Source: Cloeon dipterum (lineage: Eukaryota > Arthropoda > Insecta > Ephemeroptera > Baetidae). Taken from it: a stretch of DNA of 64,000 bases. Of this stretch, positions 1 to 64,000 are shown piece after piece. The position numbers and the translations under genes were made by a program. Each line of letters starts with the position of its first letter. Position 1 is the stretch's first letter. A model generated the notes under the pieces. That model was not told where the DNA came from. It saw nothing but the letters and a program-made list of their open reading frames with translations, and searched no databases. The DNA is taken from the NCBI RefSeq assembly GCF_949628265.1, contig NC_088789.1, positions 9,850,886 through 9,914,885 on the forward strand. The letters are read 5' to 3'.

Positions 1-3000
1 AGTGGCTGGACCGGCGATTCCTCGTCGGCAGAGATGGCCAATATGCGAGAGATGCTGTGGTCTGCCAACTTTTGGCGGTCACGCGCGTCACTGGCGTTGC
101 CTAGGTACAGGTGGGGCAGAATGCGGGAGATGGGGTGCTTGTGCAGATCGTAACTTGGTGGTTCTTCAGGCGCTGAGGAGATGAGGGTGGTTTCGCAGTG
201 CTCATGGTACTGACGCTGGAACTCTGAGTGCCCACCTAAATGATCGAAAAAAAGAGTTATAATGTAAATACGGATAATTTTTTTTAATTATCGCCATCTA
301 GCTAATTTGGAAGCTTTTTTAATCTTTATCAGAACTTGTTGAAACGTTTTTAAACCAATGGGTCATTGAAGATAACTCCAGTTAAATGTATTTCTAGTTT
401 TTTCTAGAGTGGAAGCCAAAGCCACTTGACTGTCAAGCTGTCAATCCAGCAAGTTTCTCTTTTTGTTGGTGGCTTTATTTTAAGTCTTTTAGGTGCCATA
501 GTGACGTCATATTCTTATAAAAATAAAAATTAATGACAACATACCTATCAAAACGGCAGGCTCGCGGTTCTCCTCCACCAACGAGGTGAGAGCCAGAAAT
601 AGAGGGTGTGTGGACGACAGCTTGTCGAATTCTACCGTACTCTGGTCGTAGACAATAATTTCCTTGTAATGTCGCTTACGCAGCGCTTCTTTCACCTCCT
701 TTGATGATGCAAGTTCACTGAGAAGGCTCCGCTTTGACAGCCTTTTGCGGCTGATCCGGTCCTGCAAGAAGAGCGTAATGAATTAAATCGACCAAGAAAA
801 TAAATACAAGTTTAATTATCAGGGGGTTATTTTTTCCTTCTTTCTAACCAAGAGAGTAATTTACTTTGTGTCTACCGCGCATGCGCAGGGTGTTACATAA
901 TTTTTCATCCAAAATAGCAGCCCACCTGGCAATTGATGTTGACAGAGCCAGCAATGTGACTTAGGTTGAAGGCCAAAAAGGGCCGGATGTCGATGAGTAG
1001 AATTCCGTTTCCACCACCCGTACTGAGGCTGCGCGCGAGGGAGGCGCAGTCAAGGGCGCGCACCTTGCGCAGCACCATGGAACGGTGCAAGGTGGATGAG
1101 TCGCAGCACGGCGAGGTGGGCAGCGACTGCGGCTCCAGCCTGCAGCGCTTTACCTCCGGCGAGGACGTTGACGGCGCCAGCAGCGGGCTCTTGAAGATGC
1201 TGCAACAAAGCATCGTGGGTTCACGATTAGACGATTGTCGAATGATGGCTGTTGCGTCGCAACCGCTCGATATTATTTATTTTAACTCGGCGGCTAATCT
1301 GAGGCAGATAATTTTTTAATTTGTCAGCTGATAACCCAACCGCTCAGGAGAGCTTTTAGCCGCTCAATGGTTCCCTTAATAACTTTCTAGATTATGAACG
1401 GAGGCGTAAAATGAGATAGTGATTCACGTCGCAATTCGTTTGAAATTTTGTATAGTCATATTAATCAATAGCACCGGAATTTCCTTAAACGTTATTTTTG
1501 GGCCCAGGTGTTGAAGTCAGTGCTCAAGTTAATATTAGGTAGCAAAATGCAATAAAAACAATACTAAAATTGGTGTCACTTAAAAACCAGGCAATTCTTT
1601 ACCTTTCCCGTCATTTTATTCAAGCCCAAATATGAAAAGCCAGAAAATTAAGATATTTTCAAACCAGCTACTACTTTCGTGGAGTTTTCCACTGCACTAA
1701 TTTTTCTATAGCCATTTCATAAACATTACATATCGCTCCCAATTGAACCGGTCAACTGGCTGCATTCGATTACGTGCATGAAGACAGCAAATTGATGTGG
1801 CCTTCGAGCTCATCACTGTTGTTGTATGTGCGATTAAATTTGCATGTTTACCGTTTTGCAAGAGAGGAATAAAATTACCCATCACGCATTGCGAAAATCG
1901 CACGCTAGCCTTTCTGCACGCAATCTTTGAGTGCTAAAGAGAAGTTTTCGAGCCGCGATGATGATTTGGCAAAGGGTATGGTATTTTTAAAACTCGATCT
2001 TGGCAAATGAAATGTTCAAAAGTTTTTGAATCATTGCCCGCGGGCAAAGAAAGATTGAACGCCAACTCAATTATCTGCGAGCCCAAGTGCCAAGATGGCT
2101 AAACTAGAAGTTCACTTTTATGAATCACGCACAATATAATTACCCGACAAGACTTCAAACTCAAGTGAATAAATACGCAAAATTGCACAGGGAGTGACTA
2201 AGCGTGCGACCATCACAAAGTATTTTGACGCCGCCGTATTTCTGATGAATCGACCGAATGAAGTCATAGACGAAAAATGAGTGATTTTCACACGGTGACG
2301 AATAATTGCGACTCTGAAAAGGCGCTTTTCTGAATCATCGCGGGGGTGTTTGCGCAATCATTAGGATTAGTCACGCACGATGCACAACAATTGCTAATGC
2401 AAAGACAGACCTAACATGCACACCTTGGCGGCAAGAGCGACAAAAAAAATAAATAAATATAAAGGCTTTGAGCAAGTGCATGCAAAATTACAGACGTAAA
2501 TAAGAGCAAGAGACCCGTTTAAACACTGCGAGCCGAAATAAAGTGTGGCGAATCCGATCGTGAATCATCGGCGCTGGCGAAAAGCAATACCACATCAGCA
2601 ACACAAAAATAACAGCCGATCACCCTCTTTTTAAAGGCCAAACTCTCACGCGGTGTGGCGACTCGCACTGCCAAACCCGCTAGTCCGTGCTGAACTTGCA
2701 TTTTCGAGAGCATTTACATCCGTATTTTTGTCCAACGAAGTGAAATTTGAAGGAAAATTTAAAATTTATACAAATTATCTCATTACGAAAAAATTGTTTA
2801 CTTGAAAAGACGCATGTATCTGGAAGTAATATCGTCGTTGTATTTATCAATTAGAAAATTATCCACGATGTCGCAGACACTAATTCTAAAAAACCTTTCG
2901 TGTTTTTTTTAATTAAAAAAAGTTATGCTGTAATGAAAGATATTGTGTAAGCCGTAGAGCAACCATTCAGTACAAAAATTGGATATCAGAGAAAAACATG

Positions 3001-4260
3001 CGTATTTCTGAACTATTTCCAATGATCTGAAAAGCTATTTTCGCGCCGTTTAGTCACGACGTGAGTCATGCTGCACTTTTTGCGCAATTGGACGCAATTT
3101 TGAGCGTCGAGGTGGTTGCAACAGCCTGCACGCGACTACGAATGTCAGAATACTAATCGCCGATAGCAACGATAAAGAATTGAAAAACCAACCACGCAAC
3201 GCTCTGATTGGCAATTATTAATACGCATGATTTGTTATTATCTAAACGAGATTTACGTTCAGTCAGAAATTGCGAGAAACCCATTCAGGTGTTAATTTAG
3301 AGGCAATCTTATGATGATTGCTACATACTTTATCTCGCTGTCAGCATGCATGTTTTTTCACGAGAAACTCAAAACCACTTCAATGGGATTTTACGTTAAG
3401 CACGCTTCTTTTAACTTTCGAGCGCGCGCGACGCAAATTTGGCACTTGCTTAAAGAGTTCATTTGTGACGGGAGATTGAATCTACGGGCCACATAATTAG
3501 TTTTGGGGTTGGACAAAAAGATCATGTTCAAAAGAAGGCTAGCAAAACAATATTATTTTCGAAAGCGTGACAAAAAAATGACGACGGGAACACGTGTAAG
3601 TTAGATCTTAAAATATTAATGATTTCAGCGGATAGACGTATCAAGATTTTTAATTTTATACTTACGGTGCCAATTGTGAAACAAGTTTTAATTTATTCTT
3701 AAAATGGTTCAAATATCAATTCCATGGGGCTATTTAAATTTTGAAGCTAATTTCGCAACAATCATTTATCCAGGCTAAACACCTCTTCTAAATATTAAAA
3801 GCCCTCTTTAAAATCGCGATACCAAGGAAATTAAAATACAAACTGCTAGTACTAAAACAGATAAGCAACAGAGTTGTTAAAAGTACAAGCAAAGCCAATA
3901 AAGCACGGTTTAAGGATCTGTGAACTCATTACCTTCAACTACCGCCTCTGTGCACACAAACACAAACAATCTAAACTATTAACAGAAGTAGGAAAACTAA
4001 ACAAGTTGATTGCTGGCGGCACGAGGTAAACAAAGTGGACTAGTTCTAAAAAGGCCGAACGTCCGTCCGAGAAAGCACGTTCAATGAAGAAATAAAGAGG
4101 CAGGATGTGTTTGTTACCTGGGACTGAAGGGCTGCGGCTTGTCGAGGGGCGCGGGCTCCGATACGCTGCGCGCCAGTGGCAGCCTCAGACTGGACCTCAG
4201 CTTCGCCGACTGCGGGGGGCTCTGGGGGGCTTCGGTCCGGATGGCCACCAGCGAGGTCAT
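1..4260 (-). CDS. DUSP10: MAP kinase phosphatase, DUSP10/MKP-5-like (partial, 3' end outside window)
   Basis: Four coding exons join in frame on the minus strand: 4260-4118, 1199-926, 761-545 and 235 to beyond position 1. The start ATG at 4260 is preceded by an in-frame TGA (4266-4264). Exon 1 encodes a Ser/Pro-rich N-terminus. Exon 2 holds the first part of a rhodanese-like domain (LIDIRPFLAFNLSHIAGSVN). Exon 3 continues it with DRISRKRL and KEIIVYDQST, the motifs that most resemble DUSP10. Exon 4 ends the rhodanese domain and opens the dual-specificity phosphatase domain with ISRILPHLYLGNASDARD. The catalytic HCxxGxxRS loop lies beyond the window, so activity cannot be checked. The family removes phosphate from Thr and Tyr of MAP kinases, and the DUSP10 branch prefers JNK and p38. 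That it is a MAP-kinase phosphatase is secure; the DUSP10 assignment is a similarity judgement. A long 5' intron and a dense AP-1 cluster lie upstream. Confidence 0.88.
1200..4117 (-). other. Intron 1 of the DUSP10-like gene
   Basis: This 2.9-kb stretch lies between coding exons 1 and 2. I see no other exon in it on either strand. It is AT-rich and holds one exact AP-1 site at 3062-3068 and several TGAATCA-like near matches between 2100 and 2350. The short open frames here have no recognisable domain. Confidence 0.7.
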
Positions 4261-4404
4261 CGCTCAGCTGCGGACAGACATCGGTGCTCGGTTATTTGGA
4301 GACTCCATCGCTCAAGAAAGAAACCGACTCTGGTGCGAGGCCTTTAAACGAATCGCACTGGGGGGAAACGGCACTCGCGATGACTCATCCGACACGCAAA
4401 TAGC

Positions 4405-4406
<2 letters not shown>

Positions 4407-4450
<44 letters not shown>
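4407..4450. repeat. (TC)22 microsatellite
   Basis: Forty-four bases of uninterrupted TC dinucleotides lie about 150 bp upstream of the DUSP10-like start codon. On the gene's strand this reads as GA, the sequence bound by GAGA-factor-type proteins in insects. Confidence 0.95.
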
Positions 4451-4453
<3 letters not shown>

Positions 4454-7400
4454 CCCACTAAGTGTGTGTTTCGCGCCGCCCCTAGACCCCTGAAGGCGAA
4501 CAACCCTGGGTCACCGAAAATAATGAGATATTTTAAAATCATAATTTTATTTAAAATTATATAGTATGAGTCAAGCAATGAGTGAACAAGGAAGGTATTT
4601 CAGATTTTTTTCAGGCAGCGGAACTGTTATGGTTTGTGAATCATTTATTTTTTTAAGTTTATCAATACAGGAAAATTCCAAACTACTTGAGTTGTTGGCT
4701 ACAATAAACAGTTTTGACAATTTGTTCTAAAATTGCAATTATCCAAAAAGGACCTTTCTACAGTAAAAATGCAAATTTTTCATATTTCCTCCAAAATATT
4801 CAGCGCTTGACCACATTTACTTAGCAGATTTCGATTCCTCTCGTTGAAATCTGTCTAACTGCGTATGAAACCTTTTAGGGAAACTTTTTGTTTTAAAATA
4901 GAGTAAGATTTCTAGCAGGGAGACAGTCCTCGCCATTTGAAAAGCAACCTAACTTTGAAGCCCCTTTCCTAAAATATTTACAGTGCTACCTAGATCAGAT
5001 TTGACTTTAGGGATTAGATAATGCATTGGAAACAAGGATTTTCCTGGGGTTGCAGTATCGATGAGGAGAGCAATTTTAATTTGAGTCGACGGAAGGAAAT
5101 TAAAGTAACCTAAGTTCCTATCAGTTTGAAAAATCAATTAGAAGTGTCATGAGTCAACTTTTCATGCATAGAAAAGTGAACAAAGCGATGTCGGCGGAAA
5201 TGGAAGGAAGAAACATGTCTTTATTCCATACAAAATTAAAGGACACACTCTGCTTTTATTGTATGCAAAGCCGACAGCTTCAGAACGAAAATATTCACGA
5301 CTTATATGAATATTATTACGAAGTCGAACGCGGTTCCCACAGTCGAGATTTTAGAGCGCTCGCTGCTCTCACTCTCTTCGAGGCAATAATTGAATTCGCA
5401 GAAAATTATAGCTTTTTTCCTTGTGTAATTGGGTTACTGTAATTTCTGCCTGAGAGTAAGGAACAATGAGCTGTTGGCTGATTCAGAAGTGCGTTTCCCT
5501 GAATGAAAGCCTGACTGCTTTTCGTGAATCGAGATGCTAACTGGAAGTCGACGGCACTAGTCATGACTGAGCGACGCAACATTTTTCTTAATTCGTATTG
5601 TATGGATTGTTTCGAGAGTAAAGAAACTCGCTACCGTAAAAAAAAATGTATAATGCATGAGCGAAAAATGCGTGTTTGCTATTCAAACAATAGAGAAGCT
5701 GTGACACGTGCAAAAAATACGGCGAAAAGAATAATGGTAATACTGGAATAGCGAATGCTTCTTGAGTAACCTCAGCGCGGTTCACCTGCCGGGAGCTGTC
5801 AAGAAATGACCTTTAAAGGTCGGCTAAACGCGCAAAAACCCGGTCGAATATCTCGATCTGGGAGTCAAAAGGTTGGAAATTTCTTTACCGTCTGCAGCGC
5901 CCTCGAAAGGTGGCCAGGGGGCAGCCGGGGGCCTTGGCGCGGCCTCCGGAGGCAGGAAGTGATTCGACCTTATTAGCTGAGCGAGCGATTCCAGTTCCCC
6001 CCGTTGCCGCAATTCTGTTGGTGAGTCATGCATTCACGGCAGACTGCGTCATCACGTCGTGGTATCACACACAACAGCATACACGGCTCCAATGTATTTC
6101 AACCACCTTTTGTGCCCGAGCACACCAGGTGCAAACACTCTAATCTCTGCCCGCAGCCGCCTCCCCTCCCTCCTGCAGAAAATACCCTATTGTGCATATT
6201 ATTATCGGAGCGATTTTTGCCACCTCCTCACACTTGTGCACATTCATAAGACGGCCAGAAGTTGTCTGAAATTAGAGTCTGCATTTAAAAATTAGGCTCC
6301 GGGTTAATCCACCAATTTCAATTTTTAGAAAATAAAATATAGTTTTTTATTAAAAAAATATATACATAATAAATCCTAAAGGTGCAATTTTTTAATATCT
6401 TGTGTGAATTAGGCTTACTGTCGATTTTATCCCACAAAAATTTAATATGGATTTTTGCTGTTTTTTACTTACAAAGTAAACAAGCATTAATGTTTGATGT
6501 CAGTCTTAAACATTTTCAATGTAGTATTACTTTGAGAGCTTGATGGTTCCTTGGCAACTCTTTTGAAGCCGATGTTATTAGTGGTGCCAGTTTTAAATGC
6601 CGAAAATAAGGGCTTGAGCCGGTGAGATCAGCGTTTGGAATTGTAATCAGCGACGGCCACGCAAAACACACAAACCAGCAAATGAAAATTGCCGGCCGAG
6701 GTGAGTCATGTGCTTGAAATGGAAAGTGCCGGCTGGAGTAGCTAAATGTTGTTAAATCCGTCCAATAGAGCGTTTCATTCGTTTCCAGAAACGATTTTTA
6801 CCAGTGCAGTGCACGGTGAGATCGCTTACTTTCTTCGCAACTTTTTTCTCTTTTGGAATAATATAGATTCGCAGTCTTTGCAGCACGGAGAGGTAGAAAA
6901 TGTAGTACACCATCAGTCGTGCAGAGATTTGCAACGCTGGGTTCGATTAATAAAACACGCCGCTAAAAGTGGATGTTAGATCATCAAGTGATCTCACTGT
7001 TTGCCTTTGAAGGAAATTTAAAAAAAAACCTAGTGCCGTTTAACGTGTCTGCTTTTTATCTGTTTACTTAACAACAACAGCTGTGTCGAAATTGAAAATT
7101 GGTCAGAGGGGGGTTGTAGTAAAGATAATATATATTTGATAAATCGAGCGTATGACTCATATATGATATAATTTTACGAGGTGGGGTTTCCTAACAAGTT
7201 TTACAGCTTTAATCGAATTACTCAAGGCGACAAAAATTTAGTATTATTATTCCTCTCCAAAGAACCAATAAAGACTTGTTTACAAACTAAGATTGGTTCA
7301 ACCAATAGGTATAGTAATCATAATAATCTTTGACCGTTTTTAAAATAATCCCCTTTATAAATATTCAACGAACGAGTAAAACATAATATATTTAATATTT

Positions 7401-8294
7401 GTAATAGTAACGTAATAAATAATAACGATAATTATTTTTTCAAACTCGATCAAAGAAGTAACAATTTCCTTATTTCACAAGTTGCGCTCATCCTTGATTG
7501 GAATGCTGGATGCGGTCGCATTTTTTCGCCACGCTGTCATGAAAACGTCACCAAAATTAGTATTCCTTGAGCGTTAGCAAAGGTCATGATTCACAATTTG
7601 TTTTCCTGTGTGTATGATGGGTGCTCTGCTCAAATACGCGGCGCGCATACATGTGCGTTTAAGAGGAAAAAACGCTACGCAGATATAAAGGAAAATGACT
7701 GCTCGCTTTTGGAATGGCAACACTTCCGATGTACCAAGATTGATTCACTTTTTGATTGCGTTCACATAAAAAGGAAAAAACAAGCAAGGCTGTTCCTGGA
7801 GGAAAATGAGGAAAAAATAAATGCTGTGGATTATTCCACGCAACCACACAATGCGTGTTTAACAAGCAGACAAAATTTCCCAGGAATCACCACCAAACGC
7901 TGGTGGTATTTTTATCTGACGCGAATCGTCAATCGTGTCACCCAAGTGTTTTACTAGCGATGAGCCAAAAACATCCGCATTCGAAACAAACAAGGGGGAA
8001 ATGCACTTTTGGCGGGACGAAATGTGGGTCAATCCGATTTGGAAAAGAATCCGAGTTGGCGGCACGTGAGACTGTCGCGAGCAGGGGAACGGGGGTGACA
8101 GGACGGGGGATAATTGCGCGTTTCACTCTATTTCAAGCCGGTGAGTGACTCACTCCGGCCGTGCAGATGATGACTAACGAGGGATGCAAAATGCGGGGTG
8201 TGCAATTGACAAACCCCTGAATTATGAAATGAGCGACAACAACACAAAACGCACGCGGGGGCAGCGACCATGACAATTGGGTGCGTGAGTCACT

Positions 8295-8298
<4 letters not shown>

Positions 8299-8344
<46 letters not shown>
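8299..8344. repeat. (AG)23 microsatellite
   Basis: Forty-six bases of uninterrupted AG dinucleotides lie between AP-1 sites at 8286 and 8386. It is complementary in sense to the TC tract at 4407-4450, so the two tracts form a long-range inverted pair. Confidence 0.95.
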
Positions 8345-8347
<3 letters not shown>

Positions 8348-9064
8348 TGCGCAACACCCATTTCGACTCCAGAACCCGCGCGTCGTGAGTCAGCCGAGTG
8401 AGTCACGGGGGTTGACGGGTGGATGGGTGATTCATCCCCCGGGGGTGCATCCGGCGTGCCGAATCAACAGCTGAACGCACCCTGTCAATGAGCCATTCAT
8501 GCACCGGAAGCACACACGGAAGAGAAAAACGCGTCAAGGCTAACCGCACTCGCGCGCTGCCAAAGCGCCGTTTATCCGCCACCGACGGAGATGCGAGCTC
8601 CTTTCCTGGCAACATTCTCTCGGCTCGCCTCCTCCAGGAGCACGCTACACGTATTACATACTTTCCGGAAAAGTGTGCGTAGTACCGCGATAGCGTAAAG
8701 TAGCCGAGCGACCGCGATAATAATAATAATGGTGGCGTGAGTCATCCTGCAGAGACGAGGTGACGTCATGCGATAGGCTCACTCATTTTACATTATTTAC
8801 ACGCGCCCGCCGACGTTTCGCAGGGTCGGCCCGACAGCTGGTACATAGCAGAGCCGAATCCGCGACTGTCACCTGCCGGCTCGATAGGAGCACCGGTCAG
8901 CCGAAGGGCAAAACAGGGTCGGCAGGTGAAAAATAGAAAACGCGCTTTTGAAAGTCCTGGCGTAAATAGGCGCATGGTTTGGCTGTTTGTTTACTTCCCT
9001 CGGGCTCTATAGCCGCGCCAGGGTGCGAACCCACGCGTCAGGGGCTGCTTGAATGACCACTCAC

Positions 9065-9262
9065 CTCTTTTGGGTCCAAGGGCGTCCGCAGGGTTGGCTT
9101 GTATTCCTTTTTGTTAGCGAAGAGTTCGCCGAGGACGAGCGGTGGCTCCGCGAGTGCAAGACAGACTGGCTGCGGCGGCTCTCGGCTCTCCCACTCGCAG
9201 CAATTGCTATAGGCGCTCACTGACGTCACCGAGAGGAATCCCCTTCCCTACACAGTGACTCA
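9065..9262 (-). promoter_or_regulatory. Candidate promoter and first non-coding exon of the DUSP10-like gene
   Basis: On the minus strand an AP-1 site (9256-9262) and a CRE (9221-9228) are followed by a TCAGT initiator overlapping the CRE. A GC-rich stretch then ends in a strong donor, GTGAGT, at 9064. This arrangement fits a first non-coding exon of roughly 155 bases. There is no clear TATA box and no good downstream element at +28. The stretch is also open in one frame, so an N-terminal coding extension is not excluded, but the in-frame stop just before the ATG at 4260 argues against it. Confidence 0.35.
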
Positions 9263-11250
9263 GGTATCGACCTGCCTTCACGCTTATGTACAGTTCGCAC
9301 GGCCTATGTTATGTACTGAGCCTATTAAATTAATAAATCATAATCGCGCACTTTGATGCACGTGCAGCGCTGATGAGTTGACTGAATGGAAATGGAGACG
9401 CCGTGCCTTTAATTCGGTGGCGAATTAACGAAGCGAGCATTATTTCATTCAATCTTTGAAACGCCACCGTTGGGTAATTTTTTCTTTCACAATTCACACT
9501 ACTTGAGGACACTGCGTAGTTCTCATATTCTAGAATGAATAATTGCACTCGGTATTTACGGTAAATTTACCATTTTTTAATTAATAAAATAAATGTTTAC
9601 ATTTATACAAAAATTGTATCCTATAATAACATAACATTAAATTAATCATTTTGATCTGTGTTGAATGAACGATAGTCCCTGTTTGATTTAGAGTGAATCA
9701 TCACGGCTTGTATATCATATTATATTATTTATTTTAATGCAGTGCACTTTGAGTCTGGGGCGATCGGCTGGCTGATCAATGAGCAAATATTTAATTCCAA
9801 AATATTATAGCGGATTAAGGACTTTGCTCCGGTGAGAGCGACGGTGTTTAATATCTATATCCTACAAAGCTCTCAGTCAATGCCGAGAGCGGTCAGTCTG
9901 CTTTTTATGGAATTATGCGCGAGAACGCAAATAGGAAGAAAGCTTGCTAGTGCTGGAAGATATTTGAAGGGCAACGCCATAACGGTCGCGTTTAATACAC
10001 ATATCTTCCCGTGGGGTTTCTCTCCCATCAATAACAAGAAAAATCAGTTTCATGGCATTTTTTTTTTTAATTTTTCTTACAAATTAATTCCATGTTTGCT
10101 GAACTTTGTGACAAGGTTTGCTGCTAAGTGTGATGTTGAGTGATTATACAAAACCATTTCCTGAGTTTCCTTAATTTTATTGTGATGATGTTCTCAAATT
10201 ATTTACATTTTTGAATAGACATCAGTGTTGCAACAAATAACTTAACGGATCATAGCAAATTGGTTACGGTAAATTTTGTATGATTTCAACATATTAGGGA
10301 AATGTGTTTGTTAACAAATAAGGCGTGTCAAATTCACAAAATTATTACCACAAGGAAACTGATTGCACTTAAAAACATCGTTTGCATTTTAGAAAAGTAT
10401 ATTACACACTAATTTATTGTGAAATGTCAGAGTTGCAACATGTTCAATAATAATATTATGGCAAAATTGCATTTTTATATAAAAATAAAATCCAGGATGT
10501 TTCGTCAGATAATGGAAATCCGCAATAAGAAAAGGCAGCAAATCAATCAACACAGGTAGCGTTCGAAATTCTGGACCGACTGCAACAACGCAGGCGGAGG
10601 TGCATAAACAGAAATGGTCCTTCAAAATAACACCAGTGACCACAAACAAAAAAAAGTCTAATCGCATTCAATAAATTGAATTTTATTGAATCTCTTCATG
10701 ATAAAATTAAGATCAGTAAAAGTTGAACGTACGTTAGGTATTGGTCTGGCTGATCCATCCACAACAAGAGACATACCGATTGACATGATTAATCAATAAT
10801 TTTAAAGTAATTATACTTATTCCATGAATCTCGATTGCGAGAAGGTCGATGGTTGGTGTGATTCATAGAAAGTGTTGTTCTTCATGTTTTGTGAATTTGT
10901 GTTTGTGTAGTTTACATTACACAATAAACTCGCTCTCTTTATTCTCTGATAATACATCGATGTGTGTGGTGCCCTTACACGCTAACGAGAGTTAAAATTC
11001 ACACCCAGACTACCACGAGACACAACAACAAGTCCTTATTCTTCGTTCAACAGGTACATCTCACTTCTTCCGCCCTCCTCTTCTACTTGGCGCCGCTCCT
11101 GCAAATTTTTTCATTAAATTCATTAATGCACAAAGCAACGCACCAATAAAATATCAAGAGTATGTTCTACAAAATATCAAAAAAGTGTGTGACTAATAAA
11201 AGCCTGCTATTGCTCATGAGATTTGAGACTGTGACCTTGGCCAATTACCT
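9263..11250. other. Intergenic, AT-rich, no gene seen
   Basis: This separates the DUSP10-like 5' region from the convergent 3' end of the nuclear-protein gene. Open frames up to about 100 codons occur on both strands, but none has a recognisable domain or good splice context. No RNA gene is evident. Confidence 0.6.
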
Positions 11251-11267
11251 AGAAAGATAAAATCGCT

Positions 11268-11273
11268 TTATTA
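11268..11273 (-). terminator. Candidate polyadenylation signal of the nuclear-protein gene
   Basis: AATAAA on the minus strand, about 245 bases past the last supported coding position. It is the first perfect hexamer I found downstream. Confidence 0.4.
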
Positions 11274-11512
11274 AGCTTTTACAGGTAGGAATAGATATCA
11301 TGTGTTTTGAAACAATGATTTCTTTCAAAAAAGCTCTGGTAAAAATTTAATTTAACTGAACCAGCGTGCACAGTATTCAATGCAAATAATTTACAAAGAA
11401 GGCAAAGCCTCTTTCAACTGTCGTAAAATTCGTTAAACTGTTTAAACGATAACTTTAACAGCTTGTGATTAATTTACAGATATATACTAGTGTGGTGGGC
11501 CTGACATTAGAT

Positions 11513-13338
11513 TTATAATTGGGACATACCTTTGGCTTCCTTCTTGGCAGGGGTAGCTGCTTTAGAGGTTGAGGGGCGGGGTCGCTTGGCTGCTGGGGTG
11601 GCCTCGCCTTCAGAAGACTGCCGCTTAGCAGCTCGGGCAGCACGAGACTCTGCAGCGGTCTCTTTCTTGACAGGCTGGTGTAACCATGAAAGTCATTTTC
11701 ATTGCTTATTGTCAATTACGATTCTAACTCACCGGTTTGGTCTGTTTGGATGGTTTTATGTCCTCTTCTTCCGATGAAGACTCTGACGATCCAGATTCTT
11801 CTTCACTACTGTCGGATTCACTCTCGCTGCTGCTGCTACTCTCAGTAGATTTCTTTCCTTTACGTTTGGGGCTTGTATTAGCATTTTGCTCCTTTTGGCG
11901 CTTTTTCTTGAGCTGCGCCTGGTCCGTAAACAAACTCAGGTCCAACCCATCAGGATGGCTTTCACTAACTTCAGGACGCTCTGAGCCTGATGGAAGATAA
12001 TGATTAGATAGATGTCGCCAAAGACTGGGGTAGCAAAGGTTACCTTTTTCAACAGCTAAGGCTCGGTCTAAGATGCTTTTGATTCGGTTGTACTCTTCTT
12101 TAGGCAACCGATACTTGTTTTTGTCCACTCTATCCAAATTCAGGCTAGTAAGTATGCAGTCAAAATCTGTAGAATGAATCAGGTAAGATGTTTTGCAATG
12201 ATGATCAATATGAGGTGCAAATTACCGGTGTTGTCATAAAAATCTGGTGAGTAGACCTCCGTATCTGACTTGTCTTGGCTTAGCCAGCGTATACGAATTT
12301 TATGGCTCTTCTTGGTGATGTTGTGCGTGGCCTGGCAGACATAGAAGCTTCCTTCTGCATTTCGGACCCCCAGAAACTCATTCCTGTAAGGTTAAAAATT
12401 AGTTATGTAGTCAATGTTTTGTTCCATAGATGGCACTAATTATGCCATTAAAATTCCACACCCCCACAGACATTTGAAACAATGTTCTAGCTAGAGGCTA
12501 GAGGGAACGCCAGAGAAGCTCTTAATTAGTTGTGATATAGCGAGTAAATAAATTATTTTACTTAACATGATTTCATAAGCTAGAAAACCTGATAACTTCC
12601 TCTATTTACTAACAGGAAAATGGAAAGTATTAGATAAAATAAAGTGAACATGAAGATATAAAACATAGATCTCACTGAAAACTGAACTCACTTAAAGAAA
12701 ACAACAAGCTTGTCGTCCGGACTTTTGGGCCTTTTTGGGGTGGGTTTCAGGCCAAGGTCGGCAGTTGTAAGCGGTGCCTGATAAGGCTGAGTGCGAGTAC
12801 GATTGCGTTTGGAGCGCTGCTCTCCAGGAGTGGTATCAGGGGCTGGTTTGGCCTCCCTCTTGCGCTTATTATTGGCCTTGGGAGCCGGTGGTTCTTTCGC
12901 GGGTTGCTCTTTCGCGGGTTGCTCTTTCACGGGTTGCTCTTTCACGGGTTGCTCTTTCACAGGTTGCTGCTCTTTAGCTGGCTGCTCCTTGGGGGCGACC
13001 GGCGCTGGAGCTTCCTTCACTTCCTTAACGGGGGTGGGTTCCTTCTCCTTGGCCGGTGCAGGTGGCGGCGGGGTCTCCTTGGGTGGAGTCGGTGCTGGTG
13101 GTTCAGGGGCGGCCGCCTCCACCTTCGGAGTATGGTTGGTCGTTGGAGGTGGGTCGGCAGGGGCCGGTGGGGGCGGCTCGGGCTTGCTTTCGGTGCCATT
13201 TACCGGCGGCGTCTCCGTTTTAACCGGTTCCGCGGGTTTCGAGATTGGTTTTTCGGCGGCGGGGGCGAGCACCGGCGCGGCCTCCGCGGGGGCGGCCTGG
13301 GGCGGCAGCAGCGCAAGCGGCGCCTCAGCGTCGGTCAT
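11513..13338 (-). CDS. Unrecognised nuclear protein: Pro/Lys-rich N-terminus, conserved core, acidic Ser and basic C-terminus
   Basis: Five exons join in frame: 13338-12692, 12383-12226, 12166-12044, 11986-11733 and 11674-11530. Reading through the last donor (GTATGT) gives a stop at 11515-11513 and about 447 residues; a further small exon is possible. Residues 1-200 are disordered and rich in Pro, Ala, Glu and Lys, with KEQPV/KEQPA pentapeptides and basic runs that look like nuclear signals. Residues about 200-310 form the only folded-looking part (VVFFKNEFLGVRN, IRIRWLSQDK, VYSPDFYDNTDFDCILTSL). A Ser/Glu acidic block and a basic tail (KRPRPSTSKAA) follow. I do not recognise the family. The aromatic-rich core resembles a chromatin-reader barrel only in pattern. 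AATAAA on this strand lies at 11273-11268. Confidence 0.82.
12899..12965 (-). repeat. 15-bp coding minisatellite (KEQPV/KEQPA repeats)
   Basis: About four to five near-identical 15-base units encode Lys-Glu-Gln-Pro-Val or -Ala in exon 1 of the nuclear-protein gene. The units differ at only one or two bases, which suggests recent expansion. Confidence 0.85.
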
Positions 13339-13590
13339 AGCGGCGTTTATTTACAAGTGTCGCTCAAAATGGCCGCCCATTCAGCGGAGCAGCGGCGTCG
13401 AAGCCGTCGGCGGCGTCCTGGAGGTGCAGTACCTTCGACAGGAGTGCAACGGCGAAGGTGGTCCCTTTGGCAACTGGGGTCGTCGGCGGGGGCAGTGTTC
13501 GCGGCGATTTTGGGCAGCAACCGGAGGCGGTGTTTCCAGCAAGCTACACCGACGCGTCTCTCCACACAGGCAGCGCGCGAGTTTTGAGTG

Positions 13591-13608
13591 TGACGTCACG
13601 TGACGTCA
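13591..13608. promoter_or_regulatory. Double CRE, 18-bp perfect palindrome upstream of the nuclear-protein gene
   Basis: Two TGACGTCA octamers at 13591-13598 and 13601-13608 are separated by CG, making an 18-base perfect palindrome with a CACGTG E-box at its centre. It lies 253 bases upstream of the start codon, where a promoter is expected. It could bind ATF/CREB dimers at the sides or a bHLH dimer at the centre. Confidence 0.7.
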
Positions 13609-13619
13609 CCAACAGGGCA

Positions 13620-14770
13620 AATTTGTGGCGCGAAAATAACCAACCAAACGGTTTGAATTGTTTGAAATTACGAAATTGCGGAAATTACCACTAGATCGAA
13701 AATATGGAAAATATTATTTAGTTGATACACATATTATTATCAATTCGTTATAAGTAAAGTCCAGCTATAAGCACATTGATTGATGATTAATATGATATAT
13801 TATTAAACATCAACATCACTGACGTTTGACTTCAAACTATCCTTTTTTAGTATATCACTTCAAATATGTAATTTCTTTCAACTTAGTCGCTTTTCAGAAA
13901 CAATTCAAGTATTTTTAAATAAATTGTTAAGTCTTATGTCCTTTCAAAGCTTTTCACTTGAAATACATTATATATTATCCTTCTTGGAGTGAAGATTCAC
14001 GCAGAAAATAATTAAGAATATAATAAAGTTAAAATATAATGTCACCCCGCCATAAAAGATTAATTATCACAGTGGGGTACAAGCGGATAGTCAGATCATT
14101 GTCTCTTCTATGCAAATTATGTTATATTTATTTTCTTTTTTGTTCACATGAGATAAGATTGTCGAGGACAATCAAGTTAAAATTTGATACTATTATATTG
14201 TCCTTTACATTTTAGTGTATTTCGTCGTGTTGTGGTGTATAAGGTACTAAAGTAAAAATCTATTGCTTAAATTCCTCATCCTTTTTTAATAGGGTGTACA
14301 TGATACTAGTTTTTTTTCCAAAAATACCAAGCGTTCGATGAATTTGACAAAATTTCCTCGGAGGTTGAACCATACAAAATGTATTAAAGTAATATATAAA
14401 AATGCCCGCAATCTCGTTGGAAGTTACTGGCTAAGCCTATTGACCATTTTTACACAATAACCTCATGATTCATGATTGTTGCGCAGATCCAACTGCTTGA
14501 CTTAAAATCAAATGAGTTCAAACACTCCATATTGCTCTGTTATGTTACTATCATCCTTTCCTGTTAAGATTCTATATAAAAATTGGACACACAAACACAA
14601 AAGTCCTTACAAAAATGGCGTGCTATAGCGCAGGAAGCGTTGCGTCTGGGCTTCCGAACAGGCAATATTTGTACTCATTGTTTTTTTACATAAAACTGTA
14701 GAGAGGCCAAAACACTTTGTGCAATTGCTAAATCGATTCATACAATTTCAGTTCATGAGATCTGGCAAGA
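13620..14770. other. Intergenic plus LBR 3' UTR, AT-rich
   Basis: This holds the upstream side of the nuclear-protein gene and the 3' end of LBR, which come from the same strand. The last few hundred bases before 14770 are probably LBR 3' UTR. I see no coding sequence or RNA gene. Confidence 0.55.
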
Positions 14771-17612
14771 TCAGTAGATCTTTGGCAGCACACGATACTT
14801 GACCCTTTCGCAGTAACGCGACCACGCATCTCCATACTTAGCCTGGCAGTGGCGGTGGTCTTGGCTGACGCGCAAGAGTAGTATTAGGGTCGTGAAGATT
14901 GGCAAGAACCAAGGCAGAATATATTCATGTCCAGAAATCAAGCCGAATGTACAATGTACCAATATGTCACCAAAATAGTTAGGGTGACGCAGCACCCCCC
15001 ACCAGCCAGACACTAACAGCTTCTTTCCTCTAGCAGTGGGCAGGGTTTCCAGGTCTACATCAGAAAGCAAGTTAGCGACAAAGATTTAACTAGGATCGGT
15101 GATAAACTTACGAGACACAGCAGGGTCCATCGGGTTCTTACGGAAACAGTGTTTCTGGTTGCAGCTCATACGGTTGATAAGGAGTCCAGAGGTATAAATT
15201 AAGACGATGAAACCAATTACGTAATTGTTCATTTCAACACTGCGGAAAAATTAACTGTTAGTGTACAGAGCAAATGCGTTGTGAACTATGGTGAATGTTA
15301 TCCAACTTTGTCATGCCAAATTTGATTATGTTATTTGCAATTCTATAACATTGCTATAATTTAAATTATAAATGCATAATATGATGAGTTGTTTTGGATT
15401 AACTAGCTTGATTAGACTATTTAAAAAAACTAGCATCTTTCCTGATGTAACATACTTGGCAATAACGGCGTAGAGAGGCAAGTTAACAGCAAGGAAGGGG
15501 TAGAGGAGCATTCCGACTGAGGCCATGGCACCCAATCCTTCAGCTTGAACTGCCAAAGATGTCAGCATGTTGTGCTCAAAAGCAATCGCATCAAGACAGT
15601 AGATAGACGGCATCACAAGGGCAGCCAGCTGGTTGTTACCATATGGCTCCAGATTGAGGAATATCAGAAGATTCAGCAACAGAGACTCCAAGATTCCAAT
15701 CTGAAGAATTTATTTTTAATTTGGCGCAATGAGTGAGTTATAGATGCCTTACCCTCAGGAGAACCATCTTCAGGTGCAGATTTCCAATAGCAGGGTTGAT
15801 CTGCTTGCCCATGAAAAACGAGTAAACCTTGCTTGTGGCAACAGTGGCAGGGTTCTGCAGAGAGACAGGCGCGCGGGATCCTTTCCAGTATAAGTAAATG
15901 CCAAGCAGTAAGCCAGCAACGACTGACGTTGCTGCCCAAATAGGTAACGCGGTCAGAATTTGAGCCTCTGTCATGCCGTAGCCCTGGTAGCGGCGGTGAG
16001 CCAAGAGAGCACCAAAGGTAACGAAGACTGCGATTAAGCCATTACGGCGGTATATGCGAGGCCCAGTTGAGCCAGGCAGGGCGTTTTCAGTAGGGCCAAT
16101 CGGCAGCAAGGCCAAGATTACTTGCACGAACCAGAAGGCCACCAGCTGGCCAGCCAACAGCCAGTCCCACTTGGGCCACTCAGCAACAAGTGCGCGCCAG
16201 TCCTGGCCTTTCAGGTTAAAGGTGCCCTGTAAAATGGTAAAATGTTTTGATCAGGGGATCAAACGGGAGCACAATTCCGATCACCAGTATCAAAATGTAA
16301 TGAGAGGGCGAGGGCATGCATTTATTAAGCATCTTTTTTTTAAATTAAGTACAAGTACAAAATAACAATAAGGCCTGACACAACAACTAAAAAAGCGACA
16401 CCATTCTGAAAGAAATAAAACCCTCATTGGGCATATTCAGACCTGAGGCACTGTGGCATTTGAGGACTTTGGGGGCATGGCTACCTGCAACAACTCTACT
16501 CAAGCAAAGCGCAAACTACAAAATAATTAACTTACAGATCGGAATATCATTTGCGTGCCAAAGGTGACTCCAATAATGATCAGGAGAAGCACAATAATTC
16601 CAATAGCTCCACCATATTCAAGGACGACCTTTGGGCCTTCTGTCTCCTTTTCTTTTTCTTTCTCCGTATTCTTGGACTCTTCAGTGTCAGAGTCGATGTT
16701 GTCATCTTTGTTCCAGCGTCGAACACGCAGAGTCATGGAGGGAGAGCTCACTGGCTCTTCTTTTTTCTTCTCAACAGTCTTCTTGGCAGTTGAGGCTGGA
16801 GAAATAACGTTTCAGTCAATGTTGAAGTCATCTACTACAATGCAGATTATTTAACACCAACTTGTTTTCTTAAAGCATTGACATTATGCCAAGTAAAACG
16901 ACTCTATAATATTATATTATATCAAGGTGAACTTGTCGAGTTGTTAGAAGTTAAAACACTGGTTAATGAAAATTGCTGTAATAAAATCAATATGAAATTG
17001 GAAAAATTAGTAAACCGAAGGCGGAAACAAATTTTGAAATAAAATCTGATGATTGCATGTTGTATCATAGTAGGTATGTACTATTTTTTATACATACAGC
17101 CTTTCCATTTAAAATATGAATTAGGCATTACGTAATTAGATGAATTATTGCGGTCATTAATAATGCAGTATATCAAATCATTCACAACCTCGATGGTGAG
17201 TGCAGATATTTTAGTATGGTGCATTAGTGAAATTCGATACCCATGCTCAAGTTCTCTTACTCTTTTCAGGCTTCTCTTCCTTGGTCTTGGGGGTGGTGTT
17301 AGCTTTGCGGCCTTTGCTGGTTGATCGCTTCCGGCCTGTAGAAGCAGCCCTAGCAGGACTTTTGGGCCTGCCGGGACTGCGGCCACGGCCTCCGGTGCTT
17401 TTGCGGGCAGGGGAGCGAGAGCGCTGGCGACCCTTGGGGGTCTTGTTCGGGTTTTCGAAGACATCTTCTGGCCCGACAGTGATTTTGGTGCCATCGTCCA
17501 GCTGAATACGTACTGTGCCGCTCTTGTTTTCCTTCAGCACTTTGCCGGCGGCCAAGTCACCCTTTTCAGGTATGGCCACAAATACGTTAGAGCCCGTTGA
17601 CCACGACGTCAT
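14771..17612 (-). CDS. LBR: Lamin B receptor (Tudor, RS region, ERG4/ERG24 membrane domain)
   Basis: Seven exons join in frame: 17612-17261, 16795-16536, 16484-16443, 16226-15753, 15700-15456, 15239-15112 and 15054-14771. They give 594 residues, close to vertebrate LBR (about 615). The start follows a 5'-UTR acceptor (AATTTCAG). Residues 1-60 form a Tudor-like domain (GSNVFVAIPEKGD, VRIQLDDGTKITV). Residues 60-120 are rich in Arg-Ser-Pro, as in the chromatin-binding arm. The first membrane segment starts at VVLEYGGAIGIIVLLL. The membrane part ends with LLVSGWWGVLRHPNYFGD and the terminal RVLPKIY, typical of the sterol-reductase fold. LBR anchors lamin and heterochromatin at the inner nuclear membrane. 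The first reductase motif reads GKQINPA instead of the usual GRELNPR, consistent with the known absence of C14-reductase activity in Drosophila LBR. Exon 3 is a 42-base microexon. Confidence 0.95.
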
Positions 17613-17711
17613 GCTGTATGCTTTGCTGAAATTAAAAAAGGACGCCAACGGTTATTATTCGCGCGTTGGGTGTGAGATGAAATGCTGAAAGATTTTCTTC
17701 CGGCCTAAGAA

Positions 17712-17805
17712 ACCGGTATATTAAAAAACCGGTTTACACTTTCGTTACAACGAAGAAAGGATAGCAGATGGATTATCACCGTTCAACAACATCAAAGGTA
17801 CCGGT
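17712..17805. promoter_or_regulatory. Three ACCGGT palindromes in the LBR promoter region
   Basis: ACCGGT occurs at 17712-17717, 17728-17733 and 17800-17805, within 94 bases and about 100-190 bases upstream of the LBR start codon. Two are inside AACCGGT, which resembles the Grainyhead-type core AACCGGTT. Confidence 0.5.
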
Positions 17806-18627
17806 TAATTTTTAAATAAATCGTTGAGGTAGATACAATGGGGGCGTTTGTGACGCCGTCCAGTGACGCGAGGAGGCGTTGGTTTTATGATATTGAAGTA
17901 AACAAAGCACTTTTCGTCCTCATGTTGAGAGGAAGCTAACCTAATTTTTTGATTTAAATTTAGAAAAAAAAATTCCGAATCATTTAAGTCAGTTAAATTA
18001 CCTAAATAACTCCAAAAACTTACCTTACTGAAATAAAATTGCACACCTCCAAATTGAGTGACAAACAACGCGCCAAATCGGCTGTTATACCAACTGTACG
18101 TCGAAATTGACGAGAATATCAACAACTTTTCAATAACTTGATGTGAATATTTAGCCTTTTATCATTTTGTTTGTATTGTAACTGAGACATTTGAATTTAA
18201 TCAAAATATTTTATCATTAGCATCACTATGTAACGTACTAGAGCAGAAAAATACCAAAAATACTCAACAAATATTTTCTGTTCAGTTGGCATCTATTCTG
18301 AGAATTAAATTTTTACTGTCTCGCATAGCGCACCCTCTATCGTTTGCACAAATAACTGACTGAACTTGCAGCGGTGCAGCCACAGCCACAGCATCTTTTT
18401 TGTAAGATTGTAGTATAGAGGCGGGTAGATAATTCAAACCTAAAAATAAGATGAATGCATCCTGTACTACTATAGTAGTTTCGGCTGATGTTTGCAGCCC
18501 TAATTCATGAGCTTTCCTTATCTTTTGAGCGGTATGGATATAAAATAATTTTATTTAGGGTTAAGCGGTGCTTTGCCAATATTGAAACTTGTTTGGCTGA
18601 TAATTTTTTTAAGTTTATTTTCAAAAT
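17806..18627. other. Intergenic between LBR 5' end and FKBP2 3' end
   Basis: No convincing coding sequence. An open frame of 106 codons on the minus strand lacks a recognisable domain and is interrupted by a donor-like CTTACC/GGTAAG site near 18025, so it might include an alternative LBR leader exon. AATAAA for FKBP2 is at 18619-18614. Confidence 0.5.
18614..18619 (-). terminator. Polyadenylation signal of FKBP2
   Basis: AATAAA on the minus strand, only about nine bases after the FKBP2 stop codon, implying a very short 3' UTR. Confidence 0.6.
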
Positions 18628-19489
18628 TCACAACTCGTCTTTACGCTCCAATTTCAAGAGTTCCACATCAAAAATCAGAGTAGCTCCAGGAGGAATTTTT
18701 GGTGGCGATCCTCTATCTCCATAACCCAAATCTGATGGAATGACCAGTTTTCTCTTTTCTCCCTCGCACATCCTGAAATAATTAAAAAAATTAATTAAAA
18801 TGAAATTTACAATGGTTTCAACTTTTGATCTTATATTTTGTGTCAATTTAATTCAAGCAGTTTATTTAAAAAAAATAGAACTGAACATTTGCAAGAAGTC
18901 CCCATGGCGAGCCTTCTACACGCTTTTAAACTATAAACGCCGATCTGCAATTAACTTCGTTCTAGTCTACGCGGCCGCCAAACAGGCCAAGTTGTATTTA
19001 TGTACGAGCAAAATTGTCATAGCTGTTTTGTGCATATATTTGAGGCACGATAGGAAATAAATTAAAAGCGAGCCACTAATATTCGATAGAGTTGAAAAGG
19101 AATGAATAGATAATAATAAAAGTCCGTGTGTTACCCCAAAAGTCCTTGGTCCCAACCCTTTATGACTTGACCGGAGCCAAGAGTGAATGTGAAAGGCTGG
19201 TTTCTTGGAATGCTGGAGTCAAATTCAGTGCCATCCTCCAGTTTGCCCTATAAAAACATATTATTAAGTGCAAAGAAAAATAATTTTTTAGACTAGACAG
19301 TCAACATGACGTGTTGTTCATATAGCATACCGTGTAATGCATGTGCAAGAAGTCTCCCTTGCGGCTTTTAACTGTGCAGCCCTCTACACGCTTTTTAACG
19401 CCGATCTGCAACTTCCTTTTAGTCTCCGCGGCCGCCAAACAGGCCAATATGCCTACGAGCAAAACTAGAAAAGCAACCGTGGCCCTCAT
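18628..19489 (-). CDS. FKBP2: FKBP2, ER-lumenal peptidyl-prolyl isomerase
   Basis: Three exons join in frame: 19489-19331, 19247-19135 and 18772-18628, giving 138 residues (human about 142). Residues 1-21 are a signal peptide ([15 protein letters not shown]). Then come [44 protein letters not shown] and [17 protein letters not shown], the canonical FK506-binding fold with the usual active-site Asp, Val, Ile and Trp. The protein ends in KDEL, so it should be retained in the ER, where it catalyses prolyl cis-trans isomerisation during secretory-protein folding. It is divergently arranged with Rab4, about 700 bases away. Intron 2 contains a decayed copy of exon 1. Length, motifs and exon phases all fit, so I am very sure of the identity. 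Confidence 0.97.
18886..19050 (-). pseudogene. Decayed duplicate of FKBP2 exon 1 inside FKBP2 intron 2
   Basis: The forward text from about 18886 (tgcaagaagtc, then the ctctacacg-like, aacgccgatctgcaa and gcggccgccaaacaggcca blocks) matches exon 1 at 19341-19480 in the same order and orientation. The copy lacks about 16 bases, has small insertions, and carries an in-frame stop right after LACLAAA. Similarity seems to continue into the 5' UTR (tttgaggca). It cannot encode a usable first exon. Confidence 0.85.
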
Positions 19490-20188
19490 ATTTTCTGGCC
19501 CTTAAATTTTGAGGCAAGTTCTCCTGGCCAATCTGGTGCAGACACGCAGAGGCTTGAGTTCGGCCAGGTTCGGCTTTAAATCCTCACAAATGTTGATTTT
19601 TCGTTTACGTTACTACGCCTACTACACGGTGTTATTTACGTTTCTTTGAGTGTGTACTAACAATAACCGGTGACGTAAAAATACATAAAAAGGCATTATG
19701 ATAGGTTACTAGACAGTTGCAAATATAGTAAATAAATACATTATTACATATTTATTTTTAAAAACGATTAATTCTGGGGGTCTATACCACCCCACGCTCT
19801 CACAAACACTAACTTACAATTTAGTGACTTGAAAAAATACCGGTTTCAAGAGCAATGACGATGTTATTTTGATATCATCTAGATAGCTTACCAACAATGT
19901 GGGATAAATCCATTTGAAAAAAATAATATCCGTATTTTTCTCACTATGCGCAATCAATGAAAATTTATTTTTATATTTAACCGTTATTTTTGTCTTATAC
20001 GATGTTAATTATATTATATGCAACATTATTTTATTTATAATTTGAGAAAATAAATGTTATGTTGGCAATTGCCAGCTGTGTGTGTGTTTGACAGAAAAGA
20101 AAAGAAGATTACCGAGAAGTACATACCTACTCAAACCTGAACATTGTTGCTGTTGCTTGTCTGTGTCAGTTCCCAGATGTGATCCACG
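19490..20188. promoter_or_regulatory. Shared divergent promoter region FKBP2 / Rab4
   Basis: About 700 bases separate the two start codons, which point away from each other. ACCGGT motifs lie at 19666-19671 and 19839-19844. The middle is AT-rich. No coding sequence is seen, and no TATA box is obvious for either gene. Confidence 0.55.
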
Positions 20189-21888
<1,700 letters not shown>

Positions 21889-22014
21889 GAGGAAATGTTC
21901 AAATTCATTATATAAATCATTAATACAAATTAATTTTATCACAAATGTCTAGAAATTGTGTATTTGTTACTTCATTTATATATTTTGAATATGAGTATAA
22001 ATTTAAAGAGCTAA

Positions 22015-22020
22015 AATAAA
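22015..22020 (+). terminator. Polyadenylation signal of Rab4
   Basis: AATAAA about 130 bases after the Rab4 stop, and 350 bases before the alpha-SNAP start on the same strand. Confidence 0.6.
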
Positions 22021-22369
22021 TTAACTATTTACGTAAGGTTAAATACTCTTGATTTTATTTAAATCCCCTTTGAAAAATTATTCGAATAATAGGTAATTGC
22101 AAAGAAACAAAAAAGGGTGAATTGCACCCTTAATCTTAACTATTGCACATGATTGGCATCTATGTTGCGATTTTGGCACGTTCGCGGCGCTCGCGAGGGT
22201 CAACAGGGTGTGAGGTAGTGGGTGGGAGCGAGTGTGGGGTGCGCGGGCCCTTATTGAAGTGGGCCGCGAGAGAGATCGATTCACCCCGAGGGTGACGCAG
22301 GCGCACGGCCGCACCCGCAATCGATAGCGAGGCAGCCATCGGCTGGTGAGCACTCGAGCACCAAAAACC

Positions 22370-25132
22370 ATGGGCGACTCCGAGCAAAAGGCCTACCAGC
22401 TCATTTCGGAGGCTGAGAAAAAGTTGAACCGCTCCAATGGCTTCTTTGGACAGCTATTCGGGTAAGTTACCTTAGCGATTGGACACTCTAGGGGCCACTG
22501 GGGTGAGCACCACAGTGGGTTTCGGGGTTACGCCAAAGCCTGCGTGTTCAATCAATAATAAGCCTTCCTTGCCCGTTTCTTGCATCACCAAGAGACCATT
22601 CATCCGCTTTTGCATTTTTTTACTCAGCGTAAAATTGAATATTTGAACAACCTGACGCATTCATTACGCGAGGGCTGATAGATTATAGATGAAGATGAAA
22701 ATACGAGCTTCAAATTGCCTTGCTGAAGTGCTTCACTGCGCATTAATATTGTGTCCTTCAAGCGTTGCTGTCACCGTTTATTGAATTTTGGCGCACAAAA
22801 AATATTCTGCAAAATGAGGCTTTTTAACTAACTGAATATGTTTTTTGAAATTATTTCATTTGATCATTTTTGCTATATACTTTAATAGAAATATTTTCAT
22901 AATGACTTTGGATATTATATGCTTGCGTTAATTCTCATTATATCAATATAATATTTACTTGAATAATGGAATAATTTATATTTGTCTCACCGTCTTGGTA
23001 AGAAGTGTGCATTACTATAATAATATTAAGCAATTCCTTCACTGGTAAAGGCCCTCAATGAAACAGTTTTTTTCTAAACCTGAAATTTCTTAAATCAAAC
23101 ATTAAATTTGCATTTCCCTATCATGAAATAGCCACAAAACCGCAACAACAACCGGAACGGGCATGAAAAGCAGTTATAAATAATAATGTTCGTCATCATG
23201 TCATTTTAGTTTGAAAATAATATCAGTTTTCATTCTCCCTCATTACTAATTTTAAATTTATTTCCTATACTAATCTCAATATTATATTCGAATAATTTAC
23301 TCTCTCGCGTTTCATACTTTCTCAATTAGAGATCTGAAACGTTCTTAAAAATATTGCATTTTATGTGATAATGTGTAAAACTTAAAAAATGGAGTCTTAA
23401 ATCCTGGCGCGTAGCTTAAATGACATAGATAATATCATCTGTTCTACTTTTAGTAAATATTTTTCCCGCGCGATGTATTTAAATTCTGGCAATAAACCAA
23501 TCAAAAAAGTCGTGAGTCATCAGTTCACGCCCCCGTTGACTGCACTGCAATTGCACTATCATCTGATACTGTTTACTACGCTCTACGTCCTTCAGTTTGC
23601 TCTTCCGATCACACTCACTCTTCCACTTTTTGCTGAATTTTGAACACCAAACAATGGCAGATTCCGAGGCCAAAGGTCATGCTTTGATGGCCGAAGCACG
23701 AGCAAAGCTTCAAAAGCCATCGGGACTTCTGTCGTTCTTTTTTGGGTAGGAAAAAAAATTATTTCGGACAGTTTAGTCGGGTCGTCATTCTATTCTCAAT
23801 TGCGTTGAGACTTTTTGAAATCACTTTCTCTTCATTGTTTTTTTCCTGACCGGATACATAAGTTAGTGGTCATAAATGATTTCAAATTGGAATAAATTTA
23901 ATCGTTGTTTTTTTCGTTCACAGTGGTTCGTCCAAAGTGGAGGATGCGGTGGAATGTTACCAGCGGGCAGGAAACATGTTCAAGATGGCAAAGAAATGGA
24001 ACGAGGCTGGAAAAGCTTTTTGCGAGGCAGCCAGCCTGCACGCTAAGGCAGACAGCAAGCATGACGCGGCCACCAATTACGTAGATGCAGCCAATTGTTT
24101 CAAGAAGTCCGATGCCAATGAGGCGGTCAGCTGTCTGTTAAAGGCCATTGAAATTTACACAGACATGGGCAGATTCACCATGGCTGCTCGGCATCACCAG
24201 GTATTTTTCCACCTCTGTTTTTATCATTGGGAAGAAACAATAATACATAAGGAATGAGTTTCAAGTTTGTCCCTGTAAAATATTGATTGCTCAATAATTA
24301 GCATAGATACATTTCATAAATTTTAAACACAAAAATTGCTATACATAGTTAACTTCTCTCAGTGGCAGATAGATTTTGATGCGTGAGAGGAGAGTAGAAT
24401 ATATGAATCACACAAAGTATAGGCATTCAAGTTAAAATTATTAGTCATGCAACTCAATACTATCACAATGATTATCAGAAATGCATAATATATTTATCAA
24501 CATTACAAGGAAGAGAAACATTAAAATTCTGTGTTTAAATATTTTATATTTTGTTCCAGTCCATCGCTGAAATTTATGAAACAGAGGCACCTGACCTTGA
24601 AGCTGCTACTTCGCATTATGAAAAAGCAGCCGATTATTTCAGAGGCGAGGAGTCCAATTCTTCTGCCAATAAATGCATCCTGAAAGTTGCCCAACACGCA
24701 GCTCAGTTAGCTGATTACGAAAAAGCCATTTCAATTTACGAGCAAGTTGCCGCCACCTCGCTAGAGAGCTCCCTCCTCAAGTATTCCGCGAAAGAGTACT
24801 TCTTCAGGGCTGGTCTGTGCCACCTCTGTGTTGACATGCTGAACGCCCAGCTTGCACTGGACCGATACATCCAGCAGTATCCAGCTTTCCAAGACGCGAG
24901 GGAATACAAACTTCTTAAGGTATCATTCTCACTGACAGACAACCGCTTTTGCTGGATTAAATATTTTTTTTCTTTTTCTAAGGTGCTAATGGAGCATATG
25001 GAGGAGCAAAACGTTGATGGATTCACAGAAGCTGTTAAGGATTACGACACAGTCTCTAGGTTCGATCAGTGGTACACCACCATCCTCTTAAGAATCAAGA
25101 AGTCGGTGCAAGACAATCCCGACTTGTGCTAA
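22370..25132 (+). CDS. alphaSnap: alpha-SNAP (NSF attachment protein)
   Basis: Exons 22370-22461, 23924-24200, 24560-24919 and 24983-25132 join in frame to 292 residues, the usual length of alpha-SNAP. The N-terminus ([11 protein letters not shown]) leads to the hydrophobic loop GFFGQLFGG used for membrane contact. TPR-like helices follow ([46 protein letters not shown]). The end, [19 protein letters not shown], is the region that stimulates NSF. The protein bridges SNARE complexes and NSF so that NSF can disassemble SNAREs after membrane fusion. A second first coding exon of equal length lies in intron 1 (23654-23745). The gene is downstream of Rab4 on the same strand and convergent with calmodulin. 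The final residue is Cys where relatives often have Arg. Confidence 0.97.
23513..23525 (+). promoter_or_regulatory. Candidate promoter of alpha-SNAP exon 1b (AP-1 site and initiator)
   Basis: TGAGTCA at 23513-23519 abuts TCAGTT at 23520-23525, an arthropod-type initiator, about 130 bases upstream of the exon 1b start codon. No downstream promoter element matches at +28. Confidence 0.35.
23654..23745 (+). CDS. alphaSnap: Alternative first coding exon (1b) of alpha-SNAP
   Basis: This exon encodes [20 protein letters not shown] and then [11 protein letters not shown], 30 codons plus two bases, followed by a donor (GTAGG). Length (92 bases) and phase equal those of exon 1a, so it splices to 23924 without a frame change. 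By hand alignment 13 of 31 residues match exon 1a. No good acceptor precedes it, so it more likely has its own promoter than being internal; a TCAGTT initiator (23520-23525) and an AP-1 site (23513-23519) lie upstream. The isoform would differ mainly in the membrane loop, GLLSFFFG against GFFGQLFG. Confidence 0.85.
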
Positions 25133-26037
25133 TCCCGCAACATTCCTTGGCTTACTCATTTTTTATTTTTGTTGTAAATATAATTAAGATTTTCTCTCGA
25201 TCGTATTGAGAAAAAAGTAAACTCTTAAGAATTTCCATAACTATTCCTATCACTTTTGGTTGCAGTTCTCTTGGTGTACATAATGAGATCAAAGGCAAAA
25301 ATATATCACATAAAGCAAACCAAATTGTAAAACTATGTTAGTAAAAAATGGTTGGAAGTATAACTGAGAGCGCGCAAGAGCATCGAGTCAATTTTGCTCA
25401 GGATGGGCAATTGAAAATATCTATACCCCTAAGTTATGTTTGGAAAATAAAAAATACAAGTTATGACGTAACATACTTGATTATTTTGTTTCATTAGAAC
25501 CTAATGGAAATGTCAAAATATTTTTTTATTTCCTTACATCTGGTACCAGAATTTTATCCCCACTCAAATCAATGTCACAGGGGTCTCTAATTACGTGAAA
25601 ATGGCTTGAAAATAATGTAATCATTAACTTGCATTCCTCGACTGATCAAATTCAGCTGACTCGTTAATGATAAGAACTAAAAATGAAATCTACACATGTC
25701 ATGCTTCCCTTACAAGCTGCGCACCTCCTAATCTTTAGTTTCACACCGCAATAAGAATACTACACAAAGATGAACATTTCGAGAAAGGAAAAACTGACGC
25801 AAAATGTATTAATTTAACTTCTTAAAATTTATTTAGTTGTTTTACAATTTTTGACCGAAAAGTCATCTCTTTCTGGACTGGGCCCTGTCTGGGCTGGACC
25901 GACCAATCAAACAACCAATTTCAGCGAGTGATTCATTGATGAGTGTGTGTGTGTGGTTGTGTGTATTTATCTTTGGAAATGTAAAAATGACTGTGGTGGA
26001 ATGTGTTTCAAGTAATAAATTAGGGCCGGCAGGCACC
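25133..26037. other. Convergent 3' UTRs of alpha-SNAP and calmodulin
   Basis: No coding sequence. AATAAA for alpha-SNAP is at 25446-25451, about 315 bases after its stop. The part from about 25850 to 26037, with a TG-rich run near 25943-25965, is probably the calmodulin 3' UTR on the minus strand. Confidence 0.6.
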
Positions 26038-27090
<1,053 letters not shown>

Positions 27091-27516
27091 GGTTGATTGC
27101 TGGATGTGACCGAGAAGACGGTCGGCCGATTCAGAAGCTATAAAGCAACTAGCAAGAAATTAGTTCGTGAGGTAGTCATCCGCGGATAATGTTTATGTAA
27201 TTCACAGCTTGTGTTGAGCCAGTTGCATTAGTATTGTAGAGAAGAAATAAAGCTGGGGCTAAATTAAATCGTTTTATTGAAACAAAAGGTTGGCTATTTA
27301 AATGTTTTATATTTTTGTGTAACAGTAAATTCGCGAGAGAAAATAGATCCAACTGCCATTGGCCAGTAGAGACGTCGCATTGCAGTCAGTCGAAGGCGGC
27401 CTAATTCAAAAATACGTCACGGAGATGTATAATTTGATTTATTATAGTATTTTACAGGTATCTGCACGTGCATTTTGGATAATAACGTATCACGGTGAAA
27501 AGTCACTTCAAAGGGA
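27091..27516. other. Calmodulin promoter / 5' UTR and PFDN2 3' UTR
   Basis: About 425 bases between two minus-strand genes. AATAAA for PFDN2 is at 27443-27438, leaving about 340 bases for the calmodulin promoter and leader. A CTTTATAGC sequence on the minus strand near 27140 is only weakly TATA-like. Confidence 0.6.
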
Positions 27517-27980
27517 TCAGTTGACAAGAACACCAGCTTGCTGGGGCGCTTTCGGCGCTTCTTGTTTCTCCTGCTCTTCGTCTCCGGCGTTCCTCACTCT
27601 GATGTTGTATTTTTCTTTATAGTCGTTCAATTCAGTTCCTTTACGTGTCAACGCCTCGTTGTGCAACCGGATGGCTTCGCCAAGCTGCTCCAGACTCTGC
27701 AGAAGCTGCGGACGCACTTCTTTGACGGTGCGTTCGACCAGCACGCCGTTGATTAGGCGGAAACATTTTCGATCATCTTCAATCTTCCCCAGGGCGTCTA
27801 CCACGATCCTAAAACAAAGACCTTTTTGACTTGGGCGCATGGGCGGCGAGCTTGATTTTACTTGTGTTCGTTCTGGTCAACTTCCATCTCCGATATTTTG
27901 AGGGCAAGCCGCCGCTGTTCATTGCGAAGGGCATTAAAGCCGGCCACAATTTCCTCAGGAGACTTTCCTTTATCGGCCAT
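27517..27980 (-). CDS. Pfdn2: Prefoldin subunit 2
   Basis: Two exons, 27980-27862 and 27808-27517, join in frame to 136 residues. It opens MADKGKSPEEIVAGFNALRN and continues EQRRLALKISEMEVDQNEHK, KIVVDALGKIEDDRKCFRL and INGVLVERTVKEVRPQLLQS. Two long coiled-coil helices flank a short beta hairpin, as in beta-class prefoldin subunits. It is part of the hexameric prefoldin that hands unfolded actin and tubulin to the TRiC/CCT chaperonin. The C-terminal tail is rich in Gln, Ala and Pro, as in relatives. Two ACCGGT sites lie 38-77 bases upstream of the ATG. Confidence 0.97.
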
Positions 27981-28017
27981 GCTTGTGCTTGTTTTGATAC
28001 CTCATGTCTTAAAAACT

Positions 28018-28057
28018 ACCGGTTCCCCTCCCAGTCACTCCTAGCTGGAATACCGGT
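28018..28057. promoter_or_regulatory. Two ACCGGT palindromes in the PFDN2 promoter
   Basis: TACCGGTT occurs at 28017-28024 and again at 28051-28058, 34 bases apart in the same orientation, directly upstream of the PFDN2 start codon. The same motif clusters at the LBR promoter. Confidence 0.5.
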
Positions 28058-28560
28058 TGCCTAATAATACCGCACCATAAAAGGTTAGGCAGAGAAGAAT
28101 AATAGCAAAGTGACGAAATCCCAACCAAATTATTATTGAAATAATAATGCCCCATTAAAATGTGAAAGTCTAAAAACAATTAGGAAAACCTTGACCTATT
28201 TTTTCAGTTTTATTGCCACCGTTAATGAAGTTTTTAGATAAATCCATGACCTTTAATGAACATAGGTTTGACGATTTGATGACTTTAATACCATATATAC
28301 ATTTTTATTTTTCTGTTTTATGGGATGCGTTCAGTAACAACTGTATTTTTATACGAACAAAATTGTAAATGAAATATTTATTAAACACCAAAAGGTGTAC
28401 AACAGACATAAAATACAGATTAATTAAGTACGAACAAAATTGTGTGTTCCTTTTTAATGTTAACTATGGCCTCCTGTTAATTGACTTTGAATTATTCACA
28501 AGTTTTTTCTTTAAAAATTATATTCATAAAAAATTGATTAAAATTTTAAAGAGCTAAAAA
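28058..28560. other. AT-rich intergenic DNA
   Basis: No gene, RNA or repeat is seen here. Confidence 0.6.
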
Positions 28561-29660
28561 ATGATAATTTCCCACATTTTCCTTTCTGGCGATTAAAGCG
28601 AAAATGAAATAAAATAGGCCAACTGGGGGCGCCACGCGCAAATCTGTTCGGAAAAACCGACGAGCATTTTCATCGCTGGCCGCCAGATGTCCAAGAAAGC
28701 GTTGGCAACCAGCATCGAGCGTTTGTCGTGCGGGCTGCATACTCCAGCAACGATCAGGCGCCAATCGAAATAATTACGAGGGAGGAACTTCGGCCGTACA
28801 AATCTCCACGGCCCAAACATAGGTTCAAAAAATTAAAAACTAGAAATTTTTGTTTTTCGGCGGGAAAAAGGGTTGCGACTTGGCAACGGGGCGGCAATTA
28901 AGACGCTGGCTGGCAGCGTTCCGTTCCAGTGACTCGGCGTACTTCCGCTGCACGCTGAGTGCGTGTCTTCACCTTGAGTCGCACCAGGCGCGCGAGAGAG
29001 CGCCCAGCGGCTTTTGCCAAATCCGAAAATTTGATGCACAGAAGTCGCGCGTCGACGCTGCCGGGGCGAATTTATTCGGCCGAAAGAGGAGGAGGAAAAA
29101 TCAGGGCGGACGGACACCGGAAGCCGGTTTTTCCTGTTGCTGTCGCGCTCTGCACGTGCAAAGGGGTTGGTCCGCGCCTCGTGGAGAGAAAGAGAGAGAG
29201 AGGACCAGGGGTGAATGAGGGGTGCTGACGTCACGAGGCACGCTACGCTAGCTAGCTGTGGCTGCGCCGCTAGCTGCTGCCTGCCTGCCGAAACACCTGG
29301 CCTGGTCGCGGGTCCAGGTGCATGCGGGACGACAGCTGGCGGAACGACGACCATCACCAGCGCGAGAGCAACCTTGCGGAAATCAACAGATATCCCCGCG
29401 CGTTCAAAATACTACACGCGCACTCATAATAAATACGCGCGCATTCAGATTTCTCCCCGAGATCGACTCTCTGCGCCGCGCGCGCACTTGCGTTTTATTT
29501 TGCGGGAAAATCAGCGCCTCCTTCCTTTTTCCTATGATTCCACGATATTCGCTTTCCCAAGAGCCAAGGTTGATCAGATCACGTGCGTGTCGCTTTTTTA
29601 TTCTTCAGTCAGATTTCACATTTTGAAGTGCGCGAAATACAATGGCCGCGTAAGTGACAC
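28561..29660. other. CpG-rich block with CRE; promoter-like or enhancer-like
   Basis: A GC- and CpG-rich block of about 1.1 kb contrasts with the AT-rich flanks. It has a CRE at 29226-29233 and a GAGA run near 29187-29201. Open frames on both strands reflect base composition and have no domain. At the right end a start codon in good context (29641) is followed by a strong donor, listed separately. Confidence 0.45.
29607..29648 (+). other. Candidate first exon of an unidentified plus-strand transcript
   Basis: TCAGTC (29605-29610, initiator-like) is followed by ATGGCC in strong start context (A at -3, G at +4). After only eight coding bases comes GTAAGTG, a near-perfect donor at 29649. I cannot find the partner exon, so this may be a lncRNA, a gene with a long intron, or chance. 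Confidence 0.25.
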
Positions 29661-32600
29661 ACTGACTCTTTTAATTATTGTTACAAAAGAGGCGGAAGCT
29701 TGTATTTTGGCCGGTGAAAAATAAATGTTCTTGGAGATTTCTTGCACTGATAGTTTCATTAAAATTTAAAGGGTGGTACGAGCTCTTAATTTATTAATAA
29801 AAATTGTCTGGTGACAAGACTATAAGGAGTAATTATCATTATATTAGTCCCTATCACTATAACCAAGGTTGTTTATCTTGTAGAGATATTTTCACTAGAG
29901 GTTGTTTTTCCACGTACTAATTGAAAATCAGGCTTCATCATCGTTGCTCAATAATCGTCATTTAATTGTTTACTAGTTTTGGTGTCCCTTTTTGTTAAGT
30001 GTAGCCTTGGTGCTTCTAGAAATAGGAAACTGACACCGAAACTGGTAAAAAATAAGTGAAATTATTGAGCATGCTTATTGGGGAGCTTTAAATTCAGGAA
30101 TTATTCACTATATGTTAGTAGTTTTTCCAGTCAATTTTGTTGCAAATTTTTCATGCATGAATTCTTATTCCTTTCACAACATTTACCCTTGCAGAATTTG
30201 ATTAATTCATTTCATGCCATCTGTCAAAATTACCATAAAAACGTTTCAATGCTGATTTAAAAATTCTGTATTAATATGTTGATTATGAAAATCAAAATTT
30301 TATTTTAAAAAAATCCTAAATCTAAGCAATATTTTTCTAACGAAATGCCAAAATATAACGTCTCTTTGGCTTCTGCGTCACGGGTACACGAGTGTCCCTA
30401 TTTTTCTCGACACTTGAATTTCTGCCACGACAAGTCAATTTAAACGAGACAGTTCTAGTGTTTTTAAAAGGCACAGTCCACAGATATCCGCACGATTTAT
30501 TGTAGGAAACAAAGTTTTCCCAAGAAACTCCTATTCTAAATATCGTTTTCGCACACACAGTCAAAACGCACGACTCAATAATGACGAAGTTGTGACTGCT
30601 TTGTGATGATGGTTCGGAGCTGACGCGCGTGTTCGGTTTTCAAATTTCAAGTGCACGCACGAGCTGATGAGCGGAAAAATCGAGAGCGCGCAATTAAAAA
30701 GAAATCGGAGTGCATGAACTCGATTAATAATTCATACACATGCACTCACTTTCGGCAAAAAAAGGTCGGCGAAAATGCCGGCTGCTGCACGCGGGTGTTG
30801 ATACGCGCGGCTGGGAAGTTTTTAGAGGTTTAAAGACCTGCCAGGTCGTTAGCCACATTTGCATAAAGCCATTTCGCGATTTATACACACACACACACAC
30901 TCAGACAAACGAGGAAGTGAGAAAAAATAGCAGAGCTCCGCGCTGCGGATAATATAATAAGCGAACGAGCGTAAACGTATACGAGATCTAAGAGAGAGAA
31001 AGAAACGGAGACAATGGGAATAAATATGCGCGGCGGCGGCGGCCACGCGGGCCTTTAAAGATAAAAAATGTATTGCTCGTGTGAATAGGACTGCAGTGTG
31101 TGTAAAATACGTATACGCTCTATAGGCACATATAAATAAGATCAAGTACAGTAAAGTTCCTTCACTTGCGCGCGCGGCCTTTTTTCAATTACAATTGTGC
31201 ATCCACCGCAACCAATTGCATGCAGCATCTCACACTTTTAATTGCGATTTTATGTCTCTCGCGCGGCAGCGGCGTCTCTATTTCCTTGATTAAAAATCCG
31301 CGCTGTGCATGCGCTTTGATAATACACTTTTCAAGCTTTTATCCAACTGTCTGATAGCTAAAAGCCCGCGGCACGAGAGCCATGTGTACAGCTGGTGGCA
31401 AAATTGTTGCCGGGAATCCTTAAAAGTAGGAATGAAAAAAAACAAGCCCTATTGGAAGAACACTTGACTTCCTGTGCGCTGCATTCGCTGGCTAAATGCA
31501 CGGGGGAGCATTTTCAAATTAAAATTTACGTGTGTTGCGGTAGGAGGGTAAGAAAATATCAATTTTCTGCTGGGCTGTCTGCTTTTTTAGTATAAAATCC
31601 GTTCGAAAATCAAATCACGCACCCCTCTACGCTCATTAAGGTGGCCCTGCATTTTTACGAACTCATTCACTTCCGAGAATGGTTATTTCCCTGTATGATG
31701 AGAAAGCTAAATCTGGCGTTTATGCCACAACTGATTCACGCGTGCAACGAGAGCGGAAACAAAAGGACTGTCTAATTAGCAAAAAGGAAATATGCGGATT
31801 TTCGTGACAGTAATTTCGGCACACCCGTTAGGAACAATATACCACTTTTCAAATCATTCTCAGACGAGAATAGTCTTTGCGACTAAACATTTTAGTTCAT
31901 TTATTTCATAAATCTTTTTAAATGTAGATTTTTCAATGTTTGCTTATATTCGCCGACGACCACATTCGCGCAACGCGCAGGCATGTCGTTGGGAGGAGTA
32001 TACGACGCTTTGAAACTGGCAGATAAAAATTTGTTTAAACAAAATTATGATATAATTTGCAGTACATTAATTAACGCCAATTGTATCAGAAAAACACACT
32101 TATTGCGAAACTCGTTAAATAAAGTAAAAGAGAGCTTAAAGTTTTCCGTCTTCGAAGGCATCTTGGATCTGTGATCGGGGGAAACTTTTTTACCGCAAAT
32201 CTGGCCCCGATGCTTTAATTTAAAAATTAACGCTATAGATTTTTTCACTTGGATCAACTATCATCGTTTTTATTCCAAGATAAAAAAAATTGGTTGGAAT
32301 GAGATACCCCTGAGCGCCTAGCAATGGTAACATTTGGTCCTTAAAGAGAAAGCCATAATATATGGCAGTGATAATATAATTTTATAAATTTTGTATCATG
32401 AAAAAACATTTTAACAATACTCATAGCCTATTGGTTTCGAAAATTTCGTCCCATTGCGAATAAATTCACTGAAAAATAATATGTTAACTGCAGTTCGGTT
32501 GAAAAGAATTCGACATTTTGCAGCATTTTTCTTTTCTGTTAAGGCAAACAGAAAAAGCTGTGATTATGCCAAGAGAGGGAATTTTTAGTGTCGTTTGTCA
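29661..32600. other. Intergenic desert, no gene seen
   Basis: Mostly AT-rich, with a GC-richer patch about 30600-31640 containing an (AC)n run near 30887-30901 and (GCG)n near 31031. No coding exon, tRNA or element is supported. Confidence 0.55.
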
Positions 32601-33452
32601 AAGCATTAAAATGAGAAGACCCACAACCAACAGTCAGTCAGCTCGGCGGCGATCACAGAACGCAGCAGTGCAGCTTGTTTATACCTAATAGTAGCAGCTC
32701 ACTTGACTTGGAAATAACTCAATGCACATATAATTATTCTCCGTGCCGGCAGACACACGCGCGTATTCTCGAGGCGAAGCGGAAGAAGCACTCAAGAGAG
32801 AAGCAGCGAGAGATCAAAGACAGCATGATTTTGAATAATTCTTTTCAAATAGCTCGAGAAATAACTTTCATTTTTCAGAATCGACGTCTCCGCCGCTTGC
32901 ATGCTAAACAACAATACATAGAGTCGGCGGCGTTCAAGGAAATATGAACATCAAACAAAAGCGCGCCTCCCTCTCCGAAATATACATAAGCATCTAGGCG
33001 CGAAACGCGAGTGATCACGTTGAGCAAATAGAATTTTATTTGTCGCGTTGCGACTTGCGACGAGAGAGTGCCATGAGCGAGAGGATGCTTCCTGATTGAC
33101 GAAATCGACGCGCCCAGCTGTCATTCGATTCACGTGTCCACGATGCTATTTATTTCGCCGCTTTCGCGCATAATGCCCAGAGGAAGCAACATACAACAAA
33201 TAAATAGAATAATTGGCGCTGCATCACGCACGCAAAAGTGTCGCATTCAGCGCAGCCGAGCAGCGCGTGCAAGAAAGGAGCCGAGCCGAACAAAGCGCAG
33301 AATGGAAATAAGCAGGAGCTTGATTTCCTCCCGCTGCAGTGAATGAGCGTTGTCTTGAATAATTCTTCCTGCTCTGCTTCCTCCTGCAAAGGTACACACA
33401 CAGCACCAATTAATGGCTGCGCATTGTGGATCCTACCGCCAAGATAAAAAAC

Positions 33453-33519
<67 letters not shown>

Positions 33520-35750
33520 AGAAGAAGTGCTTTCAAGCCTTTGCTGCTTCCTGTGTTTGACAGAGCGAGGAGAAAACGGGCCGGAAAAAAATCTAAAAAA
33601 CGTCGACGGTGGGGTGCATTTCGCGATAAAAATAGGCTTTCCGCTCGGCGGGCCGCGCGCCACGCGCCCTGACGTGAACGCTCGCACACACCGCGCCAGC
33701 AGCTTATACCTTTCGCCCTGCCAACCTTTCATTATCTGCCGAACGAATTAATGTTCCTTCCACTCACGCCACGAGAATCGCTTTAATGTACAAAACCACG
33801 AAACCGTGAATTTTCTCGATTCCGAGCCAATTATTGCGACATTAACTACTCTTTTGCCTGAACGCTGCGGAATTTTCGCTTATGCCGCTTGAGCAGAGCA
33901 GCAGCGATTCGAAATGCTCGTTTTCATTTCTCCGAGTTGATTGGGTGTAAAACGGCGATAATAAAGCGGGAGGAGATAAATTAAGTTGCCGCGCGTCGCG
34001 ACCGGCTATTCGGAATTATGCTGATTACTTTTGGAGATGCGCCATTGCCATCACGCGGAAGCACCTGCTGTAAAATGTTTTATTACGAGCGCTTGCCGCG
34101 TGTGTGCTTGGGTATTATACCGGGGCCCAGTGCATGTCAGACGAACATTTTACTTTTGTGTTGTTCATTAAAGGTCTCGAAACGCGCAGAAGGAGGGACG
34201 AGTGTTGTTATCGGGGGAATTTCATCGATGCGCCCTGCCTTTTGTTTGCTGTACGTGTATTATAACAATTTACACGCGAGCCAAACGCAGTCTCAGGTAC
34301 AAAAAAGGACAATCAATAATTCGTGTTATCAAGTTTTAATTAAAGTTGTATTCCAGGAAGTAAATTATAATATAAATTTGTATGCTTTGATGAAATAAAA
34401 CTACCATTAAAATGCTGGTCAGTGGGCGATAGCGAGTTGGAGCTGTGTCTAAAGTGGCACAAAATGCAGCATTTTACAGCCGGCGTTCATCGCACTCGCG
34501 GTAGACAGCAACTTGTTGAAATGACACAGCGTGTGTGGATATATTGTGATAAGCATCTCGGTTTTAAAATCGCCTGACTAATTAGGTCTGTTGAAAATTC
34601 GTTCCATGCATGATATACGCCTGCTCGTGCCGAGTTAATAGAAAATTAAGTTGTGAAAAGCGACGCATTCGAATAGCGTGTGGCAATTTCCAGAGGAATT
34701 ATTTCGAATTAAAATAAAAATCAACGTCAAGGTAGCATTAGTGGAAAGAAAGGCACGGGTTGGTAACGTTAATAACTAGGCAGATTTTTTTAAACCACTC
34801 ATATTGTTGAAATTTTTGTAATATTTATTTTCTTACTTATTTTATTGTTCTTTTCAAAGACTATACGATTTTAGATTCTGCTTAGGGAAAAACAGAGTAA
34901 CACAGCAAATGAAAAGCCTATAGAAATTCAGGCCTTGAAAACACAGTGCTTTATCTAAAAAGTATTTGTGGTCCCACCGATAAGAGGTGTAAAAGCAAGC
35001 CGTTTATGCAGCTGGCCTGTTGATACGTACACAGGCATAAATAAATTGGAGCAAAAAACACACTCGGCCCCTCGTCAATCCTATTCAAAAAGGCGTCCGT
35101 TCCATCAGCCGACGAAAAAATCAAACCGCGTCATTTAAATCGACTAACAAATGGCCAACTGCTGCCGGTGAACAGCATACATCGGAATTATTGATATAAT
35201 AAGTCGAAAAATCAGGAGCGGACGCGTTCCAGTGGTATGGCCTAATAATGGCCGGCGCGCGCCAACATTGTGCGGGGGCGCGTGTGCCGCCACGTGCGGG
35301 GGTTGAGGGTGTGCAGGCGGCAGTCTGCGCCAGCTGCAGTGCACCCCAAACACTTGTTTAAATAATTCCTCCACTTGATGCTCTCTGATTTCCACATCGC
35401 GCCAGTTGGCCCACGAGCGAGCGAGGCTGCGTCGCGGGCCCCAATTCCCTTGCCGGGACTTTTTTCTTTCTTTGCACTCTGCTGGGGCCGCTTTTTTATT
35501 AGATCGACTCATCTTTTTATCGCGCTCGCTCTTAACTCACTCCCCGCGCGCTTATCGCTGAAACTGCGTGCAGCTTTAGATACTCGCGCGCGCTTGCCAC
35601 TCTGCATTTTTATCACTCCCGCCGCTAAAGGGGTGAGTCTTGTTGGGGCTCTTGGGCCGTGCACTTTTCGAACGATGCTTTTTGTGTTATGACAAATATA
35701 GAACAACACCGCGGACTGGTTTTGATTTTTTACGTTCGTATTAGCCCTGT
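32601..35750. other. Intergenic desert with GC-rich patches
   Basis: GC-richer patches lie at about 32640-33750 and 35060-35640. A frame of 126 codons at 34018-34398 (plus) has no recognisable domain. Frames rich in Leu/Ser or Arg/Glu near 33450 are translations of the GA tract. Confidence 0.5.
33455..33516. repeat. (GA)31 microsatellite followed by (GAA)n
   Basis: Sixty-two bases of uninterrupted GA dinucleotides lead directly into about four GAA triplets. It is the longest simple repeat in the window. Confidence 0.95.
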
Positions 35751-38700
35751 CGCTCAGACAGACACCAGTTCGTTAAAATTTCAATCGTTTTTGTGTCAAT
35801 GATGCATGGAATGGAATTTCAACAATAAGCGACACTAATGAATATTAATGAAGCACATCACTTCAACTGATTTTTTACCAGGAGACCGGATCCTATAAAA
35901 TTACACATTTTATTTCCAAAGCCATCAATTCTACTTCAACGAGTCCAGTGCTCAAGATATTAAGAAATATTCCATATCCGTGCACAACCATTCGCTCGTT
36001 TACAGGGCATTAAAAATGAGAGCCAACTTTTTAAAGCGTGATCAAGAATACTGATTAAAGCACCACTCAGGTCTTAATTAAGCTGATTAATCAGCCTCCC
36101 TCACAGTTGAGTTCGGTTGAGCCGCTGCAAGTTCGTGTTATATTTATGGTTTTCCCTTACTAAAAGGGTTTCTCTTTCGGCATGTTTGTGATTTCCAATA
36201 TTTATAAACACATTTTTACTAAAATTTTGATATAGGTGACCACTCGAGGTTGTGTTCATAATGGCAGTATACTCATGATTAGGACGTACTGGGATGACGT
36301 CGAAACTATAGCCCGAGAAATTGAAACGATAATTTTTCAACGAGGATGAAGCCTGGTTTAATTTACTGCCATTACATTTTTGATAAGTAAAATATTTTGT
36401 AAATGCTTTTATTCATTGTTAAAAATACACGTGACTGTTTTGTAAAAAGAGAATAGACAACGCATGAGTCACCAACTGGCTGATATATATTTGGATTTAT
36501 TTATTTTTTGTGGAAGCTCCATAAAAGATTGTCTAGGATACACATATTTGTTATTGTTCCTTTTGTTACGTGTCAGACATTGAGGGATGACCTAATCTAT
36601 TTTTCTCGACATATGTCACGGATAAGCGCAATTCTTGTTCTCAGGACCCCTTGGTTTCATACCTTTTATGTCTGCAAACACACAGCATCATCTTGAGACT
36701 CGACTTATTTTAAAAACGCAAAGGTGAACAAACTGTGTGAATTTTTGTTTTCAGCTAGCGTGTTTTATCAAAAAACATATATGGTTTGGCAGCAGAACAT
36801 GTACAAAAAAAGCATTTTTCTCTTTAAAGTATAACATCAGCAAAACTATGTAGTATGAGTTCTCATTATCTTAAATTTTCAGAAAATCATTCCATTCTGC
36901 GCATGCGACCTAAACACATTCTACATTCTTTTCCTATTTTCGCCTTATAGGGAATTGTTTATGAGCGTCATCCATCCCTACATAAACAATAATATAATTG
37001 TTGGACACCTAAATGTTAGAATGGAATGATGGAAGACAGTTTCCACAATTTGTCGGCATCAATAAAAGGAAGCTTTGAGAATATTTTCACTTTTGTGCGG
37101 TGCGGGCCCTCTCATTCATGTTCTGTAAAACACTGGTGTAGACACAAAATATTGTATGACATGCGTGGCATCGCGCACATTATGTGACCCACATCATAGC
37201 CATTTGTGCATTCAACACATTTTCGTTTTTTTTAATTCATTCTCGGATACATTTCAACATCTCACTCTTTTTACTGTAATTTTATGTGCAAGTTGAATGG
37301 CGGTGTGTGTTAGATTTTTCTCTTACAATACATGCATCAAAATTTATTGTGTGAATTAAAAATTTGACTTTATCATCTTCGTCGAGGCTGAAATTTTTTT
37401 ATTTCGTCCTCATGTTTCGGCGATCACAGCCTCCCTAATTCAAGAGAATAAAATCGCGGAAGTAAGTCAAACAATGAATATAACCTCGACTGTTTAAGAC
37501 AAAAGTTTTTGGATTCTGCTTCTCTCCAGAAAGAGATTAAAATTTAAAGGCCATAATTTTAAGTATCCCATTGTCTACTTATTTTGATTAAAAGGAGATA
37601 TACTAAAAAATTCCTTCGAGGCCTTTATGATTTCATTAGAAATAAGCCCCTATGTTTATACCCATTTATACTTCTCACTATATCAATCTCTCGCATGACT
37701 GTGTTGCTAATTAATTCGCTCAGTTTCGAGTCCATCGCTGACTGAAAATCACATGCGCGCGAACGAAACAAAAGATAATAGATAGGGAGCCGAGACATCA
37801 AGATCGTTTTCAATTGTGCTGATGCTAATTCGCCAATTAAATATGCGACATTATTTGACGGTGCTTGGGAAATTGAGCCAATAATTGTAATAGAAGGAAG
37901 AAAGGAGACCGAGCAACTGTAAAACATGCAAATCGTTTTCATTTCGCGCTTCCAACCGCCATCCTGTGTTTTGGCACACATTAATTATTAATTGTGTCGC
38001 TCCGAGACGCGAGCTCTCTCAGCACTCAAATTGTTGGGAAAAATTTCGCCGACAACACAGCTAGTCGTTTTGGAGCAATTACAGAGGACGTACCTCTTGT
38101 CAACGACAGTTAACAAGAAGACATGCTGGACGACCCGGACGACAAAATAAAAATGTGAAATTGTGTTACAGCCTTAAAATATCAAGGGCAGAGGTATTTT
38201 TACTACAGCAGGTGAGGATTTAACTTGACACAACATAGTTTTTAACAAACTTTTGACCACCGTGGGCTGGTGCATGAATTAATTTTAATCTCTTTTATTA
38301 TAAACATAATTTTTATGATTTCTAGACTTCAAGCCTTCCATTTTTATTAGTCTGCCCAATATGGACGAAGTCATTGTAAAATCAATTAATAAATAACAAT
38401 ACGTTCATAGCCCACATGGGAGACAAAAAGGCAAAAAACGATTTTACTGGATTTTACACTACATGCACTTAAAGTATAGTTTAGCTTGCTGGGGGTGGAC
38501 ATCCTAAATCAATTAATCAGGTCATTCAACTACAAAGGTATGTCTTTTACTTGTATGACTCATGGCATTCCATTATAATGCGGCCAACCCCAGAAATAGC
38601 CCCCGCATGATACTTAGCCACCCACGAAAAAGGAATGGATCCAGATAGTAAAGAGGAAAAGCCGAAAGGGTTTTTATTTGCTTTCGTTCATTTTTCTTGT

Positions 38701-38761
38701 TGAATAGAAAGCTGCTTGGCCATTGTCAACTATTTTTTGACAGATAACTAGTTATTCCTGT
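35751..38761. other. AT-rich intergenic desert
   Basis: No gene is seen. AP-1 heptamers are at 36465-36471 and 38556-38562. The longest frames (about 118 codons, minus, 37625-37981) have no recognisable features. Confidence 0.55.
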
Positions 38762-38866
38762 TTTTCACTTATATCCAACCATTAATAACAATGTGGAGAA
38801 GCTACAAAACAGTGATTTTCACCTTTACCCAACCATTAATAACAATGCGGAGAAACTACAAAACAG
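38762..38866. repeat. 54-bp tandem duplication, two copies
   Basis: Unit one (38762-38812) and unit two (38816-38866) share ttttcac, ccaaccattaataacaatg and ctacaaaacag, with about five mismatches and a period of 54 bases. The core is AT-rich and contains a homeodomain-like ATTAAT. An AP-1 heptamer follows at 38873-38879. Confidence 0.9.
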
Positions 38867-41800
38867 GCTTGATGACTCACCAAAATTCCAAAGATTTTTC
38901 TTAAGGGATGCTCAAAATGTCAAACGACAATTTCTCACCATCTTCCAAATTTAAAAAATAAATAATATTTTTCTTCTCGCTGACCAAGTTCTATTATTTT
39001 ATAGATATCTGGTCACCACAGCTGTTCATTAATCAATGCGCAAGTGAGTTTGGTTTCTCATTGTTGCTTTCTAATCAACTTAATTACATACCTATCCATT
39101 CCATTATTAATTACAAAAATTTATTTCATGCCATGCTAAAAAAGCAAATAGGGATATTACTAAAGTGTCTCGCTACCGCATCAAATTAAGTATGTTTATT
39201 TAAATGCCGAAGTTACTGCACGTCTCTGGTTTTGTGCGAAAGCAGCCCGAGGCCGCACTTCCAGCAGAGGAAGAAAGCGATTAGCAACTCTTAATTCAGC
39301 GCAACAAGCTGTCTGTGGTATTTTTTATCGATAAAAAATTGCGTGCAACGAGCGGTATCAGCGAGAAAAAATCAGCATGAAATTGCTCAGCGCCAATTTA
39401 TATTTTAGATCAGTGGAGCTGCGGCAGCGTTTCATTATTTTCGCCAGTGAGCGTGCGTTTCGCACCGGAGAGGTGTGTGCGTTCGTTATTAATATTCAAC
39501 CGCATCTGCGCGAAAAGCAGTGTGTGTGACGACGAGATGTGAATGGATGCTCAGGTATCAGAGCAGCAGCTTGTAAGGAAAGCGGCGGCGGCTGCTCTGC
39601 GGTTGCTGATTTTTCTTCTTATATGACACGAGAAGCAGACAGCACCTGCTGATTATGTTGTTCCATTAAAGGTTTAATCTCGCCCTTGCAATCTGCTCTC
39701 CGAGTATGTATATACAAGCACAATGGTTTTTAAAGGGAAATTACATACCTGCTTGAGGAAATTTAATTTTATTCTGCGTCTGCTCTGCGGAGAATTGTTC
39801 CACTGCCGTGTAATAACACCTTGGGGAATCCGCCGATTAATTTTTACGAAATGTGTGGAATCAGGGATCACCGTCTCCGAAATAATCTGATCAATAAATC
39901 ATACATCTACATCAGTTTGCACTAATATATAGCCCAGCAATGTGTACACGTTTTCAAATATGAATAGAGAAAAGTCTTCTGCTGCAGAGGAATATAGACG
40001 TTTCCGTTTTCCCGCCTTTTGTTGCTAACTTTTCAATGTTTCAACAAAAACGAGCCTCACAAAGGTGAGTATATCAAATTCCCATAACATATATCCATAA
40101 GCTTGAGAGAAAATGTATTAAAATCAAACCACTGTTCCTTTTTCCTGCATGCTATCTATTGTATTCACCGAAGCAATCTTTGAAAAGCGAGGGCAATGGT
40201 CCCGTAAACTAAATTGTGTCGTCGTTCGTGTGCAGTAGTGCAGGATAAATTACAGAAGTGTGCCCCGCTTTGATGAATAGGAAATAATGCGAAGCTGTGG
40301 TTGGTTTTGCTGCACCGCACTTGATACAAAACCGCGATGAGCGCAGCGCAGCATTGCTCCATATAAACGCGATCATCCCTCTCTTTCTCTCGGCTGTGGG
40401 TCGGAATGAAGCCGCGCAGGGGTGGTCAGCACTGCACCCTCGGAGCCATCAGGGGCCGTTCCCATCCACGGCTCATCTGTTGCTCTGGCCGCAACAATAG
40501 CCGGCTTAATTAACGCGACAGATGCACCATTTATAAAGTGCACACACGCCGCACGCCGCGCGGAAATAGCGCGGCGACAAGTGCGCAAAGCTAAAAAACA
40601 GCTCAGAGGAATTGCATCTCGCGAGACTGCACAAATTTCGAGTGCGTTGGGGGTGGTTATTATTATGTGTTTTTGAATTTACTGCTGCGCGCCCACCCCA
40701 TTCCTTTGATCGACGCTCTGCCATTCCGGCGGAAGGGTTGTTGCGGACGGTGATCAATTTGTCTGTCTCGTTTGATGAGTTGCAATTCTGAAACGGCGCA
40801 GCTGATCCGATCCGATCTGATCATGAATGCATGATTTGCCGGCACAGTTTTCGTTTTCACAGCATCATTAGCGCAAAAGCTGCTCCAGTGCTCCTGCACG
40901 GCGACAATGACCAAAAAGGCGGGAATGAAAATGGATTTTGCTTTCCACATTCAAGGCTATTAGCGGCTTTGTGCATCCTGACGCAGAGGTATGAAAAATG
41001 AAATATCTTCAAGAACCATAAATACCTCCCATTTGAAAGGTGCGCTGTGAAATGACAACCCTTTTGTGTATCGCCTTTTTGTCGGAGTCATGGATACCCT
41101 GTTCTTTTCCTCAAAGGAGGACTTATACCGCCTCACAATATTTCCTTCTGTTTAACCATCAACCATAAACCAATCTGTTCCACCATTTTCTCGAATGTGA
41201 TAAAAACACTTTGACACTGTGCCAAGCCGCCAAAGCAAAAACTAGCAATGAACCTGTGATTTAATTATTGTATATGTCTGTTGTTGTACACCCGTGGTGT
41301 CTAATAAATATTTCATTCACAATATTTCCTTGACAAGTTTCAACAAGTTTGGGCAAAATTTAACGTCTGTTAAAATTTCTCTTCCAACAAGCTACAAAAA
41401 TATTTGAATGTACTGTAAAAATAAAGAAAATGGGATCATTTTGACAAATAGACTTTCGGATATCGTAAGCTATTATTAGTGGTTTAGGATGGACAAATTT
41501 AGTGTATGCATAGTGTTCGGTTGGTTATAATAAACTTTGAGAGTTACAATAAGCACAAGTGCGCTATAGTAAGCGTTGCCTCCGTACTTCGCACGAAAAT
41601 TCACAAATTTAGTGATGCAATTTTTAAGAATAAAAAATAAATCTTAAAAATAATCCAAAATATCAATATATTTGTTCAGTAAAAAACATTTCATAAGAAA
41701 AATAGCAGCCAGTATTGGAATAACGCCAGAATTGTGTTCAAATAAGCTAACAAAAAATTAAAGCAGAATTGGATTAGCATAATTTTTACTTCTTTAAACT

Positions 41801-42100
41801 TGCAATCAAATAGAAAAATTACTTAATCTCATTTTGTAATAGTTTTGAGGTCATAAAATTACCGCAGCCAAGAATTCGTTCCAGCAATTATTGACCACTT
41901 TCAATATTTTCAATATTTTGTTAAAAAAATGATGAAATTTCAAAGAACAAAGTTTAAGAAGTCTTTGAGCGTTCAATCTCCGCATTTTTGACGGAATGAA
42001 TTATCTTGGACCCGCTTGGGCTCTGTCCTCCTGAACAGGGTTTTCGTAAGATGTTTACCAGGAGTGCTGCCTTTCCTCGTATGCTTTATAATTTTTTGAC
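38867..42100. other. Intergenic desert with a GC-richer patch at 40200-40960
   Basis: No gene is assigned. Two isolated strong donors occur: GCAG/GTATGT on the minus strand at 39749/39748, and CAAAG/GTGAGT on the plus strand at 40064/40065, the latter 29 bases after an ATG at 40036. Their partner sites are unknown. Confidence 0.45.
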
Positions 42101-42531
42101 AATTCACCAGTTGCATAAACCCTAAATGTTTGAAGCCGCCAACAGATGGCGCCACCGTAGACGTTCGATTTTAAGGCACTTCCGCTGCGACTTCAGACTC
42201 AATCTAGCTACCGTGCATTCTTCAATTAATTTGCTAATTTTGACGTGCTGAAAACCAAAATCGGTTCAGCCAATCGCCGTAGAATCGAGAAAAACTATTT
42301 TTTGAAATAAAAAAATCTTTTTCAACGTTTCTGCGGCGAATGGCTGAACCGATTTTGGTTATCAGCACGTCAAAAATAAGCAAATTAATTAAAAAAAGCA
42401 AAATAGCTAGATTGAGTCTGAAATCGCAGCGAAAATTCCTGAAAACCGCCCAAAATTTTTTTTAAAAAAGTCTGTGGTTGCGCCATCTGTTGGCGGTTTC
42501 AATAACTAAGGGTTTATGCAACTGGTCAATT
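42101..42531. mobile_element. Foldback (long inverted repeat) element, MITE-like
   Basis: The left arm is 42101-42279 and the right arm 42334-42531, separated by a loop of 54 bases. The arms pair nearly throughout: caccagttgcataaaccct, ccgccaacagatggcgc, gacttcagactcaatctagct, gacgtgctga and accaaaatcggttcagcc all have reverse complements in matching order. The right arm carries an extra stretch of about 20 bases. There is no coding capacity. I could not identify target-site duplications, so the exact ends are uncertain by some 15 bases. It is probably a non-autonomous DNA transposon; the family is not recognised. Confidence 0.85.
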
Positions 42532-43400
42532 GCTGCTATAAAATTATTGTATTAGACAAAATAACTGTTGGGAATAAACAACAATAAAGATCCAAAATAA
42601 AGATCAGATTTGCATGCAGCATTTATTTACCTTTCTGCACTATCAACAGAAGATCTTAAATTGATAAATTGAATAGGCTGGCCTACTCTGAAGGGCTGTA
42701 ACGGAACTCAGTTTGCTTCTTGATCCAATGAATGTTTGGCTGGTTAACTATATGTAGGGGAAGATTGCAGGCTCACTTTGCTGCGACCCTTTCCATTTAA
42801 GCTGTTTGACGGGGTAAGACCATTCATGTCAAGCTCTTTCCCAATTCTGGATCGTCTGTATCAATAGCATGTCGTTGTTGAGCTATTGAATTTATGTGTG
42901 TTATTGTAATATTGTGGTTTTGAGGATTTGGTCGGGTTTTCCTCTACCTTTTGCCGATTATGTTTGGGTTTATTGCTGCGGTCTTTGTTAGGTTGTTGGT
43001 GTATCGTTTTGTTGAAAAATAATGTTTTCTTTCTAATGTCATATTGGTCTTTATGCTGCATTGGATATTATGTTTTAAATGCCGTATTTTTTGAAGGGCT
43101 TCAAGTGAGCAATTAAAAGAAGCAGAAAATTCCTGTTGTGTTAACAGAAAAATAAAAACAATTCGCTATACCGAAAATTAACTGTTTAAATTCAACTGTG
43201 AAAATATCAAACTCTTGGAGTGCATATCTGCCTTCATTGTCAAGGACCGAAAATTTAAAAAAAATATTTTAATAGTCGGTGTAGCTTTAATGCGTTACAC
43301 AGTCTAGATTCAAAACATCAAAGTAAAGAGAAGCCAACTGGAAACCAAGACCTGATTTTGATGATGCGTTTAATTTATAGTAAAATGGAATTTCACATTA
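42532..43400. other. Strand-asymmetric T/G-rich stretch, origin unclear
   Basis: From about 42860 to 43090 the plus strand is strikingly rich in T and G. The minus strand therefore opens a 66-codon frame rich in Lys, Asn, Gln and Thr, with no recognised motif. It could be a transposon remnant next to the foldback element, but nothing proves it. Confidence 0.3.
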
Positions 43401-46400
43401 ACACGTTTTTAAACAAGGCGAACGCACTGCAACTATAATCAAACATCGTCGATCAGCTGCACACAGGCTGCTCGCGGGCAAAATCCTCACATTGATTAAA
43501 TATGCATAAAAGCGTATCACAGGAATAATGATGATAATAATAAAATATCGAATGAGAAGCCATAAAAGCGGCGTCGAAAATAAAACTAAAATGCAAAGCA
43601 GCGCACACCCTGCGTGCGTCCGCTCTCGCTGCTGACACACACAAAGCAGCGCGTTATTATTATACTGCATAATATTATATACGCGCGCGGGTCGAGCTCG
43701 CCATTGGCCGCTTGTTTCTTTTTGTAATTTTCGCAGTCCGGCAGATAGGTGTGCATAACAGGATAGCGGCACAATGGGTTTTGCGAAGCGTCTCTTGCAC
43801 GCCGATAAAAAAGGTGAAATGAGATCTAGGTTTGCATGCATATACATGCATGCACGGTGTGTGTTTTTGTGCGACGAGCAAGAGCAGCGCGCGTTTTTAT
43901 TTATTTGTCCCCCTTGAATGAAACGGAAGGGTGGACTGGCTGCTGCCGCGCTGGAAGCTCATCCAGCCAGCTCAACCCTTGCTTTTTTCACCTGCTTTCG
44001 TTTCATCTGCGCCCCAACCAACAGCTAGCTCTTTGTACACGTATACACGAATAGTAGAGCAGGGGGTTTTCTTAAAATAAAAAAACAACTCTCATTTTGC
44101 TTCCCCGCCCTGTGCATGTGCATTTAATGTATTATATTATTATTTTCCACATGCGCCGCCGCGTGTGTGTGCACAAAAAGAGTTGAGCCCCCGAATAAAA
44201 GTACACCAGGAAGCACATGCCCTCTTCTGCGACGACGCGCAATATTCGTGCAACAAAAACATCCCAGCAGCGGCTGCTGCCTGTTTACAAATGCGCGCCA
44301 GCAACATGTTAAAAGTGTAGTAGGCCTTTTAAAATTCAAATTTCCATTATAATAGCCGGCGTTGCGAAATTTCTAGGTCGGCATAAAAAGTGCAAAACAA
44401 TGCGAAATCGGCCTGTGCAGGAATTTTTTCTATTAAAAGAGCAATGAAATTAATGGCGTGGAAACGTGTTGTTCATTTTATTTCACTCGCTTCCGTTTTC
44501 TTTCTTCATAATGCGGATGCCATCATAATTCATTATTTTTTGACGGACTTTGAAGATTCACTTACGCTGTAACGCATGGTAAAAGGCAACAAATTTTTTC
44601 AAACTAAACGGATTTTAAAATGCTTCTCCGCACTTAGGATTAAGGATATAGGTGAAAGTGTAATTCTGAAAAGAAAAATTATCTCGCTTGAAGTATTCGC
44701 ACAGCGGACATCAACTGTTTCGGCATCAGACCTCTTCAGCAGTACCTGCAAACCAAAATTCACGCTGCTTGTGTGCAGGAAATTTGTACTGGACATTGAA
44801 CACTATAAAAAAGAGAAATGGGTGATGGAATTTTGTGAAAACTACCAATCCTCAACCCAAAATTTCCCTCTTGATTTGAAAGTATTTCAAAGAGAAAAAC
44901 TTTGCTTCACATAATAAGGCTTGCTACTGTTGCCCAATCAAAAGAATTTGTTTGAAATAGTTCCAAATTTTTAATTAAGCTGAAATTACTTTCCATTGAT
45001 TATTTTTTAAGGTTCATTCATCTAGTTTCCCCGATTTTTCTGTTTGAATTAATAATATAATAATCGATTGTCAACTCAAGGTATTCAAACTGATCGTGCT
45101 TTTAATTAATATGCTGAGCACACTAGAAACAAAATTTAAAAAATCTCTTGTTGAACACACTTTTACAAAATCGTTTAGTTAATCTGGTCACGTTTTCCGA
45201 TTCAATTTTGATTTTCTGGTGTTATAACTTCGATCGTCGGGCCACACGCACGGCCTATTGTCCTAGGCCGTTTTGAACGCAGGCGGCGTTTTCACTTTCT
45301 AACAGGATTTATTGTACCACGGCTCAAAAACACAAAGTGCACTCCAAGAGCTGGACCCCTGACCTCCAACGCAGCGAAGAGGAGAAAAGAGATGTTGGCG
45401 GCAACGATCATACACACATAGCAGCGCGCGAGAAGCGATAAACAAACAAAATCATCTCGCATGTCGTGCACGCGCGCAAACAATCAATAGAAAAAGACGC
45501 GGCGGCGGTGGCAGCGGCGACGAAAAACTCAAATTGCTGCGTGTTGAAATCCAGTTTCCGAAGTGGAATCGCCGTAAATGGTATGCGGCCGCGTGCGTTT
45601 TTCTCCAAATCAAAATTGTGAGTCACGTCGGCAGGCGGCAGCGGCGCCGCCGCCGCGCGGCGAGAGCACGCGTCGGGCACGCGCGCCCTCCAGCTTTCCG
45701 CCCCCGGACACCCCCTAAAACTGTTGCTCAGTGAGGCCAGGTGAAGCGTGTGCAGAGCTTGCTACCTGCGACACCGGGCATCTGGAGCAACAGATTGCAA
45801 AACAGATGCACTCGCAGTGCTGCAGCGAACGAGCGGCAGGCGCCTGCCATCAAGAAATCCAACTCTCGCCGCTCAATTATCTCTCGGAGGAAATCCGAGC
45901 GGCAGCAGCCGCTGCTCTTGTAAATTCGGTCCTTGCGGCACATATTGGCAGCGCACGCGGCGGCGGTGGCGGCTGCTGCTGTTGCTGCTGCTGCTGCTGT
46001 TATGCATCGCTATTTTTTTGCCTCGGATGATAGCAGGCTGCTGTTTTGATGCTGGTCGATTTATTATTCGATGCCAGCCAGCATCCACGCACGAGGACGA
46101 GATGCATATGTGCCCGCGGGCGAGCTGGGGACCACCGCCGAGAGACATTAATGAGCGATCGAGTGTTTGACACCCTCTGGAGAACGCGGCGTCTCCGGTT
46201 TTCATTCAAACATCTTCCGCACCGCACCGGTTAGAAGCGATAGCATCATCTCGCTTGCAACAGTGGCTCCCTGGGATTTGGTTACGGACCACCAATTAAG
46301 ACCAATTTGAGAAGCACGCTGCGGCGTCCAATAAAAAATTATACGCTTAGTTTGGCTTAACACAGAGATAAAATAGGAATTCACAAGGATGCAGCAACAA
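43401..46400. other. Intergenic desert with GC-rich patches
   Basis: GC-rich patches lie at 43430-44340 and 45230-46250, separated by AT-rich DNA. A (GCT)n run is at 45972-45999 and an AP-1 heptamer at 45619-45625. A frame of 112 codons at 44576-44914 (plus) has a natural-looking composition but no recognised domain and no splice context. Confidence 0.5.
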
Positions 46401-48600
46401 TTTTTGCATGAGCCATTAATTTTTGAAAACTCAAATTATAACCCAAAAGTGTAAATGTCTCCTCTTGCAAAAATTATGATGACGCAACATGCTCTTTCCA
46501 GAAAGAATTCCAACCATAATTATAGCATCCGGACACATTCTGCTTTTTTGGTGCACACATCATCTTATTCGTTTAATTTAATTAAATATTTTTAAAATCG
46601 TTGTCGCCAAAAAGGAGTGCTAGAAATATTCCCACGCAATTTTCAACAGTGTCCTAATTTTTCCAATATGTTTGCCATCGCAATTGAATAAATTTACACA
46701 CCCGAGACCAAATCACACCTTGCTGGTGATTAGGAAATTTTCAACGTGTCGTTAAACAGATCTGTTTATCCTCTCATCTCACTTAAAGACAGCAAACAAT
46801 GTTTCCTTAATCGTGTTTTGGAAACAACAGTTTGAAAAACAAATTACAGATCGAAAGGAAGACTAAAGAATGTGCCGGATTTATGCGAGCATTAAGCAAA
46901 GCACCATCGGGGAGATAAAGTTTGAAGGTCGTCTCGAAGACGGCGCAGACTAAATTATTTGATGCGGCGTCTGAAATAATAAAAGAAGCAGCGAGACTGA
47001 AATAGATATGAGTAGGAGACTCTATGTATTTTGATAGGGGCCGGAATATATTCAGTTCAAGTGATTTCCTGGTCGGCGGCCCATCACTCGGATGCATTTA
47101 TGCGCTATTTATACAGCTTATTAACAGCAGAGAAGAGAGGGTTACTCGGCGCGATCACCGCCGCGCGCCGAGGCGCAAATAGAGACGCCAGCCTCTCGCA
47201 GTCAGCAAACTGGTGCGCGTTTTCTTCTCGGAACATCATCAGCGAGAAAGCACATTGAAAGACAAAAGGAATTTGAGGCACGCAGGAAACACACTGCTGC
47301 ATCGAAACTCAATACGAAAATTTCTGCTAGTCTCGCGCATTCAAGCCTGAGACGGGACGATTTTATTTCTCACTCTCTGTGGATTTCAAGTTTTTCAAGC
47401 ACTCCATACATTTTTGCTTTGGATGTAGTATATGTTCAGCTGAATACGTCTGGGAAAATTTTGTTTCCTCTTAATTGCAACTATACAAAATACCCATAAC
47501 ATACAACATTTTAAAGCCTGAATCGAATGACAACTAATAGCAGAATGTTTTCCTTGGATGATTAAAAATAAATATATCATATGCAATCTTTCATACATAG
47601 CGTACATATAAAGTTGATATTTATAGCTGAACAGTTAATGTTAATATTGAAATGAATTGCTAAAACCCGTTACTTTTTTGTCTTTTAGTTTTTGTCGGTT
47701 GCAAATAATGAGTACAATTAAGTGGATTGTTTTAATACAGGCGGAAACGGATGCATTTGTTTTATCATTAGCTGACCCAAATGACTTAATTTTGATAGAT
47801 GATAAAAATGCTATGGGTGAACTCTTATGATCCTCACTTTCGCCCACTGATTAGTAAAGGAAACCCTTTGACTGCAATAAATTGATAGTTCGTCTATGAA
47901 GCTATTTGAGACACACACGCACACCCACTTTGTATTGCACAGGAAAGAAGCGGGGGAACAACTTTCTTGCTCCGATGTTCATCTGAATGGATGAATATAC
48001 AACCACTTGAGAGATGTATTTTTTGCTCTTGTGACTCGACATGATTTTTTGTTTTGCAAATTTCGCTCAGGGGGTATCAAAGAAATATCACTATCCAGTG
48101 CCTCGTCGTGAACCATTAATATTTTAAAAAAAAATCAACTGAGAGGGCAATTAGTTATGATAAATTATACGAACATTAAATACAATGAAAGGGCTATTAA
48201 AAAAATTCTTATGGCTTCATCAAAGAGAAAATAGTTTTACGTCATCAGAATTTTTAGCAAAGATTAAACTCTTGTTTGAACAAGTTCTGTATGAGAAGAA
48301 TTGAAATATTTCTTTTGCTGGGAAATCTATTCACTTGGAGTGTCATCGAATTCTGTGGTTTACAGACATTTTATGATTCCAGCGGCGGTTGACGAAAATC
48401 TTATTCAACCATGAAAGATGATTCCTCGTGCTGATAGCATTTTGAAGAATATACACATCAAATAGAGAATAAATTTCCTTGGAGAATGCGAAATGACGCT
48501 AGCGGCATTGAAATTTTCGAGGGGAGCTTTCGAAACACATTGGAGCAACAAAAGGACGCGCTGAGAAAGAGTACATCATATCTGTTACAAGGGAGGGCAA
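46401..48600. other. AT-rich intergenic desert
   Basis: No gene or repeat is supported. A GC-richer patch lies at about 47040-47350. Confidence 0.55.
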
Positions 48601-51590
48601 CAGGCGACGGAGGTACGTTGATTTGAAAATGCCTTTTATATACGCTGCCGCGCATAATGCACGAGCCGATCAACACACACGAAATCCTCCAGCATAGCAG
48701 CACATATATGAAAATGAATGGCTGTTTACACGGATTGGCGAGAGAAAGCCACCAGTTGCATCCCCTGCAACAGGGGTTGCTTCCCTTGCCGCGCGCTCAT
48801 GAAAGCTGCCGCGCGCTCGGCAGGAAATGGAAATCGGAAATGCATATTTGGCGTTTTGCTTTTTCGCCTTTGCTCTCGATCGCGATGATTGAAACCGTGG
48901 AGGAGGAAGAGTTTGATGCTCGGTCGCGTCTGGGTCAAACAATGGTCTGGCGAGTGGTCTGATGAGCGAAGAAGAATGGGACTTCCTCTGGGACAATGGG
49001 CCGCGACGCAATGGACCACGCCACCGAGCCTATCTGAAGGTATGTGTGTGTGTGCGCGCGGCGAGAGCGAGCTAGCAAGCATCAAGTGACGTCATGCGGC
49101 GGATCTGTTGCTCTTTGGATGGGTCGTGTGCCAGGCAGATGTTATTCCAAACAGGGGGACGGCCACATCTGCAGAGGATGCCGCCAGCTGCCTCCAGAGA
49201 TGAAAAACAAAATCCCTCGCCGTGCCATCCACATGCTATTACGCAAAATCACTCAGGGCCACATGCACCAAATCAGGCCTCCGAATTCAAATCTGCTCTG
49301 TGCGCCCGCTTTTTTACCGCCGCGCATTTTATTTCTGGATTTCGGCGGAAACGCGTGGATTTCCAACGCCTTTTTTAACTTTTTTCGCCCGCTCGCTCGC
49401 GTGCATGTGCAATGCGGATGATACAGCACTTGGGGGAGTTGCACAGCCCACAGTTATGGATGCAAGCGGGGAACTTTACGTTTTTCGAAACTCCCTGATC
49501 ACTCGTAAAGTCGAATTTGTGAAGTGCGGCTGCGATGAATCAGCCAACACAGCAATAAATTTCGCCGCCGGCCACCCTCTAATTGGGCCAGAAATTACGA
49601 ATTTGCATTTTCTGAGAGCAATATTTTTGAATGCGCTAACGGAGCGGGCGAGCGAGCGCGTCGTCTCTCGATGACACTGATTTCATTTCTGCCTGGCACT
49701 CGCCTGTAATCCCTCGTGTTATAAATGCGCGTCTGAACCTCACATTTAACTCAAGGGGTGGTGAAAATGCGCCGAAAAAACGTCATAAATTCTATTTCAC
49801 CATGGTGTAGTGAACGCTGAAAGGGCAGCTTATTATGAGTTATTGCATTTTAGGCATGAGCGTGAACCACAGAATTAATTACGAAAATTAATCTTAAGTA
49901 AACACTTCTCTGGTGTTGATGCCTGAATAGGAATGACGGAGAGTTTTTTTATTAATCTCGTATAGTTTAATTAGATGCAGCTGAAATTGGAATTTAGAGT
50001 ATCATTCCCCAAAAACGAATTTGAATAGTGCAAAGAGCGTACCTATGTCATGTACTCTCTATACCTGTTAGCAGCATATTCCCACAGAAAATTATGTTTT
50101 GATATTCAAAATTATCAAGGCAGACAACAGACAGCTCATTAATTTTTGCTCTATTATGCGGGCTAAGCCTAAAATTCGCACGCTTAGTTCACCGATGGGA
50201 CCTGCTCGGTGGCCGTAAAAAATCATAACCAGCATTCTGGCCGAGCACGCGTAAAACTGAAACGGTGGCGTCTGTAGCCGACTTAAATAAATATGGAAAA
50301 TGTAAACTGTTTACGCAAAAAGGATAAGATTTCCAAATAACTGTCACGCATTTTGAAGGATCTTCCCCGGCTATTGAATCGAGCAGGGGAAACCGCTCGC
50401 TTCAGAGAGGAGAATTCGTTACTATAGCTCGCGTCGAGATGATTGACAGCGCGTTGATAAAGGATTTCCTGAGGCCAATCTGTCTGACCAGCAGCTCCAG
50501 CTTGGATCGGATCACCACGGGGCTCTCATTATTTCGGCGTTTGAAGGTTTTACGCCGGTCGGGCGCCTGGTCGCGTGTCCCGCCGGCCTCATAGAGTGGA
50601 TGGATGTAAACAGCCCAGCGAGCATTAGATTCAAACGCTGCAGCGCGCGAGAGCATATGCAGTCAGCGAGGCGTGCGCGGCTCGCTCTCTCGCACTCTAT
50701 CTAATACATTTTATTAATAAGTGTCGGTGGCGAGTGTATCACACACACACTGCTCCACCGCCTGTAAATATGTGTGCAGTAAAAGCAGTGATACGCGAGA
50801 CATAGAGCAGAGCAATCAAACCGCCAGAAATAGCCCGAAATTATGTTACACGCCGCCCAGCTCGTCGCCGGGCGCTCGGCACTCGGAACCCCCGCATGCA
50901 TGTACATATACGCATTATTTTTTACGGCCGCCGCGCCAAGGCAAAACGAAAAAATCAGTGCACGCACGTGAGCTTGATTTTCCGAATCACGCTTGAATAA
51001 AAAGCTAAAAATATACATGGGAGCGCACGCTGCAGTGTTTTTTCCCTCAGCACCTGCCCTGATGCAGATTCGCAGCTGCAGTCGAAGGAGACTGCATGTT
51101 GCTGCGCTCTGCTCGCTTTTCACTAGCGGCAGAGGCAGCGGTGCATCCACCATTATATACTTTTTTTTCCTTTCACGTATATAATAGAGAAAGGTGGATG
51201 CATCGAAATGCGTTTTCGGGGATGCAACAGGGGGGCCACCTGGCCAAGCAGCGTCGCTGCTCGCCGCGGCTAGCACACACTTCCATCATCTGTTGCTAAT
51301 GCAAACCTCTGGTTCGCCACCCGGGCACCAGCTGGGTCTCGACAGGTAGCAAATTTACTGATAGTGTAGGCTAATTACGTGTCGCTTATTTTACCGTATT
51401 TCCAGAGAAATGAGCTCGGCCGCGCGGTCAGCTCCGCACGTTGTAGCCGAAACAACGAGCGCCGCGCTCCTGCTTCTTATGATTTGTAACATAAAAAGGT
51501 CGTGCAATATTGTGTGTGCGTGATCGTGAAATTCTCGGTGAAACGTCTGCGCGCCGGGTTCACGATTTGGCATCTAGAGGTTAATGCTCA
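48601..51590. other. GC-rich patches with CRE, no gene assigned
   Basis: CpG-rich stretches at 48640-49700 and 50380-51580 flank an AT-rich middle. A CRE is at 49087-49094. Overlapping frames on both strands come from composition. One candidate exon is listed separately at 48962. Confidence 0.45.
48962..49039 (+). other. Candidate short coding exon with strong donor
   Basis: ATG at 48962 opens 26 codons (MSEEEWDFLWDNGPRRNGPR then HRAYLK) ending exactly at AAG followed by GTATGT. The frame stays open upstream to 48917. The start context is poor and no partner exon was found. The peptide is not recognised. The CRE at 49087 lies in the would-be intron. Confidence 0.22.
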
Positions 51591-54500
51591 AGCCCGTGAT
51601 ATGATTTTATTAGATTACTCCACGATATATTTAACAACATGCGATTTTTCTTCAATGCGGTGGCAACCCCATTTCCTATTAGTTTCTCGGCACTTTTCTG
51701 CTAACAGTTTTTTTGCCTCAATTTTATTAGACTATAAAAATAATTCAGTTTCATTGTTGAGATAAATTAATGACCCATTTAGCCATTTCTACGTTGAAAC
51801 CGTTGAAACTATATTTTTTCATTAAGAAATAATATTTCCAGCAACTAATTTTACGAATGGAGTTTTTAGAACACAATTTTATTTCGTCTGCGAAAAATTA
51901 TTTATTGTGCAGATTTAATTTAAACAGATTATTTGGTTTTGTATAGAAAATTTAAGAAATAATGATTTCTGGATTTGTCATAGAAGAACCCATCAGAAAA
52001 TAAGTAACCTAATTGTACAGTGAATTCAAAAATTGTTAAAAGAAAATATCTTCAAAGCCAGCCTGATACTTCATAATCGTCTCTTCCGCAAAGGAAAGCC
52101 AGATTGAAAAGCGTGTAGATCGAATTACGACCCAATTATCAACGCGTTATGACAAAATTAAGAGGAAAATCTCCTACTTCCTGTTGTTCGATGCACAACA
52201 CAAGGAGCGACGTCATTCAAGCAAGTCGCATATCGAAATGAATGAGTCTGAAAAAAGAAGGAAAGCGTCGATAATGTAGTAAAGGACCTCATAAACCGGG
52301 TCGGAATAATAAAGAAGCGTGCCATATTGAGTGTCTTGGCGGGCGACGAGAGCGCAGTGGTGCTATGAGAATATTCAAGCCGGTGTGTGTGCGAGTGTAT
52401 AGGAGAGGAGTAGATTTCGGGGCGGAAGTTGTGCAGGCTGCACCACCGGATGGATGTGTGTGCATGTGAATATGGGGGATGGTGCAGCCCTTGCGCGACG
52501 CGCGATGCAGCATTTTGAGCACGCAGGACTTGACCTGGACCGCCGACGTGACCGAGATAAAGAATTGGCTGGCGGGTAGACGCCGGCAAAAGCGCAAATA
52601 GGCACATATAACCATTTCGAGAGCCGGCACTTACCTGATTTTCAGAGAGAATAAAAGCTGCAGAGAGCACCACTGGGGTCAAATCCGGCGCACGTCCGCA
52701 CCACCTCTCCTGAAATTTTAATGAAAAGCTGCTCTTTTCATTGTGAAACAAGCCAATGACAATGGAAATGTGTCTGGGGTAACAAAGGGTTGATTATAAG
52801 GCATAATTAAGAAAAACGAGGCGACGGAACATCTGTTTCCTTTTGCGGCCGAATAAATAAAATCCAACTTAAATTATACACTCAGAGCAGCAGCAAAGTG
52901 GACTGACTTTCTGCCTTGACTTGCAGAGAAGGGTTATTATAGTATACTTTTACTGCTTTCTATGCGGGTGGAAGTGGCTGGAATAGAATAAAACCGGATT
53001 TGGCGGAAAACACTTGTATACATTATTTGTTAACATGACCTTTTGTTTGTGATAATTTAATTAATTCCTAGGAAATTTAAGAACCATACAAAAATTCAGC
53101 TGAGCAATATAAAATTAAACAATCAATCAGTATAATATTAAATTAGAAGGACAATTTTATTCTCAACCATCCTATTCTTAAAAAAGGGGAATAAAGAAAT
53201 TGTTTGGCATTTAAAATTAAAGTAAACGATACTTCTGAAATTTAGTAAGTTTATATATATGCTTTCAATTAAAAGTATGGCAGTGCCTTCTGCACAACCA
53301 GACCGACAAGATTCGGTTTGGTCCGACCCGAAATTAAAAAAAAAAAACTCCTGTTTTTCGTCGTCATCACTAGATTGATTGAAATGACCGACGACCTAGA
53401 CCAGCCATGGAAATAAAGATTGATGTCTTAATATATGTTATATCTCAAATATCCACTCAGATATTTAGCTTGTTATCTTTATGAAATTTGAAATTAAACC
53501 CTAAAAATGAAAAAAACGGGCAGTTTCTTACGTATCACTGCCTTATATTATACTTTGCTGCGAAGTAGATGATAATACCATTCTCCAGGGAGAGTAAAAT
53601 GCGTGTGGTCAGAACCAGACGAATGCATGCAGCGTTGAGGAAAAATTGGATGACTAATTTTTTTTTTTTGAATGCTCTTCGGTGGTTGAAATGGCGTGGA
53701 ATTTCAGTATGATTGTTATGCCTCCAGAATGCATGAGAATCTCCCCTGAGAGTATACCAAACACATTACTTCTCAAAAAATGCAATATTGTTTATTAGTT
53801 TTTCCTTTGTTAAAATTTGACAAATGACTACTGCGTGTGGGAAGAAGCAATGCTCCAGCTTTTGAAGACTCTAATGGAATTCTTCAATGACTTTGCTTTA
53901 CTGGAATAGCCCCCAACGACGTTTGACTATTATTGTGCGGCGCACAATGTAAGTCTCTGCTCCCAAAAAATAAAAATAAACTTTCCCATTGACTTCTCCA
54001 TAATTTTTCAGGCCACAAAATCGTTTAGTAGCTGCAAGACCGCCAGAGCAAAGGAAAGACTAATTATCATAAAATAATCATGTCCAATAAATACGTTTTC
54101 AATTTTTAAAACACTATTCTACGCCGATATTCATTTAAAAAGCCCTACTCAAAGCGACATAAACTTTCCATTTTCACGTCTAAGAAAAAGTAATAGACCA
54201 CCAAGCACCTACTGGACAAACGGTGGCGGTTGATGAAATAAAATGACAGCAGGGTTCAGATAAGGTGTCAACATCATCAATTATATAATTAAGCAGAAAG
54301 CGGGAACTGGAACCAGCAGCGCACAACAAAGGATACTGTGACGAAAAAGCAGCCATGTACCTGGAGCTTCTGGCGGACAATGAGTGACCTGCTGCGTATG
54401 GGTAGTTTTAGATTCTCTTTGAGCAATAACAAAGCAATTCATGAAGGCATAGTAAATTTTTGAAGGCGGTACATTCCAAATCAGCTTTTAGTGTCTCGCT

Positions 54501-55200
54501 TTAATATTTTACCTGTAGAAACCGGGGGCGAAACCGTGTCGAGCTTCATTATATTGCAAAGCGATATGCTCGTCATTGCACGATTCTACAGGCTTTTTGA
54601 AAGATATTTTAGCCCTCCGACCGAAATTTACTAAAGCTTATTCTTTGAGGGCTCATTCATTGTGAGCGACATCTTAAGAAAGCGCATTGCTCTTTGGTCC
54701 ATTTTTTTTAACAAGTTGTTTTAGTAGCCAAAACGTGTTTCTGCTCCTGCGGGACAGTTGATATATCCTCCATTATCCTTGCTCCAGAGTAAAGGAGAAA
54801 ACGCATCAATGAAAATATGCTCTGCATCCACGTGAAAGACTTTTCAACTTACAACATATTTCAGGCTGAATAGAAAAGCTTATTAATATGATAGAGATTG
54901 ATGAGGGGAAACTTAACAAGATAAACACACAAAAGATGGCAGCTACGAACGCAACAAGGTGAAATTGATTCCGCAACTAGCGTCGATTGAATTAATAAAT
55001 TAGGGAAATCTTTGAAAACGCAAATGGCGCAAGTGCTGTGCGATTAAAATGAAGTGTGTGTGGAACACATACCACTTATTTACGGAGGCGGCGCGAGAAG
55101 CGTTGTTAAAATAATTAGGCCATGACAAAGAAACAACACGCCATGTGAAACGGACAGTGCAAAATGTAACATTGTAAAAACACAACACAATCACCAATCC
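51591..55200. other. Intergenic desert, mostly AT-rich
   Basis: No gene is assigned. A GC-richer patch at 52150-52760 contains one exon-like segment on the minus strand, listed separately. Confidence 0.5.
52635..52709 (-). other. Exon-like 75-bp segment with good acceptor and donor
   Basis: On the minus strand ATTAAAATTTCAG precedes 52709 and CAG/GTAAGT follows 52635. The 75 bases are open in one frame (ERWCGRAPDLTPVVLSAAFI then LSENQ). No neighbouring exon was found. It may be a lncRNA exon or chance. Confidence 0.22.
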
Positions 55201-56275
55201 ATCATCGGTATGAGTGCGGTCGACACAAAATTTTCTTTTCTATTTTGAGGCAGCCGTCGGTCGGCCAAAAGGTGCTAATTAAATTTAGGAAAGGGCCCGC
55301 CTTCAAAGCTCGAATGAAATATGGGCTTAAATGTGTCAAGTGTGAACAACGTTTTAATAACCGCCGTCTTTTGAATAAACAGATTGTTATCCGCGAGGAA
55401 CTGTTCTCGATTTTTACGCTGTACACTACACAGAAAGGAAAGCTGAAATTATCGAGTCGTCACTGCGCTGAAATTCGGTTTAGTTTCCTGTTTCTTTTTC
55501 TGTCCTCAAGTCCAAACAGGGTGTTCTTTTTGTCAGAGCGTGAATCAACAGAAGCAGCGCAACTGCCGCGCCGCTTGCCACGAGTCGAAACAAATTAATC
55601 AGCCTTTCTGATGAAAAAGACACTAATGCCAGAACGAACAGATGAGGACAAACATAGCAAATGAGAAGAACGGCTATTAATTTGATCGCGGACTGGTACG
55701 AATCGGAACGTCGAATCGTTTCCTTTAATTTGTTGCAAGATTATTTCGAGAGCGCGTTTCCAAATTGACCTTTTAAACGCGATCCATTCATTTATTTTTA
55801 CGCGACGATTGACGAAGACGAGAGAGAGAGAGCAACGAGGGGGTGCAAACGAGAGGCGACTGGCGCCGCCGCACGCAGCCACAGACTCGAAACATAAAAA
55901 ATTTGGCGACGGACTGATTGGGTGGGACCGACTCTCCAGAATTAAAAACAATCAGTTTGAACTTGCTAGAAAATTAAATTAAAACATTCGAGGGCGAGAC
56001 TCTGCGTTGTCCCCGAAATTCGTAAATCGCAATAAGATGTAAAATCGGTCCGCGGGCAGAATCCACCAGGAGGCGGCTGCGTCGCGCCGGCTCGTGCAGC
56101 ACTCGTACCGATTGCGGCAGCTGCGTCTGGCGTACCGGTATTCCGCGACTCCCTCCCCCCCGTAAGGGAGCAACGGCAGCAACACCGGCAGCTGCTCTCA
56201 CGCGAACAGAAACCGATAAGCTTGTGAGAAACCGGTTTCCGCGGCAGACAGCAGGCTGGTTAGAGGCATCCGTTT
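55201..56275. promoter_or_regulatory. Delta upstream region, increasingly GC-rich
   Basis: This lies directly upstream of the Delta start. The last 500 bases are GC-rich, with ACCGGT at 56133-56138 and 56231-56236. Open frames on the minus strand (55974-56402) overlap Delta exon 1 and are compositional. Confidence 0.5.
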
Positions 56276-56309
56276 TCAGTTCGAGTGAAGCTGAGTTCGC
56301 GAAAGGATA
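56276..56309 (+). promoter_or_regulatory. Candidate Delta core promoter (Inr plus DPE)
   Basis: TCAGTT at 56276-56281 fits the arthropod initiator. Taking its A (56278) as +1, GGATA occupies +28 to +32 (56305-56309), the exact spacing and consensus (RGWYV) of a downstream promoter element. No TATA box is seen. The 5' UTR would be only 35 bases, which is short, so a more distal start is possible. Confidence 0.45.
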
Positions 56310-56312
56310 TGC

Positions 56313-59300
56313 ATGCGTGAGATGCGGCCCCTGCTGCTTGCTGTGCTGCTGCCGCTGGTGCTGTGGCCCCAGGTAAGACGCGTTGCCACCCTCGCGTGCC
56401 ACCCCCGTCGAGTGTCCGCCGATCTGACTGTGCTTTTATTCCAACAGGAGGCCGACGCCAGCGGACTGTTCGAGCTGCGCTTGTCCACTTTCGAGAACCC
56501 CATCGGACAGGACACCAAGGGACAGTGCTGTGACGGCCAGAATGTTGTAGACAGTCGCTGCGAGAGCCGGTGTCTCACCAGCATCCGTGTGTGCCTCAAG
56601 CACTACCAGGCCCAAGTGGACCCAAATTCGGCCTGCACCTTTGGCAGCGTCAAATCGCCAATTCTCGGAGACAGACTCATCAACGAAAGCTATAACTTCT
56701 ATATCCCCTTCAATTTCACATGGCCGGTGAGTGTCAACGCCCCCCCAAAGTGCTGTCAGTGGACGCGGTGGTTTTGCCAGGTGGACAGTGCTCTAGCTGT
56801 GCGTGTGTGACATTATTCAGCTCTCGATTGGATTATTTCTGAGTGCATCTGCCGCTGGATATCATTTGGATTTAACGTCGGATCGAGGAAAAGGCTTTGG
56901 TGTTGAACGAAACTTAGACTTTCAAGATAGTTTCTTAAATAGTTCCTTTAATTTTTTTCCCCCCTATTTAACTCCGTCTCCTATCAAGGAGCGGACATTA
57001 TTTTTGAGTCGTTATTTTACGCAGAAAATAGTTTTTTGAACGATGCTATCTCAAAGCAAGTCGTTTTCATCTCGCGTATATTTAATGTCAGGCTAAAGAA
57101 GAAGCTCCGTCGAAACAACGCCAAGCCCTTTTCTCTCTCTCCGACGGCGAGAATCTGAATTTGGCACAACGCAAGCCGGCGAATCCATCGTGCAAAACCC
57201 GCGTCACCGCACCACCCCAAACAGTGAAAAGTGAACAAATCCAGCCTGCATCTCCCAAATAATGCCGCCTCAGTGATATGAGCAGCTGAAATTCGTTTTG
57301 CGTGCGCATTTGGATTACGCTTCTGCCTCAAACAAAGTGCCCTGCTCGGGATGTCCAGACCTTTTCCATAAATAACGCTGCCCGCGTCTGCCTACCTGCC
57401 GCCGTTTTATCGGGAACCCATTCCTCTAAGCCTAACTGACCACCTCCTTTTCATTAAATTATTTTTTGTAATAATCTCGGGTGCGGGAGTGTGTGTGTGT
57501 ATGCGCGCAGCTCCTCCACTAAATCGTGAAACAATGCTCGGATTCTTCTTTCTTTCTTTCCTTGTACACACGAGGTAGGCACAACTTCATTAAATGTTTT
57601 TCTCTCCCGGCCGACGCGGCTGCCAAAAGGTCGAGGAAGGTGGGCATAAATTGAGCTGGCTGCAACGCCGGCGTAGGTGATTATTCGGTGGGCCCGTCCA
57701 AACGGACCGACCGCGCATGAGATCCATCCTTCCACGTTTATCCAAGTTGGCCGGGCAAGGCAGGCAGGCAGGCAGGGCTCCTCGGTAATTAAAGAGGGGA
57801 AAGTCTGCTCGAGAGGTCACAGGCATGACCGAGAGTCGTGATTCGGCTGCTCGTAAAAAAACACAACCTGAAGAAGCAAGCGTGACCTGATCGCTAATAA
57901 TTATTTATCGTTTGTTATCAGCGCACCTTCTCGCTGATAGTCGAGGCCTGGCACGACTCCAACGAAACACGGGGTGAGTACACAAAACCATGCTTCTTAT
58001 CTCTTTTCGATTTCGTGCGCACAACCCCTTTCGCCGTTTTTTGTAGATCCGAGTACAATGTAATTATCCATTGTCCGAATTATCGCGGCCTGCTCGCCGT
58101 TCCGCTGCTGTTGCTCGCGCGTTTGTTTATTTCTTCATTAAACTTGCTGCACACATTGTTTAATTATCTAGTGCATATAATCGACTTGGCAGCCTGACAG
58201 TTCTTTCGCCCCCCGACATTGTGTTTTGCCGTCGAACGAAGTCTGCTCCTAAACGTATTTCGGCAAGGACTAAATCGAGCTCTTTTTGCAACATTGTTGC
58301 GCCGCTCTCTCAAAAGCTCTAAAATTGGCTAATTTTTACGACGGAAATTATTTTTATTATTGCTTGTTTACACTGCGTCTGGGTCCAAGGTCATTGCGAT
58401 TGGCAACGCTGTCCACCCTTTGATGCCGCCATTGTATAGCAGAGCGACTTTCCTTAATGAGCATCCGTTTAGCGGGTCATCACGCGGGCCGTTACAGTTT
58501 TTCCGCCTATTGCACAACTTTTCCCAACGCTTCTGCTCGAAAATTAAAAACTTTTAACGCAATCAGTGCTTTAACCCTTGCGGCACACTACGCGTGCAGC
58601 GCGTTCTTTAAATTTCGGTGAGCCCCTAGCTGTTTCCGTTTTTGCCTGCCGTCCGCTCTTTCTTCCTGCGGCGGATATAGATTGATGAATGGCGAGCTGA
58701 AAGTTGATCTGTGCGACGTGTCCTCTGGATGAGGAGCATCGGGAGTGCGTATGCGTGTGTGTTTGGCCAACGGCGGCGGCAACTTCCTCAGCTCTGAGGC
58801 TTCCACGCTGCTCGCTCGCCAGCAGCAGCAACGGCAGCACGGCTAAAACAAACTACCTGAGCAGTAAGGTGGAGATACATATGCCACTTCCGACTGCACG
58901 CGATCTCTCCGGCGAGGTTCCCACAGCCCAATTGCATGTTTCGGGTCCAGCATGCGAGCCATAAACCGAGAGGAGAAAAAAACTCATCTCCATTTTCCAC
59001 ATCTCACACACCCTGCGCGCATTGTTAATAATAATTTTATGTTTCCAAGCTCTCGTGATTTTTCATTCAAATTACTATCGGTTTTATTGGCTGCGCTCAG
59101 GCAGATGGAAAAGCTTCTCGGAATTATTAGCACTGCCGTTTCATTCGATATGATTATGGCCGTTCACGTTAATTAAGTTGCGAGCGTGATTTTCGGCTCG
59201 GCGGCCTCTGTGATTTTTTCCTAATTTACTGCTGGCGTCTTTGTTTGTTTCGACACAAAAGTGTAGCACCCATTCACCTTCTTTTTCTTCGGGGATAATA

Positions 59301-62300
59301 TTTCATTTCGCCAACCGAATGCGCGATAATTTGAAGCGGAGCTTTTTCACACGCTGCCTGCGAGGGTCGTGGTAAAATCTCTCCTCCGCCTGGCGTCTTC
59401 CTTGTCTATTTATCCGGATTTCCTACCCTCTTCAAGAATTGTTTACTCTCCAAACAAGCCAGCTGCTGTTCTGGTAAAATACTCGCTTTTGATATAGTCA
59501 ATAGAGAGGAGCGCTCTGTGGCTTAAGGAAAGGAACTGCATATTGCATCCCCCGTCTGCGGAGGAACGACCTCGATTAGAGCAGCAGAAAAAAAACTGCT
59601 GCGAAAATTGCGATAAACGAACGCATCCTTCCTCTGCTGTTGCGCGGCGGCACTTCCTTTTCGATGATTGGAAACAGTTGCGAATTTATTCCGTTTTTGA
59701 CGGCAAATGCCGCGAGCAGCGTCCATTTCCGCTGACCGCGCGCGACGCCCGCCGCCTGCTTTTATCGCGCGCGCGCGTTTTAATTGCAAACTTGGCCTGA
59801 ACTTGACCGATAATGCGTCTTCCTGCGTTGCTGCTGCGCCGGCAAGCAGTTTAAATGCCGCATTAATTACGGCCGGGCGCGCGTTCTCGTGTGTATTTTT
59901 CGCCAAACTCGTCTTTTGCCGCATTTGCAGCGTTGGTCGTTACACTTCCTGTCTTTTTAAATTCCCCCTGCGCGCGCGTAACGGTCGGGGTTGACGCGAG
60001 AGGGGCGAGTATGAAAGCATCATACGATTATTCCGCACCCCCTGAATGCACGATCAAACAGCAACCACTGACGGGGAAAAAAATTACGGCGGCCCTGAGC
60101 CGGGCGCCTTCAGCTTGGCTACCTGCTGCCGCCGCCGCTGCAGCAGCCCAATTGGGTTTGTTTTTTACTCTCCGTGCTGTTGTAAATGGTGAGAAACACA
60201 CCTGGCGTCCTCCATCCATCCACTCCATATGCCAGACCGGCATCTGCTTCTTTTTCGCCACAGGAAGGAGCCTTTCTCACACACAGGCAACAGCCAGCCT
60301 TTCTTTAAAATCTCCTGCCTTATCTGAATGGTGCGGCGGCGGGCCTGCTCCGATGGGTCGCGTGAGTGCCCTCGCCGCCCCCGGGGCCCACCGCCGGCCC
60401 AAAGGCAGACGCACGCGTAACTCGGCTGCCTATTCCCTCTCTTTTCACGGAAAGTGCCCGTCTTTCTTTCTCTCTTTCTTCTCCAGATCGCTGCCAGCGA
60501 AACTGGTTTTTTATTGTTAAATAATCGTGCTGCCGAAATTTGTTCTCGAGCCGGGGGAAAAAACAAACAAACAAACGCACGGTGACAGCTCGCCAATTAC
60601 GCAATGGAAAGTGATCGGTCAAATTCGCAAAAATTGAATTCGAAGACGCGCGTCTTCTCCACCTGCCGCTTTTAATAGGTCTCGCGCAGTCGGCATTCGC
60701 GAGCGAAAGTTGATGAAAATCTCCAGCCATTAGCTCATCCCGCGAGTTGCCGTGTTTTTATCCACCTGCAAGTACATAAACTGGCAGTCGAGAGCGATAA
60801 ATTTAATTTTCCCTCCGCTCTTACGTGAGATACCATTCCCTCTCCCTGTCCGCCGCCGCAGCCGCTGCTGCTGCTGTCAAATATGAGCAAACTCGTCTTG
60901 ATTGGCATTCAAAGTGGCGTCGTGAAAAACACCTGTAAACAAGTTTTAAATTTATTTACATTCTTGAATGCAGATTTAGAAAGTTGAGTGGATCGTCTTC
61001 GTCTCGTTCGAATAGCACTGCAAATTTTTCTCTTATTTACAGTCTTGATTAATTTGGTTAACCGCCGAAGTGAATAAAAAGCGGGCGAGCGAGTGTTAAT
61101 TAATCACGCCACTCAATCGGCTGAGAACCGCCACCGACTCTCTCATAATTCACTCACGCAGTGATTTCCACAATGGAATCGATTTGTTTTTTTTCTCTCT
61201 CTCTCTCTTTCTCGCTCGTCTCGAAAATGAAATTTCTTCTGGAGAGCAGAAGCGATGGGCGCTCGCTGGCCGCGGCTAAAAAAAGCGGCCGAGTGCTTCT
61301 TTTTTGTCACCTCGGCGTGCGGTGTTGTGAGCAGGCCGAGTGAGTTTATTTCCACGGCTCTTCCTGTTCACTGCTCTCGAGACGGACGGAGGATGGTGCG
61401 TCTACTGCACACGCGTCTCGCTCCATTGCGCCGTCAGGGAGACAATTTTACCGAGAATCATTCGATTGTCAATTTTGTGTTCGTTTCCTGTGCTTTTTGC
61501 TGCCCATTTTCCACTCCCTTTTCACATCGATTCACTCGAGTCCTCAACTCGACCGAATTTACTCGTTTTTTTTTCTTATTTTCTGCGCGTATACAGCGGA
61601 ATTGAGAGGCTGCCAAAGTCACGCTGCTTGTGTATAGATTTTCCTCATAGCCCCGAGACGCGGTCGCTTTCGGAGACCAGTGCGAAACGTATATATATCC
61701 GTGGCTCTCTGCTCGCTCGCCAAACTATGATTTTCGCAAATGATTTTTTCCTTGGCACGTGCAGTTATTTATTTACACTCGGCTTCCGATGAACTGCTCC
61801 TCCTCGAGGCCGGTTTCCGCCTTATCTGCAGCCAGCGCTGTGTAATTTCTCGGCCCGAGACTTGGACTGCAGTCAAAAGTTACAAAACACCCTCCGTAAT
61901 TGTCATCGCGACGGGGTTATGCGTGTAAATTTGGCTTGCTGACTTAATTGCCCAGGCACTTCGCAAACAGAAATAATAATGTGTTTATTTCCCCTGTTTC
62001 AGGCAAACGACGGCTGCTCTTAAGGCACACCCTTCAGCAGAACGTGGACGTCGGCACGGAGTTCAAGCCGGCCAGGTTATTCAAGGACCAAATGTCGCTG
62101 CAGTACGAATACCGCGTGACCTGCGACGCCAGCTACTACGGTGAAGGGTGCGAGGTGCTGTGCAAGTCGCGCGATGACACCTTTGGCCACTACACCTGCA
62201 ACCGGCAGGGCAAACGCGAGTGCAATCCCGGCTACACGGGCGACTACTGCGATAAATCCTTGTGCATGAAGGGCTGCGTCAACGGCTTCTGCAGCAGGCC

Positions 62301-62312
62301 CGGCGTCTGCGA
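56313..62312 (+). CDS. Dl: Delta, DSL-family Notch ligand (partial, 3' end outside window)
   Basis: Four exons join in frame: 56313-56372, 56448-56726, 57922-57973 and 62003-62312, giving 233 codons so far. Exon 1 is a signal peptide (MRPLLLAVLLPLVLWPQ). Exons 2-3 hold the MNNL (C2-like) region, with SGLFELRLSTFENP, VCLKHYQAQV, FNFTWP and TFSLIVEAWHD; the last is typical of Delta rather than Serrate. Exon 4 contains the DSL domain (CDASYYGEGC, SRDDTFGHYTC, GYTGDYC) and the first EGF-like repeat (CMKGCVNGFCSRPGVC). Delta is a membrane ligand that activates Notch on neighbouring cells. The usual CRPRDD of the DSL domain reads CKSRDD here. A three-codon upstream ORF starts at 56309 and overlaps the start codon. 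The remaining EGF repeats, membrane segment and tail lie beyond the window. Confidence 0.95.
56727..57921 (+). other. Dl: Delta intron 2
   Basis: A 1.2-kb intron from GTGAGT to TTATCAG. It includes a (GGCA)5 run at about 57757-57776. No other gene is seen. Confidence 0.8.
57974..62002 (+). other. Dl: Delta intron 3, GC-rich
   Basis: A 4-kb intron, unusually GC- and CpG-rich, with many overlapping but featureless open frames. It contains a Su(H)-type site (GTTCCCACA, reverse TGTGGGAAC) at 58917-58925, a CT-rich run at about 61191-61208 and (AAAC)n near 60563. Such introns often hold enhancers, but none is proven here. Confidence 0.75.
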
Positions 62313-64000
62313 GTGAGTATATAAACCGATTTTTAGTTTTGAAAATCAGTGAAACTGTGCGAGCCACGCGCGGTCTCGGAGGAGTATCGTATTTAACGCG
62401 CCGTTAAATGGCGCGCGCGCTCGTTCCCGGCCCAAATCCATAAAAATACAGTTACCCCTTCGGCTGGTGTAACTCGAGCGTGATTTCGATTTCCCAAGTA
62501 ATTCGAGAAAAAAGAGCATCGTGTAGAAATGAAATCGCTGCCGCGGAGGATCGCTTTCCGTTTGAAAGTTAAAATAAGAGTTTATTTACTCGCGGCTGGC
62601 CGCTCTCCCATCTACACAGCGCGCGCTCATTAAAATTGACAAAACAGTCTCGGTGTCCATGCGGATGAGCGAGGGGATGGCTAGGCTCGCCGGCCGAAAA
62701 CCACCCCCCTGGTGCACCCCCGGCGGTGTCACCGGCCGGCGCTGCATGCACGCGCGCGCTGCTGCCGTCGGCGGTGGCTGTCACTGCTGTGGCAGACGCG
62801 CATGCAAATAAATCCGCCAGCGTGTTCACTGCGCCGCTGCCGTTGCTGCTGCTTTATGTGAACACTTACACATATATACACTCGCACACACAGAGTGAGC
62901 GCATTTGAATTACAAATACGGCGCGCTGACTCGTTTCCAAAAAGAGTCCCCTCTGCGCGGCTCCATTTTCCACACATTTGTCCGTCTTCATATGCCACTT
63001 TCACGCGGAATTTGCTTCACAAACGACGCAAATTGGTCGAAACGCCGCCGGAAATCGATCTTTTCACTCGCAAACCCGGGTCGCGCGGCATAAAGCTTTT
63101 ATTTACGTCTCGACTCGGATCAGTCCTCCCCACATGGAAACACGAAAATTTAATTTTGATGCGCCTTTTGGGGAATTTATGCCAGCTGGCGAGGACCCTC
63201 TCTGACAGGTGGAATCATGATGAAATTTAAATGTTTAATGTTTTAGCTTCATTAATATGTTAACTAAAACTAGCATTTTATAAAAAGGAAAATGGGAAAG
63301 ACGTGGAGTGGATAATGGTCCGACAAAAGTCCTAACCGATGAAGCTTGTAAGATTAAATTTTGACACTGCAAACCAGATTCGCGAAAATTTTGCAATGTC
63401 TTTTTATTGTATCCGCCATTAAACCGGCCTTAGTATTCCGCTCGAGACGTCTACACTGACGTAGTACTCGAAAGAAAAAGAAAAAAATATAAAAGACTAA
63501 TGAATTGCACATTGCTCTCGTTGTTATGCGATTACCAGCTCGAGGATAATAAATAAATCGGCACCTGGACTTAAAGAGCAGCTGTCAATTTCAAGTTCAC
63601 GGTGCTCCGAGATTGTCTTGTAAAAACATCTGCGTCTGCTTGAGACAAAAACGGGTCTTTTTGCACCAAAAACGTCCTCAGACGATTTTACACCATTCAC
63701 GCCAAGTGGCATGAGTAAAGTGGTGGCGGACTCGAGAGGGTGGGCTGACACTTGACGCGCGCTCGCTCGCGGGGTGCAATTGCGTTTCAATCGGCCGGAA
63801 AACGCGCTTTGCACGCACACAAAGGGGTTCCGTCTGCCGGCGTCTAATTTCGCGAAGTGATTCAATCTGCCGAGCGTCTGCGAGGAGCAGGAAGATGCCA
63901 GCCAGCCAGCCAGAGGACCGATTTTCTCACACACACACAGATACACTCCGTACCCACGCGTTGCACAAATTTGCTCAATCGGGCCGGTTTGCTGGTTTAA
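62313..64000 (+). other. Dl: Delta intron 4 (start)
   Basis: It begins with GTGAGT after exon 4, and no further EGF exon is found before the window ends. It contains a (GCCA)n run at about 63897-63913 and GC-rich patches. No independent gene is seen. Confidence 0.7.

Follow-up and report, generated by a model that had tools for sequence, protein, structure and literature searches.

In Drosophila, puckered (puc) is described as a target of JNK that exerts negative feedback (PMC10552427), and DUSP10/MKP5 is published as its counterpart (PMC6264519; PMC10552427). Many enhancers are reported for the introns of the fly gene, and the conserved element RS2 contains a c-Jun/CREB-type site, printed as TGACGTCA (PMC8623796). 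In human MCF-7 cells, a time course led to the inference that AP-1 regulates DUSP10, and AP-1 regulation of DUSP5 is cited (PMC4503981); according to a review, MAPK feedback is proposed for DUSP10 (PMC6480380). The Drosophila damage enhancer BRV-B at wg/Wnt6 is reported to be JNK-dependent via several AP-1 sites, deletion of which abolishes its activity (PMC4786413). The locus analyzed here resembles puckered in its DUSP10/MKP5-type phosphatase, in its candidate regulatory elements within introns, and in the presence of c-Jun/CREB-type sites. It shares the proposed link to AP-1 with human DUSP10 (MKP5) and DUSP5, which are genes of a mammal and not of an insect. It differs from puckered in that 13 exact TGASTCA sites are found in 6.2 kb, whereas the fly paper, in its accessible part, mentions a single c-Jun/CREB element without any comparable array (PMC8623796). 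BRV-B, with a different target gene, is a single enhancer for which three AP-1 sites are predicted, compared with the 13 sites over 6.2 kb known here from sequence. A literature search by title and abstract, with most subscription journals outside its scope, gave no AP-1 array at the DUSP10/puckered gene of any insect other than Drosophila among the matches listed.

The stretch of DNA analyzed as a whole (the window) comprises 64 kb (C4:9850886-9914885) of a genome of 190.1 Mb in 10 contigs. A sequence-only reading had counted, within 3062-9262, 13 AP-1 sites and two CREs, which was borne out by a pattern search of the window (13 exact TGASTCA and two TGACGTCA; Table 1). Its by-eye estimate of about six AP-1 sites elsewhere was also correct, as exactly 6 of the 19 TGASTCA in the window fall outside this interval. 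In the putative gene model, the two array sites not in intron 1 lie near the putative 5′ end and in intron 2, one each. Sites 3062 and 8738 have a 16-nt context in common (3060-3075 and 8736-8751, 15 of 16 positions or 94% identical; CGTGAGTCATSCTGCA), which is possibly a composite site or a short duplication. Intron 1 also contains two GA/TC tracts of 46-48 bases (4407-4454 and 8299-8344), each with an AP-1 site at most 20 bases away; a possible link to GAGA factor is only a thought. Outside the array, two tandem CREs 10 bases apart (13591-13608; TGACGTCACGTGACGTCA), with TCACGTGA in the middle, are located ∼250 bases upstream of a minus-strand reading frame rich in proline and lysine (12688-13350). 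A Notch ligand of the Serrate/Jagged type, with MNNL and DSL domains, has exons at 56295-62316.

Table 1. Features of the phosphatase gene and of the AP-1 site array (window positions unless a contig is given).
Feature	Position	Strand	Remarks
Putative non-coding first exon	9065..9250	-	Donor AAAGAG/GTGAGT, read by eye; start at 9250 is a guess
Intron 1	4268..9064	-	Includes 11 AP-1 sites of the array's 13; 5′ boundary taken from the putative first exon
Exon 2	4118..4267	-	Holds the ATG (MTSLVAIRTE...)
Exon 3	926..1199	-	N-terminal region and start of the rhodanese domain
Exon 4	545..761	-	Further part of the rhodanese domain
Exon 5	1..235	-	Start of the phosphatase domain; continues past the first base of the window
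Exon 6	C4:9849767-9850035	-	HCQAGVSRS; outside the window
AP-1 core array, 13 exact TGASTCA	3062..9262	.	Pattern listing, rarity, and heptamer comparison
TGASTCA starts, first seven	3062, 4381, 4567, 5150, 6022, 6702, 7153		Pattern listing
TGASTCA starts, remaining six	8146, 8286, 8386, 8399, 8738, 9256		Pattern listing
CRE (TGACGTCA)	8761..8768	.	Intron 1, 16 bases past the AP-1 site at 8738-8744
CRE (TGACGTCA)	9221..9228	.	Close to the putative first exon; AP-1 site 9256 follows after 27 bases; location relative to the transcription start judged by eye
Weaker-core TGAWTCA, ten sites	1420, 2027, 2121, 2331, 2561, 4637, 5479, 7587, 7741, 8428 (within 1420..8434)	.	Five in intron 2, five in intron 1

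When the five coding exons were spliced on the minus strand, an uninterrupted protein of 406 residues was obtained, with a Pfam Rhodanese domain toward the N terminus (3.4e-10) followed by a DSPc domain (1.3e-32). The catalytic motif HCxxGxxR is intact (HCQAGVSRS, exon 6). Human DUSP10 (MKP5) was the closest solved structure for both domains among the best 60 of 81 matches, with 120 bits for DSPc (98 for DUSP2/DUSP5) and 92 bits for rhodanese (58 for DUSP16), which supports the DUSP10-type phosphatase that had been read from the sequence. The presence of a rhodanese domain may set the product of the array gene apart from fly Puc. A profile scan of the genome for DSPc gave 31 matches, 11 of them over the curated cut-off, the array gene included. 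No second gene of the DUSP10/8/16 type was seen among the 16 of these 31 translations that were inspected by eye, with the 11 above the cut-off all included; one further classical MKP among the 16 was DUSP6/7/9-like (Mkp3-like), and there was no other. With 151 residues of the gene product as query, a protein search returned its own two exons alone at E values up to 1. The idea that a different phosphatase is wired in the same way as puckered is therefore not supported: as DUSP10/MKP5 is the published counterpart of puckered, and as no second such phosphatase was seen in the 16 translations or in the protein search, the array gene is probably puckered itself. The two genes would then be one-to-one orthologs.

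The enrichment scan against dinucleotide-shuffled sequence, which had been proposed beforehand, revealed a clear excess: 100 shuffles of the whole window contained 5.96 TGASTCA per 64 kb on average and 12 at most, whereas the window itself contains 19. Markov sequences derived from the 6.2-kb region (1000 for each order) had means of 0.62, 1.08, and 1.31 at orders 1-3 and largest counts of 4, 6, and 6, compared with the 13 observed. Genome-wide, there are 19,022 TGASTCA (11,575 for the reversed-pattern control), corresponding to 0.62 per 6.2 kb, against which the array is as unusually large as had been claimed. Chance or composition as its source was rejected by the shuffles, the genome rate, and the Markov controls, and an origin from a repeat or transposon was rejected by repeat search, the near-repeat pair of 16 nt being the sole exception. 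The excess of CREs is weak, with two in the array and 6403 TGACGTCA in the genome (0.21 per 6.2 kb). Relative to their reversed patterns, TGASTCA is 1.6x, TGAWTCA 3.8x, and TGACGTCA 2.4x as frequent genome-wide.

How exceptional the array is depends on how evenly such sites are distributed. From a Poisson scan, the number of equally large clusters expected in the genome is 7e-8, 3e-4, 0.04, and 9 for site rates of 1x, 2x, 3x, and 5x the mean, respectively. The window outside the array is at the mean rate (6 TGASTCA in about 58 kb). Six random stretches of 10 kb contained 1, 1, 4, 3, 1, and 1 sites; in the 29 loci surrounding DSPc matches (91 kb), there were 23. In 54 sampled loci outside the array, some of which overlap each other and many of which were picked around phosphatase and bZIP genes (Fos and Jun loci included), 54 TGASTCA were found in 259 kb, ∼2x the genome mean; rates of AP-1 sites across the genome are thus uneven. 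Among 100 sites listed for the first 1.49 Mb of contig C1, which as a contig end may be atypical, no site-anchored 6.2-kb window had more than 4. On the same contig, four TGACTCA spaced by exactly 4398 bases (C1:112321-125515) probably belong to a tandem repeat near the contig end, and TGAATCA at regular intervals in C1:598589-615859 (602332/613340 and 604851/615859 each 11008 apart) probably mark another long one. TGASTCA pairs with no more than 30 bases between them number 96 in the genome (28 for the reversed pattern), where ∼59 are expected from site density, so AP-1 sites in general cluster just mildly. The array is exceptional unless local site rates are strongly uneven.

The excess could also be recovered irrespective of any motif. 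When the heptamers of 7.97 kb of non-coding 5′ region were compared with those of 226 kb, TGACTCA came first after GA simple repeats (13 vs 1.48 expected), followed by GACTCAC, which overlaps it (8 vs 0.92), and TGAATCA (10 vs 1.73). Compared with the window beyond 9320, TGA[CG]TCA and TGA[AT]TCA had density ratios of 13.7 and 6.5, the two highest values for the 14 commonest palindrome-type heptamer classes (128 in all). The weaker core TGAWTCA (34,442 genome-wide) occurs 10 times in 8.1 kb, where 1.47 are expected. Words with one mismatch outside the core center were not enriched (15 vs 11.1 expected). The excess is hence specific to the AP-1 core and not to near-miss words, the center-changed TGAWTCA being itself enriched.

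In its flanks, AP-1 prefers RTGASTCAY, and 9 of the 13 array sites (by eye) conform to it, compared with 4414 of 19,022 genome-wide (p 5.5e-4), 14 of 54 in the sampled loci (p 0.005), and 30 of 100 among the C1 sites listed (p 0.004). However, all 6 sites of the window outside the array have these flanks as well, and no such bias was present at the Fos (2/7), Jun (1/4), and Mkp3 (1/3) loci, so the test is not clean and the bias is only partly useful as a sign of function. Grainyhead sites, which are expected in wound enhancers, were absent from the region (0 vs 4.33 expected), which leaves a reading of the region as a Grh/AP-1 wound enhancer unsupported.

The factors that would bind the array appear to be encoded in the genome. 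A bZIP profile scan gave 19 matches, two translations of which are presumably Jun-like (L049) and Fos-like (L054), as judged by resemblance to known family sequences. In the 10 kb (L061, C3:15029500-15039499) upstream of the Fos-like bZIP exon, 7 TGASTCA and 5 TGACGTCA were found, which suggests that Fos itself may be under AP-1/CREB control. The corresponding 10 kb contained 4 TGASTCA for the Jun-like exon and 3 for the Mkp3-like gene. M10 peptidases (MMP-type) are candidate AP-1 targets, and at two of three such loci the upstream 10 kb contained 1 and 0 TGASTCA; AP-1 density is thus not a marker of every expected target. For MMP1 of the fly, the reporter region is described as intronic (PMC4786413). 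The outcome for the positive-control loci (Fos, Jun, and M10 peptidase) was mixed.

Taken together, the array is probably a distributed AP-1-responsive region, promoter-proximal and intronic, of a DUSP10/MKP5-type gene that is the probable puckered ortholog. On the best reading, it fits the well-known JNK-AP-1-puckered feedback loop and does not represent a new one; it is the number of sites that is unusual. What was computed in favor of this is the excess of sites, the specificity for the core, the location at the 5′ end and in the first introns, the domain make-up of the protein with its nearest class, and the presence of Jun/Fos-like genes.

Since AP-1 acts downstream of several MAP kinases, the Jun/Fos sites might instead constitute mainly tissue enhancers under other inputs (ERK, p38, developmental factors) and not JNK feedback, which we consider unlikely. 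The sites are indeed spread across 6 kb and form no single short enhancer, and the introns of fly puc drive expression in many tissue patterns, much of it JNK-independent (PMC8623796), which counts against a reading as JNK feedback. On the other hand, the product class of DUSP10 acts on JNK/p38 (PMC6264519), and puc expression in dorsal closure and at the edges of wounds is reported to require Jun (PMC8623796), which is why feedback is favored. It is still less probable that the array is bound by other bZIP dimers with a TGASTCA core (ATF/CREB, CNC-Maf, ATF3/Jun). The genome does contain other bZIP genes among its 19 matches, and two CREs are present in the region, yet their excess is weak; the NF-E2-like extension TGASTCAGC, by which CNC-Maf/Nrf2 sites were rejected, is found at just 1 of the 13 array sites, and TGACNNNGC is not enriched (2 vs 2.78 expected). 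Least probable of all is that the cluster has no function and simply arose from composition, a repeat family, or neutral drift, as the GA-repeat tracts in the region and the uneven rates (∼2x the genome rate in sampled loci) might suggest, given that region-derived Markov controls reach 6 at most, near-miss heptamers are not enriched, and the flanks differ among sites, with no repeat family carrying them save one 16-nt pair.

For the feedback control region, we infer AP-1 occupancy, a transcriptional response, and the MAP kinase target of the phosphatase. JNK (and p38) would activate Jun/Fos, dimers of which would occupy many sites across the 5′ region and the introns; transcription of the phosphatase would rise upon this occupancy, and the phosphatase would in turn inactivate JNK/p38. 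That 23 TGANTCA sites with two types of core lead to a graded response is speculation. A bolder version, considered less likely than not, is that few homotypic AP-1 arrays of the genome are as dense as that of this JNK feedback gene. With strong TGASTCA and weaker TGAWTCA over the promoter and two introns, the phosphatase would follow AP-1 in a nearly direct and graded manner and would brake JNK steeply. Such a layout may go back to the insect ancestor, with flies having kept a sparser form of it.

The JNK-AP-1-puckered loop was worked out in flies, and the analysis suggests that it is written in the DNA of another insect, where it is visible from the sequence alone. A functional array would give a non-model insect a native JNK/AP-1 reporter that is ready for use, and would allow one to test how strongly a feedback brake acts, in wound healing and under stress, depending on the number of sites.
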